From Chloroflexota bacterium (GTDB taxonomy: Bacteria; Chloroflexota; Anaerolineae; Anaerolineales; Anaerolineaceae), in assembly GCA_016887485.1 (NCBI GenBank), contig CP069394.1, positions 2,542,001-2,606,000 on the forward strand: 64,000 nucleotides of DNA, in the 5' to 3' direction. The position numbers were made by a program, and so were the translations under genes. Within the stretch, counting starts at the first letter, position 1. Each line of letters opens with the position of its first letter. This document shows positions 1 through 64,000 of this stretch, one piece after another. A model generated the notes under the pieces. That model was not told the DNA's origin, searched no databases, and was given only the letters and a program-made list of their open reading frames with translations.

Positions 1-1123
1 GGGGGGCTTGCCAGGAGACGATCAGGATCGTGTTGCGTTCATCGTCGATATTGTTCTTGATATGGTGCAGGATCCGCCCGGCTTCCGCCATACCCGAAGC
101 GCTGATGATAATGATCGGGTCCTTGCGGAAGTTCAGCGCTTTGGATTCGTCCACCGAGTGGGTGTAGGTGAGTTGGTCAAAGTCCAGCGCCGGGTGACGG
201 TGTTCGGAGATGAAAGCCCAGGTCTCGCTGTCATAGCATTCCGGATGACGGCGGTAGATCTCAGAGGCGGAGACTGCCAGGGGGCTATCCACAAAGACCG
301 GCACTTTGGGGATTTCGCCTTTTGCCATGAGTTCATTGAGGTAATAGACCAGGGTCTGGGTACGGCCCACGGAAAACGAGGGGATGATGACCTTCCCGCC
401 GCGTCCCACCGTGCGGTTGACGACTTCTTTGATTTCGGCGACGGCGTTCTCAATATTGTCATGCGGGCGGTCACCATAGGTACATTCCATCAACAGGGTA
501 TCCACGCTCTTACCGCCGGGGAGGACAGGGTCCCGCAGCAGGGGCTTGTCTGCGCGGCCGATATCGCCGGCGAACCAAAGCCGGTGCGTTTGTCCGTTTT
601 CGGCCAGATCCAGCACGACCGCGGCTGACCCCAGGATGTGCCCGGCTTCAACAAAATGGGCGCGCACGCCGGGGACGGGTTCGAAATCAGCGTCATAGGG
701 GACTTGTTTGAAAAGGGGGATCGTTCGGGCTGCATCCGCCAGGGTGTAGAGCGGCTCCACCGGGGGCAGGCCTTTTTTCCGGCGTTTCTTATTGACATAT
801 TTCACATCATATTCATGGATGTGCCCCGAATCCTTCAGCATGATATCCGCCAGGTCACGGGTGGCGTCAGTGGCATAAATTGGCCCACGATAACCCTGTT
901 TGACCAGGTTGGGCAGGTTGCCGCTGTGGTCGATATGAGCATGGGATAGGATTACAGCGTCAATTGAGGCGGGGTCAAAGTCAAAGTTGAGGTTATAGTC
1001 ATAGGTCCTGGCGCGCTTGCCCTGAAACAAGCCGCATTCCAGCAGCAGGCGTTTGCCGTTGATCTCCAGCAGGTATTTCGAGCCGGTGACGGATTGAGCT
1101 GCGCCATAGATGGTTAATTTCAT
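1..1123 (-). CDS. MBL-fold beta-CASP ribonuclease, 3' end missing
   Basis: The reading frame is open from an ATG at 1123 to the left edge, so about 374 N-terminal residues are present and the C-terminus is cut off. The metallo-beta-lactamase zinc motif HAHIDH is at residues 61-66. It is followed by EAGHILGSA, FAGDIGR and the beta-CASP segments IIPSFSVGRTQT, VFVDSPLAV and SASGMAEAGR. Together these are diagnostic of the bacterial RNA-processing beta-CASP family (Ysh1/CPSF73-like, COG1236). Family knowledge suggests a cytoplasmic endo- and/or exonuclease acting on RNA; the exact substrate cannot be read from the sequence. The glycosyltransferase gene lies 80 nt upstream on the same strand with no visible terminator between them. 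Confidence 0.9.
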   Translation of the reverse strand, partial: MKLTIYGAAQSVTGSKYLLEINGKRLLLECGLFQGKRARTYDYNLNFDFDPASIDAVILSHAHIDHSGNLPNLVKQGYRGPIYATDATRDLADIMLKDSGHIHEYDVKYVNKKRRKKGLPPVEPLYTLADAARTIPLFKQVPYDADFEPVPGVRAHFVEAGHILGSAAVVLDLAENGQTHRLWFAGDIGRADKPLLRDPVLPGGKSVDTLLMECTYGDRPHDNIENAVAEIKEVVNRTVGRGGKVIIPSFSVGRTQTLVYYLNELMAKGEIPKVPVFVDSPLAVSASEIYRRHPECYDSETWAFISEHRHPALDFDQLTYTHSVDESKALNFRKDPIIIISASGMAEAGRILHHIKNNIDDERNTILIVSWQAP

Positions 1124-1203
1124 GCCTGGTGACTCTTTCTGCATTGTGGAACAGGGCCGGATTATTGTGAGTCCCCTGTGCCGGATTGTGTTTTGCCTCA
1201 GCG

Positions 1204-2031
1204 TTAGGTGAGGATGCTAGGAGTTGTGAAGATCTTGGCGATTCTTCGGAAGAATTGCCTCAAGCTGAGGTAAACCCGGTTATCGCCGTAATAGCCAAAG
1301 AAGGGGAAGACCTTTTCCTTGTTCTGGGTATGATAGGCCCGGAAGATGGCTTTGAAGAATTTGAAGATATTCCCCGTGGACGTGCTGCCTTTATGGATGA
1401 TGAAGGCTGTATATTCATCGTTGACGATCAGGGGATCGTGCTCCCGGATCAGGTGAAGCCAGAGGGAATATTCAACCACGTCCCCTTTGGTTTCGTTGAA
1501 CCCGCCGTAGTTTTCAATTGCCTCACGGCGCATGAAGGTGTTCTCGTGTGAGATGAAGTTCATCAGCGAGAGCGCCATTTTTGGGTTCAGGCGGATGAGG
1601 CGGGTGTTGGGGATGGTGAATTGCTTCCCCTTGATTTCCACCAGGAAATTGCCGGTCATCCAGACCAGATTTGGCCGCTCACGGAATTTCAGAGCGACTT
1701 TTTCAAGCGAGGTTGGGGCTGAGTAATAATCATCGGAATGCAGATAGTGGATCAGATCACCCGTGGCTTCCTTGGTGGCGAAGTTGAGCGCGTTGCCAAC
1801 GCCTTTAGGCGTGGACTGGATCACTTTGATGGTGTATCTCTCCTGGTTCCTTTTTATATAGTCTTCAATGATTTTCAGGGAGGCATCGGTCGAGTAGGAA
1901 TCATTGATAATGTGCTCAATGTTCCTGTAAGTCTGCTGTTCAATGCTTTCAAGGGCGCGGCTCAGGAATTTCTCACTGTTATAGGTGCATGTGATTATAC
2001 TGATTTTAGGGAACGCATTTTCTTCCGTCAT
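1204..2031 (-). CDS. Family 2 glycosyltransferase
   Basis: The 275-residue protein opens with ISIITCTYNSEKFLSRAL, the nucleotide-sugar-binding start of GT-A fold family 2 enzymes. A HSDDYY acidic motif near residue 100 is the expected metal/nucleotide site. No membrane segments are obvious, so it is probably a cytoplasmic enzyme adding a sugar to a cell-surface glycan or lipid carrier. Donor and acceptor cannot be deduced. It most resembles WcaA-like enzymes with a short C-terminal helical tail. The start is the ATG at 2031. The gene sits between RNase D and the beta-CASP RNase on the same strand and is not part of a visible polysaccharide cluster. Confidence 0.85.
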   Translation of the reverse strand: MTEENAFPKISIITCTYNSEKFLSRALESIEQQTYRNIEHIINDSYSTDASLKIIEDYIKRNQERYTIKVIQSTPKGVGNALNFATKEATGDLIHYLHSDDYYSAPTSLEKVALKFRERPNLVWMTGNFLVEIKGKQFTIPNTRLIRLNPKMALSLMNFISHENTFMRREAIENYGGFNETKGDVVEYSLWLHLIREHDPLIVNDEYTAFIIHKGSTSTGNIFKFFKAIFRAYHTQNKEKVFPFFGYYGDNRVYLSLRQFFRRIAKIFTTPSILT

Positions 2032-2153
2032 TTTTATTCCTCGACCTGCCGTTTGGCAAGCGCTCCTTTTATGGGGGGAATCAATCGGGTTGTTTCTTAT
2101 TTTAACCCTAATTATGTGATCTGGATGTGGTGGGGGCTCAGTTGGCGGGCTGA

Positions 2154-3299
2154 TTAAGAGTGTCCAACAGGGTCAATGGAGGTAAGGATATCCTGTCCAA
2201 ACCGGGCAAAGCGATAGGGGACATCCTGCATTTGCTCCTGCAGAGTATTCGCGCAGTCAGGTGCTGCCCAGGCAATCCGGTTGAGGACATCGCGGGGCAA
2301 GATCACATCAGAGCCCACTCCGAGCTCGACCCCGGTGACCTTCCGCCATTCCCGCAGCGCATCAATCCGTTTGAGTACCGAATTTTTGGGCCGTTTATGC
2401 ACGGGTGGGTATTCGGGCGGGGCTTGTTTCCCTTCATTGATGGCTCGCATGATTTTATTACTATAGCGATCCGCCAGGCGTTCACTCAGATTTCTGAGGA
2501 TATATAGTTCTTCCTTATGCTTGGGGGAAATCTGGGCGATCTCCACCAGCGCCTGGTTGCTGATGACCTTGAAGGGTGGGCGGTTTTGGGATGCAGCCTG
2601 TTCTTCCCGGAATTTATATAGGGCTTTCAGCACGGCGGCCTTTTCCGGGCTCAGGTCCCGTGCGCCGCGCAGCTTCCAGAAATCCTCTTCAGAGGATTCG
2701 GTGGTGTCTTCAATACCCTGGGTGAGCCTTCGGAAATCTTCCAGAGCCAGCTCCCAGAGGTCTGCTTTTTGGAGTTCAGCACGCAAGAGCTCCTGCAGGG
2801 CGACCAGGTAGTGACTGTCCTGACGGGCATATTGCAGCATCTCCGGGTTCAGAGGGCGTTTGCCCCAGTTGGCGCGCTGATACTTCTTATTCATCTTGAT
2901 GTCAAAGAACTTCTCCAAGAGGGGGCCATAACCGACTTGTTGGAGGCCCAGGATCCGAGCGGCAACCATGGTGTCAAAAAGGTAATCAAAGCGGAATCCG
3001 TAATCCCGGAAGAGGCAGATCAGATCATATTCGGCGGCATGAAAGACCTTGAGGATCTTATCCGAATTGAAGATCGGCCCGAGGACAGAGAGATCCTCCA
3101 GGGCGAGGGTGTCAATTAAGTAGTCTTTATCGCGGGTGGAAAACTGGACCAGGCAGACTTGTTCCTGGTAGGCATAAAGACTGTTGGATTCAGTATCCAC
3201 GGCGAGGATATCAGATTGAGCGATTTCTTGTGCAATGTCGCGCAATGTGTTTTGCTGGTCAACCCAGACCAGTTCGGTGTTTTGAAGTGATGTCAACAT
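2154..3299 (-). CDS. rnd: Ribonuclease D (DEDDy 3'-5' exonuclease)
   Basis: The 381-residue protein has the DEDDy exonuclease core. Exo I is AVDTESNS (Asp35, Glu37), Exo II lies around HAAEYDLICL, and Exo III is YARQDSHYL with the Tyr-x3-Asp pair. An HRDC domain follows at roughly residues 210-290. RNase D trims tRNA precursors and other structured RNAs from the 3' end, using two metal ions. The length is normal for the family. The start ATG at 3299 lies only 6 nt after a perfect TATAAT on the minus strand, so the mRNA is probably leaderless. It is transcribed divergently from dtd. Confidence 0.93.
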   Translation of the reverse strand: MLTSLQNTELVWVDQQNTLRDIAQEIAQSDILAVDTESNSLYAYQEQVCLVQFSTRDKDYLIDTLALEDLSVLGPIFNSDKILKVFHAAEYDLICLFRDYGFRFDYLFDTMVAARILGLQQVGYGPLLEKFFDIKMNKKYQRANWGKRPLNPEMLQYARQDSHYLVALQELLRAELQKADLWELALEDFRRLTQGIEDTTESSEEDFWKLRGARDLSPEKAAVLKALYKFREEQAASQNRPPFKVISNQALVEIAQISPKHKEELYILRNLSERLADRYSNKIMRAINEGKQAPPEYPPVHKRPKNSVLKRIDALREWRKVTGVELGVGSDVILPRDVLNRIAWAAPDCANTLQEQMQDVPYRFARFGQDILTSIDPVGHS

Positions 3300-3305
3300 G
3301 CCTTG

Positions 3306-3311
3306 ATTATA
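3306..3311 (-). promoter_or_regulatory. -10 box of rnd, leaderless start
   Basis: The minus strand reads TATAAT, then six bases (CAAGGC), then the ATG of rnd. Transcription starting about 7 nt after the -10 box would begin at or next to the start codon. There is no convincing -35 hexamer. Confidence 0.6.
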
Positions 3312-3362
3312 GCGTATCCCTGAACGGCGGGAGGAGGTTTATCTGAATTTTGGGCAAAATGC

Positions 3363-3368
3363 TATAAT
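3363..3368 (+). promoter_or_regulatory. -10 box upstream of dtd
   Basis: A perfect TATAAT lies 43 nt before the dtd start codon. The leader that follows carries an AAGGA ribosome binding site just before the ATG. The -35 region is poor. Confidence 0.5.
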
Positions 3369-3411
3369 CGGAATATAAATAGAGAGAATATATTACAAAA
3401 AGGAAGATCGT

Positions 3412-3849
3412 ATGAAAGCAGTGATTCAACGGGTGAGCGAAGGTTCGGTGACCGTCGATGGGAAAGTCGTCGCCGAGATTGGTCAGGGACTGGTCATTTT
3501 GCTGGGCATTGCCCCGGAAGATACCGTGGAGCTGGCCAAACAAATGGTGGAAAAGATCGCTCATCTGCGGATCTTCGAGGATGACGAAGAGAAGATGAAC
3601 CTCTCAGCGCTGGATGTGAACGCTGAAGCGATCGTTGTTTCACAGTTCACTCTTTATGCCGACACCAGCCGCGGCCGCCGCCCTTCATTCACTGGAGCGG
3701 CCAAGCCAGATCTGGCTAAGCCACTGGTGGAATCCTTCGCCCATTTGCTCACGGACCAGGGCGTGCCGACTCAGACCGGTGTCTTTGGCGCTATGATGGA
3801 TGTGGCGTTGGTAAATGACGGTCCGGTTACGATTGTGATGGAGTATTGA
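3412..3849 (+). CDS. dtd: D-aminoacyl-tRNA deacylase
   Basis: The 145-residue protein has the usual DTD length and both signature segments. [17 protein letters not shown] lies in the middle, and the C-terminal [13 protein letters not shown] segment contains the Gly-cis-Pro strand that screens out L-amino acids. The enzyme hydrolyses D-aminoacyl-tRNAs, and also glycine mischarged on tRNA-Ala, in the cytoplasm. It starts at the ATG at 3412 after an AGGAAG ribosome binding site. It is a single-gene transcript ending at the hairpin near 3995, and it converges on folD. Confidence 0.95.
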
Positions 3850-3912
3850 GATTTAATACCTCTACTTTGTTATTGATTGGGCTTCCCCAAAAAAGAAGGC
3901 AAGAGAAAGACA

Positions 3913-3971
3913 ACCCCATCCCGCCTTCGGCACCCTTCCCCTCCCTGAGGGGAAGGGGTGGGGTAGGGGTG
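3913..3971. repeat. GC-rich imperfect palindrome
   Basis: The dtd-folD gap contains an imperfect palindrome whose core arms, CCCTTCCCCT (3933-3942) and AGGGGAAGGG (3948-3957), are perfect complements. C-rich and G-rich flanks extend the fold. Degraded relatives occur near 7436-7480 and 17446-17492, so this is a dispersed intergenic repeat and not part of a gene. Confidence 0.6.
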
Positions 3972-3994
3972 AAATTTGCGGGACTTAAAATATT

Positions 3995-4022
3995 AAGGGT
4001 CGCCAATAAGAGGCGACCCTTT
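3995..4022. terminator. Bidirectional terminator between dtd and folD
   Basis: A perfect 10-bp stem (AAGGGTCGCC with GGCGACCCTT) closes a 7-nt loop. It lies between two convergent genes, with T residues after the right arm, so it can end transcripts from both sides. Confidence 0.8.
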
Positions 4023-4045
4023 GAGTAATTAAGAATACTAATCTT

Positions 4046-4933
4046 TTACTGATCCTGGGCATCAGCCAGGCGGGCAGCACGCAGGGTGTTGCGGAGGAGC
4101 ATGGCGATGGTCATCGGTCCAACACCGCCGGGTGAGGGGGTGATCGCCCCGGCCACTTCAACGGCCTCATCGAAATTAACATCGCCAACCAGCCGGTAGC
4201 CGCGCTTGACGGAAGGATCATCCACCCGGTTGGTGCCGACATCGATCACAGTCGCACCGGGTTTGATCCAATCGCCGCGGACATAGCCGGGCTTGCCAAT
4301 AGCTGCCACGAGGACATCCGCCTCTCGAACGGTCGCGGGGATGTCTTTGGTGTGAGAATGGCAGATCGTCACGGTAGCGTTCTCGCGGAGCAGTAACAGG
4401 CTGACCGGCATACCGACGATATTGGAGCGGCCCAGCACGACGGCTTTAGCGCCATCCAGCACGGTGCCGTTCTTTTCAAGAAGCACCATCACACCGGCAG
4501 GGGTGGCCGGAACGAACAAAGGCTCACGACCTTTTTGGGCCAGGCGGCCGATATTGATCGGGTGGAAGCCATCCACATCCTTTTGGATGCTGATCGTGTT
4601 GAGCACCCGCTCTTCATCCAGCCCGGCAGGCAGCGGCAGCTGCACCAGGATGCCGTGGATATCCGAGTCGTCATTGAGCTGCTTTACCAGGGCTTCAACT
4701 TCATCCTGGGTTGCCGTGGCGGGCAGTTCATGCCCCACGGATCGAATGCCCGCTTCCTGGCAGGCTTTCTGTTTCATGCGAACATAGACTTTTGAGGCAG
4801 GATTATCCCCAATAATCACAGTTGCCAAACCGGGAACGGGTAATCCCTGCTCCTGGCGTTCTTTCACACTTTGTTTCACTTCTTCGCGGATTGATTCCGC
4901 AATAGCTTTACCATCGATGATTTTTGCTGTCAT
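4046..4933 (-). CDS. folD: Bifunctional methylenetetrahydrofolate dehydrogenase / cyclohydrolase
   Basis: The protein is 295 residues from the ATG at 4933, which follows a GGAGG ribosome binding site. The frame stays open further upstream, but that extension has no FolD-like sequence and would cover the udk promoter. FolD motifs are clear: the catalytic Tyr-x3-Lys in SKVYVRMKQKA, the QLPLP segment, the Rossmann GRSNIVGMP motif and the C-terminal TPSPGGVGPMT. The enzyme interconverts methylene-, methenyl- and formyl-tetrahydrofolate in one-carbon metabolism. The gene is divergent from udk. Confidence 0.95.
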   Translation of the reverse strand: MTAKIIDGKAIAESIREEVKQSVKERQEQGLPVPGLATVIIGDNPASKVYVRMKQKACQEAGIRSVGHELPATATQDEVEALVKQLNDDSDIHGILVQLPLPAGLDEERVLNTISIQKDVDGFHPINIGRLAQKGREPLFVPATPAGVMVLLEKNGTVLDGAKAVVLGRSNIVGMPVSLLLLRENATVTICHSHTKDIPATVREADVLVAAIGKPGYVRGDWIKPGATVIDVGTNRVDDPSVKRGYRLVGDVNFDEAVEVAGAITPSPGGVGPMTIAMLLRNTLRAARLADAQDQ

Positions 4934-4961
4934 TCTGCCTCCGGTTTTCCTAATTTTAAGG

Positions 4962-4967
4962 ATTATA
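4962..4967 (-). promoter_or_regulatory. -10 box of folD
   Basis: TATAAT on the minus strand lies 28 nt before the folD ATG. Only 14 bp separate it from the opposing udk -10 box, so the two promoters face away from each other within a very short stretch and their polymerases could interfere. Confidence 0.5.
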
Positions 4968-4981
4968 CCTGAATCAACAGT

Positions 4982-4987
4982 TATAAT
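4982..4987 (+). promoter_or_regulatory. -10 box of udk, leaderless start
   Basis: TATAAT is followed by exactly six bases and then the ATG at 4994. No ribosome binding site can fit, so a leaderless mRNA is expected. Confidence 0.6.
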
Positions 4988-4993
4988 TTCAGC

Positions 4994-5647
4994 ATGACCA
5001 AGGAATCGTCCCACTCTAAAACAACTGTCATCGGAATTGCCGGGGGAACGGGTTCCGGAAAGACAACTCTGTCCGAACTGATCCTGGATAATATCGGCCG
5101 GGATCGGATGGCTTATCTGCCACATGATGCCTACTATCGTGACCGCAAGGATCTCCCTCTTGCGGAGCGTGCCAAACTTAATTATGACCACCCCGATTCA
5201 CTTGAAACGGAATTGATGGTGGAGCATATACTTCAATTGAAAGCCGGCAAACCTGTTGAGAAGCCGGTATATGATTTCACCACCCACAGCCGGCGGGAAG
5301 CCACCATTCACGTGGAACCCAAGCGGCTGCTCCTGGTGGAAGGTATTCTGATCTTTGCAGAGAAATCACTGCGTAAACTTTTTGACATGAAGATCTATGT
5401 GGATACAGACGCTGATCTGCGCATTATCCGCCGGCTCACTCGAGATATCGAAGAGCGCGGCCGCACTGTGCAATCTGTGGTTGATCAATACCTGCAAACC
5501 GTCCGGCCCATGCATCTGGAATTTGTGGAAGCCTCCAAACGCTATGCGGACATCATCGTACCGGAAGGCGGGCTGAACACGGTCGCTCTGGATATGGTGA
5601 TTGCTCGGCTTCAATTCCTATTGGGAGAAGAAATTCTTGACGATTGA
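4994..5647 (+). CDS. udk: Uridine kinase
   Basis: The 217-residue P-loop kinase has Walker A GIAGGTGSGKTTL near residue 14. The uridine-binding PHDAYYRD and PVYDFTTHSR segments follow, then the LLLVEGIL strand and the RRLTRDIEERGR lid. It phosphorylates uridine (and usually cytidine) to the monophosphate for pyrimidine salvage, and could pair with the cytidine deaminase encoded at 48.8 kb. Length and motif order match bacterial Udk. The downstream DedA-like gene begins inside its last codons, so the two are probably translationally coupled. Confidence 0.94.
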   Translation: MTKESSHSKTTVIGIAGGTGSGKTTLSELILDNIGRDRMAYLPHDAYYRDRKDLPLAERAKLNYDHPDSLETELMVEHILQLKAGKPVEKPVYDFTTHSRREATIHVEPKRLLLVEGILIFAEKSLRKLFDMKIYVDTDADLRIIRRLTRDIEERGRTVQSVVDQYLQTVRPMHLEFVEASKRYADIIVPEGGLNTVALDMVIARLQFLLGEEILDD

Positions 5648-6251
5648 GGAACCTATCCAGTCTCCTGAAGAATTGACATCTATCGAAGAGGAAGTCCCTA
5701 AAAAAGGATTATCCAAACAGGCGACGAATATCATCCGGGTGCTTGTATTGCTGGCGGTCATCGCCCTGACGGTAGTTCTGCTGATCTATCGCGATCAAAT
5801 TCAAACACTGCAGGGTTACGGTTTCCCCGGCATTTTTCTTTTTTCCATCCTGGCGAATGCAACCATTTTGATACCTATTCCGGGTGTGATCTTTACCTCG
5901 GCGATGGGCGCAGTGTTCAACCCCTTGTGGGTGGCGGTTGCGGCTGGGGCGGGTGCGGCCTTGGGTGAACTATCCGGTTATCTGGCAGGTTTCAGCGGTC
6001 AGGCTGTGGTTGAGAATTCGAAGAAGTATGAGCAGGTTGTGCACTGGATGGAAAAATATGGTGATATCACCATATTGGTGCTGGCTTTCATCCCAAACCC
6101 CCTTTTCGATCTGGCCGGGATGACAGCGGGGATCCTCAAGATGCCGGTTTGGAAATTCCTCGTGTTTTGCGTGATTGGCAAGATCCTCAAGATGATGATG
6201 TTTGCTTATGCGGGTGATTGGGTGATGGGACTGGTGGATCAGTTATTCTAA
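5637..6251 (+). CDS. DedA/VTT-domain membrane protein
   Basis: The protein is about 204 residues from a TTG at 5637, chosen because a GGGAG motif sits about 9 nt upstream. The frame continues to 5601 without support. A charged N-terminus precedes a membrane segment near residue 40. The VTT core follows: an amphipathic re-entrant stretch (GFPGIFLFSILANAT), Gly-rich helices, a GELSGYLAG segment, AFIPNPLFDLAGMTAG and a C-terminal helix. DedA-family proteins include the undecaprenyl-phosphate translocase UptA. The next gene encodes a DUF368 protein, the other known family with that activity, so a lipid-carrier recycling role is a reasonable inference. A different lipid substrate is possible. Confidence 0.8.
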   Translation: MTIEEPIQSPEELTSIEEEVPKKGLSKQATNIIRVLVLLAVIALTVVLLIYRDQIQTLQGYGFPGIFLFSILANATILIPIPGVIFTSAMGAVFNPLWVAVAAGAGAALGELSGYLAGFSGQAVVENSKKYEQVVHWMEKYGDITILVLAFIPNPLFDLAGMTAGILKMPVWKFLVFCVIGKILKMMMFAYAGDWVMGLVDQLF

Positions 6252-6347
6252 GGACTTATTTTCGGGGGTAAATTCGGTTAGAATTGACAGGCTTTAAAAA
6301 AATGAAATTTGATCCCGTTCCTAATTGGACAAAGGTTTGAGAATTCT

Positions 6348-7208
6348 ATGACAACAACTGAAACGAATAAGAAAACAAGTGGTGTAATGGATTGGATCAT
6401 CCGGTTGCTGAAAGGCGTGATGGTGGGGATTGGCTTTATCACCCCCGGCCTTTCGGGCGGCGTGCTGGCTGTGGTCTTTGGCATTTATGAACGCCTGATG
6501 CGCTTTCTCGGCAACTTGCGGGATAAGTTCGTCCAGAATGTGCTCTTCTTCCTACCTGTGGGCATCGGTGGCGTGATTGGCGTTGTGGCCTTCTCGGCAG
6601 TGGTGGATTTTGCCTTCACGAATTATGCCGGGCAATTCACCCTGTTGTTCATTGGCTTCATCGTGGGTACTTTCCCATCGCTGTTCAAAACAGCCGGCAA
6701 GGAAGGTCGTAAATGGTGGCACTGGCTGCTGTTGGTTTTGATGACCGGCGGCACCTACTACTTCATGCACTGGATGGAAACTGTCCGTACCGTTCAATTG
6801 GTACCCTCATTCCTCAACTGGGTGATGAGCGGCGCGATGATCGGGCTGGGCGTGGTTGTGCCCGGGATGAGCCCCTCTAACTTCCTGATCTACTTGGGTC
6901 TCTACCAGCCGATGGCCGCTGGGATCAAGTCCCTGGACTTTGGTGTGATCGTTCCTTTGATGATCGGTGGGCTGGCATGCGTCCTGTTGCTCGCCCGGTT
7001 GATCTCATGGCTGTTCAAGAAGTTCTACGGGGTCATGTATCATTTGATTCTCGGGATTGTGATTGGATCAACGGTTGCGATCTTCCCCTTTGGCATCAAT
7101 GGGAACCCGCTGCTGGTGGGTGCTGGGCTGGCCGTTTTGGGTGCAGTCGCCTCCTATGGTTTGGCAAAGCTGGATGAGAAATATGCCCGGGAAGATTTGT
7201 TCTCGTAA
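6348..7208 (+). CDS. DUF368 membrane protein, candidate undecaprenyl-phosphate translocase
   Basis: The protein is 286 residues from the ATG at 6348. About eight hydrophobic segments are visible, arranged as two halves: the N-terminal half carries GFITPGLSGG and the C-terminal half carries GVVVPGMSPSN. This paired Pro-Gly-x-Ser signature is the hallmark of DUF368 (PF04018). Members of the family (PopT) were shown in other bacteria to return undecaprenyl phosphate across the membrane for wall synthesis. The gene follows the DedA-like gene by 96 nt on the same strand and ends at a strong terminator. Confidence 0.88.
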   Translation: MTTTETNKKTSGVMDWIIRLLKGVMVGIGFITPGLSGGVLAVVFGIYERLMRFLGNLRDKFVQNVLFFLPVGIGGVIGVVAFSAVVDFAFTNYAGQFTLLFIGFIVGTFPSLFKTAGKEGRKWWHWLLLVLMTGGTYYFMHWMETVRTVQLVPSFLNWVMSGAMIGLGVVVPGMSPSNFLIYLGLYQPMAAGIKSLDFGVIVPLMIGGLACVLLLARLISWLFKKFYGVMYHLILGIVIGSTVAIFPFGINGNPLLVGAGLAVLGAVASYGLAKLDEKYAREDLFS

Positions 7209-7235
7209 GCTTGATTGAAAACGAAATAATGATAG

Positions 7236-7268
7236 AGCCCTTGCAGTGAAAATTGCAGGGGCTTTTTT
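7236..7268 (+). terminator. Intrinsic terminator after the DUF368 gene
   Basis: A 10-bp stem (AGCCCTTGCA with TGCAGGGGCT, one G-T pair) is followed by six T residues. It ends the udk/DedA/DUF368 transcript. Confidence 0.85.
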
Positions 7269-7286
7269 GCGCCAGTGGGGTATTTT

Positions 7287-7399
7287 GTAGGTCACGATTC
7301 CAGCGTGACTTCCTGTAAGGCAGGTTCGACCTTAGGTCTCACCATGCATGACCTACAGTAAAACCCTCATTGCAAGGGTGGGTCTCTGTGCCCGCCCAA
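7287..7399. repeat. GTAGGTCACG palindromic repeat, copy 1
   Basis: This is one of two near-identical direct copies of about 113 bp, 225 bp apart, in the 470-bp gap before the C39 gene. Each begins GTAGGTCACG and has TGACCTAC as a closing inverted end further on. Inside is a small hairpin (GTCACGCT/AGCGTGAC in copy 2), then a tail with GGTCTCTGTGCCCGCCC. There is no coding frame. The sequence between the two copies holds a degraded piece of the GC-rich palindrome seen near 3913. Confidence 0.8.
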
Positions 7400-7511
7400 G
7401 GATTAAAGGAACTCCTGTAAAGTAAATAAAGATTTCCCCTCATCCGGCGTTCCGCGCCACCTTCCCCCTGGGGGCAAGGCTTAAAGTCTTGAATTGAAAT
7501 GGGTAGTATTT

Positions 7512-7624
7512 GTAGGTCACGCTTCCAGCGTGACTTCCTGTAAGGCAGGTTCGACCTTAGGTCTCACCATACATGACCTACAGTAAAACCCTCATTGTAG
7601 GGGCGGGTCTCTGTGCCCGCCCAA
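7512..7624. repeat. GTAGGTCACG palindromic repeat, copy 2
   Basis: This is the second direct copy of the element at 7287, differing at only a few positions. A partial relative in inverse orientation lies at 53727-53751, and two related CACGTG-containing versions lie at 17280 and 17500. Confidence 0.8.
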
Positions 7625-7664
7625 ATCCAAAGGCCGCCTCACAATATAGGCGGCCTTTGGATTT
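7623..7664. terminator. Long perfect hairpin downstream of the C39/LysM gene
   Basis: A perfect 17-bp stem with an 8-nt loop reads AAATCCAAAGGCCGCCT on one side and its exact complement on the other. It lies 15 nt past the stop of the minus-strand gene. T-richness is modest on both strands. Confidence 0.7.
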
Positions 7665-7678
7665 CTGAATTGGTAATC

Positions 7679-8551
7679 CTAATATAATCGTAGAACGTCA
7701 CCGGGGTGGATGAAGTAGGGATATTCCAGGTTGTTGAGCGCTACCAGGGTTTGCCAGGCGATGCCATAGTGTTCAGCGATACCCACCAAGGTGTCCCCTG
7801 CCTGAACGACGACCTGACTGATCGGCGTGGGTGATGGGGTTGGGGTGGGTGTCTGTGTCGGAGTAGGTGTATTGGTCGGCGTCGGGGTGGGTTCGGGTTC
7901 CCCGGCCAACACTGCCCGGTTACCTAAAACAGCCCATGAGGTGAGGAAAGAGCTTATGGAGAAATACTTCATGCTGCCCGACCCGGGGTCAACCACCTGG
8001 ACACTGGTCTCGGAATAACCGGTGAGGATCATGGCGTGTTCGTGATAAGCCACGATGGTTGTATTGCCACTCTTGGCAGTGTATTCGATCGGTGTACCTG
8101 GCCACATTTGGGCAATCACCCAGATGACGACCGGCCGTCCTGCAGCGATCTCACGCCGCAGGTCGTCCCAGGTCAGATTACTGTAGGCTTGGGCTGGGAC
8201 GCCAAGTTCCCGCAGAGTGGCTGCAACCGCAGGGGGGTGAATCCCGTAGGAGTTGGGGGGAATATGGCCCCAGGTGCCGTTCCAACTGCCGACGAACCCC
8301 TCTTCTGGATCATCTGAAATGGGGAAGGACGCCATGAGTTCGTATTCGGTGACAGAATAGCCAAAGAAAGATACCCAATCCGCAGCAGCCCGGGCCTCAC
8401 AGGAGAGGTTATAGGATTGCGGGTATCCATAGATACAGCAAACATAGGCTTCATCCGGGATGTCTTCTGCCTGTGCGCTTAGCGGGAAGGCCGCTGCCAG
8501 CAGGATGACGCCCAGCAGGGGGATCAGAATTAGGCGGAGGGTCTTTCTCAT
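7679..8551 (-). CDS. Secreted C39-like cysteine peptidase with LysM domain
   Basis: The protein is 290 residues from the ATG at 8551. A longer frame exists, but only this start begins with a signal peptide (MRKTLRLILIPLLG, cleavage near residue 28). The papain-like C39_2 domain has Cys51 in SYNLSCEARAAAD, His172 in YHEHAMILTGY and a following Asp in VVDPGSG, a plausible triad. A low-complexity Pro/Thr linker near residues 215-245 leads to a C-terminal LysM domain (VQAGDTLVGIAEHYG) expected to bind peptidoglycan. It is probably exported and held on the wall; the substrate is unknown. The -10 box is 6 nt before the ATG. Confidence 0.85.
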   Translation of the reverse strand: MRKTLRLILIPLLGVILLAAAFPLSAQAEDIPDEAYVCCIYGYPQSYNLSCEARAAADWVSFFGYSVTEYELMASFPISDDPEEGFVGSWNGTWGHIPPNSYGIHPPAVAATLRELGVPAQAYSNLTWDDLRREIAAGRPVVIWVIAQMWPGTPIEYTAKSGNTTIVAYHEHAMILTGYSETSVQVVDPGSGSMKYFSISSFLTSWAVLGNRAVLAGEPEPTPTPTNTPTPTQTPTPTPSPTPISQVVVQAGDTLVGIAEHYGIAWQTLVALNNLEYPYFIHPGDVLRLY

Positions 8552-8557
8552 GGAAAT

Positions 8558-8563
8558 ATTATA
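8558..8563 (-). promoter_or_regulatory. -10 box of the C39/LysM gene, leaderless start
   Basis: The minus strand reads TATAAT, then ATTTCC, then ATG. The spacing matches rnd and udk exactly and leaves no room for a ribosome binding site. Confidence 0.6.
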
Positions 8564-8608
8564 GCGGGGAATGGTATCAGATGGGTATGGATTTCCCGGC
8601 GTTGTCGT

Positions 8609-8614
8609 TATAAT
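8609..8614 (+). promoter_or_regulatory. -10 box of the methyltransferase gene
   Basis: TATAAT lies 33 nt before the ATG at 8647. The short leader contains TTAGGAG, a normal ribosome binding site, in contrast to the divergent leaderless gene next door. Confidence 0.5.
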
Positions 8615-8646
8615 GGAAGAGAACAATCTGAAATTAGGAGTGCCCC

Positions 8647-9405
8647 ATGGCCCTTTACGATCAATTTGCTGCTATTTATCAACGTGGTCCTTATCTGCGA
8701 TTCTCACAGGGGTTGGCTGAAGCGATCCTCCCTGAGTACCTGGAGGAATTGGGCTGCAAGCCGCGGAAGATGTTGGATGTGGCTTGCGGGGAGGGGTCAT
8801 TGGCTGTGGCGATGGCAAAGATGGGCATCAAGGTGACCGGGATTGACCAATCGGCTCAAATGATCGCTCTGGCCAAGGACCGGGCTAAATCCGCCAAGGT
8901 GAAAGCGGATTTTAAGGTCGAAGATATGCGTTCACTACCATTTGAGGGTGAATTTGACCTGGTGACCTGTTTCTTTGACAGTCTGAACTATATGCTTTCG
9001 GTGGCGGACCTGCAGGATGCCTTTGTCGGGGCCTATCGGGCATTGCGGCCGGGCGGTTTCTACATTTTTGACATGAACACCATCTATGGCCTCGCTGTGG
9101 ATTGGATGCGGCAGGAGACTTATATCCAAAATGAGACCGAGGATTTCATTGAGATCCATCGCCAGGAATTTGATTACGAAAACTCAATCGCCAGCATGTA
9201 TGTGACGGTTTTTCAGAAAAAGGGGAAAATGTGGGAGCGGTTTGGTGAAATCCATCAGGAGCGGGGCTATCCGATTGCGGATATCCAGTTCCTGCTGACC
9301 CACCTTGGGTTTGAGATCGTTGGAATTTATGGCAGCCTGAGCAAACGCACCAGTTTGCAGACCACCTCTTCCCGGGTCTGGTTTGCGGTGCGGAAGCCGA
9401 ATTAA
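8647..9405 (+). CDS. Class I SAM-dependent methyltransferase
   Basis: The 252-residue protein has a Rossmann SAM-binding domain. Motif I is MLDVACGEGSLAVAMAK near residue 40, the acidic GIDQSAQM loop follows, then FKVEDMRSLPF and the post-I LVTCFFDSLNYM segment. The C-terminal part resembles Methyltransf_25/11 proteins with a mixed beta cap. It acts in the cytoplasm on an unidentified small molecule; no substrate-specific motif is recognisable. The gene is monocistronic, and its stop overlaps that of the convergent Nudix gene by 4 nt. Confidence 0.85.
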   Translation: MALYDQFAAIYQRGPYLRFSQGLAEAILPEYLEELGCKPRKMLDVACGEGSLAVAMAKMGIKVTGIDQSAQMIALAKDRAKSAKVKADFKVEDMRSLPFEGEFDLVTCFFDSLNYMLSVADLQDAFVGAYRALRPGGFYIFDMNTIYGLAVDWMRQETYIQNETEDFIEIHRQEFDYENSIASMYVTVFQKKGKMWERFGEIHQERGYPIADIQFLLTHLGFEIVGIYGSLSKRTSLQTTSSRVWFAVRKPN

Positions 9406-9908
9406 TCGCTTAAAGTCTTCTGGATGAGCTGAAAAACGGGACGGCAGATGATTTGAAAGTCCTCAGCGGTGAGTTCCCTGACCGGCACCCAGCGCGGCGC
9501 TTCGGATTCCTCATCATATACATCTGCATCAGTGACCAGGTCGGTAGTGAGCGGCCAGCACCAATAAAAGAGCAGCAGGGCGTGGTAGGCTTCATCGCCG
9601 GGGTTATAGTAGAAGAAATCCTCCGCCAGGGTGGCAAGCTCTCCCATTTCAACGGTAATACCGGTTTCCTCCCATATTTCACGGTGCAAAGCATCTATTA
9701 TGGGCTCACCCATCTCGATTCCGCCGCCCGGGAAGGCAAATAAACCAGTGCTGTGGGTACGCACAACCAGTAGTTTCCCCTCATTTAATATCAATCCATA
9801 AACTGAATTGCGGAAGATCATCTTTTCCAGCGGCAGGGTGATCTGATCACCATAGATATCCCGGCAGGTGACGGTATCGCTTAGGGGAGTGCCTTTCTTG
9901 TATTGCAT
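9402..9908 (-). CDS. Nudix hydrolase
   Basis: The protein is 168 residues from the ATG at 9908. An in-frame TTG at 9917 is possible, but the AAGGA motif is better spaced for the ATG. A complete Nudix box starts at GGGIEMGEP and continues through REIWEETGI, giving the metal-binding GX5EX7REUXEEXGU pattern. Such enzymes hydrolyse nucleoside diphosphates linked to another group. An aromatic-rich C-terminal half (FFYYNPGDEAYHALLLFYW) may set specificity, but the substrate cannot be assigned. It is convergent with the methyltransferase. Confidence 0.88.
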   Translation of the reverse strand: MQYKKGTPLSDTVTCRDIYGDQITLPLEKMIFRNSVYGLILNEGKLLVVRTHSTGLFAFPGGGIEMGEPIIDALHREIWEETGITVEMGELATLAEDFFYYNPGDEAYHALLLFYWCWPLTTDLVTDADVYDEESEAPRWVPVRELTAEDFQIICRPVFQLIQKTLSD

Positions 9909-9978
9909 CTTCGTCAATCCTTCTATGATAAAATTCGTGGATACTTCGTACCTAATGCGAATTCGAACGACCTGACAT

Positions 9979-10039
9979 CCAGACCATTGCCAAAAGGCAT
10001 GCTGGCCGAATGTCTGGCCTGATATCGTAAGCTTGCCAG
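9979..10039 (+). ncRNA. Possible structured leader before the DUF1576 gene
   Basis: The 210-bp gap before the DUF1576 gene can fold compactly. CCAGACCATT (9979-9988) pairs with AATGTCTGG (10009-10017) with one bulge around a GCC-AAAA-GGC hairpin. CTGGC (10014-10018) can alternatively pair with GCCAG (10035-10039). It matches no riboswitch consensus I know. The overlapping alternative pairings fit a regulatory leader, but this is inference. Confidence 0.25.
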
Positions 10040-10130
10040 ATAAACATTTTACAACTAAATATGTGATCCATTTGGATACTTTGCCCGTTCAATTACTGAC
10101 CCCCACTTATTTGTTACCTGGAGGCGCAAT

Positions 10131-11399
10131 ATGCTACATGAGACAACCTATCCAATCAAGAATAGAAAGAGGATAACTTGGCTGGTGACTATCTTTGGGG
10201 GTGGAATGATCCTGCTGGCATTCCTCGTCACACCGGCTGTGGAAGTTCTTCGGGGTGAGTGGGCGATCATTACCTCACCCAGCATCCTCATTACCGATTA
10301 TATAGCCTACGCCAATCTTGGGGCTGCCTTCCTGAATGCCGGCTTGGTGACCTTGATTGGCCTGGGGCTGGCGTGGTTGATACGTGCCCGATTTAATGGT
10401 TATCTGATCTCAGCAATTTTTACCCTGGCAGGCTTTGCATTTTTTGGCAAAAATGTGTTTAATATCCTGCCGATCTTTGCAGGGGTCTATATTTTTGACA
10501 AAGTGTTCTCGCATCAGCGGATGCGGGATCTCATTGCACCGCTGCTTTTTGGAACCACCCTGGGCCCTGTGGTGAGTCAATTTGCATTTGGTTTCGATTT
10601 TGGTTGGTGGGGTTTGGTGGGCGGCATCCTCCTGGGGATCTTATCCGGGATGCTGCTGGCAGCTTTGATGAACCACATCTATAGTTTTCATGAAGGCTAT
10701 AACCTGTATAATACCGGCACGACGGGTGGATTTGTGGCAACGGTGGTCTATATCACCATGCGAGGGTTTGGGCTGGAGATCGAATCGGCCTTTTATTGGT
10801 CAACAGAATTTACAGATTTCCTAACCATTTTTGTCGGCGTTGTCCTTCTCGGGTTGATCGTCATGGGGTTCGTCTGGGGGGCCAGTATGTCTCAATATAA
10901 AAAGATATGGGCGGAATCAGGCCGTCTGGCTTCAGATTATGTGGTTATCAGCAACCTGGGGACAACCTTGGTCAATATGGGTGTGGTTGGGATTCTTGGG
11001 TTGATCTATGTCCGCCTGGTCGGTGGTGATGTGAACGGGGCGACCCTGGCAGGCATCTTCACCATTACTGGGTTTGGCGCTTTGGGCAAGCATCCCCGCA
11101 ATATTGTACCGATCATGTTGGGGGTTTACCTTTCCTGCTGGACCCTTGTCTGGGATCATGCAGACCCCGGGCCACTTTTGGCTGTGCTCTTTTGCACGAC
11201 ATTAGCGCCACTGGCCGGGAAGTACGGGATCATTGCCGGTATTATCGCTGGCGCATTGCACCTTCCTATGGTCATGCATGTGGGCAGCTTGCATGGATTT
11301 ATGAACCTTTATAACAATGGTTTTGCAGGCGGGCTGGCGATGTTGATCATTATTGGGTTCATCAAGGGGGTGAAGCCAAAACTCCTCCAGGATGAATGA
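10131..11399 (+). CDS. DUF1576 integral membrane protein with internal duplication
   Basis: The 422-residue, highly hydrophobic protein has about 10-12 predicted membrane helices. Its two halves are homologous. ITDYIAYANLGAAFLNAG, FTLAGFAFFGKN and GYNLYNTGTTGGF in the first half correspond to ASDYVVISNLGTTLVNMG, FTITGFGALGKH and FMNLYNNGFAGGLA in the second. I recognise it as a DUF1576 (PF07613) protein, a family without an assigned function. The inverted or tandem two-fold repeat is typical of secondary transporters. The start ATG at 10131 follows a GGAGG ribosome binding site. It stands alone on its strand. Confidence 0.8.
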   Translation: MLHETTYPIKNRKRITWLVTIFGGGMILLAFLVTPAVEVLRGEWAIITSPSILITDYIAYANLGAAFLNAGLVTLIGLGLAWLIRARFNGYLISAIFTLAGFAFFGKNVFNILPIFAGVYIFDKVFSHQRMRDLIAPLLFGTTLGPVVSQFAFGFDFGWWGLVGGILLGILSGMLLAALMNHIYSFHEGYNLYNTGTTGGFVATVVYITMRGFGLEIESAFYWSTEFTDFLTIFVGVVLLGLIVMGFVWGASMSQYKKIWAESGRLASDYVVISNLGTTLVNMGVVGILGLIYVRLVGGDVNGATLAGIFTITGFGALGKHPRNIVPIMLGVYLSCWTLVWDHADPGPLLAVLFCTTLAPLAGKYGIIAGIIAGALHLPMVMHVGSLHGFMNLYNNGFAGGLAMLIIIGFIKGVKPKLLQDE

Positions 11400-11486
11400 T
11401 TTTTGGGCTAAAAGACTGCTTTTGAAGTACACTTTAACTTGTCGGGTCATTCCCCTGGTGATATGATTTGGTGAATTGGAGGCATA

Positions 11487-11894
11487 TTGAAAAATCTGAG
11501 CAGCACCAAGCGGATTCGCTATCTGCTTATTCTGGCTATCTTGATCACCCTGCCCTGTTATATAGTGGGATTGGTGGTTTTAAGAGTCAACCAGAACAAT
11601 GGTGATGCTCCCACCCCGACCGTGAGCCTGACCCCTTCTCCGTCATCAACGATCACCTTGACCTCCTATGTGACTTATACACCTACGTTGACGGCGACGA
11701 TCACCCAAACCGGGACTTTGGAACCAACAGCGACCTCAACTGAAACACCAACTGTAACAGTGACGCCGACAGTGACGATTACTGCCACTGCGACGGCAAC
11801 CGCAACACCGACCTCAACGGTGACACTGACACCTGTGCCGCCGACGGCAACAAATACACCCTCGGCTACGCCGACGGTGACTGTAACGCCCTAA
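11487..11894 (+). CDS. Membrane-anchored Pro/Thr-rich protein
   Basis: The 135-residue protein starts at a TTG (11487) 4 nt after GGAGG. A short basic N-terminus and a single hydrophobic segment (YLLILAILITLPCYIVGLVV) form a signal anchor. The rest, from residue 40 on, is almost entirely Thr, Pro, Ser, Ala and Val in irregular TPT/TAT repeats with no folded domain. It is likely an extracellular, probably glycosylated stalk or spacer on the cell surface. No function is assignable. The repeats resemble the linkers in the C39/LysM protein at 7.7 kb and the 120-residue protein at 16.5 kb. Confidence 0.6.
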   Translation: MKNLSSTKRIRYLLILAILITLPCYIVGLVVLRVNQNNGDAPTPTVSLTPSPSSTITLTSYVTYTPTLTATITQTGTLEPTATSTETPTVTVTPTVTITATATATATPTSTVTLTPVPPTATNTPSATPTVTVTP

Positions 11895-11918
11895 CGTTTT
11901 AAAAGGAAAACGAACAAT

Positions 11919-12977
11919 ATGACTGATTTCTTGCCATTTCTGAAGAAGATGATTTCGGCGCCAGGCCTTTCTGGTTTTGAAGGGCCAATCCGAGAGATCA
12001 TCTGGGAAGCCTGGGAACCGCTTACTGATGAACTTTCGGTCAGCAAGATTGGCAGCCTGCACGGCCTGAAAAAGGGCCGGGGGGCTGACCCTCGCAAGCG
12101 GGTTTTGATCTCCACCCATATGGACGCCATCGGCATGATGGTAACCGGCATTGATGAAGGCCTGATGCGCATTACTCAACTTGGGGGCATTGATCACCGC
12201 ATCCTGCCGGGCCAGCCTGTGATTGTGCATGGCCGAGAAGACCTGCCGGGACAGGTGGTCCAGCCGCCAGCGCACCTGTTGCCTGAGTCGGCCGGAACGG
12301 GTCCGGTTGCGATGGAATATTTGCTAGTGGATGTCGGCCTCAGGCCCACTGAGGTCTCTGAGAAGGTGCGCGTGGGTGATCTGGTCTCTTATGCCCAGAT
12401 GCCGCTCGAACTGACCGGCGGCGCTCTGGCCGGGCACACCCTGGATAACCGGGTTTCCGTTGCTGCGGCCACGATTTGTCTGGATGAACTCCAGAACCGG
12501 TTGCACGATTGGGATGTTTGGGCTGTGGCCTCTGTGCAGGAAGAAGAGACCCTGGGTGGGGCGCTGACCTCACCTTTCGAGATCCGACCCGACATTGCCA
12601 TTGTGGTCGATGTCTGCTTTGCCAAAGGACCGGGCGCAAATGACTGGCGCAACCTGCCCTTAGGTGGTGGGGTAGGGCTGGGATGGGGACCAAACATCCA
12701 TCCAGCGCTCTATAAGGCCTTTGAAGAAAAAGCCAAAGCCCTTGAGATCCCCACAAACCAGGACCTGATGCCAAAGATGTCCGGTACGGACGCGATGGCA
12801 GTGCAGATTGTGGCAGAAGGTATCCCAACCGCTGTATTGGGCATCCCGCTGCGTTATATGCACACACCGGTGGAAACAGTGTCAATGAAGGACGTCCGCC
12901 GGGTGGGTCGATTGATGGCTGAATTCATTGCAGACCTCAAACCGGATGCAATGGATAAGATTAATTGGGAAGAGTGA
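11919..12977 (+). CDS. M42 family aminopeptidase 1
   Basis: The 352-residue M42 (PepA/FrvX) metallopeptidase has its five metal ligands in order: His67 in STHMDAIG, Asp176 in HTLDNR, a Glu in VQEEETLGG, Asp231 in VVDVCF and the C-terminal His in RYMHTPVE. M42 enzymes form dodecameric tetrahedral particles that remove N-terminal residues from short peptides in the cytoplasm. This copy diverges most at the QEEVGLRGA motif (here QEEETLGGA) and has an insertion before residue 130, so its specificity may differ from the two following paralogues. It is the first gene of a run of three. Confidence 0.9.
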   Translation: MTDFLPFLKKMISAPGLSGFEGPIREIIWEAWEPLTDELSVSKIGSLHGLKKGRGADPRKRVLISTHMDAIGMMVTGIDEGLMRITQLGGIDHRILPGQPVIVHGREDLPGQVVQPPAHLLPESAGTGPVAMEYLLVDVGLRPTEVSEKVRVGDLVSYAQMPLELTGGALAGHTLDNRVSVAAATICLDELQNRLHDWDVWAVASVQEEETLGGALTSPFEIRPDIAIVVDVCFAKGPGANDWRNLPLGGGVGLGWGPNIHPALYKAFEEKAKALEIPTNQDLMPKMSGTDAMAVQIVAEGIPTAVLGIPLRYMHTPVETVSMKDVRRVGRLMAEFIADLKPDAMDKINWEE

Positions 12978-12980
12978 TCC

Positions 12981-14081
12981 ATGACCAAGAAACTTGAAAT
13001 TTCAGCTGGTAAGGTGCCGGAGATTGGCCCCGACCAGTTCGCTTTACTGGAAAAACTAACCAACGCCACCGCCGTTTCGGGTGATGAGCATGAAGTTCGC
13101 CAGATTGTCCTCGAAGAGATCAAGCTGATTGCCGACGACGTGAAAGTGGATGCGATGGGCAACGTGCTGGTCACCAAATTCGGACGCGGTGAAAACCGGG
13201 TGCGGGTGATGCTGGCCTCTCACATGGACGAGATTGGCTTTATGATCGTCAAGAAACATGACGACGGCCTGTTTGAATTTGAACGGGTGGGCGGGATTGA
13301 TGAACGCCAACTCCCCGGCAAAGCCGTCCTGGTGGGACGGGATCATCTCCCCGGTGTGATTGGTGCTAAACCGATCCATATGACCACCCGCAAGGAACGG
13401 GAGCAGACCATCGAAGTTGGCTCTCTGCGGATTGATCTCGGCCCCGAGATTGGTGACCAGGTCAAGCCGGGTGATTGGGCGACCTTCGCCACCCGTTTTG
13501 AGATCCTCGGCCCAAGCATCCGCGCAAAAGCGTTGGATGACCGGTTGGGCGTAGTAACCTTGATTGAACTGCTCAAGCATGCCCCTGAGAATGTCGACCT
13601 GCTGATTGCCTTCACCGTGCAGGAGGAAGTCGGCCTGCGGGGTGCCCGGGTGGCAGCCTATCAATTTGATCCTGATATGGCGATTGCGGTGGATTCAACA
13701 CCGGCCAATGACCTACCGAATTGGGATAAGGAAGATGAAAACGCCCGCTATAACACCCGCCTGGATGCCGGCCCGGCCATCTATGTGATGGATGGCGCGA
13801 CAATCGGCGATCAGCGCTTGGTGCATTTACTGGCGGATACCGCAGAAGAAAATGGCATTCCCTACCAGATTCGTCAACCCGGCCCTGGGGGAACCGATGC
13901 TGGCGTGATCCATAAGGTGCGCGCCGGTGTGCCCAGTGTGTCCGTTTCGGTGCCATCCCGCTATGCGCATTCCGCTGCGGGGCTGGCCCGGATTGATGAT
14001 TGGGCTAATACTTTGAAACTTTTACACACAGCTTTAGCCCAGGTGACCCCTGAACTGTTAGCTGTTGAACGCCGCGATTGA
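12981..14081 (+). CDS. M42 family aminopeptidase 2
   Basis: The 366-residue enzyme starts 3 nt after the stop of the first M42 gene. Its ligand motifs are canonical: ASHMDEIG, KALDDRLG, FTVQEEVGLRGA, AVDSTPAND and RYAHSAAG. An N-terminal extension of about 20 residues precedes the catalytic domain. Tandem M42 paralogues are known to co-assemble or to divide peptide specificities in other organisms, for example the TET peptidases of archaea. Co-transcription here suggests the same, though this is inference. The predicted role is cytoplasmic peptide trimming. Confidence 0.93.
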   Translation: MTKKLEISAGKVPEIGPDQFALLEKLTNATAVSGDEHEVRQIVLEEIKLIADDVKVDAMGNVLVTKFGRGENRVRVMLASHMDEIGFMIVKKHDDGLFEFERVGGIDERQLPGKAVLVGRDHLPGVIGAKPIHMTTRKEREQTIEVGSLRIDLGPEIGDQVKPGDWATFATRFEILGPSIRAKALDDRLGVVTLIELLKHAPENVDLLIAFTVQEEVGLRGARVAAYQFDPDMAIAVDSTPANDLPNWDKEDENARYNTRLDAGPAIYVMDGATIGDQRLVHLLADTAEENGIPYQIRQPGPGGTDAGVIHKVRAGVPSVSVSVPSRYAHSAAGLARIDDWANTLKLLHTALAQVTPELLAVERRD

Positions 14082-14127
14082 CCGGCGGATTGAATCACTT
14101 ATCTGATAATTCTTTAGGAGACTCTTG

Positions 14128-15126
14128 ATGAAATCCTTGATCCAGAAACTTGTTGAAACCCCCGGTCCTTCCGGGTTTGAATATGAAATTCGGGACGTCG
14201 TTCGCGAGGCGATTGGCGATGCGGCAGATTCCATCCGTGTGGATGCTCTCGGTAATCTGATTGCCGTCAAAGGGAAAAAAGCCGAAGGCGGCAAGCGCGT
14301 GATGGTCTCAGCGCATATTGATGAGATCGGCTTGATGGTGACCCATGTGGAGAAAGATGGCTTTCTGCGTGTCACGAATGTCGGCGGTGTGAACCCCCTG
14401 ACCTGCATTGGCGGGCGGGTGCTCTTTATGAATGGCACCCGGGGTGTGATCGGTGTCGGTGCTGTCAAAGCTGACAGCCGTCCGAAGATCACGGACCTGT
14501 TCGTGGATGTCGGCGCAACCAGCAAAGAAGATTGCCCGGTGAAAGTGGGCGATGTGTGTGGTTTTGAACGTCCTTTCCTCGATTTGGGCAAGCGGATGGT
14601 CGCTAAATCAATGGATGACCGGATTGCAGCCGCGATTGCCATTGAAGCCATGAAACGGCTGGATGGTACACCGAACGAGGTTCATTTCGTCTTCAGCACG
14701 CAGGAAGAAGTTGGCATTCGCGGTGCGACCACGGCTGCCTATGGCGTGGACCCAGATGTTGGCTTTGCAGTGGATGTCACCATGAGCGGCGATACCCCCA
14801 AGGCTGTGCTCCGGATGGCAACGGCGCTGGGTGCTGGCCCGGCGATCAAAGTACGGGACGCTTCGTTTATTGCCGATCCCCGCTTGGTGGATTGGATGGT
14901 TAAGCAGGCGGAAGCTGCTGGCATTCCTTATCAGATGGAAGTCCTGACAGCTGGCGGCACAGATGGCCGAGCCATTCAGATGACTCGGGCCGGTGTGCCT
15001 GCAGGGTGTATCTCGATTGTCTGCCGCTATATCCATTCACCTTCTGAGATGGTGGATACGGATGATGTTGAAAACTCGGTGAAGCTCCTGGTAAAACTAT
15101 TGAGCGAACCGATTGAGTTGGATTAA
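14128..15126 (+). CDS. M42 family aminopeptidase 3
   Basis: The protein is 332 residues. The ATG at 14128 is preferred over the TTG at 14125 because TTTAGGAG lies about 8 nt upstream. All metal-site motifs are present: SAHIDEIG, KSMDDRIA, STQEEVGIRGA, AVDVTMSGD and RYIHSPSE. The sequence is closest to the standard FrvX-like core and lacks the extension of copy 2. It completes the trio, 46 nt after copy 2 on the same strand, and is followed 21 nt later by a solute-binding lipoprotein gene. Confidence 0.93.
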   Translation: MKSLIQKLVETPGPSGFEYEIRDVVREAIGDAADSIRVDALGNLIAVKGKKAEGGKRVMVSAHIDEIGLMVTHVEKDGFLRVTNVGGVNPLTCIGGRVLFMNGTRGVIGVGAVKADSRPKITDLFVDVGATSKEDCPVKVGDVCGFERPFLDLGKRMVAKSMDDRIAAAIAIEAMKRLDGTPNEVHFVFSTQEEVGIRGATTAAYGVDPDVGFAVDVTMSGDTPKAVLRMATALGAGPAIKVRDASFIADPRLVDWMVKQAEAAGIPYQMEVLTAGGTDGRAIQMTRAGVPAGCISIVCRYIHSPSEMVDTDDVENSVKLLVKLLSEPIELD

Positions 15127-15147
15127 CCAGCGGATGGAGACTGGCTT

Positions 15148-16458
15148 TTGAAAAAGATCAAACTGCTAATGGGGATGGGGTTGATCCTGGTCATGCTGCT
15201 TTCAGCATGTCAGGGGATTTCCGTTAATATCCCCGGATTTTCGCAGCCAACCGCAACTCCCACGCCGCAAGCTGGGACGGATATTGAACTCACATCTACC
15301 CCGGATGTCGAGGTGACATCTGTGGCCACGGTGGAGCCTGTCACCTCGCTGACCCTTTGGATCCCGCCCGAGATGGACCCTGAATCGGGGACGGAAGCGG
15401 GTCAGATTTTGGGTGAACGGCTGCAGTTGTTCTCAGACTTGAATGGCGGGCTGGAGGTTAACGTACGCGTTAAAGATGTGAGTGGCACCGGTGGATTACT
15501 GGACGCTCTGACGGCCACCAGTGAGGCGGCTCCGGAAGCGCTGCCGGACCTGATCGCTCTGCCTCGAACCGACCTGGAAACTGCTGCGCTGAAGGGCTTG
15601 ATCTATCCTTTGGATGGATTGACTGAAATCCCGGATGATACGGATTGGTTTAATTTCACGCAAGAGATGGCTTTGCTCCAGGGGAGCACCTTTGGACTGC
15701 CATTCGCGGCCGATGCGATTGTCCTGACTTATCGTTCAGCCAGTATGGAAGAAATCCCAGCCACCTGGACGGAACTGTTGAGTGGTGAAATCTCCCTGGC
15801 TTTTCCGGCGGATAGCAGTGATGCGCTCCTGACCCTGGCGCTTTACCAAGCGCAGGGTGGTCTGATTCAGGATAATCAACGGCGGCCGGTGTTGGAAGCG
15901 GAACCGCTGACAACGGTATTTGAGCTTTATCAGACCGGCGCCCAATCTGAGGTGCTGCTACCCTGGCTGGATCAGATCCAGACCCTGGGGCAGGCCTGGT
16001 CTGCTTACCGTGAGGGGCAGGCTAACATGTCAATCACCTGGGTATCTAATTTTCTCAAGGAACTCCCTGCAGACACCACGCTAGCGCCTTTGCTGCCAAT
16101 GGCAACGGGCACCGTTTCTCTGGGGACCGGGATGAGCTGGGCTCTGGCGACACCAAATGAAGCCCGTCAACAACTGGCTGTTGAGTTGGCTGAATTTCTC
16201 GTGAATCCCCAATTCCTGGCATCCTGGACATCAGCTGCCGGTTACCTGCCGACCCGACCTTCATCTTTGGACGGTTGGGAAGATTCGGCTCTGGCCAGTG
16301 TGCTGGGACAAATCGGCACATCCAGCCGCCTGATTCCATCCAATGACATAATCACCAGCCTGGGACCGCTTTTGAGAGAAGGGACACGCCAGGTTTTGCA
16401 AGGGTTGATGCCTCCAAATCAGGCAGCCCAAACAGCGGTTGAAAGCCTGGAGGAATAA
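15148..16458 (+). CDS. Extracellular solute-binding lipoprotein (family 1 type)
   Basis: The 436-residue protein starts at a TTG (15148) after a GGATGGAGA ribosome binding site. The signal peptide ends in a lipobox (LLSAC, Cys21), so it should be lipid-anchored. A short Thr/Pro stretch precedes a bilobal domain resembling carbohydrate-type periplasmic binding proteins: TLWIPPEMDP at the start, LPDLIALPR and TFGLPFAADAIVL in the middle, and AEFLVNPQFLASW in the C-terminal lobe. No ABC permease or ATPase gene is nearby, so its partner transporter is unknown. It may instead be a sensor or substrate-capturing surface protein. Confidence 0.8.
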   Translation: MKKIKLLMGMGLILVMLLSACQGISVNIPGFSQPTATPTPQAGTDIELTSTPDVEVTSVATVEPVTSLTLWIPPEMDPESGTEAGQILGERLQLFSDLNGGLEVNVRVKDVSGTGGLLDALTATSEAAPEALPDLIALPRTDLETAALKGLIYPLDGLTEIPDDTDWFNFTQEMALLQGSTFGLPFAADAIVLTYRSASMEEIPATWTELLSGEISLAFPADSSDALLTLALYQAQGGLIQDNQRRPVLEAEPLTTVFELYQTGAQSEVLLPWLDQIQTLGQAWSAYREGQANMSITWVSNFLKELPADTTLAPLLPMATGTVSLGTGMSWALATPNEARQQLAVELAEFLVNPQFLASWTSAAGYLPTRPSSLDGWEDSALASVLGQIGTSSRLIPSNDIITSLGPLLREGTRQVLQGLMPPNQAAQTAVESLEE

Positions 16459-16460
16459 CG

Positions 16461-16823
16461 ATGGCTATGGAAGAACTTGAACCCCAACCAAAGAAGCCGG
16501 GGATCGGACCACAATGGATTTTATTGGCATTGGTGCTTGGGGTGATGATTATTACCAGTGTGGCTTTTATGCAGCCTATTTCACGGGCGCGCACTGCCCC
16601 CACACCCACTGCTAACGCAGCAGAAGTGACCCTGGAAGGGGCTAGGACTGAAAGCATCGCACCGACGCCCTCTGTGACTCCGACCGAACCGCCATCTGCA
16701 GAAGAAGTTGGTTATACCGATGGTATTATCCTCTGCAGCTCTGTTCTGGTGTTGATTTTGTTGGTTGGTACCCTGCGGGAGACTTTACGCCGCAGAAATT
16801 TGCCCGGAGGGCATGATGAGTGA
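16461..16823 (+). CDS. Small two-helix membrane protein with Pro/Thr loop
   Basis: The 120-residue protein is not a family I recognise. Hydrophobic segments lie near residues 19-37 (WILLALVLGVMIITSVAF) and 88-102 (GIILCSSVLVLILLVG). A Thr/Pro/Ala-rich loop between them is probably outside the cell, and the C-terminus is basic. Translation from the ATG at 16461 follows GGAGG in the last codons of the solute-binding protein gene, and its own end overlaps the AhpD-like gene. The three genes therefore form a coupled unit. It may help anchor or modulate the lipoprotein, but that is only a contextual guess. Confidence 0.6.
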   Translation: MAMEELEPQPKKPGIGPQWILLALVLGVMIITSVAFMQPISRARTAPTPTANAAEVTLEGARTESIAPTPSVTPTEPPSAEEVGYTDGIILCSSVLVLILLVGTLRETLRRRNLPGGHDE

Positions 16824-17160
16824 CCGTTTGGATCAATTTGAAGCCTATCGCCAGCGGATGAATGACCGGATCACGGAAATCGATCATCTCGGGATCAAGC
16901 GGTTCTTCAATCTGGACACCCGCGCTTATGATGACGGTGCTCTTGATGCCAAAACCAAGGAATTGTTGGGATTGGTGGCTTCGATGGTCCTTCGCTGCAA
17001 TGACTGCATTGATTACCATATCCTGCAGTGCGTGGAGGCGGGCTGGACGGATGAGGAGTTGTATGACGCGTTCAATGTGGCCCTGATTGTGGGCGGCAGC
17101 ATTGTGATCCCTCATTTGCGTCATGCGGTTGAGTCGCTGGATATGGCCCGTGAACGGTAA
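16816..17160 (+). CDS. AhpD-like carboxymuconolactone decarboxylase family protein
   Basis: The protein is 114 residues from the second of two adjacent ATGs (16816), which is better spaced from GGAGG than the first. The all-helical AhpD/CMD fold is indicated by ELLGLVASMVLRCNDCIDYH, with the redox Cys61-x2-Cys64 pair and His68, and by the following EELYDAFNVALIVGG helix. Members act as alkylhydroperoxidase partners or thiol-disulfide reductases. A true decarboxylase function is unlikely given the Cys pair. The gene overlaps the preceding one by 8 nt and ends at a strong terminator. Confidence 0.85.
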   Translation: MSDRLDQFEAYRQRMNDRITEIDHLGIKRFFNLDTRAYDDGALDAKTKELLGLVASMVLRCNDCIDYHILQCVEAGWTDEELYDAFNVALIVGGSIVIPHLRHAVESLDMARER

Positions 17161-17180
17161 ACGAATTTTGAGATAATAGA

Positions 17181-17205
17181 AACGCCCCGAAAGGGGCGTT
17201 TTTTT
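17181..17205 (+). terminator. Intrinsic terminator after the AhpD-like gene
   Basis: AACGCCCC and GGGGCGTT form a perfect 8-bp stem capped by a GAAA tetraloop and followed by a run of T. Confidence 0.92.
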
Positions 17206-17547
17206 GTAGGCATTTCACCGTGGGGAGGATGTAGGGTGCGTTTCGGTGTTGAACGCACCATGACGCACGGAAATGGCATAGTCACGTGCGCTGACGCGGC
17301 ACGTGACCTACGGCTACCTCGCGATGACAGGGTCATTGGTGGGGCACTACCTATATTGTCATTGCGACGGAGCCGGAGGCGGAGGTGGCAATCTTCTTGT
17401 AATACTTTGATCACTCAAACCTAAAGGATAAAATCGAGATCGCGTCGTCCGTCCCTACGGGACTGACGAAGTCCTCGAAGGGGATGAGGGGATATTAATT
17501 GTCACGTGCCGCACAGCGCACGTGACCTACATGGCAATATTCCATAT
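17206..17547. repeat. Gene-free stretch with several repeat fragments
   Basis: No gene is visible. In order it holds a hairpin GGTGCGTT...AACGCACC (17235-17259) akin to the 130-bp repeat units at 58.2 kb. Next come a palindrome GTCACGTGC...GCACGTGACCTAC (from 17280), a fragment of the GTCATTGCGA repeat (17360-17395) and a piece of the GC-rich palindrome (17446-17492). Last is a second CACGTG palindrome (from 17500) in inverse orientation to the first. It acts as a collection of dispersed intergenic elements. Confidence 0.65.
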
Positions 17548-18309
17548 TTATATACTAAAATCTGATCCGGTCCAGTTGCCGTTCTCATCGGTCTCGATCC
17601 GATCTTTTTCTTCCACCTGCAAGGTGTCTTCGAGCCGGTCCAGACGGGCCAACACCTGGCGCATCGCGTCACCGAGGGTGTCGGGCAGGCGGTCATGGTG
17701 CAGGTCAATGGGTTCTTCGCTGCCCTTGTGGCTGCGCTTGACAATCTGGCCAGGTACACCAACCACGACTGAATCGGGCGGCACAGGCTTGACGACCACC
17801 GCGTTTGCGCCGATGCGGCTGCCTGCTCCGATCTCAATCGCACCGAGGATCTTGGCCCCGGCGCCTACCACCACGTTATGCCCCAGGGTGGGATGGCGCT
17901 TGCCTTTTTCGAGGCTGACACCGCCCAGAGTAACGCCATGATAGAGGGTGACTTCGTCACCGATTTCAGCCGTCTCACCAATCACCACACCCATCCCGTG
18001 GTCAATGAAGACCCGGCGGCCAATTTTCGCACCGGGGTGGATTTCAATGCCCGTGAACCAACGGGCAGTTTGTGAAAGCCAGCGGGCGGGGAAATAGAGC
18101 TTGTGGTTCCAGAGCCAGTGGCTGGCCCGATAGACCCAGATGGCGTGCAGGCCGGCGTAGTTTAACAGAACCTCGGCCCAGTTACGGGCTGCGGGGTCCC
18201 GGTGCAGTGCGCAACGGATATCTTCCACGATCATTTTAAACAAACCGATCTCCTTATCCATATTGGCCCGGATCGATCGGGGGTATTTCAGCAGGGTTGT
18301 GTCTGTCAT
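17548..18309 (-). CDS. cysE: Serine O-acetyltransferase
   Basis: The 253-residue CysE has an N-terminal helical domain (residues 1-80) followed by left-handed beta-helix hexapeptide repeats. [25 protein letters not shown] (catalytic Asp-His pair) and LYHGVTLGG are the classic signature. It acetylates serine with acetyl-CoA to give O-acetylserine, the substrate of CysK. A charged C-terminal tail of about 50 residues extends beyond the usual end and could alter the interaction with CysK. The ATG at 18309 follows GGAGGA and lies 23 nt after cysK, so the two form an operon under the cysK leader. Confidence 0.94.
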
Positions 18310-18332
18310 GGTGTTCCTCCTATCGCTTCGGG

Positions 18333-19265
18333 TTAATCCCGAATGTCATCAAACAAGGGTGTGCTGAGGTAGCGTTCGGCAAAGGACGGGATGATGACCA
18401 CGATCAGCTTGCCTTTGTTCTCCGGTCGTTTCGCCACTTGCAGCGCGGCCCAGATGGCCGCACCGGAGGAAATTCCAACCGGCAGCCCTTCCTGGGTTGC
18501 CAGCGCCCGGGCTGTGGCAAATGCATCTTCGCCGGTCACTTCAACGATCTCGTCATAAATTGAGGTGTTGAGGATCTCGGGGATGAAACCCGCACCGATA
18601 CCCATCAGGGGGTGGGGACCTTTTTCGCCACCCGCTAAAACAGGGGAGGCAGCCGGTTCCACAGCGACAACTTGAATGTCAGGGTTGTGGGCTTTCAGGC
18701 CTTCGCCGACACCGGTGATGGTGCCGCCGGTGCCAACACCCGCGACCAGGATATTGACTTTGCCGTCGGTATCACGCCAAATTTCTTCGGCAGTGGTGAG
18801 GCGGTGGATTTCAGGATTGGCGGGATTACCAAACTGGTTGGGCATGAAGTAGCGCGGGTCGGAAGCGACCAGCTCCCGAGCCTTATTGATTGAACCTTGC
18901 ATGCCTTCATTCGCTGGCGTGAGGATCAATTCCGCACCCAGAACCTTCATCATCATCTTGCGTTCATAACTGACCTTTTCGGGCATGATAATTACGCAAC
19001 GATAGCCGCGGGCAGCTGCCGTCATCGCTAGGGCGATGCCTGTGTTGCCGCTGGTCGGTTCCACAATGATGCTGTCTGGTTTGAGCAGGCCGGCTTTCTC
19101 GGCGGCATCAATCATGGCCACGCCAACCCGGTCCTTTACGGAGTGGGCGGGGTTGAAATATTCCAATTTGAGGACAACATCGGCCACCGAATCCTGGTTC
19201 AGGCGGTTGAGCCGCACCAGGGGGGTGTTACCGGTTAATTCCGTAATATTGTTATAAATTTTCAT
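18333..19265 (-). CDS. cysK: Cysteine synthase A (O-acetylserine sulfhydrylase)
   Basis: The protein is 310 residues from the ATG at 19265, with GGAG 9 nt upstream. The PLP-binding lysine is in [11 protein letters not shown], the phosphate and substrate loop is [12 protein letters not shown], and [11 protein letters not shown] binds the cofactor phosphate. PVGISSGAA near the C-terminus completes the CysK signature. It combines O-acetylserine and sulfide to make cysteine. It is the first gene of cysK-cysE. A 220-nt leader with a Cys-codon peptide precedes it, so feedback by cysteine supply at transcription or translation is likely. Confidence 0.95.
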
Positions 19266-19306
19266 TTGGTCTTTCTCCAATTTATTTGTCTTGCTTTAAA
19301 ACACAA

Positions 19307-19439
19307 AACCAGTCGTTTAAATCAAAAGGCAGCGAAACGCTTGCACCGCAATAATTAGTGTGCGGGGCTGTCCGCCGCCCAGATCGACTGGTTGAATGAT
19401 TTCTCTTTACAACGTCTGGACGGTGACTAGCGACCCCGC
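19307..19439 (-). promoter_or_regulatory. Candidate cysteine attenuator leader of cysK-cysE
   Basis: Between the leader peptide and cysK the RNA can form competing pairings. GCGGGG in the last peptide codons (19434-19439) can pair with CCCCGC (19362-19367). That excludes a CCGCA/TGCGG hairpin (19346-19350 with 19361-19365). Downstream, GCAAGCG and CGCTGC form a short bulged stem (19329-19344) followed by the U-rich stretch CTTTTGATTT, a weak terminator candidate. A 9-bp long-range stem, AACCAGTCG with CGACTGGTT (19385-19393 with 19307-19315), encloses the whole. Ribosome position on the peptide would decide which pairs form. These pairings are read by eye and no energy was calculated. Confidence 0.5.
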
Positions 19440-19462
19440 CTCAGACACAAGCAATAAAACAT
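19427..19462 (-). CDS. Cysteine-containing leader peptide upstream of cysK
   Basis: An 11-codon frame reads MFYCLCLRRGR and then stops at TAG. The ATG at 19462 has AGGAG six nt upstream (19469-19473) and lies about 26 nt after the predicted transcription start. Cysteine codons at positions 4 and 6 fit a peptide whose translation stalls when Cys-tRNA is scarce. A second frame starting at 19467 (MSCFIACV) also has two Cys codons but is too close to the ribosome binding site. The peptide itself probably has no function beyond sensing. Confidence 0.55.
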   Translation of the reverse strand: MFYCLCLRRGR

Positions 19463-19481
19463 GACATACTCCTAATATGAC

Positions 19482-19497
19482 AATTATTATCATAATT
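19482..19497. promoter_or_regulatory. Inverted repeat overlapping the cysK -10 box
   Basis: AATTAT-N4-ATAATT is a perfect dyad that overlaps the -10 hexamer and the predicted start site of the cysK transcript. Its position suits a repressor operator. The regulator is unknown, and the AT-rich composition makes chance occurrence possible. Confidence 0.3.
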
Positions 19498-19522
19498 ATA
19501 ACGAGAATTGTAAAAGAGTCAA
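19495..19522 (-). promoter_or_regulatory. Sigma-70-type promoter of cysK-cysE
   Basis: The minus strand has TTGACT (19517-19522), a 16-nt spacer and TATAAT (19495-19500), the best-formed promoter in the window. Transcription should start near 19488. Confidence 0.75.
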
Positions 19523-19650
19523 GCTTTGTTTAATTCATACTGTTATCAATGTCAATTTTTGAAAAAAAAGCCAGAAAACCTGACTCAATTCCAAGTATTG
19601 ACCTGACCTGGCCGATTGGCTAGTTCTTAATCAAACACTGCTTAAGGGTG

Positions 19651-19679
19651 TTCCAATCGCCATCGCCCTACGTTATAAT
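19651..19679 (+). promoter_or_regulatory. Promoter of the Xaa-Pro peptidase gene
   Basis: TATAAT (19674-19679) is preceded, 17 nt upstream, by a weak TTCCAA -35 hexamer. The GTG start follows at 19712 with GGAG 7 nt ahead. Confidence 0.5.
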
Positions 19680-19711
19680 GAACGCCGAATTGACATCCAA
19701 GGAGAAGTTTT

Positions 19712-20827
19712 GTGAATACAAGAATTCAGAAATGCGTTGAACTGATCAAAGCCACTGACCTGGCTGGTGTGGTGTTGAACCCCGGCCAGAGCCTGACCTA
19801 TCTTTCCGGACTGCATTTCCATTTGATGGAACGGCCCACGGTCCTGATCATCACCCGTGAGGACGAGAAAGCTATCATTCTGCCTGCGCTTGAAAAAGGC
19901 AAGCTGACTGGTGATGCCGCCGCGTTCCAGGCCTTCACTTATGGGGATGACCCGGCAAGCTGGCATACGGCTTTTGAACAGGCTGCTTCAGCGTTGAATC
20001 TGGAGACCGGCCGAGTGGGGGTGGAGTCGGAACATTTGCGGTTCCTTGAGCTGCAATATCTAAATGCTGCCTTCTTAGGTGTGGATTTCATCGATGGCTC
20101 TGAAGTTTTTGGCGCCTTACGCCTGAACAAGGATGACGAAGAAGTCGCCAAAATGCGCCATGCAGCGATGATTGCCCAGGAAGCTCTGTTGGCAACTTTG
20201 CGGACGCTTCATATTGGGATCACGGAGAAAGTTGTTGCCAATGAGCTGATCGTCCAGCTACTGCGCGCAGGCTCCGACCCGAAATTACCCTTTGAGCCGA
20301 TTGTGGCTTTTGGAGAGAATAGTGCCAACCCGCATGCAGTCCCGACTGACCGCGCCCTGACACCGGGTGACCTGCTCCTGATTGACTGGGGTGCTTCATT
20401 TGACGGATATCTTTCCGATATCACCCGCACCTTCACCTTTGGTGGCGTGGATGAGGAATTGCACCAGATAGGTAAGATCGTTCAACAAGCCAACCAGGCT
20501 GGCCGGAAGGCCGGTGCCTCAGGTTTGGCGGCGGGGGTTGTGGACCGGGCTGCGCGAGCGGTGATTGAAAATGCGGGTTTTGGCCCGAATTTCTTCCATC
20601 GCACCGGGCACGGCCTTGGGATGGAACCCCACGAGGCGCCTTATATTTATGCTGAAAACAACCAGATCCTTACACCTGGGATGACCTTTACGGTTGAACC
20701 CGGAATCTACCTGCCTGGTAAGGGCGGTGTGCGGATTGAGGATGATGTGGTTGTGACTGCGGATGGCCTGCAAACCCTGACAGACTTGCCCCGCGAAGTA
20801 TTACCCGTTGAAGATTTCATTGAATAA
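19712..20827 (+). CDS. Xaa-Pro aminopeptidase/dipeptidase (M24)
   Basis: The 371-residue protein starts at GTG 19712. A creatinase-like N-terminal domain (to about residue 130) precedes the pita-bread catalytic domain. The dinuclear metal ligands are visible in LLIDWGASFDGYLSDITR (two Asp), FFHRTGHGLGMEPHEAP (His), TFTVEPGIYLPG (Glu) and GVRIEDDVVVT (Glu). Such enzymes split peptides with proline in the second position and act in the cytoplasm. Together with the M42 trio and the Opp transporter it fits peptide use. An MFS transporter gene follows 12 nt downstream. Confidence 0.92.
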   Translation: MNTRIQKCVELIKATDLAGVVLNPGQSLTYLSGLHFHLMERPTVLIITREDEKAIILPALEKGKLTGDAAAFQAFTYGDDPASWHTAFEQAASALNLETGRVGVESEHLRFLELQYLNAAFLGVDFIDGSEVFGALRLNKDDEEVAKMRHAAMIAQEALLATLRTLHIGITEKVVANELIVQLLRAGSDPKLPFEPIVAFGENSANPHAVPTDRALTPGDLLLIDWGASFDGYLSDITRTFTFGGVDEELHQIGKIVQQANQAGRKAGASGLAAGVVDRAARAVIENAGFGPNFFHRTGHGLGMEPHEAPYIYAENNQILTPGMTFTVEPGIYLPGKGGVRIEDDVVVTADGLQTLTDLPREVLPVEDFIE

Positions 20828-20839
20828 AAGGTAAGTTTG

Positions 20840-22018
20840 ATGTCTCGTGATTTAAAGGTCGTGTCGGCCGCTATGCTCACATGGGGGCTTGGCGAAGGCA
20901 TGTTTTATATTTTCCAGCCGTTATATATTCAACAATTTGGTGCAGATCCGATCCTAATCGGGACGATTTTGGGCTTCAGCGGCCTGGTGATGGCCATTGG
21001 GCAGGTCCCCGCCGGACTCCTGGCGGATAAAATTGGGCGGCGTCCTTTGATGTGGTTTTCCTGGATCAGCGGCGTGGTGGCAGCCTGGATCATGGCGTTG
21101 GCCCCATCGCTGACGATGTATGTGATCGGGATGCTGCTTTATGCCATCACTTCTTCGGTTATGGCCCCACTGAACACTTATGTGCAGGGGGCACGGGGCA
21201 AGTGGACGGTTGGCCGGGCGGTTAGCTTCGTCTCTGCCTCGTATAACATTGGTGGGATCATTGGCCCGATCGCAGGGGGCTTGATTGGAGAGAATTTTGA
21301 CCTCCGAACGGTCTATTACGTCGCCGGGGTGATCTTCACCATTTCGTCAGCGATCATTCTTCTGGCTGGCGATCAAAAAGTATTGGCCCATCCGAAGCGG
21401 AAGGGTGATGCCCACCTCCTGCAAAACCGTCAGTTCCTCGGGATGCTCGCAATGATCCTGCTGGTGATGACCGCCGTTATGCTGCCACAGCCGCTGGCGG
21501 CTAATTTCCTGCAGAACCAGCGCGGTATATCCCTCAGCAGCATTGGTCAGCTGGGATCGCTTGGCGCTCTGGGCAGCGTGATCATGATGCTACTGTTGGG
21601 ACAGATGCAATCCGGTGCGGCAATGCTGATTGGCCAGGTTGGGCTGATGGGTTACTCATTGCTGCTTTGGAAAGGAACAGGGCTGATCTGGTATGGCTTG
21701 GGGTATCTCTTCCTGGGCGGCTATCGGCTGACACGGGCGATGACCATTGCCCTGGTGCGGCCGGTGGTGCGGGAACGCGAGGTTGGCCTGGCCTTTGGTC
21801 TGGTGGAATCGCTCAACTCCCTGGCCACAGTGATCGCACCGGTGTTGGCGGGCCTACTCTATGATTGGCGGCCGGCCTCGATCTTCCCGGCCAGCTTGAT
21901 CGTCCTGGCCGTGACTTTCACGCTCAGTCTGCGTTATACTCATCGGAAGGGTTATCATCGTCCCGTGATTGCGGAGATGGAACCGCTTCTGGAAAAGGAA
22001 ATAACGCGTGAATCTTGA
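20840..22018 (+). CDS. MFS transporter
   Basis: The protein is about 392 residues from the ATG at 20840, with twelve predicted membrane segments. The MFS motif A between helices 2 and 3 is clear (GLLADKIGRRPLMW). The first helix region has GLGEGMFYIFQPLYIQQFGADP, shown here split: GLGEGMFYIF then QPLYIQQFG. It most resembles drug or sugar efflux-type members, but the substrate cannot be assigned. It lies between the peptidase and an MBL hydrolase and overlaps the latter by 11 nt, so the three probably share a transcript. Confidence 0.88.
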   Translation: MSRDLKVVSAAMLTWGLGEGMFYIFQPLYIQQFGADPILIGTILGFSGLVMAIGQVPAGLLADKIGRRPLMWFSWISGVVAAWIMALAPSLTMYVIGMLLYAITSSVMAPLNTYVQGARGKWTVGRAVSFVSASYNIGGIIGPIAGGLIGENFDLRTVYYVAGVIFTISSAIILLAGDQKVLAHPKRKGDAHLLQNRQFLGMLAMILLVMTAVMLPQPLAANFLQNQRGISLSSIGQLGSLGALGSVIMMLLLGQMQSGAAMLIGQVGLMGYSLLLWKGTGLIWYGLGYLFLGGYRLTRAMTIALVRPVVREREVGLAFGLVESLNSLATVIAPVLAGLLYDWRPASIFPASLIVLAVTFTLSLRYTHRKGYHRPVIAEMEPLLEKEITRES

Positions 22019-22649
22019 AATTGTTCGAATGACCCTGGGGCCTTTGCCCAATAACGTTTACCTGATAGGTGACCAGGACACCGGAGATGCGGTGGTGATT
22101 GATCCGAGTTATGACAGCCACCTGGTGTTGACCCGGGCCGAATCACTGGGCTGGACGCTGCGCCAGATTTGGTTGACACATGCCCATTTTGATCATATTG
22201 CCGGAGCGGCGGAACTGGCTGCAGTATTCGTTCCCTCATTGCCGATTGGACTGAATGCCAGTGAATTGGACTGGTATCACAATGAGGGTGGGGCGGGTAT
22301 GTTTGGTTTGTCTATCCAGCAGCCCCCCGAGCCAACGATCCTTTTTGAGGATGGGATGCAGTTAAGTCTTGTGCCAGGTGGCGAGATGGTGGCGCAGGTG
22401 CTTCTGGCCCCCGGACACAGTCCTGGGCATGTGATGTTTTATTGCCCCAGCCTAAGCGCCCTATTCTGTGGCGATGTCATCTTTCGGGAAGGGATCGGCC
22501 GGACGGATTTGGAAGGGGGGAGTATGGCCCAATTGGTCACTTCCATTAAGGAGAAGGTGTTCACACTGCCGGATGAGACTCGCATATTGCCGGGTCACGG
22601 CCCGGAGAGCACAGTGGGTCATGAGAAGGAATTCAATCCGTTCTTATAG
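22008..22649 (+). CDS. MBL-fold hydrolase, glyoxalase II-like
   Basis: The 213-residue protein starts at a GTG inside the end of the MFS gene. The zinc motif is THAHFDHIAG near residue 57. It is followed by the second-metal segments APGHSPGHVMFY and FCGDVIF and the terminal LPGHGPEST, the usual order for GloB-like thioester hydrolases (COG0491). The natural substrate is unknown; small thioesters or lactones are typical. Length matches short GloB relatives that lack the C-terminal glutathione-binding domain. It is cytoplasmic. Palindromic repeats follow immediately. Confidence 0.9.
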   Translation: MNLEIVRMTLGPLPNNVYLIGDQDTGDAVVIDPSYDSHLVLTRAESLGWTLRQIWLTHAHFDHIAGAAELAAVFVPSLPIGLNASELDWYHNEGGAGMFGLSIQQPPEPTILFEDGMQLSLVPGGEMVAQVLLAPGHSPGHVMFYCPSLSALFCGDVIFREGIGRTDLEGGSMAQLVTSIKEKVFTLPDETRILPGHGPESTVGHEKEFNPFL

Positions 22650-22659
22650 TATGAACAGG

Positions 22660-23151
22660 TTGCTTCCTCCGCCTGCGGCTTCATCGAACTGACAAAAACA
22701 CACATCTTGTCATTGCGAGGGAGGTGCGAAGCACCGTACGAAGCAATCTAGTTTTTGACTCGTTTGGACTGAGATTGCTTCCTTCGCCTGCGGCTCCGTC
22801 GCAATGACAAAAACACACATCTTGTCATTGCGAGGAAGATGTGAAGCACCGTACGAAGCAATCCGGTTCTGAACCATTAAAGGCAAAGACTGCTTCCCCC
22901 GCCTGAAGCTCCATCGTAATGACAATACAATTTCCTTGTCGTTACGAGCTTGTGATAATGTCCCCGCAGTGAAGCGGAGTGGGAAGCAATCTTTTGTGAA
23001 TGACTATATGTTGAGATTGCTTCCTTCGCCTGCGGCTCCGTCGCAATGACAAAACAATTTCCTTGTCATTGCGAGGAAGATGCGAAGCACCGTACGAAGC
23101 AATCCTGTTCTGAACCATTAAAGGCGAAGATTGCTTCCTCCGTCGCAATGA
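22660..23151. repeat. Array of GTCATTGCGA/GCAATGAC palindromic repeats
   Basis: About nine copies of a 37-55 bp element alternate in orientation across the gap between the MBL and rny genes. Forward-type copies (GTCATTGCGAGG...GAAGCAATC) are near 22709, 22824, 22938 and 23064. Reverse-type copies (GATTGCTTCC...CGCAATGAC) are near 22660, 22772, 22887, 23014 and 23128. Neighbouring copies can form long hairpins. A larger unit containing GTTCTGAACCATTAAAGGC is duplicated (22865 and 23105), so parts of the array grew by segmental duplication. No gene is visible. Confidence 0.85.
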
Positions 23152-23162
23152 CAAAGATATCA

Positions 23163-23190
23163 AAAAGGCTGCCCATTGAGGCAGCCTTTT
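23163..23190 (-). terminator. Terminator of recX-rny
   Basis: A perfect 11-bp stem (AAAAGGCTGCC with GGCAGCCTTTT) lies 20 nt past the rny stop. It has T residues on both strands and also faces the repeat array. Confidence 0.8.
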
Positions 23191-23210
23191 GATATTCACA
23201 TCAGGTCGTA

Positions 23211-24749
23211 CTATTTTGCATATTCCGTTGCCCGGGATTCCCGGATGACCGTGATCCGGATCTGACCCGGATATTGCATGGTTTCCTCGATCTGTTGGGC
23301 AATGCTCTTGGCCAAGCGGTTGGCTTCCACATCATCCACCTCTTCGGGCTTGACGATGATCCGCACTTCACGGCCGGCCTGGATAGCGTAGCTGGTCTCA
23401 ACACCTTGATGGGCATTGGCGATATTTTCCAGAGCCCGCAGACGCTTGATGTATTGTTCCAGGTCTTCACGCCGAGCGCCTGGTCGGGCACCGGAGATGG
23501 CATCAGCGGCTTCAGCGATCACAGCTTCAACCGATTCCTGATCCACTTCATGGTGGTGGGAGGCGATGATGTTGGTGATCTTTGCGCCCACGCCATAGCG
23601 CTGGGCAAATTCTGCACCGAGTTGAGCGTGGGTGCCTTCTGTATTATGATCCATTGCCTTACCAAGATCATGTAGGAAAGCGCCGGCTTTGGAAATCTCA
23701 ACATCCGCGCCCAATTCTGCAGCGATGACGCTGGCGATCTTAGCGGTTTCAACCGCATGGGCCAACTGGTTCTGGCCATAAGAGGTGCGGAATTTAAGGC
23801 GGCCAATCTTTTTGAGGATTTCATTATGCAGCCCGGCCACGCCGGCGTCATAAGCGGCTTGTTCACCAGCCTGGAAGATGTCCTCATCCATTTGGTCATT
23901 TTCTTCTTTGAGGATCTTCTCGATGTTGGCGGGATGGATCCGGCCGTCAATCACCAGGCGGGAAAGCGACCGGCGGGCGATCTCACGACGAACCGAGTCG
24001 AAGCAGGAAACGGTCACGGCTTCGGGGGTGTCGTCCACGATCACGTCCACACCGGAGGCCTGCTCGAAAGCTCGAATATTACGGCCATTGCGGCCAACGA
24101 TCCGGCCCTTCATTTCTTCGTTGGGCAGTTCCACCAGAGAGGTGGTGACTTCGGCGACCTTCTCGGAAGCAACTCGCTGGATCGCATCGGCGATCAGTTC
24201 CCTGGCCCGGCGGTTACCTTCCTCGCGGGCTTCACTTTCGATCTGGCGGATGATCCGGGCCATGTCGGCACGGGATTCCTTTTCAGTTTCGGTCAGCAGC
24301 ACTTCGCGGGCCTCATCCTTGGTCATCTCAGAAACACGTTGAAGTTCGGCCATTTGCTGTTCATACAGCGTGTTGATCTCGTTGGCACGTTTATCAATGC
24401 TGGATTGGCGCTTGTTCAGACGTGTTTCGCGTTCTTCATATTTTTCCAAACGGCGGTCAAGTTCTTCACGCCGTTTTTGTAGGCGATCGTCCTCTTTGGT
24501 CAGTTCGATCCGGCGGCGGGTCAGTTCATCCTCAGCCTTTTGGGTGATCTGGAGAGCAGAGTCTTTGGCCTCCAGTTCAATCTCGCGAGCGTGTTCTTTG
24601 GCTTCGGTGATAATGTGATCTGCTTTGAGGTTTTGGGCCTTGCGTTTATTTTCTACAATTAATTGCTTTATCAGGAAGCCGATCAGGGCACCAAGCAGCA
24701 GCGCACCGAGGGCGACGAGATAAATCAGATAGGGGTTAGAGTTATTCAT
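23211..24749 (-). CDS. rny: Ribonuclease Y
   Basis: The protein is 512 residues from the ATG at 24749, chosen for GGAG 7 nt upstream; another ATG at 24770 lacks one. Order of parts: an N-terminal membrane anchor (YLIYLVALGALLLGALIGFL), a long charged coiled coil to about residue 200, a KH RNA-binding domain with GRIVGRNGRNIRAFE, and an HD nuclease domain with GAFLHDLGKAMDH. RNase Y is a membrane-bound endoribonuclease that starts mRNA decay, often with a DEAD-box helicase. Length is typical. It sits immediately downstream of recX in the same operon. Confidence 0.96.
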   Translation of the reverse strand: MNNSNPYLIYLVALGALLLGALIGFLIKQLIVENKRKAQNLKADHIITEAKEHAREIELEAKDSALQITQKAEDELTRRRIELTKEDDRLQKRREELDRRLEKYEERETRLNKRQSSIDKRANEINTLYEQQMAELQRVSEMTKDEAREVLLTETEKESRADMARIIRQIESEAREEGNRRARELIADAIQRVASEKVAEVTTSLVELPNEEMKGRIVGRNGRNIRAFEQASGVDVIVDDTPEAVTVSCFDSVRREIARRSLSRLVIDGRIHPANIEKILKEENDQMDEDIFQAGEQAAYDAGVAGLHNEILKKIGRLKFRTSYGQNQLAHAVETAKIASVIAAELGADVEISKAGAFLHDLGKAMDHNTEGTHAQLGAEFAQRYGVGAKITNIIASHHHEVDQESVEAVIAEAADAISGARPGARREDLEQYIKRLRALENIANAHQGVETSYAIQAGREVRIIVKPEEVDDVEANRLAKSIAQQIEETMQYPGQIRITVIRESRATEYAK

Positions 24750-24769
24750 CAATTCGCTCCATTTTTCCA

Positions 24770-25423
24770 TTAATATTGAGGCGCATCTTCTGCAGGGAGA
24801 GCGTATTCTTCCCAAAGCTTTTCAACGGTGGGTTTGACGATCCCATAATGGAATCCCCGCCGGCTCAGAAAGCCGCCCACTTTCTTTTGAAAGTCCAGCC
24901 TGGTTTCATGCTGACATTGTTTGGCCTTTTTGATCCCGGCCTGATATGCCAGCTCAGTCTGGTCGCCTCCAAAGCTTTCAAGCGCCTGTGCGATCACGTC
25001 ATCTGATACGCCCTTTAGGCGGAGCTCATAGGCTAATAGTCTGTCACTGCGTGGGCGAAAGGTGTTCCGGTTTTCAATCCAGAGCCGAGAGAATTCCAGA
25101 TCGTTGAGCAGGCTTTTCTCCACCAACTTGTTGAGAGTGGCTTTGATCACCTCTTCTTCGAATCCTTTTTCTGTTAGGCGTCTGCGGGTTTCTTCAATCG
25201 AACGAGGGCGGTGATTGATGAACTGCATGGCTTTCTGGAAGGCGATTTCGTAAGTGTCTTCCTTCTGCAATTTCTCGATCTCGGCCTCGGTCAATTTACG
25301 ACCCGGTGCCAACCAGCCGGCAACGAAACGAGATAGGCCGAACGCATATTCACCATCCAGATAAATGCTTACCCGTTGGTGGTTGCGCCTCTGAACCTTG
25401 ATGGCTGTGATCTCCCGTTCCAT
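24770..25423 (-). CDS. recX: Regulatory protein RecX
   Basis: The 217-residue protein shows the three-helix repeats of RecX: FQKAMQFINHRPRSIEETRRRL, written here as FQKAMQFINHRP then RSIEETRRRL, followed by LNDLEFSRLWIENR and YELRLKGVSDDVI. RecX caps or destabilises RecA filaments and so limits recombination. An N-terminal segment (MEREITAIKVQRRN...VSIYLDGEYAFGL) resembles the extension found in Firmicutes and Chloroflexota members. recA is not in the window. The gene ends one base from an in-frame ATG for rny, so the two are coupled. A 570-nt gene-free stretch lies upstream. Confidence 0.9.
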   Translation of the reverse strand: MEREITAIKVQRRNHQRVSIYLDGEYAFGLSRFVAGWLAPGRKLTEAEIEKLQKEDTYEIAFQKAMQFINHRPRSIEETRRRLTEKGFEEEVIKATLNKLVEKSLLNDLEFSRLWIENRNTFRPRSDRLLAYELRLKGVSDDVIAQALESFGGDQTELAYQAGIKKAKQCQHETRLDFQKKVGGFLSRRGFHYGIVKPTVEKLWEEYALPAEDAPQY

Positions 25424-25957
25424 CCCAACTTTCTACCTTTAAACAACAGACAGCCGTGAGCCTTCCCGATAGGCTACGACCGTCATATCAATAAGAATCT
25501 TTATTGTTGTTGATCCCGTATAGGATAGGGGACCTTAAACCTTGAGATGAATCCAACCGATTGAGGCGGTTCGTCTTGGGTTAAGTTGGTTTTTTCTATC
25601 CTGTACTCAAGTGTCTGACTCTAATCTTGACTCTGCTGGCCTCTGATTTAACTTCAGGGCCGCCGATACTTTTCAAAACTGATGTCATCCCATTTACTAT
25701 GCCAGGCTTTTCAGCCGGCGGAAAAATTTCGTACGATTCTATTTGATTGCCAGGTCGCAGCCCGATTTGCGGGCGCTGACGTGAGAATTTTCAATCACGC
25801 GTTATTTGGGCGTGACTTATTTTCCAATCCTAATTATACAATAAAAATCTGTTAATATAAGGCCTGGTCAAATTTTCGTAAAAACAAATTCAATGTAAGG
25901 AATCCAGATTCCACTATGTGATTTTTCTAGGAGATTCAGGATTGGTTCGTCAGAATT
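25424..25957. other. Gene-free stretch, possible structured RNA
   Basis: No convincing frame exists on either strand. On the minus strand, upstream of recX, AGGATAG (25595-25601 region) can pair with CTATCCT further on, and CTTGAG can pair with CTCAAG in a crossing order, which would make a pseudoknot. AACCG/CGGTT (near 25555-25571) forms a local hairpin. A TATAAT lies near 25835 on that strand. This could be a long recX leader or a separate small RNA. I do not recognise RNase P, tmRNA, SRP or 6S RNA signatures. Confidence 0.25.
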
Positions 25958-25986
25958 TTGGTTAATCAATCGACTCATGTTAAAAT
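25958..25986 (+). promoter_or_regulatory. Promoter giving a leaderless mRNA
   Basis: TTGGTT (25958-25963), a 17-nt spacer and TAAAAT (25981-25986) are followed by 7 nt and then ATG at 25994. The start codon sits where transcription should begin. Confidence 0.6.
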
Positions 25987-25993
25987 ACAATTT

Positions 25994-26452
25994 ATGGAAA
26001 CAAAAATTAACCAAATTGAGGTTGACCGGAATAAACGCCCAAGCTACCGGCAGCACAAGCGCCAAAGCTTCTGGCAGATCCTGCTGCCCATCTTATTGAG
26101 TATTTTGGTTGTGCTCGCGGGCCTGGCATTCCTGATTGTGATTGCCAATGGGGGCGACCCAATCGGGAAGCTCTCCACCTGGGCGGATACCTCATTAATC
26201 TGGCTATTATTGCCCATGATGGCGTTGGGTTTGGCGGCTGTCCTGCTCTTGGGCGCTATGATCTATGGATTAGCCCGGCTGTTGAAGGTCTTGCCGACCT
26301 ATACGGCAATGGTCCAGCATTATTTCAGCCTGGCCGCACGCTGGGTCAAGGCGATGGTTGAAAAGCTGCTTAACCCAGGGATGAAGCTGCGGGGCTATCA
26401 GGCTGGCATTGAGCACTTCTTCAAGTCGATATTTGGTTTGCTGCACCGATAA
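25994..26452 (+). CDS. Small membrane protein of unknown function
   Basis: The 152-residue protein is not recognised. A basic, polar N-terminus of about 28 residues precedes two strong hydrophobic helices (ILLPILLSILVVLAGLAFL and LIWLLLPMMALGLAAVLLL). A C-terminal region of about 60 residues follows that looks amphipathic and basic. The ATG at 25994 is placed by its promoter: it lies 7 nt after the -10 box, so upstream in-frame codons would not be transcribed. A second small membrane protein is encoded 74 nt downstream, suggesting a pair. Confidence 0.65.
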   Translation: METKINQIEVDRNKRPSYRQHKRQSFWQILLPILLSILVVLAGLAFLIVIANGGDPIGKLSTWADTSLIWLLLPMMALGLAAVLLLGAMIYGLARLLKVLPTYTAMVQHYFSLAARWVKAMVEKLLNPGMKLRGYQAGIEHFFKSIFGLLHR

Positions 26453-26526
26453 TCAATGAGCGGCGGTCCGACTTATCTTTCCCTGATATTCGGAGAGCCC
26501 CTGATGAAAAATACAAGGATGAAGAC

Positions 26527-26730
26527 ATGAACGATAAGAACTGGAAGGCATCAACTTTAGTGATTGGCACAGCGATTGGGGCGGCAGTCGGCGCACTTTC
26601 CGCATTTATCCTGATCAAACGATCTGAAGCGGAAAACACCAAACCAAAACTGACAACGAGTGAAGGTGTGCAGGTGGGCTTAGGTCTGCTTGGGTTGTTG
26701 CGTCTGATCTCCGGTGTTGGGTCAGATTGA
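26527..26730 (+). CDS. Very small membrane protein of unknown function
   Basis: The 67-residue protein has a glycine/alanine-rich hydrophobic segment (TLVIGTAIGAAVGALSAFIL) near the N-terminus, a charged middle and a second weaker Gly/Leu-rich stretch (VGLGLLGLLRLISG). The N-terminal part recalls YtxH-type small envelope proteins, but the match is too short to name. The ATG at 26527 follows AAGGATG with suitable spacing. It lies between another small membrane protein and RNase Z. Confidence 0.55.
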   Translation: MNDKNWKASTLVIGTAIGAAVGALSAFILIKRSEAENTKPKLTTSEGVQVGLGLLGLLRLISGVGSD

Positions 26731-26758
26731 CCCTTTCACTTTAGCATAGGTAAATCCA

Positions 26759-27682
26759 TTGTTTGAAATCACATTTTTAGGTACTTCTGCCTCCGCGCCA
26801 TCGGTACACCGGGGTCTTTCTTCCCTGATTGTGCAGCATGAGGATTATCGCTTTTTGGTGGATTGCGGTGAAGGCACCCAGCGCCAGATCCTGCGAGCGG
26901 GGACAGGTTTTAAACGGCTGAATCAGATCATCCTGACGCATGGTCATCTCGACCATATCCTGGGACTGGCGGGGATCATCTCCACATTTATGCGGTGGGA
27001 GGTCATGGATAAGATTGAGATCTATGGCACCCAGCATACGCTGGACCGGGTCTATGATCTGATCTATGGCGTGGTCTTGCGGGGCTATCGCGGTAAATCG
27101 CCGGTGGAACTACACGCGCTTGAACCGGGGCTGTTCTTTGAGACGGAGCGGTTTTCAGTTTCCGCCTTCTCAGTAGACCATCGCGGCTCAGATTCGTTGG
27201 GCTATCGCTTTGAAGAACGCAGCCGGCGGCCCTTCCTGCCGGAAAAAGCTGCTGAATTGAATATTCCCCCTGGCCCCTGGCGCAAAGATCTGGTCAATGG
27301 TCTGCCGATCACCCTGCCGGATGGCCGCCTGATTGATCCTGAACAGGTTCTGGGTGAGGCCCGCAAGGGGACCTCCCTGGTGGTTGTTGGAGATACCGGC
27401 CGGGTGGATAACCTCCTGCCTTATGTGCAGGATGCGGACGGTTTGGTGATTGAAGCAACCTACATCAATGCCGAGACGGAGCTGGCCGAGAATTTTGGCC
27501 ATATCACAGCCGCACAAGCTGCCGGATTGGCTAAAGAGGCCGGCGTAAAGAATTTGTATCTTACACATCTCTCCCGTCGTTACCGTGAGCGGGATGTGCT
27601 GGAAGAAGCCCAGGCTGTATTGCCGAATGCGATTGTAGCCCGGGATTTTGATCGATTCCAGATCAAGCGCGACGAAGAATAA
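26759..27682 (+). CDS. rnz: Ribonuclease Z (tRNA 3' endonuclease)
   Basis: The 307-residue protein starts at a TTG (26759). The zinc motif HGHLDH is at residues 61-66. FLGTSASAPSVHRG near the N-terminus is the RNase Z PxKxRN-region equivalent, DHRGSDSLGYRF gives a metal His, and VVVGDTGR and LTHLSRRY are the later ligands. A flexible-arm stretch lies around residues 150-190. It cleaves tRNA precursors after the discriminator base in the cytoplasm. The tRNA-Gln gene in this window encodes its own CCA, so RNase Z may act on other tRNAs or in decay. Confidence 0.93.
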   Translation: MFEITFLGTSASAPSVHRGLSSLIVQHEDYRFLVDCGEGTQRQILRAGTGFKRLNQIILTHGHLDHILGLAGIISTFMRWEVMDKIEIYGTQHTLDRVYDLIYGVVLRGYRGKSPVELHALEPGLFFETERFSVSAFSVDHRGSDSLGYRFEERSRRPFLPEKAAELNIPPGPWRKDLVNGLPITLPDGRLIDPEQVLGEARKGTSLVVVGDTGRVDNLLPYVQDADGLVIEATYINAETELAENFGHITAAQAAGLAKEAGVKNLYLTHLSRRYRERDVLEEAQAVLPNAIVARDFDRFQIKRDEE

Positions 27683-27714
27683 CCCCTCAATTTCAGTTGG
27701 ATAAGGATAGAAAA

Positions 27715-28590
27715 ATGGATTTTAGAGCGCGGCTCACAGCAGGCGAGATATTTGTCACTGACGGTGCAACCGGCACAAATTTACAGCGGGTGGGTTTGCC
27801 GGTGGGGGCGTCGGCTGAGGTTTGGGTGTTGGAAAACCCTGAGGGGATTGCCAGCCTGGAGCAGTCTTTTGTGGATGCCGGCTCTGATATTATTCTGACC
27901 TGCACCTTTGGCGGAACCCGTCACCGGCTGGATGCATCCGGCCTGGCGGACCGCTTTGAGGAAGTGAATCGCAAGGCGGTTGAGATAGCGCAAAAGGTGA
28001 CCAAGGGCACGGATGTGCTTGTGGCCGGTTCGATTGGCCCCACCGGGCATATGCTGGCGCCGCTGGGAACTCTGAAAGGGGAAGACGCCGAAGCGGATTT
28101 CCAGGCCCAGGCCAGGCTTCTGGTCGAGGCGGGCGTGAACCTGTTGGTGATCGAAACCCAATTTGATTTGAATGAAGCTATTGCAGCCATCCGTGGTGTG
28201 CGGGCAGTGGATGGGCAGATTCCATTGATCTGCTCCTTCAGCTATGACCGCGGCACCCGCACAATGATGGGCGTGAAGCCTGAGGATATGGCGGCAACTA
28301 TCGGTGCGCTGGATGTGGACGTGTTGGGGATCAATTGTGGCCGCAGCCTGGATGAGAACCTGCAGGCACTTGGTCAGCTGCGTCAGGCGACTGATAAACC
28401 GATTTGGTTCAAACCGAATGCCGGGATGCCTGAGATGGATGAGGATGGCAAGCCGACTTACTCCTTCAGCCCGACACAGATGGGCGCGTTGGTTCCGGAT
28501 TGGCTGGCCGCGGGCGCTCAATTGGTGGGCGGCTGTTGTGGTACCAGCCCGGAACACCTCGCGGAGATCGCTAAAGCCGCAAAAGGCTAG
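27715..28590 (+). CDS. Homocysteine S-methyltransferase family protein
   Basis: The protein is 291 residues from the ATG at 27715 (AAGGAT 6 nt upstream), forming one TIM-barrel homocysteine-binding module. The zinc-binding cysteines are Cys208 (GINCG) and Cys274-Cys275 (GGCCGTS), and the N-terminal DGATGTNLQRVG matches the family. It is about the size of the first module of cobalamin-dependent MetH. Possible roles are a stand-alone methyltransferase using S-methylmethionine or SAM, or one part of a split corrinoid methionine synthase. The sequence does not decide. It is 32 nt after rnz. Confidence 0.85.
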   Translation: MDFRARLTAGEIFVTDGATGTNLQRVGLPVGASAEVWVLENPEGIASLEQSFVDAGSDIILTCTFGGTRHRLDASGLADRFEEVNRKAVEIAQKVTKGTDVLVAGSIGPTGHMLAPLGTLKGEDAEADFQAQARLLVEAGVNLLVIETQFDLNEAIAAIRGVRAVDGQIPLICSFSYDRGTRTMMGVKPEDMAATIGALDVDVLGINCGRSLDENLQALGQLRQATDKPIWFKPNAGMPEMDEDGKPTYSFSPTQMGALVPDWLAAGAQLVGGCCGTSPEHLAEIAKAAKG

Positions 28591-28635
28591 TTCCCTTCAC
28601 TAAAACACGTTATTTCATTTAAATAAAATATCATG

Positions 28636-28665
28636 CCGTCCATAAAAATGGGCGGTTTAATTTTT
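28636..28665 (+). terminator. Terminator after the homocysteine methyltransferase gene
   Basis: CCGTCCAT and ATGGGCGG form an 8-bp stem (one G-T pair) around AAAA, followed by TTTAATTTTT. Confidence 0.75.
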
Positions 28666-28700
28666 AACTCCCGCTGGGTGGCGGAATAATGAGGATGTGT

Positions 28701-28706
28701 TAGAAT
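28701..28706 (+). promoter_or_regulatory. -10 box of maf, leaderless start
   Basis: TAGAAT is followed by 7 nt and the ATG at 28714. No ribosome binding site lies within the transcribed region. Confidence 0.5.
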
Positions 28707-28713
28707 CGCACCA

Positions 28714-29361
28714 ATGACGAAACTTATCCTGGCATCAAATTCCCCCCGTCGAAAAGAACTGCTTGCATTGTTCGGATGGCCTTTTGAGGTCCTTCCGGCG
28801 GATATTGACGAAAGTCAAAAAGCAGGCGAACCTCCTGTTGATTATGTCCGGCGTCTGGCCTGCGAAAAAGCGCAGGCGATTGCGTCCATACGGGAAGGAC
28901 TGATACTTGCTGCCGATACCATCGTGGTGGATGGGGAGGAACTGCTGGGTAAACCGATGGACGATGCGGATGCCCGGCGGATGCTGACCCAATTGCGCAG
29001 TCGGACCCATCAGGTCTATACCGGGATTGCGTTGATTGATACTGCATCCGGTGAGAGCGTGGATACCGTCTGCCGGACGGATGTGCCGATGCGTGCTTAT
29101 TCTGATGCAGAGCTGGAAGCCTATATCCAGACCGGTGACCCGCTGGATAAGGCGGGCGCATATGCTATCCAGCACAGCGATTTTCATCCGGTGGAGAATC
29201 TGGCGGGTTGTTATGCCTCCGTAATGGGGCTGCCGCTTTGTCATTTGACCGTGGCACTGCGCCGTTTCGGCTGGCAGGCCCCGGCTGACCTGTATGAACG
29301 CTGTCAGGAAACGCTGAACTATGAATGCCCGGTCTATAAGGAAATCCTGGGGTTGACCTAA
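28714..29361 (+). CDS. maf: Maf-like nucleoside triphosphate pyrophosphatase
   Basis: The 215-residue protein starts MTKLILASNSPRRKELL, the Maf substrate-binding signature, followed by EKAQAIA, AADTIVV, LGKPMDDADARRML and DKAGAYAIQ. The enzyme hydrolyses dTTP/UTP or modified pyrimidine NTPs and is linked to septum control in some bacteria. The C-terminus is about 20 residues longer than YhdE/Maf, adding a Cys-containing tail. It heads a run with two penicillin-binding proteins, a neighbourhood that fits a link between Maf and the division or elongation machinery. Confidence 0.92.
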   Translation: MTKLILASNSPRRKELLALFGWPFEVLPADIDESQKAGEPPVDYVRRLACEKAQAIASIREGLILAADTIVVDGEELLGKPMDDADARRMLTQLRSRTHQVYTGIALIDTASGESVDTVCRTDVPMRAYSDAELEAYIQTGDPLDKAGAYAIQHSDFHPVENLAGCYASVMGLPLCHLTVALRRFGWQAPADLYERCQETLNYECPVYKEILGLT

Positions 29362-29372
29362 AGGAGTATTCC

Positions 29373-31580
29373 TTGTCCATTTCCAAACAAAGGATCATCT
29401 CGATCTTCACCATTCTGCTCATCCTGCTGCCCAGTTTGGCAGGCTGCCAATCCGGCACGCCTGTCGCGGGTGATCCGACGCGGGTTGCTGCTGAGATCGG
29501 CCAGGTTGCGGCCGCCCAGGAAGTGGCAGCGGCGTTTTTGGCTGGCTGGGAAGCGGAAGATTATGCAGGGATGTATGGCCTGCTGTCTTCGCTCAGTCAG
29601 GATGCCCTTTCGCAGGATGGTTTCGCAGCGGAATACATGGATATTGCGAATACACTCACCCTGCAATCGCTGGAGGCTCAAGTTCTCTCCACTATTGCAG
29701 ACGGGGACTATGCTCAGGTGGCTTTCCGGGTCACCTTTCACACCCTGCTGGTCGGCGATCTCTCCCGTGAACCGGTGATGGGTCTAGTTTGGGAAGATCA
29801 CACCTGGCGGGTCCAATGGGAAATTGGATTGCTCTTGCCGGAACTGGCAGACGGCAGCCATCTTGAAATGGCCTATGATATCCCCGACAGGGGCAGCATC
29901 TTTGACCGGATTGGCGCACCTCTGGCGGGCTATGAAAATGCCATTGCGTTGGGGCTGGTCCCAGGAGAGATCCTGGCGGAACAGACTGATCTGATTTATG
30001 AGACTTTGGCGGAGCTGAGCGTCTATTCCGCTGACCGCCTGGCAGAGATGGTGGCGAACACCCCCGATGATTGGTATCTGCCGGTGGTGACCCTGTCACG
30101 AGATGATGTCGCGCCCTATCTGGATGTCCTGAGGGACCTTAGCGGCGTGAGCATTGAAGAATTCCGTACTCGCACTTATCTGGAAGATGGCATTGCCCCG
30201 CACGCGCTGGGCTATATGCTGTTTATTCCCGAAGATGAAATTGAGGACTATGTCCGGCTAGGTTATCGCCAGGATGAACAGATTGGCGCCGCCGGTTTGG
30301 AAGCGATCTATGAAGAGCAGCTGGCTGGGAAACGAGGTGGTTCGCTCTATTTGGTCGGGCCGGATGGTGAGATTGAATATCTGCTGGCATCAGGGGATTC
30401 GGTGGCTGGCGATTCGCTCTATACCACGCTTGACCGCACCCTTCAATTCAAATTACAACAATCTCTGGGCGATCTGAACGCGGCTGTGGTAGTGATGGAA
30501 GTGGATAGCGGTCGGGTGCTGGCGATGGTATCCAATCCCGGCTTTGATCCGAATGCCTTTGACGCGGACACCCTGGATTCCGATCTGCTGACCTCGTATT
30601 TCACGGATGAAGCCCAGCCGCTCTTTAATCGGGCTACCCAGGGGCAATATCCGCCGGGTTCGATCTTTAAGATCATCTCGATGTCAGCGGCTCTTGAGGC
30701 TGGCGTTTATTCAGCCCTGTCCACCTTCAACTGCCAGCACGCCTATTGGACCTGCAACAGTGTTTACCTCTATGACTGGACCTATTCCCACGGCATCAGT
30801 GCCAGCGGGACTCTGACCCTGCCTGAAGGCTTGATGCGCTCCTGCAACCCCTGGTTCTACAGGGTGGGGGAAACGCTTTTTTCCGAAGGCTATGAGAGTG
30901 CGCTGTCTGATATGGCGGAGGGCTTCGGTTTGGGGCAGGAGACCGGGATTGAGATCGCCGAGGCGAGCGGGAATATCCCCGAAACAGCTGCGAATTGTGT
31001 GACCAGCAGTCAGATGGCGATTGGGCAGGGGGAGATTCTGGTGACGCCTCTGCAAATTGCGACATTTATTTCCGCCATAGCGAATGGCGGCACGCTTTAC
31101 CGGCCGGTTTTGGTGGAAGCGACCAAGGCCCTGAACAGTGACCCGGTCCAGCTCTTTGAGCCGGAGGCAATAGCTGAGCTGCCGATCTCTGAGAAGACCC
31201 TGCAGACGATTTTGGAAGCGATGCGATTGGTGGTGGAAGATTCCCGCGGAACAGCTAATTGGGCGCTGCGCAATCTGGATTATGCCATATCCGGTAAGAC
31301 TGGCACGGCTCAAACCCCAACCGGGAATTCGCATGCCTGGTTCGCCGGCTTTACTCGTGAAAATGACCCGGATCACCCGAATATTGCGGTGGTCGTGATT
31401 ATCGAAAATGGGGGTGAGGGTTCCGAAATGGCAGCCCCGGTGTTCATGCGGGCGGTCTCGCTCTACTTCTCCGATGGAGAAGACCCGGGCGAATTGATGC
31501 CCTGGGAGGATGAACCCTTTGTGCCCTCCGTGCCTGATGAAACTGAGACGGTTGAGCCCGATTCCACATCTGGTGAATGA
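29373..31580 (+). CDS. MecA-like class B penicillin-binding lipoprotein 1
   Basis: The 735-residue protein starts at a TTG 11 nt after maf, with AGGAG upstream. The signal peptide ends in LAGC, so Cys25 should be lipid-modified; a lipobox on a transpeptidase is unusual outside the MecA/PBP3 group. An NTF2-like MecA N-terminal domain (about 45-150) and a dimerisation region precede the transpeptidase domain. That domain has SIFK (catalytic Ser430), SCN (490-492) and KTG (642-644). It cross-links peptidoglycan outside the membrane. A second copy follows directly. An acidic tail ends the protein. Confidence 0.9.
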   Translation: MSISKQRIISIFTILLILLPSLAGCQSGTPVAGDPTRVAAEIGQVAAAQEVAAAFLAGWEAEDYAGMYGLLSSLSQDALSQDGFAAEYMDIANTLTLQSLEAQVLSTIADGDYAQVAFRVTFHTLLVGDLSREPVMGLVWEDHTWRVQWEIGLLLPELADGSHLEMAYDIPDRGSIFDRIGAPLAGYENAIALGLVPGEILAEQTDLIYETLAELSVYSADRLAEMVANTPDDWYLPVVTLSRDDVAPYLDVLRDLSGVSIEEFRTRTYLEDGIAPHALGYMLFIPEDEIEDYVRLGYRQDEQIGAAGLEAIYEEQLAGKRGGSLYLVGPDGEIEYLLASGDSVAGDSLYTTLDRTLQFKLQQSLGDLNAAVVVMEVDSGRVLAMVSNPGFDPNAFDADTLDSDLLTSYFTDEAQPLFNRATQGQYPPGSIFKIISMSAALEAGVYSALSTFNCQHAYWTCNSVYLYDWTYSHGISASGTLTLPEGLMRSCNPWFYRVGETLFSEGYESALSDMAEGFGLGQETGIEIAEASGNIPETAANCVTSSQMAIGQGEILVTPLQIATFISAIANGGTLYRPVLVEATKALNSDPVQLFEPEAIAELPISEKTLQTILEAMRLVVEDSRGTANWALRNLDYAISGKTGTAQTPTGNSHAWFAGFTRENDPDHPNIAVVVIIENGGEGSEMAAPVFMRAVSLYFSDGEDPGELMPWEDEPFVPSVPDETETVEPDSTSGE

Positions 31581-31657
31581 CACAGTATAATCAAAACTTG
31601 GAAAATGCGCTGTTTGCCAATACTTAGCGGTTAATTCGCATTTTGGAGATATAAAAA

Positions 31658-33916
31658 ATGAAAAAACTAAAACGAGCATTACTGATCCTGACGTTGATTC
31701 TGACCCTCGCAGCTTGTTCGAACCCTACCTCTACTATGGACCCCTCTGAGGTGGCTGCGACGGACTCTTTACCGACCCCGCAGGTTTATGTCACCCCCGC
31801 GCCGGATGTTGATACGATGTTGACTTCTTATTTCAGTGCCTGGCAGGCGGATGATTATGCGGCGATGTACGTTTACCTTTCAGAAGCAAGCAAGAGCACA
31901 ATTTCTGAGGAAGATTTCATTCAACAATATAACAACACGGCTAATGCTCTGACTCTGCAATATGACACGGGCATTGAATATACCGTGACTAATGTTGTGA
32001 CCAACCCCACCACTGCCACAGCCACCTTGCAGGTGAATTACAACACCAACCTGTTTGGCACCCTGACCCGCGACCTCGAGTTCAATATGGTGCGTGAGGG
32101 TGACGGTTGGCATTTGGCCTGGGATACGACCAAGATCATGCCGGATTTGCAAAATGGCAATACCCTTGAAGTGGTCAAGAGCATCCCCTCTCGGGGTGAT
32201 ATCTACGCCAATGATGGATACCCAATAGCGACGCAGGAAGATGTTGTTGCGCTTGGTTTCATCAAGGGAGATCTTGATACCGATTTGATGTCATTGTTTT
32301 ATAGCACCATGGCAGATCTCACCGTATATCAGATCGCTGAGGTTATCCAAATAGTAGATGAAGCCAATGACTATGATTACATCCCCCTGGGTGAAGCGCT
32401 TGAAGAAGACGTGAATCGCCAGATGGGTGCGCTTTCAGCGATGACTGGCGTTTATCTAAATTATTACACTTCACGCTACTATTATGATGGTGGGATTGCA
32501 CCTCAGGCTGTTGGTCATTTATCCTATGTCCCTTCAGAAGATGTCAACACCTACCTGCGCGCGGGATATGCCCTTAATGCCCGATTCGGTGGCGCTGGCA
32601 TTGAGTATTCTTACGAAGATGTGCTGGCCGGTACCATTGGCGGTTCGCTTTACCTCAAGGACGCAAACGGCCAAATCGTGACCAAGCTGGCGGAACGCGG
32701 CGCAGGTCCAGCCCAATCCATTACAACTTCTATTGATTCGACTCTGCAATACTATCTGCAGCAGTCACTCGGTGATTATCGAGGGGCGATCGTGGTCATG
32801 GAGATTGAAACCGGTCGAGTTCTGGCGATGGTTTCCAATCCGGAATTCGATCCTAATATGTTTGATTTCGGTAATACGAACAGTGGCTATGCGGATATTT
32901 TGTATGGCGCTGATAATCTCTATGCTGCCCCAGACAACCCGGTTTTTAACCGGGCCTCCAACGGGCAATATCCCTTAGGCTCCGTATTCAAGATCATCAC
33001 CATGGCAGCGGCACTGGAGACCGGTGAGTTCACCGAAACCTCATCGATGTACTGCGGCCATTCCGTTGAGGTCTGCGGCAACACGCTTTATGACTGGACC
33101 TATGAAAAAGACAAACCGGAAAGCGGTGAGTTGACCCTGCCGGAAGGTTTGATGCGATCTTGTAATCCCTGGTTCTACACCATTGGCGCGACCCTTTATG
33201 CGGATGGCTATTCTTCCGCCATCGCCGATATGGCCCGCTCTTTCGGGCTGGGCAGCCTGACCGGCTTTGATCTCTCAGAGCAGCCCGGTAATATCCCTAC
33301 CGACACAAATTCCTGTGAGGTCAATACGCAGCTATCAATTGGTCAGGGCGAAATGACCGTGACCCCCTTGCAGGTTGCCAGGTTCATCGCTGCAGTCGGC
33401 AATGGTGGCACACTCTATCGCCCTTCCATTGTTGATTCGATCACAACGACGGCCGGTGATGTGACCTACGCTTTTGAGCCCGAAGCGCAAGGGACTTTGC
33501 CTGTATCGGAAAATAACCTGAACCTGATCACTGAGGCCATGCGGAGCGTGATCTCCAATGCCCGCGGCACTGCCAATATTCAACTGGCGACCATGCCGTA
33601 CCGGGCTTATGGCAAGACAGGTACAGCCACCAATACCACGGGTGAATCCCATGCCTGGTTCGCCGGTTACACCTCAGTTGGCAATCCGGATCGACCGGAT
33701 ATTGCCGTGGTGGTGCTCCTTGAGAATGCTGGCGAGGGTTCGGAAATGGCAGCACCTGTCTTCCGTCGGGCGGTCTCTCTCTACTTCTCCTACTACACGG
33801 ATTACGGTTACGTTTTGCCTTGGGAATCCCAACCCTATGTCGTGAAATCACCGACACCAGTTCCCTCGGAAACGCCTTATGGCTATGAAGAACCCAATCC
33901 AACCGATGAACCCTAG
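31658..33916 (+). CDS. MecA-like class B penicillin-binding lipoprotein 2
   Basis: The 752-residue paralogue of the preceding gene has the same layout: lipobox LTLAAC (Cys20), NTF2-like domain, then transpeptidase with SVFK (Ser442), SCN (501-503) and KTG (653-655). The two proteins align through long shared stretches such as LPEGLMRSCNPWF and GEGSEMAAPVF, so they arose by tandem duplication. Their N-terminal halves and the loop before the SxxK motif differ most. A TATAAT at 31585 suggests that this copy may also have its own promoter. The proline-rich tail probably lies outside the cell. Confidence 0.9.
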   Translation: MKKLKRALLILTLILTLAACSNPTSTMDPSEVAATDSLPTPQVYVTPAPDVDTMLTSYFSAWQADDYAAMYVYLSEASKSTISEEDFIQQYNNTANALTLQYDTGIEYTVTNVVTNPTTATATLQVNYNTNLFGTLTRDLEFNMVREGDGWHLAWDTTKIMPDLQNGNTLEVVKSIPSRGDIYANDGYPIATQEDVVALGFIKGDLDTDLMSLFYSTMADLTVYQIAEVIQIVDEANDYDYIPLGEALEEDVNRQMGALSAMTGVYLNYYTSRYYYDGGIAPQAVGHLSYVPSEDVNTYLRAGYALNARFGGAGIEYSYEDVLAGTIGGSLYLKDANGQIVTKLAERGAGPAQSITTSIDSTLQYYLQQSLGDYRGAIVVMEIETGRVLAMVSNPEFDPNMFDFGNTNSGYADILYGADNLYAAPDNPVFNRASNGQYPLGSVFKIITMAAALETGEFTETSSMYCGHSVEVCGNTLYDWTYEKDKPESGELTLPEGLMRSCNPWFYTIGATLYADGYSSAIADMARSFGLGSLTGFDLSEQPGNIPTDTNSCEVNTQLSIGQGEMTVTPLQVARFIAAVGNGGTLYRPSIVDSITTTAGDVTYAFEPEAQGTLPVSENNLNLITEAMRSVISNARGTANIQLATMPYRAYGKTGTATNTTGESHAWFAGYTSVGNPDRPDIAVVVLLENAGEGSEMAAPVFRRAVSLYFSYYTDYGYVLPWESQPYVVKSPTPVPSETPYGYEEPNPTDEP

Positions 33917-33928
33917 AACGAGGACTAT

Positions 33929-34870
33929 TTGGCAATCCTGAAAGAAGGTCTGGTTATCCGTTCGCAGTCCGGCTTTTTTGTCGTGCAGACGGATTCCGGG
34001 CTGGTCACCTGCCGGCTGCCGGGCCGATTGAAGAAAGGCACCACGGATAGCGATGTCTGCGCGGTGGGCGACCATGTGACCATTGCCGACCAGGGTGATG
34101 GCAGCGGGATGATTGAAGCGATTGAAGAACGAACCGGGATGATCTCCCGCGTCCGGACTGGAATCAAACGAGATTTCCGCCAGATCTTATTGGCTAACCC
34201 GGATCAGATCGTGATCGTCTTTGCCTGCGCAGAGCCGGAACCGCACCTGAGAATGCTGGATCGTTTTCTGGTTATTGCCGAAAAACAATGCCTGCATACC
34301 CTGATCGTTGCCAACAAGCTTGATCTGGTGACCCAGGAGCAGGCGGAGGGGATGTTTGGCCTCTATACACATTTAGGCTATAGCGTGCTTTATGCCTCTG
34401 CCAAAACCGGCCAGGGTATCTCTGAACTGAGAGCGCATTTGAAGGATAAAATCTCTGCGCTCACCGGGCCTTCCGGTGTGGGAAAATCCAGCTTATTAAA
34501 TGCTGTCCAGCCTGAGCTGGGATTGCATGTGCGTGAAGTGAGTGAGGCGACCACCAAAGGCCGTCACACGACCCAGGTCCGGGAGCTTTTTCCCCTCGAC
34601 TTTGGCGGTTATGTTGCCGACACCCCCGGTATCCGCTCGTTAGCGCTTTGGGACACGGAGCCTGAGGAATTGGATGCTTATTTTGTGGAGTTGGCAGGGT
34701 TGGTGCAGGATTGCCAATTCAGCGACTGCACGCATACGCATGAACCCGGCTGCGCCGTTCAAAAGGCGGTTGCTGAGGGGCGGGTTTCCTCTGAGCGGTA
34801 TCAATCCTATCTGCGGATGCGCTTTGGCGATGACGCTGATCCCTTTATGGACCAAATGACCCATGAATGA
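33929..34870 (+). CDS. rsgA: Ribosome small-subunit-dependent GTPase A
   Basis: The 313-residue protein starts at a TTG 12 nt after the PBP gene. Domain order is an OB fold (residues 1-70), a circularly permuted GTPase domain with G4 NKLD before G1 GPSGVGKSSLLN and G3 DTPG, then a zinc-binding C-terminal domain (CQFSDCTHTHEPGC). RsgA matures the 30S subunit and is inhibited by (p)ppGpp in other bacteria. The motif order is diagnostic. The last 8 nt overlap a possible upstream start of the next gene. Confidence 0.95.
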   Translation: MAILKEGLVIRSQSGFFVVQTDSGLVTCRLPGRLKKGTTDSDVCAVGDHVTIADQGDGSGMIEAIEERTGMISRVRTGIKRDFRQILLANPDQIVIVFACAEPEPHLRMLDRFLVIAEKQCLHTLIVANKLDLVTQEQAEGMFGLYTHLGYSVLYASAKTGQGISELRAHLKDKISALTGPSGVGKSSLLNAVQPELGLHVREVSEATTKGRHTTQVRELFPLDFGGYVADTPGIRSLALWDTEPEELDAYFVELAGLVQDCQFSDCTHTHEPGCAVQKAVAEGRVSSERYQSYLRMRFGDDADPFMDQMTHE

Positions 34871-34889
34871 TCTTCCTGAAAAGGTTTTT

Positions 34890-36788
34890 ATGAAAAGACA
34901 TCTGAGCCTATTTTTATTGGTTGCGCTGTTCCTGGCAGCATGTACATCAAACACACAAACGCCAACCGCCGACGTAACAGAAAGTACCTCGGTCACGACA
35001 GATGCGCCTACAGCAACGCCAACTGAAGAACCGGTTACTGTGCTGAATGTCTGTACAGCCAGTCTGCCTGAGAGCGCTTTCCTTTATGATGGGCGGAACC
35101 CTGTTGCCAAGCAGAACCTCTTAACGCTCACGCAGCGTGAGATCTTTCCGTATGCGGAAAGCAGTCATGGCGCGGCGCTCCTGAGTGAGACACCAACCCA
35201 GGAAAATGGTGGGATCACCCTGCAATCTGCCACTGTTTCGCTGGGTGAGACCGTTGTGGATGCCAATGGGGACCTCGTTGTGCTGAAAGCCGGCGTGACG
35301 GTCCGACCCAGCGGATGCCGCTCAACGGAATGTGCCATCAGCTGGGATGGAACGGAGGCTTTATATCTGGATCAGATGGTGGTCCGTTTTCAGTTGGCCG
35401 ATGGTTTGGCCTGGTCTGACGGAGCCCCACTCATAGTTGCCGATTTGGTATTTAGCTTCGACCTGGCCAGCGACCCGCAAACGCCGGGACTGCAATGGAT
35501 GGAAAGCCGGACAGCCGGTTACACGGCAGAGAGCGATAGCGTGGTCCTGTGGACGGGCGTCCCGGGGTTCACCACTGCCGAAATTGAAAGACTCTTCTGG
35601 CAGCCGCTGCCATCTCATCTCTTTACCGCGGATGCCACCTGGGAAAGTGTTTCAGCTGATCCGCGGTGGTCTGCGGAAATAGCGAGCCTGGGTGCCTATC
35701 AGGTGGGGGCGTGGACGGAAGACAGCCTCCAGTTGGTCAAGAACCATTTTAATGCCAATGACGATGCTGCTCCCTATGGCGAGATCCAAATCCGGGTCAT
35801 TCCTGACCTTGAAGATGCTTTGGCCGCATTTTCTAATGGCACCTGTGATGTGCTGGATCAGTCCTATCATCTGGAGCGGGATGTTGAGACGGTGGCTTCG
35901 CTGCAAACTGACCCTGAGGCGACCTTACTGGTTGAACAGACTTCAAGCTGGTCGCAGTTGGCCTTTGGAATTAAACCTGCCTCATATGATGAATACTACA
36001 ATCCGATTTATGGCGACAGGCCGGATTTCTTTGGTGACGCCCGAACGCGGGAAGCGATTGCAGGCTGTCTGGATCGAGAGGCTATCCAGGAAGCGGTCTT
36101 TGCCGGGCTGGCTGAACTCTGGCCCAGTTTTGTTTCTGCTGAGGAAACGACTCTTTCAATGGAAGAACAGTTGATTCGCGATCCTCAGAGAGCGGCTCAG
36201 CTTTTGGAAGCTGTCGGCTGGCGAGATCATGACTTGAACCCCGATACCCCGCAGCAGGCCTGGTATGTCTATGGGATTCCGACCAATACGACTTTCAGCA
36301 TTAACCTGTATGTGGACTCTTCAGCCCTCAGCCAGCAGATTGTGGGGATTGTGCAGAGTTCACTGGGTGAATGTGGGATTGAGGTTACCCCGGTGACTTT
36401 GCCCGCCAACCAGTTATATGCACCAGGCCCGGAGGGACTCCTCTTTGGGAGGCAGTTTGACCTGGCCTTGATTGGGTGGGCCCCGCTGACACAGATAGAT
36501 TGTGCTTTATATGAAAGCAACCAGATTCCCTCTCAGGACAACCAATGGGTTGGCACAAATATTGCTGGTTGGTCTGAAGCGCTGTATGACAAGGCCTGTA
36601 ATAATGCGTCTCTGGCCCTACCTGATGAAATGAGAGGCGCGCTCCAACGGGCGGAGGCTCACTTCATGAGCGGCTTGCCGGCGGTGCCTTTGTTTTCGGT
36701 GCCGGAGGTGATCGCCGTGAAAGAGTCGGCTTGCAGCGCGGTCAACGACCTGTGGGATTTCGGAATTGACAATCCAAGCTGTCCCTAA
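34890..36788 (+). CDS. Family 5 solute-binding lipoprotein
   Basis: The protein is 632 residues from the ATG at 34890, the start that gives a signal peptide (MKRHLSLFLLVALFLAACTS, lipobox Cys18). An ATG at 34863 would add nine residues before it. The body is a peptide/nickel-type (SBP_bac_5) protein: VRFQLADGLAWSDGAP, VADLVFSFDLA and REAIAGCLDREAIQEAVF are recognisable. It carries several extra Cys residues. No transporter genes adjoin it; the Opp operon starts 1 kb downstream with its own binding protein, so it may serve the same permease or act alone. Confidence 0.85.
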   Translation: MKRHLSLFLLVALFLAACTSNTQTPTADVTESTSVTTDAPTATPTEEPVTVLNVCTASLPESAFLYDGRNPVAKQNLLTLTQREIFPYAESSHGAALLSETPTQENGGITLQSATVSLGETVVDANGDLVVLKAGVTVRPSGCRSTECAISWDGTEALYLDQMVVRFQLADGLAWSDGAPLIVADLVFSFDLASDPQTPGLQWMESRTAGYTAESDSVVLWTGVPGFTTAEIERLFWQPLPSHLFTADATWESVSADPRWSAEIASLGAYQVGAWTEDSLQLVKNHFNANDDAAPYGEIQIRVIPDLEDALAAFSNGTCDVLDQSYHLERDVETVASLQTDPEATLLVEQTSSWSQLAFGIKPASYDEYYNPIYGDRPDFFGDARTREAIAGCLDREAIQEAVFAGLAELWPSFVSAEETTLSMEEQLIRDPQRAAQLLEAVGWRDHDLNPDTPQQAWYVYGIPTNTTFSINLYVDSSALSQQIVGIVQSSLGECGIEVTPVTLPANQLYAPGPEGLLFGRQFDLALIGWAPLTQIDCALYESNQIPSQDNQWVGTNIAGWSEALYDKACNNASLALPDEMRGALQRAEAHFMSGLPAVPLFSVPEVIAVKESACSAVNDLWDFGIDNPSCP

Positions 36789-36820
36789 TGGGCTGCTGGA
36801 TGATTTATGGGTAATCCAAT

Positions 36821-36881
36821 CATTTTTCGGGCGTCTAAGGTCACATTTGTGACCGAATGGATGGGCGAAAATCGAAAAATG
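36821..36881. promoter_or_regulatory. Nested palindrome upstream of the 187-residue membrane protein
   Basis: CATTTTTCG (36821-36829) pairs perfectly with CGAAAAATG (36873-36881). Inside it a perfect hairpin GGTCACA-TT-TGTGACC sits at 36839-36854. It could terminate the preceding gene, act as an operator, or be a structured leader. Confidence 0.45.
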
Positions 36882-36920
36882 TGGTATTAATGGGTTCCAT
36901 TTCATTTGAGGTGGAGGTTT

Positions 36921-37484
36921 ATGAAGAAGTATATTGACGATTATGAAGTCGTCATTCAGAAGAACAGTAAGGGCCGTGAGAAGAGAGTGGCCGTTTATAA
37001 GGGGGCCTATTACAAACTGAATATTGATGAAGTAGCATTAAAAAAATTCAGACGGATCAGTCTGATCTTATTAGCGCTGATCGTTATTGGTCAGATCGCG
37101 GCTGGTTTCATAGGCAATGCGGGCATGTACACTTTCTTTGTTGCCTTGCCCTATGTTTTTACATTCCTACCTTTATATTTCATGGTGGATGGTGGCCTAC
37201 GGCTGCCGAAGGAAAAGCGACATCTCCGTCGGGATGAGGCTGAACTCATTTTCGGGCGGATGAAAGTAGCCAGCAAGTTCCTCTTCCCTCTACTCTGCCT
37301 CGGCATTGTGGGGGAAGTGGTCTATCTGATCTGGTTTGCCTCAGGCGCTCTCTGGTTAGAGTTGTTGTTCCTGGCTGTTGAAATAGTTATTTTGGCTTCT
37401 GCGTTTGGTTTACTTCGGATGCAGAAACCTATTGAGGTCACCGAAGTCTTCGTTGAACAAATGAGCGTTGAGGAAGACACCTAA
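36921..37484 (+). CDS. Four-helix membrane protein of unknown function
   Basis: The protein is 187 residues from the ATG at 36921, which follows GTGGAGG. A basic N-terminus of about 45 residues (KKYIDDYEVVIQKNSKG) precedes four hydrophobic segments: about 47-68, 72-92, 120-140 and 145-165. A basic loop (KEKRHLRRDE) lies between helices 2 and 3, and the C-terminus is acidic. I do not recognise a family. It lies alone between the solute-binding lipoprotein and the Opp operon, behind a nested palindrome. Confidence 0.6.
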   Translation: MKKYIDDYEVVIQKNSKGREKRVAVYKGAYYKLNIDEVALKKFRRISLILLALIVIGQIAAGFIGNAGMYTFFVALPYVFTFLPLYFMVDGGLRLPKEKRHLRRDEAELIFGRMKVASKFLFPLLCLGIVGEVVYLIWFASGALWLELLFLAVEIVILASAFGLLRMQKPIEVTEVFVEQMSVEEDT

Positions 37485-37863
37485 ACTATAGAACCATGGA
37501 GAGAGGCTGAAGATCTGATTGAATCACGGATTGGATTACGTAAAAATGCGTAAAATTACGTGCTGTATACAATTTGTTAATAAATATGTTGTTCATTCCA
37601 TTGACTCTATCGGAAATTCGGTTATCATCTTTAGGGTGAATATCGGGTGAACTTCAATGCAAAAAATGCAATCTCTGGGTATAATAGTGCCATTACCTTT
37701 CCTTTTTTGGAGAAGTAATTTTCGGCAACATCATTATTTAGAAGATTTTATAAATTTGCAAATAAAGGAGGTGGTTGCCAACACCTATTAGGTAGGAAAC
37801 ACTCGAGTAAGATTGGTTCAATTCACTAGTTTCATAACAAAAAATGTTATGGAGGAGAAAACA
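37485..37863 (+). promoter_or_regulatory. Promoter and leader region of the peptide ABC operon
   Basis: A promoter TTGACT (37601-37606), 16-nt spacer, TATCAT (37623-37628) is followed by a second -10 candidate, TATAAT, at 37680-37685. Further on, an isolated perfect anti-16S match, AAAGGAGGTG (37764-37773), has no properly spaced long frame behind it. A small hairpin CATAAC/GTTATG (37833-37851) directly abuts the real ribosome binding site GGAGGAG (37851-37857). The long leader suggests post-transcriptional control of an abundant transcript. Confidence 0.5.
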
Positions 37864-40377
37864 ATGAAACGTTCTATTTTCGTGTTTCTAAGCCTTCTCG
37901 TCGCGGTGAGCTTTGTCCTGACAGCTTGCCAAACCCCGACTGAGGCCCCAACTGTTGAGGAAACTGAAGAAGTTGTGGCTACTGAAGAGCCGACAGAAAC
38001 TGAACCCACAGAAGTGGTTTATGAAGCCGAACCTTTTGGTGAGGACCTGCCCACTGCCCCAACCATTGACACACCTTTGGTTGTTGCGTACCAGGACTTC
38101 TCCCAGAAATTCAGCCCCTTCTTCGCAGATACTGGCTATGACCAAGATGTAGTTTCCATGACCCAGATTGCTCTGCTCACAACTGACCGCGTTGGTGGCA
38201 TCATCCCCAACGCTATCGAAGGTGAGACTCGCAACTACAATGGTACCGACTACTTTTATAAAGGCCCCGCCGACACAAGCGTTGTTTACGATGAAGCAAC
38301 TGACACAACTGTTTACACTGCTAAACTGCGTGTTGGTATGATGTTCTCCGACGGCACCCCTGTGACCGCTGATGACGTCATCTTCACCTATTACACTTAC
38401 CTCGATCCTTCCTATGTTGGTTCCACCACCTTAGGTTCCTATGACATTGTTGGCCTGAAAGACTATCAGACCCAGACAACCAGTGACGTGTTTGATAAAT
38501 ACGCTGCTTTGGTTGATGAGATCTACGCTGCTGGCCGTGGCCACGAGTGGTCCGATGCCGATGCTTGGACACAGGAACAACAGGATGACTTCTGGGCCAA
38601 AGTTGACGAAGCTGTCATCTACGAAGCTCAAAAGATCGTGAACTACGTTAATGCCAATTATCGTGATGCTTATGCTGAAGCCTACACCGGCTATCTTCCT
38701 GAAGATATTGCTGCAAACGAAGGCCTCCAGGTTATGCTTGGTATGGTTCTCTGGGGCTTTGGTGGCGTTGAGGACGATATGTCCTTCACCGATTCATCTG
38801 GCAACAACTTCGATCTCGTTGAAGTATTCCCCACCGTTGAAGACTATGCTGTGGCGATCGAAGAAGCCTACGGCGGCGACCTGGCTGAAGCGTTCCCCTA
38901 CGAATCAGCTGATGGCGTTGATGTTCTTCCGAAAATCAAATCCCAATGGATTGGCTACTGGGGTCCTATGGATGAGGCCATGGGCGGCGAAGGCGTTCCG
39001 AATATTGCCGGTATCGTTAAGATTGACGATTACACCGTGCAGGTTACGTTGAATGGTTTTGAGGCTCCTGCTGTCTACTCCGTCCTCGGTATTCAGGCTA
39101 CACCGCTGCACTACTACGGCGATGTTGACAAATATGATTACGAAAACAACATGTTCGGTTTCGGTTTTGGCGACCTGTCAAAACAGGAAAGTCTGACTGC
39201 TACCCCCATGGGTGCCGGTCCCTACAAGTACGTTCAATACGACAACCGTGTTGTTTACTTCGAAGCCAACGAAAATTACTATCGTGGTTGCCCGAAGATT
39301 GCTGAAGTTCAATTCAAGGAAACAGCCTCCGCTGAGGTTCCTTCCGCTGTTCAGACCGGTACTGCTGACGCCGGTGAGATGACCTACTCCAGCGAACGCT
39401 ACGCTGAGGTTAAGTCCTACAACTCCAACGGCGAAATGACCGGTGATGTGATCACCTCCAGCATGGTTGACAACCTGGGCTATGGCTACATTGGTATCAA
39501 TGCTGACACCGTGAATGTTGCCGGCGATCCCGCTTCCGATGCTTCCAAGAACCTCCGCCGTGCGTTTGCCACCATCTTCGCTGTCCATCGTGATGTTGCT
39601 ATCGACAGCTACTATGGTGAGGGCGCTTCTGTTATCAACTACCCGATCTCCAACACCTCCTGGGCTGCCCCGCAACCCACCGATGAAGGTTACGAGCTTG
39701 CTTTCTCCACTGACGTCAACGGCGATCCGATTTACACCGCCGAAATGACCATGGAAGAAAAATATGCTGCTGCTGAAGCTGCTGCATTGGGCTTCCTCGA
39801 AGCCGCTGGTTTTACAGTTGAAAACGGCGTGGCTGTTGAGGCTCCCGAAGGCGCTGAGATGAGCTACGAAGTCATCGTCCCCGGTGACGGTACTGGCGAC
39901 CATCCTGCCTTTGCAATCCTGACCAGTGCAAAAGATTCCCTGGGTAAAGTTGGTATGGAACTTGTGATCAATGACCCTGCTGATTCGAATATTCTCTGGG
40001 ATGCTCTAGATTCTGGCGAACAGGAAATGTGGACCGCTGCTTGGGGCACTACCATTGATCCTGATATGTACCAGGTTTACCACAGCTCCGGAATCCCCGG
40101 ACAGGGCGGTTCAGACTCGAACCACTACCACATCAATGATGCCGATCTGGATCAACTGATCGTCGATGCCCGCCTGAGCGATGACCAGGCCTATCGTAAA
40201 GCTATTTACAAACAGGCTCTCGATAAGATCATTGAATGGGCTGTCGAAATTCCAACCTATCAGCGCTTGAACGTTATTATCTTCAGCACTGAGCGGATTA
40301 ACATCAGCACCATTACCCCCGATATCACCACCTTCTGGGGTTGGATGAACGATCTCGAACTGCTTGAAATGAACTAG
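37864..40377 (+). CDS. Oligopeptide-binding lipoprotein of an ABC transporter (oversized)
   Basis: The protein is 837 residues from the ATG at 37864, with GGAGGAG upstream. The lipobox VLTAC puts the lipid on Cys22, and an acidic Glu/Thr/Pro stalk follows to about residue 60. The family 5 core is clear (FSDGTPVTADDVIFTYYTY near 161-179, then IDDYTVQVTLNGFEAPAV after 385). About 180 residues are inserted between these blocks, rich in acidic and aromatic residues. OppA proteins are usually 500-600 residues. Codon use favours C- or T-ending codons, suggesting high expression. It heads a complete opp operon. Confidence 0.9.
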   Translation: MKRSIFVFLSLLVAVSFVLTACQTPTEAPTVEETEEVVATEEPTETEPTEVVYEAEPFGEDLPTAPTIDTPLVVAYQDFSQKFSPFFADTGYDQDVVSMTQIALLTTDRVGGIIPNAIEGETRNYNGTDYFYKGPADTSVVYDEATDTTVYTAKLRVGMMFSDGTPVTADDVIFTYYTYLDPSYVGSTTLGSYDIVGLKDYQTQTTSDVFDKYAALVDEIYAAGRGHEWSDADAWTQEQQDDFWAKVDEAVIYEAQKIVNYVNANYRDAYAEAYTGYLPEDIAANEGLQVMLGMVLWGFGGVEDDMSFTDSSGNNFDLVEVFPTVEDYAVAIEEAYGGDLAEAFPYESADGVDVLPKIKSQWIGYWGPMDEAMGGEGVPNIAGIVKIDDYTVQVTLNGFEAPAVYSVLGIQATPLHYYGDVDKYDYENNMFGFGFGDLSKQESLTATPMGAGPYKYVQYDNRVVYFEANENYYRGCPKIAEVQFKETASAEVPSAVQTGTADAGEMTYSSERYAEVKSYNSNGEMTGDVITSSMVDNLGYGYIGINADTVNVAGDPASDASKNLRRAFATIFAVHRDVAIDSYYGEGASVINYPISNTSWAAPQPTDEGYELAFSTDVNGDPIYTAEMTMEEKYAAAEAAALGFLEAAGFTVENGVAVEAPEGAEMSYEVIVPGDGTGDHPAFAILTSAKDSLGKVGMELVINDPADSNILWDALDSGEQEMWTAAWGTTIDPDMYQVYHSSGIPGQGGSDSNHYHINDADLDQLIVDARLSDDQAYRKAIYKQALDKIIEWAVEIPTYQRLNVIIFSTERINISTITPDITTFWGWMNDLELLEMN

Positions 40378-40400
40378 CGGTTTCGTGATATTAGAGTAAT

Positions 40401-40430
40401 AGTGAGCCCACCTATGGGTGGGCTCACTTT
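40401..40430 (+). terminator. Hairpin between the binding protein and permease genes
   Basis: A perfect 12-bp stem (AGTGAGCCCACC with GGTGGGCTCACT) with a TATG loop is followed by only a few T residues. Partial termination or 3'-end protection here would let the binding protein be made in excess over the membrane proteins. Confidence 0.8.
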
Positions 40431-40474
40431 CATACTCTAATTTTATATTCCAGAAAAATGTACAAGGGAATGAT

Positions 40475-41464
40475 ATGAAGAATTTCATCATTAGGAGATT
40501 AATACTGGGGACATTTATTGTGATTTTTGGCACCCTGGTGGTTTATACCGTCATCAGGTTCCTGCCTGCCTCTTACGTCGAAACTATTGCGAGACAGCGC
40601 GCCACAAATCCTTTAAGCACGATGACCTATCAGGAATGGCTGGATCAATTGAATTCCGTTTACCATCTTGATGTGGGCATTATTCCAGGTTTTCTGGGAT
40701 GGTTAGGTAGTGCGGTTAAAGGTGATTTTGGGAACTCATGGCATTATGGCATCCCGGTAACTGAAAAGTTCGCCCAGGTCATTTGGGCTTCCATCATCGT
40801 TAATGTCATTACTTTCTTTGTCCAGATTTTTATTTCTATTCCCTTGGGGATTACAGCAGCGAGAAAGCAATATAGCCGAACAGATTATGCTATTACTGTT
40901 TTTGCTTTGATGGGCATTTCGCTGCCGACATTTTTCTTAGCGACTATTTTGAAATATGTTTTCTCAATTAAACTGGGATGGTTCGACCTCTATGGTTTGA
41001 CAGGTCGTTTCTATACCACCATGACCCCCTTCCAGCAGGTGATGGACAAAGCCTATCACTTGGTGCTGCCAGTGATTACATTGACGATGTTATCCATTGG
41101 TGGGTTGATGCGTTACACCCGCACAAATATGCTGGAAGTGTTGAATTCAGATTATATCCGCACCGCCCGTGCCAAAGGGCTTTCTGAGAAAGTTGTTATC
41201 AACAAACATGCTTTCAGGAATACATTAATCCCATTAGTTTCCTATATGAGTTATCTGATTCCAGGTATGTTTGGAGGTTCTCTGATCACAGAGACACTCT
41301 ACCAAATTCCGGGTATTGGCTATGTCTCATATACGGCAATCGTCCGGGGAGATATTCCTTTCGCAATGTTCTACACAACTTTGCTCACAGTGTTGACACA
41401 AGTAAGTCTCATCATAGCGGATATCATGTATGCAGTCGTTGACCCACGGGTCAGGGCGAATTGA
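40475..41464 (+). CDS. oppB: Peptide ABC transporter permease, OppB type
   Basis: The protein is 329 residues from the ATG at 40475, with AAGGGA upstream; the frame opens earlier but that part overlaps the terminator. Six membrane helices are predicted, with the OppB N-terminal motif (IIRRLILGTFIVIFGTLVVY). The EAA loop that contacts the ATPases is DYIRTARAKGLSEKVVINKH. It forms half of the membrane channel of the Opp complex. Size and motifs are typical, unlike the OppC partner encoded next. Confidence 0.93.
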   Translation: MKNFIIRRLILGTFIVIFGTLVVYTVIRFLPASYVETIARQRATNPLSTMTYQEWLDQLNSVYHLDVGIIPGFLGWLGSAVKGDFGNSWHYGIPVTEKFAQVIWASIIVNVITFFVQIFISIPLGITAARKQYSRTDYAITVFALMGISLPTFFLATILKYVFSIKLGWFDLYGLTGRFYTTMTPFQQVMDKAYHLVLPVITLTMLSIGGLMRYTRTNMLEVLNSDYIRTARAKGLSEKVVINKHAFRNTLIPLVSYMSYLIPGMFGGSLITETLYQIPGIGYVSYTAIVRGDIPFAMFYTTLLTVLTQVSLIIADIMYAVVDPRVRAN

Positions 41465-41476
41465 TGGCGGTGATAA

Positions 41477-43240
41477 ATGAGTGAAAATCAAGATTTAGCT
41501 TCCGAATACGAAAAAGAAGATGAAGCCATCGAAATGATTGATGGCGAAGAAATGAGCTTGGACGATGCCAGGCGTGTCAAGGTTCTGTCGCCTGGGATGC
41601 TTGTCTTCAAGCGTTTTATTCGTAACAAATTGGCCGTGATCGGCTTTATTATTATTGTTCTGATGTTCCTTTTCTCCTTTGTTGGGCCTCTGTTTTCGCC
41701 TTATGGCCAGGCTGAGGTCTTTACGGGTTTAGGCTCGATGTCTAAGGATTATGCTGGGGCGATTTATAACGAAGAACTGCGCTATACCGTTGTGGATGGT
41801 CTCAGTTTTAGTACTGCGGCTCGGGCAGAATTCTTGTTGACCTTCAGTCAGGGCAACCAGGCGTTTTCTTCAGGCGATGATGATTTTTATTTTTCCTCTA
41901 TTAATGAAAATACCTATTTGATCTCGCTCCTCGAACCAGTTGCTGTAACGCTCTTAGGAGAACTTAATTCGATTGATGGCAGTGTTTTGGATCCGGAATT
42001 TGTCTCGGCGTATGAAACTACGGTTGAGAATGACCAGAATGGTTTCATGCTTGATGGGATATCCTATCGGATAACCGTATCCCGTAAGCAAACAAATGTT
42101 TCTATTGAGAATGAAATCGCTCTGGCTTCACTCAATGTATATGATGCATATACCGAGGAAGATTTAGACATTGTTCGATCATTCGATTTTCAGATGATCA
42201 GTCAACAGACGATTTCTACCGGCAGAAGGAATTTCACTTTCAACGGCGAACAATACACCATTCATTATCTTGATGGACAGATCACCATCAGCGATAGCAA
42301 TAGCGAGGATTTTGCTGAGGTCTCGAATATTATTGTCAATCCACTTGACCAATCCCAGTTCATCTCAGTGGCTTTCAAAACAGCGGTTCGCGATGCCATT
42401 GTTGACTTAGAACCCTCATTTACTTTTGTTGAAGAGGATGGTGAAGAGATTGATTACATGATCGACCGGGTGAACACGAACTACTACATCAAGAAAACAA
42501 CACCCACCACCTTGATTCGGCAATACGAGCTGCCTTCATGGCAACATCCACTAGGTTTGGATAACAATGGTATGGATGTGATGACCCGCCTGATGTATGG
42601 CGGCCAGGTTTCACTATTGGTTGGCTTTGTGGTGGTGTTTATTGAAGTTGTGATCGGCGTGATAGTTGGTGGTATCTCCGGCTATTTTGGTGGCTGGGTG
42701 GATACTGCTTTGATGCGGTTTGTGGACCTGTTCAATGCCATCCCGTTTTTTCCAATTGTCCTTATCTTGGGTTCAGTGATGGACACCTTGCAGATGAATC
42801 CTGAAAACCGGATATTCATATTGATGATGATCCTGGGCTTACTTGGCTGGACAGGTGTTGCCCGGGTTGTCCGGGGCCAGATCCTATCACTGCGTGAGCA
42901 AGATTTCATGGTAGCAACGGAAGCCACTGGTATCAGCACTCGACGGCGGATCTTCACGCATCTTGTTCCCAACGTTATGCCCCTTCTGATCGTTCAAGCC
43001 ACAGCTGGCCTCGGCGGCATTATTATCACTGAAGCGACCTTAGGTTTCCTGGGGTTGGGCGCTAAATACCCGCTTGCTTCCTGGGGTAGCATTATCAATA
43101 CCGCTTCTGACGCGTATGTTATGACCAATTTCTGGTTCATGTGGATCCCAGCCGGTTCTCTGATCCTCCTGGCAGTCCTTGGTTTCAACTTCATTGGGGA
43201 TGGCCTTCGGGATGCCTTTGACCCGAAGATGAAAAGGTAG
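41477..43240 (+). CDS. oppC: Peptide ABC transporter permease, OppC type with large ectodomain
   Basis: The 587-residue protein is nearly twice the usual 300. A charged N-terminus (1-45) and first helix (about 52-73, KLAVIGFIIIVLMFLFSFVG) are followed by an insertion of about 275 residues (76-350). It is probably extracellular, rich in Asp, Glu, Ser, Thr and aromatics, with recurring short patterns such as FMLDGISYRITV and FTFNGEQYTIHY. The normal permease then resumes with HPLGLDNNGMDVMTRLMYG and the EAA loop EATGISTRRRIFTHLVPN. The inserted domain may contact the enlarged binding protein. Confidence 0.9.
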   Translation: MSENQDLASEYEKEDEAIEMIDGEEMSLDDARRVKVLSPGMLVFKRFIRNKLAVIGFIIIVLMFLFSFVGPLFSPYGQAEVFTGLGSMSKDYAGAIYNEELRYTVVDGLSFSTAARAEFLLTFSQGNQAFSSGDDDFYFSSINENTYLISLLEPVAVTLLGELNSIDGSVLDPEFVSAYETTVENDQNGFMLDGISYRITVSRKQTNVSIENEIALASLNVYDAYTEEDLDIVRSFDFQMISQQTISTGRRNFTFNGEQYTIHYLDGQITISDSNSEDFAEVSNIIVNPLDQSQFISVAFKTAVRDAIVDLEPSFTFVEEDGEEIDYMIDRVNTNYYIKKTTPTTLIRQYELPSWQHPLGLDNNGMDVMTRLMYGGQVSLLVGFVVVFIEVVIGVIVGGISGYFGGWVDTALMRFVDLFNAIPFFPIVLILGSVMDTLQMNPENRIFILMMILGLLGWTGVARVVRGQILSLREQDFMVATEATGISTRRRIFTHLVPNVMPLLIVQATAGLGGIIITEATLGFLGLGAKYPLASWGSIINTASDAYVMTNFWFMWIPAGSLILLAVLGFNFIGDGLRDAFDPKMKR

Positions 43241-44440
43241 ATGAGTCGTATGAGCGATAAACAACAAACTTCTGCAGATAATAAGGGTAAATCCATTTTC
43301 AAACGACGAGATACTACGCATATTTCCGCACGTGAATCCGCGAAAATATCTCGGGAAAACCGTCGGATTACGGATAAATTCGAAAAGGAACGTGAACGAA
43401 GAAACGTTCCTGAAAGTGAATATATCACGAAGATGAAGGATGACCGTAATGTTGTTGAATTTGAGAACCTTCATACCTATTTCTTCACAGATATTGGCAC
43501 CGTAAAAGCCGTAGATGGCGTTTCTTTTGAAGTGCCTCAGGGCAGCACTGTTGGTGTTGTGGGTGAATCCGGTTGCGGTAAATCCGTGACCTCCCTCTCC
43601 CTGATGCAATTGGTTCAGCGTCCTCAAGGGCAAATCGTTGAAGGTGCGATCCGCTTCAACAGTGGCGACAAGGTTTATAACATCGCCAAAACCCCAACTC
43701 AGGTTATGGAGACCATCCGGGGCGCCAAGATCTCAATGATCTTTCAAGAGCCTATGACCAGTCTGAATCCGGTTTTCCGGGCAGGCTTTCAGGTTGACGA
43801 AGTAGTCCAGCTGCATAATCCTGAAATGACGGATGAAGAAGTCAAAGCAGTTACCTTGAAAATGATTGACATGGTCGGTATCGCCAATGGTGAAGGGGTG
43901 TACCAGATGTATCCCCACGAACTCTCCGGTGGTATGCGCCAGCGTATCATGATCGCTATGGCATTGGCTTGTAACCCGAAGTTAATCATCGCAGATGAGC
44001 CAACGACTGCTTTGGATGTGACCATTCAGGCGCAAATTCTTGACTTACTGAGAAATTTGAAGGATAAAATCAATTCGAGCATCATGCTGATTACGCATGA
44101 CCTTGGTGTGATCGCTGAAATGGCGGATTACGTTGTGGTTATGTATGCTGGACGGATTGTTGAAAAAGGTACAGCGGTTGAGGTTTTCAAAAACCCACTC
44201 CATCCTTACACGGTTGGTTTGATGAAGTCGAAACCAGTGGTCAACAAGACAGTAGATCGGCTTTACACGATCCCCGGCAGTGTGCCAAACCCAATTAACA
44301 TGCCCAATTATTGTTATTTCAAAGACCGCTGCAATCGCAGGATGGATGTTTGTAATGGCGAATATCCTCACGAAGTGTATGTGACTCCCACGCACATGGT
44401 GGCTTGTTACCACTACACCGATGAAGCTGTAAAGGATTAA
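43241..44440 (+). CDS. oppD: Peptide ABC transporter ATPase, OppD type
   Basis: The 399-residue ATPase starts directly after the oppC stop. A very basic N-terminal extension of about 65 residues precedes the ATPase domain and is longer than usual. Walker A is GESGCGKSVTS, the signature is LSGGMRQRIMI and Walker B is LIIADEPTTALDV. The C-terminal Oligo_HPN region holds a cysteine cluster (CYFKDRCNRRMDVC ... CYHY) that could bind an iron-sulfur cluster, as in other OppD proteins. It powers peptide uptake together with OppF. Confidence 0.93.
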   Translation: MSRMSDKQQTSADNKGKSIFKRRDTTHISARESAKISRENRRITDKFEKERERRNVPESEYITKMKDDRNVVEFENLHTYFFTDIGTVKAVDGVSFEVPQGSTVGVVGESGCGKSVTSLSLMQLVQRPQGQIVEGAIRFNSGDKVYNIAKTPTQVMETIRGAKISMIFQEPMTSLNPVFRAGFQVDEVVQLHNPEMTDEEVKAVTLKMIDMVGIANGEGVYQMYPHELSGGMRQRIMIAMALACNPKLIIADEPTTALDVTIQAQILDLLRNLKDKINSSIMLITHDLGVIAEMADYVVVMYAGRIVEKGTAVEVFKNPLHPYTVGLMKSKPVVNKTVDRLYTIPGSVPNPINMPNYCYFKDRCNRRMDVCNGEYPHEVYVTPTHMVACYHYTDEAVKD

Positions 44441-44441
44441 C

Positions 44442-45485
44442 ATGGAAGAAATCAACCTTATTAGAACGAATAAAGCCGGTGGCGCTCCCCAAAGTGAATA
44501 CGTGATTAAGGTCACAGACCTTAAACAATATTTCCCAATTAAGTCTGGCTTGCTCCAGCAGGTGAAGCATTACGTAAAAGCTGTGGATGGTATCAGTTTT
44601 AAGATCAAACGTGGAACCACAATGGGTCTGGTTGGCGAATCTGGCTGCGGTAAAACAACCGTTGGCAAGACGATCTTGCGCCTTAATGAGCGCACCAGTG
44701 GTAATGTGTTATTCAATGATATTGACATCTTCGGTTTGAACCATAAAGAGCTTGTTGAGATGCGGCCCAAGATGCAGATCATTTTCCAGGACCCGTACTC
44801 CAGCCTTTCGCCCCGCCTCCCTGTGAGTGAGATCATTGGTGAAGCGGTCCGTGAGCACCACCTGACCATGAAAGATCAATTTGATGGTTATATTGAAAAC
44901 ATTATGCGGATCTGTGGTTTGCAGCCTTATCATAAGGATCGCTATCCTCATGAGTTCTCCGGTGGACAGCGACAGAGGATCGGGATCGCTCGTGCGTTAG
45001 CGCTGCTCCCTGAATTCATCGTCTGTGACGAACCTGTTTCGGCGTTGGATGTTTCCATTCAAGCCCAGATCATCAACCTGCTGAAGGACCTGCAGGACAA
45101 CTTTGATCTGACCTATCTCTTCATCTCACATGACCTATCCGTTGTGGAACATATCTCTGATACGGTCGGTGTAATGTATTTGGGTAATATGGCTGAAGTT
45201 GGCGAGAAGAAGCAAATCTTCCAGAACCCGCTTCATCCTTATACTCAGGCTTTGCTGAGTGCTGCTCCGGTACCTGATCCAACAGCGCAAAAGAAACGGA
45301 TCATTTTGGAAGGCAGTATTCCTTCTCCTGCGAATCCACCCTCCGGTTGTAAGTTCCATACCCGCTGCCCTGCACGGATGGATATTTGCAGCAAGGTTGT
45401 GCCGGAAATCAGAGAGCTGGAACCCGGGCACACAGTAGCCTGCCATTTGTATAATGACGAGAAAGAGTATGTTGAAGAAGCGTAA
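44442..45485 (+). CDS. oppF: Peptide ABC transporter ATPase, OppF type
   Basis: The 347-residue ATPase begins one base after the oppD stop. Walker A is [12 protein letters not shown], the Q-loop is [13 protein letters not shown] (the OppF/DppF-specific form), the signature is [11 protein letters not shown] and Walker B is [13 protein letters not shown]. The C-terminal cysteine-containing tail ([14 protein letters not shown]) matches the Oligo_HPN domain. It is the second nucleotide-binding subunit of the Opp complex. A small membrane protein gene overlaps its last 17 nt. Confidence 0.94.
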
Positions 45486-45756
45486 GCAGTATGACGACGA
45501 TGATGGTCGAACGATTGTCAGCATGGATGTCCCTGGTACAAGATGGTATCAGGAGAATGATCCGACAAGGCTGCGAGACGAATCATCATCTAAATCAGAC
45601 TCCAAACGACCCAGGCGGCCAATGGTTGAGTTGACTCGCATGGAAGTCCGCCAGATCACCTGGTCGGCCTTACTTGCGGGACTGACTATAGCACTGGTCT
45701 TTTCAGTGACCTGGATCCTCTTTACGCTCTTCGCGACGCAAATCTGGTTAAAGTAA
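45469..45756 (+). CDS. Small membrane protein at the end of the opp operon
   Basis: The protein is 95 residues from the ATG at 45469, inside the end of oppF. A charged N-terminal two-thirds with an Asp cluster (QYDDDDGRT) and an Arg/Lys-rich stretch (SDSKRPRRP) is followed by one C-terminal helix (ITWSALLAGLTIALVFSVTWILFTL, given here in part: ITWSALLAGL then TIALVFSVTW). No family is recognised. Its coupling to oppF suggests an accessory role for the transporter, but this is contextual only. A hairpin follows the stop. Confidence 0.6.
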   Translation: MLKKRKQYDDDDGRTIVSMDVPGTRWYQENDPTRLRDESSSKSDSKRPRRPMVELTRMEVRQITWSALLAGLTIALVFSVTWILFTLFATQIWLK

Positions 45757-45761
45757 AAATC

Positions 45762-45792
45762 ATGAGGGGCCGATTATTCTTCGGTCCCTCAT
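45762..45792 (+). terminator. Hairpin ending the opp operon
   Basis: ATGAGGGGCCGA pairs over 12 bp (one G-T) with TCGGTCCCTCAT around a 7-nt loop. The T-run is missing, so termination may need a factor or may only stabilise the 3' end. Confidence 0.65.
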
Positions 45793-45882
45793 AATGTTCC
45801 CAATTGCCAAAAACAGGTTATCGTAGGCAGAAATTATGACCCCTAAGTGGCATGTTTAGTCTGTCTGTGTGGTTTTCGGCGG

Positions 45883-45911
45883 TTGGATGTTTAATTAAAA
45901 TGTGTTAGAAT
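45883..45911 (+). promoter_or_regulatory. Promoter of tRNA-Gln
   Basis: TTGGAT (45883-45888), a 17-nt spacer and TAGAAT (45906-45911) lie 15 nt before the mature tRNA 5' end. Confidence 0.6.
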
Positions 45912-45925
45912 AGAGCCTGTCATTC

Positions 45926-45999
45926 TGGGGCATGGTGCAACGGCAGCACAGCGGACTTTGAATCCGTTGATCCAGGTTCGAATCCTGGTGCCCCGGCCA
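45926..45999 (+). tRNA. tRNA-Gln (anticodon TTG)
   Basis: The cloverleaf is complete. The acceptor TGGGGCA pairs with TGCCCCG, starting with the T-G pair typical of tRNA-Gln. The D arm is GTGC/GCAC, the anticodon stem GCGGA/TCCGT encloses the loop CTTTGAA with anticodon TTG, and the T arm is CCAGG/CCTGG around TTCGAAT. The discriminator is G and CCA is encoded. Total length is 74 nt. Confidence 0.95.
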
Positions 46000-46050
46000 T
46001 ATAAAAAATAAATTGAGTACGCAAGAAGATAGTATCCCTGATAGATATAG

Positions 46051-46101
46051 CTCGAGACCAGCATATGGAAAATTCCATTGCGATGCTCGAGGTTTTCTAT
46101 T
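46051..46101 (+). terminator. Possible terminator after tRNA-Gln
   Basis: AGCAT...ATGCT and TGGAA/TTCCA form a branched hairpin framed by CTCGAG on the left and a repeat of CTCGAG on the right. GGTTTTCTATTT follows. The stem is imperfect, so efficiency is uncertain. Confidence 0.4.
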
Positions 46102-46163
46102 TAACGGAAAAAATATCAAACCCGCAGGTGGGACTGTGATGGGTAGAAGGAATAAACACTGAA

Positions 46164-47516
46164 ATGACGATAGGTTCCATCCTCCTGGCCGCCGGTCAGG
46201 GTACCCGCATGCGGTCCAAGTTACCGAAAGTTTTACATTCATTGGTTGGGAAACCAATGGTTTGGCACGCCTTGCGGATTGTGGAAGGCCTGAGTGACTT
46301 ACCGCCGGTCGTTGTGGTCGGGTATAAGGCCGAAGAAGTCCAGGCTGCGGTGCCGGGAATGGCTGAATTTGCTCTTCAGAAACAACAATTGGGCACCGGG
46401 CATGCCGTGGCTTCCGCGAAATCAAAGTTGGTTGGAAAGGCTGACACCATTTTGGTGACTTTTGCCGATATGCCGCTTCTTCGTAAGGAATCCCTGGCGG
46501 AATTGATCGCCATCCATCAAAGTTCCGGCAGCCCCGTGACAATGACCAGTTTCATCGGTGCCCCCGGCAGCGCTTTTGGCCGGGTGATTCGCAATCAGGA
46601 TGGTAAAGTTGCGGCGATTGTTGAAAAATCGGATGCCACCCCGGAACAGATGAAGATCTGTGAATATAACGTCAGCGCCTATTGTTTTAAGGCGGATTGG
46701 CTTTGGGAAGCTCTTGGACGCATTCAACTTTCGCCTAAAGGTGAATATTACCTTACGGATGTAGTTGGATTGGCCATCCAGGACGGTTATCAGGTGGAAT
46801 CCCTGGTGTTGTCCGACCCTGATGAGGCGGTTGGACCGAATGATCGGGTAGACCTGGCTGCTGCTGATAGGGTGATGCGCCAGCGGATCAATAAACAGTG
46901 GATGCTTTCAGGTGTGACTATTGTGAACCCAGATGCCACCTATGTTGAGCCGGAAGTGATTATTGGCCAGGATACAATTATTCAACCCAACACTTTCTTG
47001 CGCGGCAAGACGGAGATTGGTGAAGATTGTGTGATTGGCCCGGATACGACCATAGTGGCTTCGCAGGTCGGTAATGGCGCTCATCTTTCCCATTCCGTGC
47101 TGGAATATGCCGTGGTGGAGGATGATGTCTCAATGGGGCCGTTCTGTCACCTGCGCAAGGGAGCGCATCTGGCAAAAGGCGTCCATTTGGGTAATTATGC
47201 AGAGGTGAAGGATTCCTACCTGGGGCCAGATACCAAAATGGGCCATTTTTCGTACATTGGAAATGCCAGGATCGGTTCCAACGTTAATATTGGCGCTGGT
47301 ACGATCACTTGTAATTATGATGGAGAAAAGAAAAATCTCACCGAGATAGGCGATAACGTCTTTATCGGAAGTGACACCATGCTGGTAGCGCCGGTCAAAA
47401 TCGGAGACCGCAGCGTTACTGGGGCAGGGGCGGTGGTCACACGGGATGTCCCTGCTGATACACTCGTGATGGGTGTGCCAGCCAAAGAAAAACGTAAGTT
47501 GGAGAAAATTGACTGA
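46164..47516 (+). CDS. glmU: Bifunctional N-acetylglucosamine-1-phosphate uridyltransferase / glucosamine-1-phosphate acetyltransferase
   Basis: The 450-residue GlmU has an N-terminal pyrophosphorylase domain (LAAGQGTRMRSKLPKVLH near residue 6, and TFADMPLLR) and a C-terminal left-handed beta helix with the active-site stretch FSYIGNARIGSNVNIGAG and NYDGEKK. It makes UDP-N-acetylglucosamine for peptidoglycan. Length and domain order are normal. The ATG at 46164 follows AGAAGGAAT. The CNNM gene starts inside its last codons. Confidence 0.95.
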   Translation: MTIGSILLAAGQGTRMRSKLPKVLHSLVGKPMVWHALRIVEGLSDLPPVVVVGYKAEEVQAAVPGMAEFALQKQQLGTGHAVASAKSKLVGKADTILVTFADMPLLRKESLAELIAIHQSSGSPVTMTSFIGAPGSAFGRVIRNQDGKVAAIVEKSDATPEQMKICEYNVSAYCFKADWLWEALGRIQLSPKGEYYLTDVVGLAIQDGYQVESLVLSDPDEAVGPNDRVDLAAADRVMRQRINKQWMLSGVTIVNPDATYVEPEVIIGQDTIIQPNTFLRGKTEIGEDCVIGPDTTIVASQVGNGAHLSHSVLEYAVVEDDVSMGPFCHLRKGAHLAKGVHLGNYAEVKDSYLGPDTKMGHFSYIGNARIGSNVNIGAGTITCNYDGEKKNLTEIGDNVFIGSDTMLVAPVKIGDRSVTGAGAVVTRDVPADTLVMGVPAKEKRKLEKID

Positions 47517-48786
47517 TTCATTGCTCGTTTGGATCGTTGCAGCAGTGCTGCTGGGGTTGGACCTTTTGGCCGGCGCGGTCAAGGCCAGCTTGAGCTATGC
47601 GCGGCTGCCTTACTTGATGAGCCTCCGCGAAGGCCGTGAAGCGAAAGTTGACAGGACAATCGATGTCATTGAGAAGCCCAGGCTTAGAAGCAGCCTGCGC
47701 TTGGCGATGGCATTCTTCCATTTCCTCTTGGCCGGGCTCCTGCCTATGATCTTGCAGGTTTATAACGTGGCTCTGGATATTTGGTTGGTGTTGTTCTATC
47801 TCCTTTTGGAGATGGTCCTGGTCAATATCCTTGAATTCCTGATTGAAGGGGTGATCCTGAAGAACACCGAAGAAAACGCAATTCAGCTAAGTGCTCTGGG
47901 TGGGTTGATCAATACGATATTCTCCCCCCTGGCCGGGCTGTTGATGGGTCTCCTGGGTGAAAACGCCAATAAGGTCACCCTGGCCTCCATGACAGAAGAA
48001 GACCTGAAGAATTGGGTAGAAGTGGGCCAGCCAGAAGGGTCGCTCGAAAAGGGTGAACGGGAGATGATCTATTCCATCTTCCAGTTTGGCGATACCCTGG
48101 CCAAGGATATCATGGTGCCCCGCATTGACGTTTTGGCATTGGATATCAACACAACTTTGGGTGAGGCGCGGTCACTCTTCGTCCACGCTGGACACTCTCG
48201 GGTGCCGGTTTATAAAGACACTGTGGATAATGTGGTCGGCTTGCTCTATGCCAAAGACCTGTTGAGTGTTCGTGACGATGACGCCCTGATCTCTAACCAT
48301 CGGGACCTCTTGCGCCTGGCCTATTTTGTGCCGGAAGCGAAGAAGGTTGATGAACTGCTGGCAGAAATGCAATCCCGCAGTATGCATATGGCGATTGTGG
48401 TTGATGAATACGGCGGTGTGGCTGGTGTCGTGACCTTGGAGGACATCGTCGAGGAAATCGTCGGTGAAATTCGGGATGAATACGATGAGAGCGAAGAGCT
48501 GCCCTTTGAGCAGATCAACGCGGATGAATATGTCTTCCAGGGCAAGATCGACCTTGATATTTTCAATGAGATCATGGGCACCGAGATCGCCACAGATAAC
48601 GCTGACACCATTGGTGGGTATATCTATGGGCAGATCGGTGATGTTCCTACTGGTGGTGAGAGTCTCGAAGCTAGCGGTGTGAATTTAATCGTGGATGAGG
48701 TGGTTGGCCGCCGGATCAATAAGGTCCGGGCAATCAAAGTGGCGGAGCACCCCATTGAAAAGGATAAGAATCATGCTGACAAATGA
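47509..48786 (+). CDS. CNNM/CorC-type transporter with CBS domains
   Basis: The protein is about 425 residues from a TTG at 47509 following GGAG; the 12 preceding in-frame codons lie within glmU and look unlike the family. Membrane helices occupy the first 150 residues (DUF21/CNNM). A CBS pair follows (DIMVPRIDVLALD... through VVDEYGGVAGVVTLEDIVEEIVG, shown in parts), then a CorC_HlyC domain at the C-terminus. Such proteins are implicated in magnesium or cobalt export. The haemolysin name is historical. It overlaps glmU by 8 nt and cdd by 14 nt. Confidence 0.88.
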   Translation: MTDSLLVWIVAAVLLGLDLLAGAVKASLSYARLPYLMSLREGREAKVDRTIDVIEKPRLRSSLRLAMAFFHFLLAGLLPMILQVYNVALDIWLVLFYLLLEMVLVNILEFLIEGVILKNTEENAIQLSALGGLINTIFSPLAGLLMGLLGENANKVTLASMTEEDLKNWVEVGQPEGSLEKGEREMIYSIFQFGDTLAKDIMVPRIDVLALDINTTLGEARSLFVHAGHSRVPVYKDTVDNVVGLLYAKDLLSVRDDDALISNHRDLLRLAYFVPEAKKVDELLAEMQSRSMHMAIVVDEYGGVAGVVTLEDIVEEIVGEIRDEYDESEELPFEQINADEYVFQGKIDLDIFNEIMGTEIATDNADTIGGYIYGQIGDVPTGGESLEASGVNLIVDEVVGRRINKVRAIKVAEHPIEKDKNHADK

Positions 48787-49186
48787 AGAAAAACAGGCCC
48801 TGATTGATAAAGCTGTTCACGCCTATCATAAAGCATATGCCCCCTATTCGAAATATTCTGTCGGCGCTGCTTTGGTGGCCGAATCCGGCAAGATCTATGA
48901 TGGCGCCAATATTGAGAATGCCGTTTACCCGGTGACAGTTTGTGCTGAGCGGGTTGCGATCTTCAAAGCTGTCTCTGAAGGCGAGCGATCTTTCTCGACT
49001 CTGGCTGTGGTGACCAAGAATGGCGGCACGCCCTGCGGTTCCTGCCGCCAGGTGATGGCGGAGTTCAATCCGCATGCGCTGGTGTTGATTGCTAACCTGA
49101 AAGGCGAGTTGGTTGGGGAATATCGGGTGCATGAGTTATTACCTTCCGCTTTTGGTGACGGTGACCTTGAAGAAGCACGCGAATAG
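48773..49186 (+). CDS. cdd: Cytidine deaminase
   Basis: The protein is 137 residues from the ATG at 48773, the small tetrameric type. Zinc ligands are Cys in VTVCAERVA, with the catalytic Glu, and Cys-x2-Cys in TPCGSCRQV. The N-terminal APYSKYSVGAAL and NIENAVYP complete the signature. It converts cytidine or deoxycytidine to uridine for salvage, feeding Udk. An AAAGGATAAG site precedes the ATG, inside the end of the CNNM gene. A strong terminator follows. Confidence 0.94.
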   Translation: MLTNEEKQALIDKAVHAYHKAYAPYSKYSVGAALVAESGKIYDGANIENAVYPVTVCAERVAIFKAVSEGERSFSTLAVVTKNGGTPCGSCRQVMAEFNPHALVLIANLKGELVGEYRVHELLPSAFGDGDLEEARE

Positions 49187-49206
49187 CTGAAAAGTTTGTT
49201 ATGATT

Positions 49207-49243
49207 AAAGCGCATGCAGGCATTTTGCTCATGCGCTTTTTTT
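49207..49243 (+). terminator. Intrinsic terminator after cdd
   Basis: AAAGCGCATG and CATGCGCTTT form a perfect 10-bp stem with a 13-nt loop, ending in seven T residues. Confidence 0.9.
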
Positions 49244-49268
49244 GACCCATTTGGAGAGCAGGCTGAGG

Positions 49269-50051
49269 ATGTCTCCTCGAGAAATCCGTTCCTACCGCAC
49301 CCAGGCCATCATCTTGGGCCATATCGAATATGGTGAAGCTGACCGCATCTTGAAGGTGTTCACCTTCCAGAAGGGGAAGATCACCGCGATAGCCAAGGGC
49401 GTCCGGCGCATCCGCTCCCGCAAGGCCGGTCACCTGGAGCCTTTCACGCGGGTCACGTTACTTTTGGCAAAGGGACGCAACATGGATATTGTGACCCAGG
49501 CCGAGACGGTGGATAACTACTCTGGCCTGCGGGAGGATCTGCAGCGGATTGGCTACGCTTCCTATGTGGTGGAGGTGCTGGACCGGTTTACTTATGAAGA
49601 GGGGCAGAATGTCGCCATCTTCCGTCTGTTGGCCAACACCCTGAAACGCCTTGAAGCCCATCCTAACCCGGCGACCGTGGTGCATTATTACGAACTACGG
49701 CTGCTGGATTTGGTCGGTTTCAGGCCGCAGCTTTTTGAATGCGTGGATTGCGGTAAGCCGGTTCAAGCTGTGGATCAATTCTTCTCGCCCCTGGCTGGTG
49801 GGGTGGCTTGTCCGCATTGCGGCAGAGCCCGTCCGGAGGCCTGGTCAATTGGTGTCGATACCCTGCGCTATTTTCGCCATCTTCAACGCTCCAATTGGGA
49901 TCAAGTGGCGGGGATTGAAATTCCTTCTGCCATTGAACCCGTACTCGCGGATCTGATCCAGCGCTATATCTCATATATTTTGGAAAGACAGCTCAATACG
50001 CCGCATTTCATTAAGGAAATCCAAAGGAATAATAAAAACGGGGAGATTTAA
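49269..50051 (+). CDS. recO: DNA repair protein RecO
   Basis: The protein is 260 residues from the ATG at 49269; the open frame to 49242 overlaps the terminator tail. An OB-fold N-terminal domain (YRTQAIILGHIEYGEADRIL) is followed by a helical domain and a zinc finger with two Cys-x2-Cys pairs (CVDCGKPV and CPHCG). RecO loads RecA at gaps with RecF and RecR. It is the only member of that system in this window; RecX is encoded 25 kb away. The start shares its leader with the cdd terminator. Confidence 0.92.
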   Translation: MSPREIRSYRTQAIILGHIEYGEADRILKVFTFQKGKITAIAKGVRRIRSRKAGHLEPFTRVTLLLAKGRNMDIVTQAETVDNYSGLREDLQRIGYASYVVEVLDRFTYEEGQNVAIFRLLANTLKRLEAHPNPATVVHYYELRLLDLVGFRPQLFECVDCGKPVQAVDQFFSPLAGGVACPHCGRARPEAWSIGVDTLRYFRHLQRSNWDQVAGIEIPSAIEPVLADLIQRYISYILERQLNTPHFIKEIQRNNKNGEI

Positions 50052-50093
50052 AACTCTTTAGACAATCCAGATTTTTGGATAAAGGAGTTAATC

Positions 50094-50456
50094 ATGAAGA
50101 AATCTACCAAAGTTTTTAGGACCACGTTGAGGGTTTTGAGTATCGTGGCATTGGTCCTATATATCCTGTTTCTGTTTGGTGAACGCGTGCCATTGGGTCT
50201 TAAAGCGACCTTTGCAGAGACGACTGTCTATCTGCTGTTTCTGGTATTTGTTCTTGGTTTCATTGCCCTTTGGAAGTATGAACTTATTGCCGGGATAATA
50301 TTGATTGTCTGGTATGGAATCCAATGGTGTCTTGTGCTGTGGGTTTGGGTGGATGGCGGCATGACGGTGATTTTAGGGTTTCCAATTGCCATCCTGGGCG
50401 TGATAGCTTTGATCTTTGGACTGCGCAATCGCCGATCTTCCATCAGCACCGAATAA
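50094..50456 (+). CDS. Small four-helix membrane protein of unknown function
   Basis: The 120-residue protein has about four hydrophobic segments: IVALVLYILFLFGE near 16-30, TVYLLFLVFVLGFIALW near 43-60, LIAGIILIVWYGIQWCLVLWVW near 64-85 (segments quoted only in part), and a last one near 90-110. An Arg-rich end follows. It resembles short uncharacterised membrane proteins scattered in Chloroflexota, but I cannot name it. The ATG at 50094 is preceded by AAAGGAG. It follows recO by 42 nt. Confidence 0.6.
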   Translation: MKKSTKVFRTTLRVLSIVALVLYILFLFGERVPLGLKATFAETTVYLLFLVFVLGFIALWKYELIAGIILIVWYGIQWCLVLWVWVDGGMTVILGFPIAILGVIALIFGLRNRRSSISTE

Positions 50457-50565
50457 GCCATAGCAGCTTCCTGCTTTGGAAGTTAAATAACCAGATTGCT
50501 GAAGATTTAAGGTTCCGATTTGGGAGCCTATTTTCGCTTGCTTCAACCTGAGATTCTGGAGCGAA

Positions 50566-50574
50566 TGGTATAAT
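50566..50574 (+). promoter_or_regulatory. Extended -10 promoter of glyQS
   Basis: TGGTATAAT fits the extended -10 consensus (TGnTATAAT). The -35 region is poor, as expected for this class. The leader to the glyQS ATG is about 70 nt. Confidence 0.55.
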
Positions 50575-50648
50575 GAAGCGGTTATATCACCAATGGTAAA
50601 AAGACCATTTGGATGTCATTATTGAAATCTTATCGGAGTTGAAAATAG

Positions 50649-53645
50649 ATGAAGAAAGCGCTTGATTTCCAATCGATTATGATGACCCTGCAGGATTTTT
50701 GGGCGGAACGAGACTGCCTGATCTGGCAGCCTTATTACTCCCAGGTGGGCGCGGGGACGATGAACCCGGCGACGTTTTTGCGGGTATTGGGGCCGGAGCC
50801 CTGGAAAGTGGCCTATGTGGAGCCTTCCATCCGCCCCGATGACGGCCGCTATGGTGATAACCCCAACCGTATGCAGCAGTTCTATCAGTTCCAGGTGATC
50901 CTCAAACCCGATCCGGGGAACCCGCAGGAGATCTATCTGGAATCCCTCAAGACCTTGGGCATTGACCCGGCTGAACATGATATCCGCTTTGTTGAGGACA
51001 ACTGGCAGCAGCCTGCGATTGGTGCCTGGGGCCTGGGTTGGGAAGTCTGGCTGGATGGTCAGGAGATCACCCAGTTCACCTATTTCCAACAGTGCGGCGG
51101 CCTGGAACTGGACCCGGTCTCAGTCGAGATCACTTACGGCCTGGAACGGATCGCAATGGTGCTGCAGGGTGTCCGGCATTTCAAGGACATCCAGTGGAGC
51201 CCCGAGCGGACTTATGGCGATGTGAACTTAATGGGTGAGCGCGAACACAGCTCCTATTATTTTGACCTGGCTGATGTGGAAGGCATGCGCACCCTTTATG
51301 ATATTTATGAAAAGGAAGCCGTACGAGCAATTGAAAATGGGCTGGTGCTGCCTGCTCATGACTATGTACTCAAAACTTCCCACACTTTCAATATCCTCGA
51401 CACTCGTGGCGCCGTGGGCGTGACCGAGCGGCAGGAACTCTTTGGCCGCACACGAGACCTTGCCCGCCGGGTGGCGGAGACCTATGTGGCTCAGCGTGAA
51501 GAGGCGGAATATCCCTGGATGACAGAGGGAAAAGACGAGGGAACCGTTACGGCGGCTGTTGAGCCGAAAGACATCACAGCGGCAACTGCACCTTTCTTGT
51601 TGGAAATCGGCACCGAAGAACTGCCGACCGGCGATCTGGCGAATGCCCTGGCCCAGCTTGAAAAAGCCATTCCCTCCCTGCTGGGCAATCTGAATCTCGC
51701 GCATGGTGAGATCAAGATCCTAGGGACACCCCGGCGTCTGGTCGTTTCTGTGAAGGACCTGACAACCCGCCAACCCGATCAGAATCTGGAAGTGAAAGGC
51801 CCACCTGCCAGCCGGGCATTTGATGCAGATGGCAACCCCACTAAGGCAGCAGAGGGCTTTGCCCGCAGCAAGGGGATTGACGTCTCCAATTTGGTCGTTG
51901 AAACCATTGACGGCGGTGAGTATGTCGTAGCCAAGGTGGAGCAGTTCGGACAGCCTGCAATGGCCGTTCTGAGTGAGGCCTTGACGGACCTGGTGGCAGG
52001 GATCAAATTTGGCAAGTCCATGCGCTGGAATGAGAGCGGGGTGTCATTCTCACGCCCGATCCGCTGGCTGATGGCTTTGCTGGATGGTCAGGTCGTACCA
52101 TTTGCTATTGCCGGTTACCAGAGCGGCCGTGAGACCCGCGGATTACGCTTTGTGAAACCTGAACACTTTGATGTTTCCTCTCCCGAGGATTATTTCAAGA
52201 AAATGGCTGCGCAAGGAATCATTTTAGACCCCGCAGCGCGTAAAGCGGCCATCCTTGAGCAGGCAGCTGCCATCGCTGAGAGCGTTGGCGGTCATGTGCC
52301 GGAGGATGCCGGCTTGTTAGAGGAAGTGACCGGCCTGGTGGAGGCCCCAACGGCTTTCCTGGGTAAATTTGACGCTTCCTATTTGGATGTTTTACCTCCG
52401 GAAGTATTGATCTCCGTGATGCGCAAACACCAGCGTTATTTCGTGGTGGAAGATGCCAAGGGCAACCTGATGCACTATTTCATCGGCGTGCGCAACGGGA
52501 ACGCGGATCATATTGAGATTGTGGCGGATGGTAACGAACAGGTGATTTTGGCCCGGTTTGCCGATGCCCGTTTCTTTGTTGAAAAGGACCTCAAGAAACC
52601 CCTGACGGAATTTATCCCCGAACTCAAGACTCTGACCTTCCAGCGTAATTTAGGTTCGTTTTATGATAAGACAGGGCGGATCTCGGTCCTGGTGGAAGCG
52701 TTGATGCCGGACTTTGATCTGACGGACGAGGAAAAGGTGACCACGCAGCAGGCAGCCCTGCTCTGCAAGGCGGACCTGGTGACGAATATGGTGGTCGAAA
52801 TGACCTCCCTGCAGGGGATCATGGGACGGTACTATGCCCTCAACAGCGGCGAACCACAGCCTGTGGCGGACGCGATCCTTGAACATTACTTGCCGCGTTC
52901 AGCGGATGATGCTCTACCCAAGGCGAAACCTGGCTTGGTGATTGGTATTGTAGACCGATTGGACTCCCTGATGGGATTGTTTTCAATTGATCTTGCCCCA
53001 ACCGGCACCAAGGACCCCTATGGTCAGCGCCGGGCAGCCCTCGGTATTTGCCAAAACCTGATCGCCTGGGAGATGCCCTTTGACCTGAAGCATGGCCTGG
53101 CGGAAGCCCGCAAGGTGATGACGGTGGACGTTTCGGATGAGAACGAGGCAGCTTGCCTTGAGTTCATTCAGGGGCGGCTGCGGGTGATGCTTCTCGATAT
53201 GGGTTTCAACTATGATGTGGTTGACGCTGTCCTGGCCGAGAAGGGTGAAGACCCCTTCAGCGCTCTGGTTGCCATTCAGCAGCTTACGGAAGCAGTCGCT
53301 CAGGAGAACTGGAGCGAGATTTTACCGGCATTCAGCCGCTGCGTGAGGATCACCCGAGACCTGGATGAGATTTACTCAGTGGACGAGACTTGCCTGGAAG
53401 AACCGACTGAGAACGACCTGCTGAAAGCCCTCGAAAAGGCGGAGGCTGACCTCGCCGGTGCGGATACCGTGGCGGCATTTATGGCGGCCTTTGAGCCCAT
53501 GGTGCCTGCTATTAACAGCTTCTTCGACGCTGTGCTGGTCATGGCCGAGGATGAGAAAGTCCGCAAGACTCGCCTGGCTTTGTTGCAGCGGGTGGCAGCT
53601 CTCTCAAAGGGCATCGCTGACCTCAGTTTCCTGGAAGGTTTCTAG
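50649..53645 (+). CDS. glyQS: Fused glycyl-tRNA synthetase alpha and beta chains
   Basis: The 998-residue protein combines GlyQ (about residues 1-295: [45 protein letters not shown], quoted in parts) and GlyS (from about 320: [14 protein letters not shown], then the HD-like region and the C-terminal anticodon-binding domain). A short acidic linker joins them. Most bacteria encode the two subunits separately; the fused form occurs in chlamydiae and several other lineages. It charges tRNA-Gly. It is a single-gene transcript. Confidence 0.94.
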
Positions 53646-53688
53646 ACCTGGAATATTAACATAAATAGTCACTTCATAGGCCATGCGT

Positions 53689-53755
53689 GATGAGATCGCA
53701 AGATCGAACCTGCATGACAGAATGAAAGTCACGCTGGAAGCGTGACCTACTCAAC
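53689..53755. repeat. Partial relative of the GTAGGTCACG repeat
   Basis: The gap after glyQS contains GTCACGCTGGAAGCGTGAC followed by CTAC, the inner hairpin and outer end of the element at 7512, in inverse orientation. The rest (CATGCGTGATGAGATCGC and so on) is a diverged copy of its other half. Confidence 0.65.
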
Positions 53756-53775
53756 CTAGAATATTGACATAAGTA

Positions 53776-53806
53776 AAACGATCCCGGCATTTTACCGGGA
53801 TCGTTT
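53776..53806. terminator. Bidirectional terminator between glyQS and the HUMPS gene
   Basis: AAACGATCCCGG and CCGGGATCGTTT form a perfect 12-bp stem around a 7-nt loop. T residues on the right side and A residues on the left suit both convergent genes. Confidence 0.85.
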
Positions 53807-53824
53807 ATGATTAACTAAGAGGGG

Positions 53825-54499
53825 TTACGAGATGGTTTCGAGGAATTTCTGGGCGATAGCTGTGATGTCATCGGTGGTTTTGATACCGGTCCAGCCGTCA
53901 GCGGGGTTGACGATGTTGGCGACCACGATGTTGGCACCGTTGAAGATTGCGCTTCGGGCCTCCCGCAGGTCCACACCGCCAGCCGCAGAGATTAGTGCAT
54001 CAAACTTGCTCCGAATGCGGTTGACCTGGCGATATTCGATCATTTTGCCCTGGGTGCCCTCTTCATCCCGGCCGCGGTGGATCACCACAACATCCGGGGA
54101 TTTCTTCAAGGGGCGGAGGACGGTCAGAGGGTCTTTCACGCCGATCAGGTCGATCATTGAAAGCATGTTTAACTCGTCACAACGCTTGATGAACAGGTCA
54201 TGGCTTTCGGTCGGTGCGTTACCCAGGATGGTCACGGCTGTTGCGCCTGCTCGACGGGCCATTTCGACTTCACCGATGGCGCCGTCAGCAACTTTCATGT
54301 CGGCAACAATATGCCCTGGCCACATCCGGCTGATCATCCGGACGCCATCCATGCCTTCCAGTTTGATGAAAGGGGTACCCGCTTCGATCAGGATTCGATC
54401 GCTTTGAGGTATGGCTGGGATGACTCTCCTCGCCATCCGCAGATCATAGTTGAAGGCGATCTGCAAATAACGGACATTGTTATTCAGCTTTTCAATCAC
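53825..54499 (-). CDS. OMP decarboxylase-superfamily (HUMPS) protein
   Basis: The 224-residue TIM-barrel protein starts at a GTG (54499) overlapping the slipin stop by 4 nt (GTGA). The conserved catalytic pattern Asp67-x-Lys69-x2-Asp72 is in ADMKVADG. ISAAGGVDLREA and GANIVVANIVN form the phosphate-binding end. Relatives include 3-hexulose-6-phosphate synthase, 3-keto-L-gulonate-6-phosphate decarboxylase and OMP decarboxylase. Sequence features favour the hexulose-phosphate synthase side, but no partner isomerase is present, so the substrate is open. The pairing with a slipin is unexplained. Confidence 0.75.
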   Translation of the reverse strand: MIEKLNNNVRYLQIAFNYDLRMARRVIPAIPQSDRILIEAGTPFIKLEGMDGVRMISRMWPGHIVADMKVADGAIGEVEMARRAGATAVTILGNAPTESHDLFIKRCDELNMLSMIDLIGVKDPLTVLRPLKKSPDVVVIHRGRDEEGTQGKMIEYRQVNRIRSKFDALISAAGGVDLREARSAIFNGANIVVANIVNPADGWTGIKTTDDITAIAQKFLETIS

Positions 54500-55296
54500 A
54501 TCAAGTTATCTTTCTTTTGGTCCGTGAACTCGGAAACCACATTAGCGATATTTGATGGGAGGAACAGCACGAGTTTCTCGGAGGGGTCTGAGGCGATATC
54601 CCGAATGGTTTGCAGGGTCCGCAGGTGCAGGGCACCGGGGGAGCCGGCCAGCTCAGCAGCAGCCGTACGCAGGTTCTTGGAGGCTTCCAACTCACCTTGG
54701 GAGGCGATCACGGTCGCCCGGCGTTCACGTTCTGCCTCAGCCTGACGGGCCATTGCACGTTTCATCTCGGCTGGGAGTTCAAGCTCCTGGATCTTGATTG
54801 ATTCGATATCCACACCCCAGTCGGAGGTTTCCGCATCCACGATTTCACGGATGGCTTCGGCGATTTGGAGGCGTTCCATCAGGACGCTGTCCATTTCGTT
54901 GTTACCGATCACATCCCGGAGGGCAGCCTGAGTGTATTGGCGAATGGCGAAGATATAGTCCTCAATTTTGATGATGACGGCTTCGGGGTCAATGACTTTG
55001 AAATAGACCACGGCGTTCACCAGCATAGGGATGTTGTCTTTGGTCATCACTTCCTGGCGGGGCACTTCGGCTGTGGCCAGGCGCATATCCACCCGCCGCA
55101 TGTTCTGAAGGATCGGGATCAGGAAAGTGAGCCCGGGGCCACGGACACCGGTGAATTTCCCCAGTGTGAAGACCACACCGCGTTCATATTCGGTGAGAAC
55201 TCTCACTGACCGGAGCAGGATGGTCAGCAGGAACAGGAGAACAACACCAACGATGCAGATTGCAAAGACGGTGGTTCCAGCGATTTCATTGAACAT
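54496..55296 (-). CDS. Slipin / SPFH (band 7) membrane protein
   Basis: The protein is 266 residues from an ATG at 55296 after AAAGGAGA. One N-terminal membrane helix (VFAICIVGVVLLFLLTILL) precedes the band 7 domain with TEYERGVVFTLGKFTGVRGPG and MTKDNIPMLVNAVVYFKV, quoted in parts, and then an alanine/glutamate coiled coil (RQAEAERERRATVIASQGE). It is closest to the stomatin/slipin type, which forms membrane rings or microdomains. Slipins are usually followed by an NfeD gene; here the next gene is the HUMPS protein instead. Confidence 0.9.
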   Translation of the reverse strand: MFNEIAGTTVFAICIVGVVLLFLLTILLRSVRVLTEYERGVVFTLGKFTGVRGPGLTFLIPILQNMRRVDMRLATAEVPRQEVMTKDNIPMLVNAVVYFKVIDPEAVIIKIEDYIFAIRQYTQAALRDVIGNNEMDSVLMERLQIAEAIREIVDAETSDWGVDIESIKIQELELPAEMKRAMARQAEAERERRATVIASQGELEASKNLRTAAAELAGSPGALHLRTLQTIRDIASDPSEKLVLFLPSNIANVVSEFTDQKKDNLM

Positions 55297-55396
55297 TTTT
55301 CAATCTCCTTTATCTATTCTTTTGATGTAAATTCACTTTTATTTTACAATTAATTGGGTAAGATTACCTCAGAATATCATAGGTTCGAGCAATCCG

Positions 55397-55424
55397 CCCG
55401 TCATTTGACGGGACGTTGTATAAT
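55397..55424 (+). promoter_or_regulatory. Palindrome and -10 box before the MBL-like gene
   Basis: The perfect palindrome CCCGTCA-TT-TGACGGG (55397-55412) lies directly upstream of TATAAT (55419-55424). The dyad would cover the region where a -35 box is expected, a good place for a repressor. The ATG follows at 55449 after GAAGGAGG. Confidence 0.45.
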
Positions 55425-55448
55425 TAAGCAATCATCGAAGGAGGCTTT

Positions 55449-56099
55449 ATGGATATAACTTGGCACGGCAATTCTTGTTTTAGGATCATTGAACGCGGCA
55501 TGGCCGCGGTGGTCACGGACCCTTACGATCCTGAGATCGTTGGGTTTGATTATGGTAAATTACGGGCTGATGTTGTCACGGTAAGCTGTGACCGGCCCGA
55601 ACATAATTATATTAAAGGCATTCGCAGCAAGGCGTTTGAAATCACCGGCCCCGGTGAATATGAGATTGGGGGAGTATTCATTACTGGTGTGCGGATCAAC
55701 GGCGGAAAGCATAAGAAGGATTCTGATGAAATCCGCAATACGATTTATGTGATGGACTACAGCGGGCTGACAGTTGCCCATTTGGGTGAATTGAACAGTG
55801 TCCCCAGTCAGACGGAAGTGGAAGGCCTGGGTGAGGTTCATGTGGCTTTGGTGCCGGTGGGCGGGGAAACCAGCCTGAATGCAGCCAAGGCGGCTGAGGT
55901 GATCAGCCTGCTCGAACCCCGGATTGTGATCCCCATGCATTATGGTGCCCCGGAGAATAAACTTGAGTTGGCTCCGCTCTCCAAGTTCCTTAAGGAAATG
56001 GGGTTGAACCAGGTGGAGACAATTGATGTATTAAAACTTTCCTCTGTCAACATACTCCCGGAAGAAACCCGGGTGATGGTCCTGAACCTGACCCGCTAG
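55449..56099 (+). CDS. MBL-fold protein with degenerate metal site (UlaG-like)
   Basis: The 216-residue protein has the start of UlaG-type lactonases (MDITWHGNSCFRI) and an overall metallo-beta-lactamase layout (TDPYDPEIVG, VVTVSCDRPEHNY, GPGEYEIGGVFITG, IPMHYGAP). The zinc motif HxHxDH is replaced by SCDRPEHN, so only a His near its end remains, and catalysis in the usual way is doubtful. Proteins of this COG2220 type are common and uncharacterised. It starts a cluster with a small protein, mutY and pcm. A promoter palindrome lies upstream. Confidence 0.8.
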   Translation: MDITWHGNSCFRIIERGMAAVVTDPYDPEIVGFDYGKLRADVVTVSCDRPEHNYIKGIRSKAFEITGPGEYEIGGVFITGVRINGGKHKKDSDEIRNTIYVMDYSGLTVAHLGELNSVPSQTEVEGLGEVHVALVPVGGETSLNAAKAAEVISLLEPRIVIPMHYGAPENKLELAPLSKFLKEMGLNQVETIDVLKLSSVNILPEETRVMVLNLTR

Positions 56100-56136
56100 G
56101 TGGTCTTTGGCAAAGGCGGATGGAAGGGATCTGTTT

Positions 56137-56439
56137 ATGAACGTGAAAGTGATCATGTCCTGGGATATTGTTCAGGGTCGTGAGCAGGAATATTTTGAGT
56201 TCGTTGTGCGCAGCTTCATGCCCGGCGTTCAAAAGCTTGGTCTGGCCCTCAGCGATGCCTGGGTGACGATTTATGGCGAGCACCCGCAGATTCTGGTTTG
56301 TGCCATTGTGCCGGGATTGGATCGTGCTCAAAATATCATCCGGTCCGATGAATGGGCCGGTTTGAATGATCACCTGCTGGATTATGTGACGAATTACGAG
56401 TTGAAATTAGCCCCGCTCCATGGAGGCTTTCAGTTCTGA
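56137..56439 (+). CDS. Small conserved protein of unknown function
   Basis: The protein is 100 residues from the ATG at 56137, after GGAAGGGA. Predicted alternating strands and helices (NVKVIMSWDIVQGREQEYFEF, given as NVKVIMSWDI then VQGREQEYFEF) look like a dimeric alpha/beta-barrel fold, as in antibiotic-biosynthesis monooxygenase-like or NIPSNAP-like proteins. No catalytic motif is visible. The stop overlaps the mutY start codon by one base, so the two are translated together. Function unknown. Confidence 0.65.
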   Translation: MNVKVIMSWDIVQGREQEYFEFVVRSFMPGVQKLGLALSDAWVTIYGEHPQILVCAIVPGLDRAQNIIRSDEWAGLNDHLLDYVTNYELKLAPLHGGFQF

Positions 56440-57518
56440 TGTACTGGGCGGCGGATTTATTGAATTGGTATCACAGGAGCGCCAGGGATTTACCCTGGCG
56501 TTCTGTTCTTACCCCCTATCGGACTTGGGTTTCCGAGATCATGCTGCAACAAACTCAGGTGGATACGGTGATTCCCTATTTCGAACGCTGGATGGCGCGT
56601 TTTCCCGATGTTGGCACCCTAGCCGAGGCGGATGAACAGGATGTGTTGAATTTGTGGGAGGGCTTGGGCTATTACAGCCGGGCACGCAATCTGCACAAGG
56701 CTGCCAGGATCATCCATGATGAGTTAGGAGATCAGTTGCCTGACACGCTGGATGCGCTGGAAAAGCTGCCTGGCATCGGGCCATATACTGCGGCCGCAAT
56801 TGCTTCCATCGCGTTTAGCAGAGACGTGGCTACGGTAGATGGCAACATCCGGCGGGTGTTTTCAAGGATCTATGACCTGACCGAACCCCTGCGCAGCCCG
56901 GAGAGCGAGCGCACGATTTGGGCTTTAGCAGAGGAAAATTTGCCCAAGGGTGAGGCCAGTGCTTATAACCAGGCGTTGATGGACCTGGGAGCGACCATTT
57001 GTACCCCCAAGACGCCGGATTGTGACCATTGTCCCATTCAGGCCGATTGCCAGGCCAGGGCTTTGGGCGTTCAGGAGCAGCGGCCGGTGAAGTCGCCCCG
57101 CAAGAAGATACCTCATTTGACGGTTACAGCGGCGATCATCCGGCGGGATGGCCAGGTGCTGCTCAGTAAACGCCCGGCGGGTGGCTTGCTGGGCGGATTG
57201 TGGGAGTTCCCTGGTGGGACGAAGGAAGAAAGTGACCCGGATTTGCCCGCCTGCCTGCAGCGTGAGATCCAGGAGGAACTGGGTGTGCAGGTGACCGTTG
57301 GGGAGCCTTTTGGCGTTTATAAACATGCCTATACCCATTTCAAGATCACTCTGCATGCCTTTCTCTGCCGGTTGGATAACGGCGCAAAACCGCAGCCGAT
57401 TGAGAGCGATGAATTGGTTTGGGTGAGTGCTTCGGAGTTGGAAAAATACCCAATGGGCAAGGTGGACCGGCAAATCGCCAACCGGTTGAGGGTGGAGGGA
57501 CCTGAGCTTGGACTTTGA
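56439..57518 (+). CDS. mutY: Adenine DNA glycosylase MutY
   Basis: The 359-residue protein has the HhH-GPD domain: catalytic Glu in SEIMLQQTQVD, the helix-hairpin-helix LPGIGPYTAAAIAS, and the catalytic Asp in ATVDGNIRRV. Its [4Fe-4S] cluster ligands fit the Cys-x6-Cys-x2-Cys-x5-Cys pattern (CTPKTPDCDHCPIQADC). The C-terminal third is a Nudix-like domain that recognises 8-oxoguanine (LWEFPGGTKEE). MutY removes adenine mispaired with 8-oxoguanine. It starts one base from the previous stop and overlaps pcm by 11 nt. Confidence 0.95.
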   Translation: MYWAADLLNWYHRSARDLPWRSVLTPYRTWVSEIMLQQTQVDTVIPYFERWMARFPDVGTLAEADEQDVLNLWEGLGYYSRARNLHKAARIIHDELGDQLPDTLDALEKLPGIGPYTAAAIASIAFSRDVATVDGNIRRVFSRIYDLTEPLRSPESERTIWALAEENLPKGEASAYNQALMDLGATICTPKTPDCDHCPIQADCQARALGVQEQRPVKSPRKKIPHLTVTAAIIRRDGQVLLSKRPAGGLLGGLWEFPGGTKEESDPDLPACLQREIQEELGVQVTVGEPFGVYKHAYTHFKITLHAFLCRLDNGAKPQPIESDELVWVSASELEKYPMGKVDRQIANRLRVEGPELGL

Positions 57519-58161
57519 GGCAGCTCGTGAGGAGATGGTGACCATCCAGATCGCCCAACGGGGTGTACGGGACCCGCGGGTGCTGGATGCGATGCGACAT
57601 GTGCCCCGCCATCTCTTTCTGCCGGAGGACGCCCGAATCTATGCGTATGTGGATAGCCCCCTGCGAATTGGGTGTGAACAGACCATTTCCCAGCCCTATA
57701 TCGTAGCGCTGATGACGGAACTCTTGGATGTGAGTTCCAGGGATAAGGTTCTGGAGGTGGGGACGGGTTCCGGTTACCAGGCAGCGATCTTGAGCCTTTT
57801 AGCGCGCGAAGTCCACAGCATTGAGCGGATTCCCGAATTGGCTGAAGCGGCAGGTGAGACCCTGGCGGCTTTGGGATACGATAACGTTCAGGTGCATATC
57901 GGTGATGGGACGGAGGGGCTGATTGAGGCCGCGCCTTATGATCGGATTTTAGTGGCCGCAGCGGCTCCGGAAGTGCCACCACCCTTGATGGCTCAATTGG
58001 CGGATGGAGGCCGGCTGGTGATCCCGGTGGGAAGCCGCACCTTACAACAGTTGGAGATTTGGGATCTGGAGAATGGGGAATTTAAACAGGCCAAGAGCAT
58101 CCCGGTGGTTTTCGTCCCTCTGATTGGGGAAGATGGGTGGCAGAGCGATCCGTTGGAGTAA
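57508..58161 (+). CDS. pcm: Protein-L-isoaspartate O-methyltransferase
   Basis: The 217-residue protein starts at a TTG inside mutY. Motifs are standard for PCMT: RHLFLPEDARIYAYVDSPL, the glycine-rich SAM motif VLEVGTGSGYQAAIL, SIERIPEL and GGRLVIPVGSR. It methylates isoaspartyl residues in damaged proteins to start their repair. Length matches family members. It closes the mutY operon and is followed by a 130-bp tandem repeat array. Confidence 0.94.
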   Translation: MDFEAAREEMVTIQIAQRGVRDPRVLDAMRHVPRHLFLPEDARIYAYVDSPLRIGCEQTISQPYIVALMTELLDVSSRDKVLEVGTGSGYQAAILSLLAREVHSIERIPELAEAAGETLAALGYDNVQVHIGDGTEGLIEAAPYDRILVAAAAPEVPPPLMAQLADGGRLVIPVGSRTLQQLEIWDLENGEFKQAKSIPVVFVPLIGEDGWQSDPLE

Positions 58162-58171
58162 AACCAGAAAC

Positions 58172-58596
58172 CGTAAGGTGCGCTCCGAATTTGAGCGTAC
58201 CACAAGATTGACAAAGATCTTATTGGGTGGTGCGCAGAAGAACACTGCAGACCTTAGAAAAGATTAATATTTTAATTCAAAACGGATTTGAATTTGGCAG
58301 TCGTAGGGTGCGCTCCGGTTTTGAGCGCACCACAAGAGTGACAAAGATCTTAATGGGTGGTGCGCAGAAGAACACTGCACACCTTACAAAAGATTTTTTA
58401 TTTTAATTAATAACGGATTTGAATTTGGCAGTCGTAGGATGCGCTCCGGTTTTGAGCGCACCACAAGAGTGACAAAGATCTTAATAGGTGGTGCGCAGAA
58501 GGACACTGCACACCCTACAAAAGATTAATATTTTAAAATATAACGGATTTGAATTTGGAAGTCGTAGGGTGCGCTCCGGTTTTGAGCGCACCTAAG
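58172..58596. repeat. Tandem array of a 130-bp unit, 3.3 copies
   Basis: Units begin at about 58176, 58306, 58437 and 58567, with periods of 130, 131 and 130 bp; the fourth is cut short. Each starts with the hairpin GGTGCGCTC-CGGTTTT-GAGCGCACC and continues with AAAGATCTTA, GTGGTGCGCAGAAG and an AT-rich end before AACGGATTTGAATTTGG. Copies differ by a few substitutions. No frame runs through the array. The hairpin recalls the one at 17235. Confidence 0.9.
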
Positions 58597-58667
58597 GAAG
58601 ATATTTCATCAAAATATTGGGATGAAAACCAAAATCAGGGCTTGCCCCCATAATATTTTTGTTGTGG

Positions 58668-58847
58668 TATACTCCGTTAGTCGAAGTTGAACAATTTAGA
58701 ATTCAACGGACCAGGGATTTCCCTGGTTTTATTTTGTAAATAGCCGCTCCATGTCATTTAATGGTGTTACCGCAGTGCGGATGAAGGAGCGGACACGGTG
58801 AATATACTTTTGCCGTGTTAATTGATACACCCATTAAGGACATGATT
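58668..58847 (+). promoter_or_regulatory. Promoter and structured leader of the DEAD-box helicase gene
   Basis: An extended -10 element (TGGTATACT, TATACT at 58668-58673) starts a leader of about 170 nt. ACCAGGGA/TCCCTGGT followed by TTTTATTTT (58710-58735) looks like an intrinsic terminator within the leader. Next come a long stem CCGCTCC/GGAGCGG (58744-58750 with 58786-58792) enclosing CCGC/GCGG, and a last hairpin ACACGG/CCGTGT (58793-58818). The ribosome binding site AAGGA (58836-58840) lies just past it. The layout suggests attenuation or temperature-dependent folding. Confidence 0.5.
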
Positions 58848-60068
58848 GTGAAGTTTAGTATTTTTAATTTTAATCCGCAGATTAATGCGGGCATCAACGC
58901 TGCTGGCTATAAAGAGCCAACCCCCATTCAGGAAGAAGCCATCCCTGCCATTTTGGTGGGAAAAGATGTGCTGGGCCTGGCCCAAACTGGTACCGGAAAG
59001 ACGGCTGCCTTTGCGCTGCCTATCTTGCAGAAGCTTATGACGGGAAAACGGGGCCGGGTTCGTGCTTTGGTAATCTCACCAACCCGCGAATTGGCCGAAC
59101 AGACGCATAGTGCTTTCAAGCAGCTGGGCAACAAGACCGGCCTGAGAATGCTTTCCATTTATGGTGGCGTGAGTGCCAAGAATCAGATCAAGCGGCTGCG
59201 CCAGGGTGTGGATATTGTAATTGCCTGCCCCGGACGGTTACTGGATTTGAAAAATCAGGGCGAAATCAGCCTGAAAAATGTTGAGATTCTTGTCTTGGAT
59301 GAAGCCGATCACCTGGTTGATATGGGCTTCCTGCCGGACATCAAGCGGATCATCGATGCTTTGCCTGAAGCGCGCCAAACCCTCCTTTTCTCGGCAACAA
59401 TGCCAGATAGAATTTTGGATCTCGCGACCAGCATGATGGATAGTCCTGTTAGAGTGGCGATTGATTTTGAAAAACCGTTAGATAAGATTGACCATGCCAT
59501 TTATCCAGTGGTTTTTAACAAAAAACTTGAAATGCTGATCCACCTTTTGCATAAACAAAGCAGTGATCAGGTGTTGGTCTTCACTCGCACCAAACGCCGG
59601 GCAACCCGGTTGGCAGAACAGTTACAGAATGCCGGTTTTGCTACTGCTTCTCTGCAGGGTAATCTATCTCAGAATAAGCGGGATGCAGCCATGCGGGCTT
59701 TCCGACAGGGGCGGGTGAAAGTTTTGGTGGCAACGGATATCGCCGCGCGGGGAATCGATGTGATGGATATCTCCCATGTGATCAATTATGACATCCCGGA
59801 CACTGCAGAAGCCTATACCCACCGCACCGGCCGGACTGGGCGGATGGAACAGGATGGGACAGCTTTCTCGCTCGTGACCCAGGAAGATGTTGGCATGGTA
59901 CGCTCCATCGAGAAATTGATGGGAAAGAAGCTGGAGCGGCGTAATGTGGATGGCTATACCGTCCGCTTAAATGACAACAAGCATACTTCCTCCCAGAAGA
60001 AACAGGGCAGAATGTCCCGATCAAATAATAAAAACCGTTATCGTTCCAGCGCGAAACAACATTCATAG
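58848..60068 (+). CDS. DEAD-box RNA helicase
   Basis: The protein is 406 residues from a GTG at 58848, chosen for AAGGA 7 nt upstream and because the sequence then starts like other family members (FSIFNFNPQINAGI). The helicase core has the Q motif PTPIQ, motif I AQTGTGKT, Ib PGRLLD, II DEADHLVDMG, III SAT and VI HRTGRTGR. A short basic tail rich in Ser, Lys, Arg and Asn may bind RNA. It is a RhlE/CsdA-like protein that could partner RNase Y in mRNA decay, but that is inference. Confidence 0.94.
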   Translation: MKFSIFNFNPQINAGINAAGYKEPTPIQEEAIPAILVGKDVLGLAQTGTGKTAAFALPILQKLMTGKRGRVRALVISPTRELAEQTHSAFKQLGNKTGLRMLSIYGGVSAKNQIKRLRQGVDIVIACPGRLLDLKNQGEISLKNVEILVLDEADHLVDMGFLPDIKRIIDALPEARQTLLFSATMPDRILDLATSMMDSPVRVAIDFEKPLDKIDHAIYPVVFNKKLEMLIHLLHKQSSDQVLVFTRTKRRATRLAEQLQNAGFATASLQGNLSQNKRDAAMRAFRQGRVKVLVATDIAARGIDVMDISHVINYDIPDTAEAYTHRTGRTGRMEQDGTAFSLVTQEDVGMVRSIEKLMGKKLERRNVDGYTVRLNDNKHTSSQKKQGRMSRSNNKNRYRSSAKQHS

Positions 60069-60078
60069 CAAATATAAT

Positions 60079-60107
60079 AAGAGCCTCTCAATTTGAGAGG
60101 CTCTTTT
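60079..60107 (+). terminator. Terminator between the helicase and CPBP genes
   Basis: AAGAGCCTCTCAA and TTGAGAGGCTCTT form a perfect 13-bp inverted repeat followed by TT. It separates convergent genes and can act on both strands. Confidence 0.85.
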
Positions 60108-60128
60108 GAAATGTTCGGGTAATTTGGG

Positions 60129-61070
60129 TTATTCGAGCGTAGGTGGCATATCCTGTTTGGGTTTAAGCCCATTGGGAATAAAGAAGAGGGCCACCGCTAA
60201 GAGAATCATCGCCAGACCGCCGATTACGCCGGTGGGGGCAGGGCCAAGCAGGGAGGAGGGGCTGCCTTTGACCAGCAATATCCCGATGGCTGCGATGCCA
60301 TTCAACGCGCCGTGGCCGATCACTGCTGGCCAGACGCTCTGAGCCTTGATGGATAGCCATCCGAAGATTACTGCCAGCGAAATTGTGAATAGAGTCATTG
60401 CTAGCGGACCTAAGAGTGGGGCACCGACATAATCCAAACCGTAGTTATAGCCCATCAGGATGATTGGCCAGTGCCAGACACCCCAGATCACGCCGGTCAA
60501 CAGGACGGCTTTGCGAGCGCCCAGAGGCATCAGCTTGGGTTGGAGGTAGCCCCGCCAGCCGAATTCCTCGCCAAAGGTGGAGATGGCGTTCAGGACGGGT
60601 GCCAGCAGCATGGCCTGAAGGGTTTGCAGGATTACGATGGTCCAGGGGCTTGCAGTCGTTGTTGAACCCGCAGCTTCAAGTTGTTGGGTGATGATCCCCA
60701 GTTGAGGATCATAATATTTTGGGAAAATGAGGAAAAAGAAAGCCGCGCCCAGGATGGTCAACACGCCGGGGAGAAACCAGGCTAATAGCCAGTAGACCCA
60801 GCGACCGTGATCGAATTTTGGTTCAAGTAAGAGGTTTGCCTTGCCCTCATGGGTGATCAGACGGGTCAGGATATTACCAATGGCGGGGCCGAACATATAG
60901 GCGGTTGCCAGGAGGAGATAAGCCAGGCTGATCTGAGCACCTTCGATGGCGAGCATGGGGCTGTTTTGCAGCCCGCCTGTCAGGTAGATGACCAGGGCTG
61001 TGAGCCAGGAGATACCAAAGGTAATGCCGAGGAAAATCCAGATTTGTGTTTGATCTTTCTTGTTAAGCAT
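60129..61070 (-). CDS. CPBP family intramembrane metalloprotease
   Basis: The 313-residue protein has about eight membrane segments. The CPBP (Abi) motifs are EEFGWRGYLQPKL (motif 1, Glu-Glu-x3-Arg), GVWHWPIIL (motif 2, His) and HGALNG (motif 3, His). Relatives include the CAAX prenyl endopeptidase Rce1 and bacteriocin self-immunity proteins. The substrate cannot be assigned here. The ATG at 61070 follows AAGGAG. It lies alone on its strand. Confidence 0.88.
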   Translation of the reverse strand: MLNKKDQTQIWIFLGITFGISWLTALVIYLTGGLQNSPMLAIEGAQISLAYLLLATAYMFGPAIGNILTRLITHEGKANLLLEPKFDHGRWVYWLLAWFLPGVLTILGAAFFFLIFPKYYDPQLGIITQQLEAAGSTTTASPWTIVILQTLQAMLLAPVLNAISTFGEEFGWRGYLQPKLMPLGARKAVLLTGVIWGVWHWPIILMGYNYGLDYVGAPLLGPLAMTLFTISLAVIFGWLSIKAQSVWPAVIGHGALNGIAAIGILLVKGSPSSLLGPAPTGVIGGLAMILLAVALFFIPNGLKPKQDMPPTLE

Positions 61071-61213
61071 ATTACTCCTTGAGGATACTCAATAATTTCA
61101 TCACGAAACGTAGCTATTAGTTTATTATAAGATCAATAATCACGGAAAAGGAACAAAGCGGGCTGTTTTTTCGTCATTTAGATATTGAAGACCTTGAGAA
61201 GAAAGGTTTACTG

Positions 61214-62002
61214 ATGAAACGCCAATTACTTTTGATATCACTCATCATTTTGAGTGTGGTTTTACTTGCGGCCTGCGATCCTGTTTCTATGCCACCTCAG
61301 GATGATGTCGGATTCATTTACGGTCAGGAAGCCACGTTCGAATCCCTCGAAGTGGTGATCCTCGAATCCTTCCCTGTGCGGGTCATGGTGACCGTGACTG
61401 GATATTTGCCGGATGGCTGTGTTGTGCTGGATGAGATCAGTTCCGGCCGGGATGGTTTTGACTTCACGCTGATGGCAACCACGCACCGCCCAGCCGGGGA
61501 CGTGGTGTGCACGGAAGCCTTGGTGCCCTTCACCGAAACGGTTGAACTGGAAGTCCTCGGTTTGGAGGCAGGCGCTTACACCGTTCATGCCCAGGAGCAG
61601 ACTGCCACCTTTGAGCTGGCAGTGGATAATATCATGGAAGAACCGGTCGTTGGTGACCAGGAAGGCCCGGCCTCAGAGGTTATTCAGGGAACGGTTGTTT
61701 ATCTTAATTCGATGGACATCCTAATCATGGAGTCCTTCCCGGTGCAGGTCAGCGTGGCCTTGCAGGGGGACCTCCCGGATGGCTGCACGACGATCCAGTC
61801 GGTTGAGAGCTCTCTGGAGGGCCAAACCTTCACGATCACCTTCAGAACTCATCGCCCGGCAGATCAGATGTGCACCCAGGCTCTGGTACCGTTTGAAGAG
61901 ACGGTCAGTCTGGATGTTTACGGGCTGCCGGCTGGTGAATACACCGTGATTGCAAATGATTTGACGGAGACTTTCACCCTGGATGTGGATAATACGCCAT
62001 AG
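61214..62002 (+). CDS. Secreted lipoprotein with two related domains
   Basis: The 262-residue protein has a signal peptide ending in a lipobox (LLAAC, Cys21). Two copies of a beta-rich domain of about 95 residues follow. Repeat 1 (about 35-140) and repeat 2 (about 155-260) share ESFPV, LPDGC, THRPA, ALVPF, E(T)V, G-GxYTV and F-L-VDN. Each has two conserved Cys residues that could form a disulfide. The fold looks like an inhibitor-type or adhesion beta sandwich, but I do not recognise a named family. It stands alone, ending at a strong terminator. Confidence 0.7.
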   Translation: MKRQLLLISLIILSVVLLAACDPVSMPPQDDVGFIYGQEATFESLEVVILESFPVRVMVTVTGYLPDGCVVLDEISSGRDGFDFTLMATTHRPAGDVVCTEALVPFTETVELEVLGLEAGAYTVHAQEQTATFELAVDNIMEEPVVGDQEGPASEVIQGTVVYLNSMDILIMESFPVQVSVALQGDLPDGCTTIQSVESSLEGQTFTITFRTHRPADQMCTQALVPFEETVSLDVYGLPAGEYTVIANDLTETFTLDVDNTP

Positions 62003-62030
62003 CCTGACCCGGAAATTGATTTACTAAAAT

Positions 62031-62062
62031 AAAAAGCCACAGAAATCAACCTGTGGCTTTTT
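62031..62062. terminator. Bidirectional terminator after the two-domain lipoprotein gene
   Basis: AAAAAGCCACAG and CTGTGGCTTTTT form a perfect 12-bp stem around an 8-nt loop, with A and T tracts on both sides. It separates convergent genes. Confidence 0.92.
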
Positions 62063-62079
62063 GGATTCATAACGTAGGC

Positions 62080-62472
62080 CTATTCTCTGAGGAGGTTCGC
62101 TTTATCTCCCAGCTTCTCCTTCATCTTATCTAACAAGGCCGCATCCGGAGAAGATTGGGTGAGGCTGAACATGAAAACCGCCAGCATCATTTCGCAATCG
62201 GCGACCTCTTTGCTGATATCCTCCTTGCGAACGCGGTCGTTATTGCGGATCCAACCGGGCACCCGCGAGACAATTTCATCCGCCTTGAAGCCATCCTGAG
62301 CGAAATGCTCCAGCAACTCAACTTCCTCAGCGGTCAGGTCGTTCTCGTGGTGGGCCAAATACGCCTCGGTCAGCTCACCAACCTCGGAGAGATAGAAGAG
62401 CAGGGCATCTTTGGCATCCGGCCATTGCAGGCCGCGGGCTTCGTAGTAGGACTGAATTGTTTCAATGTTCAT
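62080..62472 (-). CDS. MazG-like nucleotide pyrophosphohydrolase
   Basis: The protein is 130 residues from the ATG at 62472 (AAGGA upstream); the frame continues further but only into the truncated neighbour. It is all-helical with SEVGELTEAYL (Glu-x2-Glu type) and EVADCEMMLAVF (Glu-x2-Asp), the metal-binding pattern of all-alpha NTP pyrophosphatases such as MazG and dUTPase-like proteins. It would hydrolyse non-canonical nucleoside triphosphates in the cytoplasm. The match rests on these two helices and is less certain than for full-length MazG. Confidence 0.7.
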   Translation of the reverse strand: MNIETIQSYYEARGLQWPDAKDALLFYLSEVGELTEAYLAHHENDLTAEEVELLEHFAQDGFKADEIVSRVPGWIRNNDRVRKEDISKEVADCEMMLAVFMFSLTQSSPDAALLDKMKEKLGDKANLLRE

Positions 62473-62510
62473 GGCGTTTCCTTGCGTGTAAGAATAAGGG
62501 TTCGGGGAGT

Positions 62511-62801
62511 CTAGCTTCTGCCGGTCTCCGTCAAGTAGAGTGGATTGACCTTGAATGCTGTTTCCTGCAGCCCTGCGGCCGGGCAGGCCCAGCTGCACCA
62601 AAGCCGGCCTACGAACAATGAATTGATGGAAAGGGCACAAAACAGGATAAAACTGCCTGTGATGATCCTTTCCAGTGCGCCGTCAATAATCACATAGGTA
62701 GAGAGAAAGTTCATCACGATTGGAAAAAGGAGAAATGTGAATAGGATTACGCCCATCCGAATGCGTTGGCGACATTGGCGATTAGATTTATGGACTATCA
62801 C
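62511..62801 (-). pseudogene. Truncated 4Fe-4S-binding membrane protein (NapH/CcoG-like)
   Basis: The 96-residue frame starts at a GTG near AGGAGG and begins like membrane-bound ferredoxin-like proteins: two hydrophobic segments (ILFTFLLFPIVMNFLS and ITGSFILFCALSINSLF) and the cluster motif GRLWCSWACPAAGLQE. Family members continue for another 150-200 residues with further helices and ferredoxin clusters. Here the frame stops after LYLTETGRS, 38 nt before the MazG-like gene, with no continuation in any frame nearby. It is most likely a decayed gene, though a short functional protein cannot be excluded. Confidence 0.65.
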
Positions 62802-62897
62802 GGCCTCCTGAAGCTGGATGCTCTCGAGGGAAAATGGTAAATACCAGTATAATGAATGATTAATCTGACAAAATTATACATGAGATACAACATCTAA

Positions 62898-63815
62898 ATG
62901 AAGCTAAAAGAGACGTTAAACAAGATTAAACAAATACTGCAGTCGGTCTATCTCAAGATAAATGACTTTACTGGCGGCGTCCCTGAGATCCTCCGATTGG
63001 CAGTCAAGCGTTTTGGTGATGAGCGCGGGCCGGAAGCATCCGCCAGCCTGGCATATTACACTTTTTTCTCGATTTTTCCCATGATTCTGGTCATCATTGT
63101 GATCGGCAGTTATTTTGTTGAGCAAAATGTTGTTCAAAATCAGTTGCTCAATTTGATCCAAGGAGTGATCCCAGGCGCTAAGGATCTGGTGATTGGTAAT
63201 ATTGAGCGGGTTTTGCAATTGCGGGGCGCTGTAACCCTGTTGGCTTTGGTCTCACTGGTTTGGTCTGCCACGAATATGTTCAATATTCTGGCAAAGAATA
63301 TCAATCGGGCTTTTCCAAGAGCAATTGTCCCTGACTTTTTCAAGGGACGGCTGATGGGTTTTTTTATGTTCCTGGCCTTGGGCCTTTTGGTTGTGCTTGC
63401 CATTGGGATGACAACCATTGTAGGTTTGATTCCCGCGATCAAGATCCCTTTTAATGGCAAATCATTGCACCAGACCTTCTTGTGGCAGATAGGCTCCTTC
63501 CTGCTGCCCGTTGGTTTTAACACTTTAATGTTTTGGGCAATGTATTATTGGGTGCCACAGGTAAAAGTCAGCCGTAAGGCTTCTTTGATCAGCGCTTTGG
63601 TCGCTGGCGCCACCTGGGATATGCTGAATAATGTATTCACTTGGTATCTTAGCAGCGGCCTGGATCAATATCGTCTGGTCTATGGCTCGGTTGGGACGGT
63701 GGTGGCTTTATTGTTCTGGGTTTATCTCACTGGGACGATCATGCTGCTAGGGGCGCATCTGACCGCTTCCATCCAAACTGCCATGGTGAGGAAGGCCCAT
63801 GAGCATTCCGCCTGA
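62898..63815 (+). CDS. YihY/BrkB family membrane protein
   Basis: The 305-residue protein has six membrane helices. The family signature is ASASLAYYTFFSIFPM near residue 50 and ALLFWVYLTGTIMLLGAHL near the end. The family was long called ribonuclease BN by mistake; its real function is unknown, possibly transport or envelope-related. The last 17 nt overlap the next gene. No ribosome binding site is obvious before the ATG at 62898. Confidence 0.9.
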   Translation: MKLKETLNKIKQILQSVYLKINDFTGGVPEILRLAVKRFGDERGPEASASLAYYTFFSIFPMILVIIVIGSYFVEQNVVQNQLLNLIQGVIPGAKDLVIGNIERVLQLRGAVTLLALVSLVWSATNMFNILAKNINRAFPRAIVPDFFKGRLMGFFMFLALGLLVVLAIGMTTIVGLIPAIKIPFNGKSLHQTFLWQIGSFLLPVGFNTLMFWAMYYWVPQVKVSRKASLISALVAGATWDMLNNVFTWYLSSGLDQYRLVYGSVGTVVALLFWVYLTGTIMLLGAHLTASIQTAMVRKAHEHSA

Positions 63816-64000
63816 GGAACTGCCCCGAATTGTTCCTGTGGGGGAGGGGGCTGTTCTGATTGAGTTGGGGGAAGTGTTGGACAGCAGCATCAACCAACGG
63901 GTTTTCGCGTTGGATGAATGGCTTACTGCTTCACCTTTGGATGGCTTGGTGGCTCAAGTGCCGGGCTATTGTTCTCTTTTGATTTCATATGATCCTCTGC
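63799..64000 (+). CDS. pxpB: 5-oxoprolinase subunit B (KipI-like), 3' end missing
   Basis: The frame from the ATG at 63799 runs open to the window edge, giving 67 residues. RIVPVGEGAVLIELGEVLD, INQRVFALDEWL, VAQVPGYCSLLISYDPL are the N-terminal signature of the KipI/allophanate hydrolase subunit 1 family, now assigned to PxpB of the PxpABC 5-oxoprolinase. GAGGAAGG precedes the ATG within the end of the YihY gene. pxpC and pxpA would be expected just outside the window. The complex recycles 5-oxoproline to glutamate, in line with peptide catabolism. Confidence 0.82.
   Translation, partial: MSIPPEELPRIVPVGEGAVLIELGEVLDSSINQRVFALDEWLTASPLDGLVAQVPGYCSLLISYDPL

Follow-up and report, generated by a model that had tools for sequence, protein, structure and literature searches.

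The trp, his, and leu leaders of Proteobacteria are the classical ribosome-mediated attenuators, and the ilvB1 uORF of M. tuberculosis is a ribosome-mediated attenuator as well (PMC13236596). Attenuation through cysteine codons is already known or predicted in Actinobacteria, M. smegmatis, and Rhodobacterales. The uORFC-8-2 element of Rhodobacterales, located upstream of cysS, is a predicted Cys-codon transcription attenuator with an intrinsic terminator; its Cys codons form a tandem pair, most often at positions 14 and 15, and it is found only before cysS and in this one proteobacterial order (PMC8632094). Cys leader peptides have been predicted upstream of cysteine genes in Mycobacterium, P. 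acnes, and B. longum, where the Cys codons form runs near the stop codon and no conserved terminator hairpins were found (PMC1262725). The Cys leaders of M. smegmatis are cited as an example of translation attenuation (PMC13236596), and mycobacterial cysteine leader ORFs are reported to be leaderless (Canestrari 2020). Leader RNAs also control this pathway in Firmicutes, whose sulfur genes have T-box and SAM (S-box) leaders. These work without a translated leader ORF, and Rfam includes models of both.

The element described here is located upstream of cysK-cysE in a member of the Chloroflexota. As in the classical attenuators, a short leader ORF contains codons of the product amino acid, the antiterminator and terminator are mutually exclusive, and a ribosome at the stop codon is predicted to block the antiterminator. 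A 1:2 hairpin, the counterpart of the protector or pause hairpin of the trp subtype, is predicted beside the terminator in 63 of 84 leaders once the free RNA is finished, but in only 6 of 84 before segment 4 is made. The element differs from the classical attenuators in the C-x-C spacing of its Cys codons, in an antiterminator base made of the codons that separate the Cys codons from the stop, in its nested inner and outer terminators (35 of 90 leaders), and in its association with a set of Chloroflexota sulfur genes. Like uORFC-8-2, it is predicted to attenuate transcription by means of cysteine codons and an intrinsic terminator, but its C-x-C occupies codons 4 and 6, it lies upstream of cysK, and it belongs to another phylum, where it accompanies biosynthesis and sulfur genes. 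It shares with the actinobacterial leaders a Cys-codon ORF upstream of cysteine genes; however, it does not meet the criteria for a polycysteine leader, having C-x-C, five codons before the stop, and terminator-like hairpins. No T-box or SAM leader was matched with Rfam in this leader or in 19 related loci. The class of mechanism is known, and the architecture, gene set, and phylum are new as far as our literature searches reach. The original prediction knew of no case described in this phylum; we found none reported for Chloroflexota in the open-licence literature searched, which is only weak evidence of absence.

The window analyzed is a 64,000-nucleotide stretch of contig CP069394.1, and the entire attenuator element and cysK-cysE are on its minus strand; coordinates below are those of the window. 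cysK (18333 to 19265, with its ATG at 19265) encodes cysteine synthase A (TIGR01139, 459 bits; cut-off, 351), and cysE (17548 to 18309) encodes serine O-acetyltransferase (TIGR01172, 249 bits; cut-off, 211). The nearest CysK proteins in named records come from the Anaerolineaceae MAGs L217 (91%), L253 (87%), and L150, a Brevefilum sp. (82%). A AACGCCCC-TTTC-GGGGCGTT stem downstream of cysE (17200 to 17181) is likely a terminator and could perhaps be shared with a convergent gene.

The original prediction had claimed a promoter, a Shine-Dalgarno (SD) sequence, an 11-codon frame, complementary segments, a hairpin excluded by their pairing, and a 9-bp stem, and each of these was confirmed at its coordinates. 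The promoter, TTGACT-16-TATAAT (19495 to 19522), matches the consensus at 11 of 12 positions, and TTGACN-16-TATAAT is present in 12/12 sequences of the genus that were compared (the truncated L010 was excluded). The SD sequence AGGAG (19473 to 19469) is separated by 6 nt from the ATG (19462) of the leader ORF, MFYCLCLRRGR, which spans 19427 to 19462 including the stop and whose frame and stop are conserved. Its Cys codons are UGC at codon 4 (19453 to 19451) and UGU at codon 6 (19447 to 19445), with five codons between C-x-C and the stop.

Directly behind the −10 box is an inverted repeat, TGATAATAATTGTCA (19492 to 19478), and a similar repeat was seen in all 12 genus promoters compared. We take it to resemble a Fur/PerR-type 7-1-7 box, and by this analogy a metal or redox repressor might act on the same promoter.

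The codons that follow the Cys codons form segment 1, GCGGGGU (19433 to 19439), the 5′ strand of the antiterminator base. In the fold of the window leader, it pairs with segment 3′, GCCCCGC (19368 to 19362), the 3′ strand; the complementary cores are GCGGGG (19439 to 19434) and CCCCGC (19367 to 19362), and covariation, described below, backs the pairing. What had been missed is that the helix extends inward to a second one, in which segment 2, CCGUCCAGA (19423 to 19415), pairs with segment 3, UCUGGGCGG (19383 to 19375), so that the base and 2:3 helices make up a single antiterminator hairpin of −34.5 kcal/mol. Segment 2 has an alternative partner in segment 1, with which it forms the 1:2 hairpin, as its 3′ strand, once the leader is finished, and segment 3 is common to the antiterminator and the inner terminator in the folds. 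What had been described as a short stem and a closing stem proved to be a nested pair of terminator-like hairpins with a T-rich stretch behind each of them: an inner one, GGGCGGCGGA/TTCGCTGCCT followed by TTTGATTTA (19327 to 19380), and an outer one, AACCAGTCG/CGACTGGTT followed by TTGTGTTTT (19307 to 19393), with a 9-bp stem (19393 to 19385 and 19315 to 19307). The CCGCA/TGCGG hairpin (19365 to 19361 and 19350 to 19346) and GCGGGG/CCCCGC are mutually exclusive because their bases overlap. The claimed competition of folds is refined in one respect: an antiterminator whose base comes from the codons behind the Cys codons competes with two nested terminators, in place of GCGGGG/CCCCGC competing with CCGCA/TGCGG alone.

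Both regions of the window leader are unusually stable. The 96-nt terminator region folds with −37.8 kcal/mol (z = −4.1; 0/200 shuffles as stable), and the leader from 19488 to 19288 has a z score of −3.06 (1/200 shuffles as stable). Conservation in relatives outweighs these statistics as evidence against chance.

CysK matches were present in 112 of 147 genomes of the family. We examined the DNA upstream of 110 CysK-type matches, 30 of them automatic loci and 80 fetched, leaving out the remaining matches, which were mostly paralogues or partial genes. The core UGC-N3-UGU-N5-GCGG was found in 90 of these 110 regions; the 20 without it include distant paralogues. By eye, six coreless regions (L030, L051, L054, L055, L105, and L106) have other short Cys-rich leader ORFs, several of them followed by terminator-like stems of a different design. 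It is possible that cysteine attenuation arose anew more than once.

The 90 core leaders allowed the three reading frames to be compared. An upstream in-frame ATG is present for the Cys frame in 89, and for the other two frames in only 4 and 14. The first stop of the Cys frame falls at codon 7 to 9, counted from the first Cys codon, in 77/90 leaders, and stops in the two other frames are scattered. An SD-like start was found for the Cys frame in 45 leaders and for each of the other frames in 1. A second count of starts gave 44 SD-led leaders, 26 that are leaderless by position (the start lies 4 to 10 nt behind a −10-like hexamer), and 20 that are neither, and the SD-led and leaderless-by-position leaders use the same frame. 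These sequence tests support translation of the leader ORF, which remains an inference from sequence alone. Promoter-like pairs were found upstream in 79/90 leaders, compared to 73/1,800 mononucleotide-shuffled regions, so that transcription appears to start upstream of the peptide, as predicted; this too is sequence evidence, and the starts are unmapped. Conservation of the frame and of both Cys codons in relatives, on which the attenuator reading depended, was thereby confirmed, and that reading is strongly supported by the relatives.

The pairing of the antiterminator base was analyzed in an alignment of 84 of the 90 core sequences. L019, L096, L013, L024, and L038, in which the partner is unclear, masked, or displaced, were excluded, as was L041, which equals L040. 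In these 84 leaders, the distance between the first base of the first Cys codon and the 3′ end of CCCCGC is 74 to 109 nt. Compensated variants of the base occur as GCGGAGATA/TATCTCCGC in L042 and L043, GCGGAATAG/CTATTCCGC in L078, and GCGGGATGA/TCATCCCGC in L088. Both sides of the base helix are changed in 45 cells of the alignment, a count reached by 0/500 shuffles (mean, 18.1; standard deviation, 4.0), and the covariation score is 0.189, compared to 0.112 in shuffles (0/500 reach it). Sliding the partner reduced pairing from 84.9% to at most 55.1%. Two of the five measures did not exceed shuffles: 5 base-helix pairs show a double change, a number that 68/500 shuffles reach, and there are 17 further pair types, a number that 185/500 reach. 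One slid register also gave 45 double-change cells.

Beyond the family, we aligned 60 class-level sequences that were not used to train the covariance model, after dropping 6 weak antisense matches of 66. One base pair is G-C in 48, A-T in 9, and G-U in 3 of these 60, the A-T type being the GCGAGGG/CCCTCGC form. The three inner pairs of the nine-pair helix are paired in only 36, 47, and 30 of the 60 rows. Because the register of the family alignment was set by complementarity and the class-level alignment was fitted to the model, paired percentages in both are biased towards the structure. The compensatory changes that had been proposed as a check were nonetheless found, and they support GCGGGG/CCCCGC as the base of a long antiterminator hairpin, an inference drawn, like that of translation, without experiment.

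A stem with a T-rich tail lies downstream in 82/90 leaders, compared to 14.6% of shuffles; these stems are terminator-like on sequence evidence only. By the criteria applied, the other 8/90 leaders have no terminator. At least two candidates, some of them overlapping, are present in 38 leaders, and strict nesting of an inner in an outer stem is present in 35/90. The outer stem is rewritten freely with its complement kept, as in AACCAGTCG/CGACTGGTT, AGCCGACCGGCA/TGCCGGTCGGCT, and ACGGTCAACTT/AAGTTGACCGT. Pairing is better between the two arms of one leader than between arms exchanged among leaders in 71/84 (base), 72/84 (2:3), and 66/84 (terminator) cases. Measured against dinucleotide shuffles, the antiterminator segment has a median z score of −4.04 (below −2 in 80/84 leaders), and the terminator segment has a median of −3.78 (below −2 in 65/84).

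To follow the switch, we predicted folds of the uncovered RNA for four states: a ribosome at the first Cys codon (Cys1), at the second (Cys2), or at the stop codon, and no ribosome. A ribosome covers about 12 nt 3′ of the first base of its A-site codon, and this footprint was used for masking; counts for the stop state rest on 83 leaders, because one did not fold there. As long as segment 4 is missing, segments 2 and 3 are predicted to share 4 or more pairs in 84/84 leaders at Cys1, 84/84 at Cys2, 33/83 at the stop, and 78/84 without a ribosome. The base helix formed in 84, 0, 0, and 78 leaders, respectively; the zeros at Cys2 and the stop arise by construction, because its bases are covered. 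At full length, terminator pairs were present in 65/84 leaders at Cys1, 72/84 at Cys2, 81/83 at the stop, and 65/84 without a ribosome. A 1:2 hairpin of at least 4 pairs was present in only 6/84 free leaders before segment 4; in the finished free leaders it occurred together with the terminator in 63/84, and the base helix in 19.

A stall at Cys1 thus favors the terminator at full-length equilibrium as often as the absence of a ribosome does, and equilibrium folding alone does not tell stalled from ribosome-free leaders. Since the terminator is favored at full length even with a ribosome stalled at a Cys codon, the antiterminator must act kinetically. It is favored in the untranslated leader before the 3′ arm of the terminator exists (78/84). 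Known attenuators likewise depend on the order of RNA synthesis. The model consequently rests on the order of synthesis and on removal of the antiterminator by the ribosome at the stop codon, and it leaves the fate of an untranslated leader undetermined.

In the proposed mechanism, transcription would begin upstream of the 11-codon leader ORF. When Cys-tRNA is short, the ribosome would stall at UGC (codon 4) or UGU (codon 6). A stall at either codon would let segment 2 pair with segment 3, and a stall at the first would also let GCGGGG pair with CCCCGC, giving one long antiterminator. With this hairpin formed before the 3′ arm of the terminator is made, RNA polymerase would continue into cysK-cysE. 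When Cys-tRNA is plentiful, a ribosome at the stop codon would cover segment 1 and part of segment 2; segment 3 would then be left to the two nested terminators, and transcription would end before cysK. Stalling, termination in the cell, and the response to cysteine are inferred parts of this model, for which there are no expression data.

We also searched GTDB genomes with the DNA pattern alone, blind to any protein, and obtained at least 120 loci. By title, 113 of the 120 are from Chloroflexota. The other seven (Azospirillum, Verrucomicrobiota, Pandoraea, Modestobacter, Gemmataceae, Streptomyces, and Planctomycetota) gave no hit to any query and resemble chance matches. Among ORFs that start 60 to 480 nt behind the core, the longest encodes a CysK family protein in 91/120 loci and CysE in 2/120 (93/120 together). 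With tblastn, 107/120 stretches of up to 8 kb matched at least one of six queries (CysK, CysM-like, CysE, rhodanese, DUF4395, and MetA) somewhere; 13/120 matched none, and five of these end within 300 nt of the core. Family scans downstream found rhodanese, DUF4395, homoserine O-succinyltransferase, and thioredoxin fold proteins.

The covariance model matched 90/396 genomes of the class at an E value of 0.01 or better and 38/400 genomes of the phylum at 0.001, with all but one weak match (G776) falling within the class of the window, in a sample whose share of genomes from other classes is not given; both runs used stricter filters, which lose weak matches. Of the model matches at the class level, we examined 70 (30 automatic and 40 picked by place) and left out weaker ones. 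Anaerolinea thermolimosa is record L215. Five of the longer leader peptides had no match in a family scan. Among the 60 class-level loci beyond the family, 53 matched one of the six queries, and in the other 7 we identified the longest ORF starting within approximately 700 nt. Three of these (L265, L272, and L296) have a sulfite/nitrite reductase-like ORF behind the element. L273 encodes an O-acetylhomoserine/O-acetylserine sulfhydrylase (TIGR01326, 632 bits; cut-off, 495), L291 encodes a cystathionine gamma-synthase (NF005871, 585 bits; cut-off, 513), and L300 encodes a Cys/Met-metabolism enzyme that is split into two pieces. In L297 the ORF is that of a YeiH-type putative sulfate exporter starting 513 nt behind the core, which is below the NCBIfam cut-off for TIGR00698 and above the Pfam cut-off for PF03601. 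Some loci have smaller unidentified ORFs between the leader and the enzyme, such as one of 167 amino acids in L272. These associations suggest, as an inference from sequence, that one type of attenuator is common to a set of sulfur genes in Anaerolineae.

A DUF4395 membrane protein recurs behind the element (L117, L131, L162, L208, L249, L293, and L294), and this recurrence links the domain, whose function is unknown, with the supply of cysteine or sulfur. A thioredoxin-like ORF lies behind DUF4395 in L151 or L235.

The Cys codons themselves are constrained at synonymous sites. In the fetched class-level loci, the second Cys codon is UGU in 60/60 rows; for the first, 55 rows have UGC and 5 have UGU. 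L265 has UGC/UGU. The model was trained on UGC/UGU and therefore favors such rows, and the tally was taken from the fetched loci. Within the family, the core pattern fixes both codons, and a looser scan found UGC in second place at one site only, outside a leader (L074). A class-wide pattern with free wobble bases matched 92/396 genomes, many at chance-like places, and did not resolve codon choice. A pure Cys-codon model does not require the fixed U of the second codon, which is an unexplained constraint. The element makes the UGC-then-UGU order directly testable.

Several other explanations could be considered. The leader could be a riboswitch-like RNA that binds a metabolite or protein, with the short ORF incidental. 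A riboswitch would also show strong nucleotide conservation (UGC..UGU, GCGG, and CCGC) and alternative folds. However, the frame-specific conservation of start and stop and the switch between SD-led and leaderless starts within the same frame argue against it, as does Rfam, which had no match at the gathering score to the window leader and none in the 19 related loci; at a permissive threshold, the only matches over the leader were far below the gathering score. We consider this reading very improbable.

We give as little credence to a translational attenuator, in which leader translation would govern access to the cysK ribosome-binding site, as reported for the mycobacterial polycysteine leaders. 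In its favor, translation attenuation is cited as the way in which M. smegmatis regulates its cysteine genes (PMC13236596). Against it are the terminator-like stems with T-rich tails in 82/90 leaders and the position of the cysK SD sequence (19278 to 19271), which begins 28 nt beyond the outer stem. In the centroid fold of 19488 to 19240, the first bases of this SD sequence are paired only in a weak local 4-bp stem (UUGG/CCAA) and not in the attenuator hairpins.

Sensing by the nascent peptide, in which thiol chemistry or metal binding at C-x-C, and not Cys-tRNA shortage, would stall the ribosome, is likewise most unlikely. The conservation of C-x-C and the fixed wobble base of the second Cys codon could be cited for it. 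The middle residue, however, varies (L, M, I, V, A, P, and T in the family, and also S and R beyond it), and neither the number nor the identity of the residues before C-x-C is constant, with as few as one to three in leaders such as L007, L022, L199, and L268, too few to fill the exit tunnel. Finally, a single sequence could hold a short ORF and GC-rich complements by chance, but chance features of an ordinary 5′ UTR are all but excluded by the presence of the core in 90/110 family loci and by a DNA pattern that alone leads to sulfur genes.

The reading that we prefer, a ribosome-mediated transcription attenuator sensing charged tRNA-Cys, is very likely, with the reservation that all of the evidence is computational and the cysteine response is untested. 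Also weighing against it are the 33/83 leaders that retain 2:3 pairing with a ribosome at the stop codon, the 8/90 leaders without a terminator by our criteria, and the 20/110 regions without the core. The translated frame, Cys codons, promoter, covarying antiterminator base, terminator stems, and sulfur gene association have sequence support, and on that evidence the element has these features of a transcription attenuator: a translated leader ORF, a terminator, a covarying antiterminator, and pathway genes. Cysteine thereby gains a well-supported candidate transcription attenuator in Chloroflexota, complete with covarying antiterminator and terminators.

A bolder reading is possible, though less likely than not, in which much of sulfur assimilation and of cysteine and methionine synthesis in Anaerolineae is under the control of this Cys-codon attenuator, which would be on by default and include a layer of UGU decoding. 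The antiterminator would be the first structure to arise as the RNA grows, and the genes would therefore be on unless a ribosome translated the leader as far as its stop codon. If this is true, a cis-acting RNA would take a role held elsewhere by protein regulators or riboswitches, and decoding of one synonymous codon, UGU, and not cysteine alone, would set the response. Independently of this bolder reading, the signature of a C-x-C-x-x-R-G leader with GCGGGG/CCCCGC ties genes of unclear role, such as those for DUF4395 and the YeiH-type transporter, to sulfur supply. The element also points to a way in which a large class, few of whose members have been cultured, may control its cysteine and sulfur genes.
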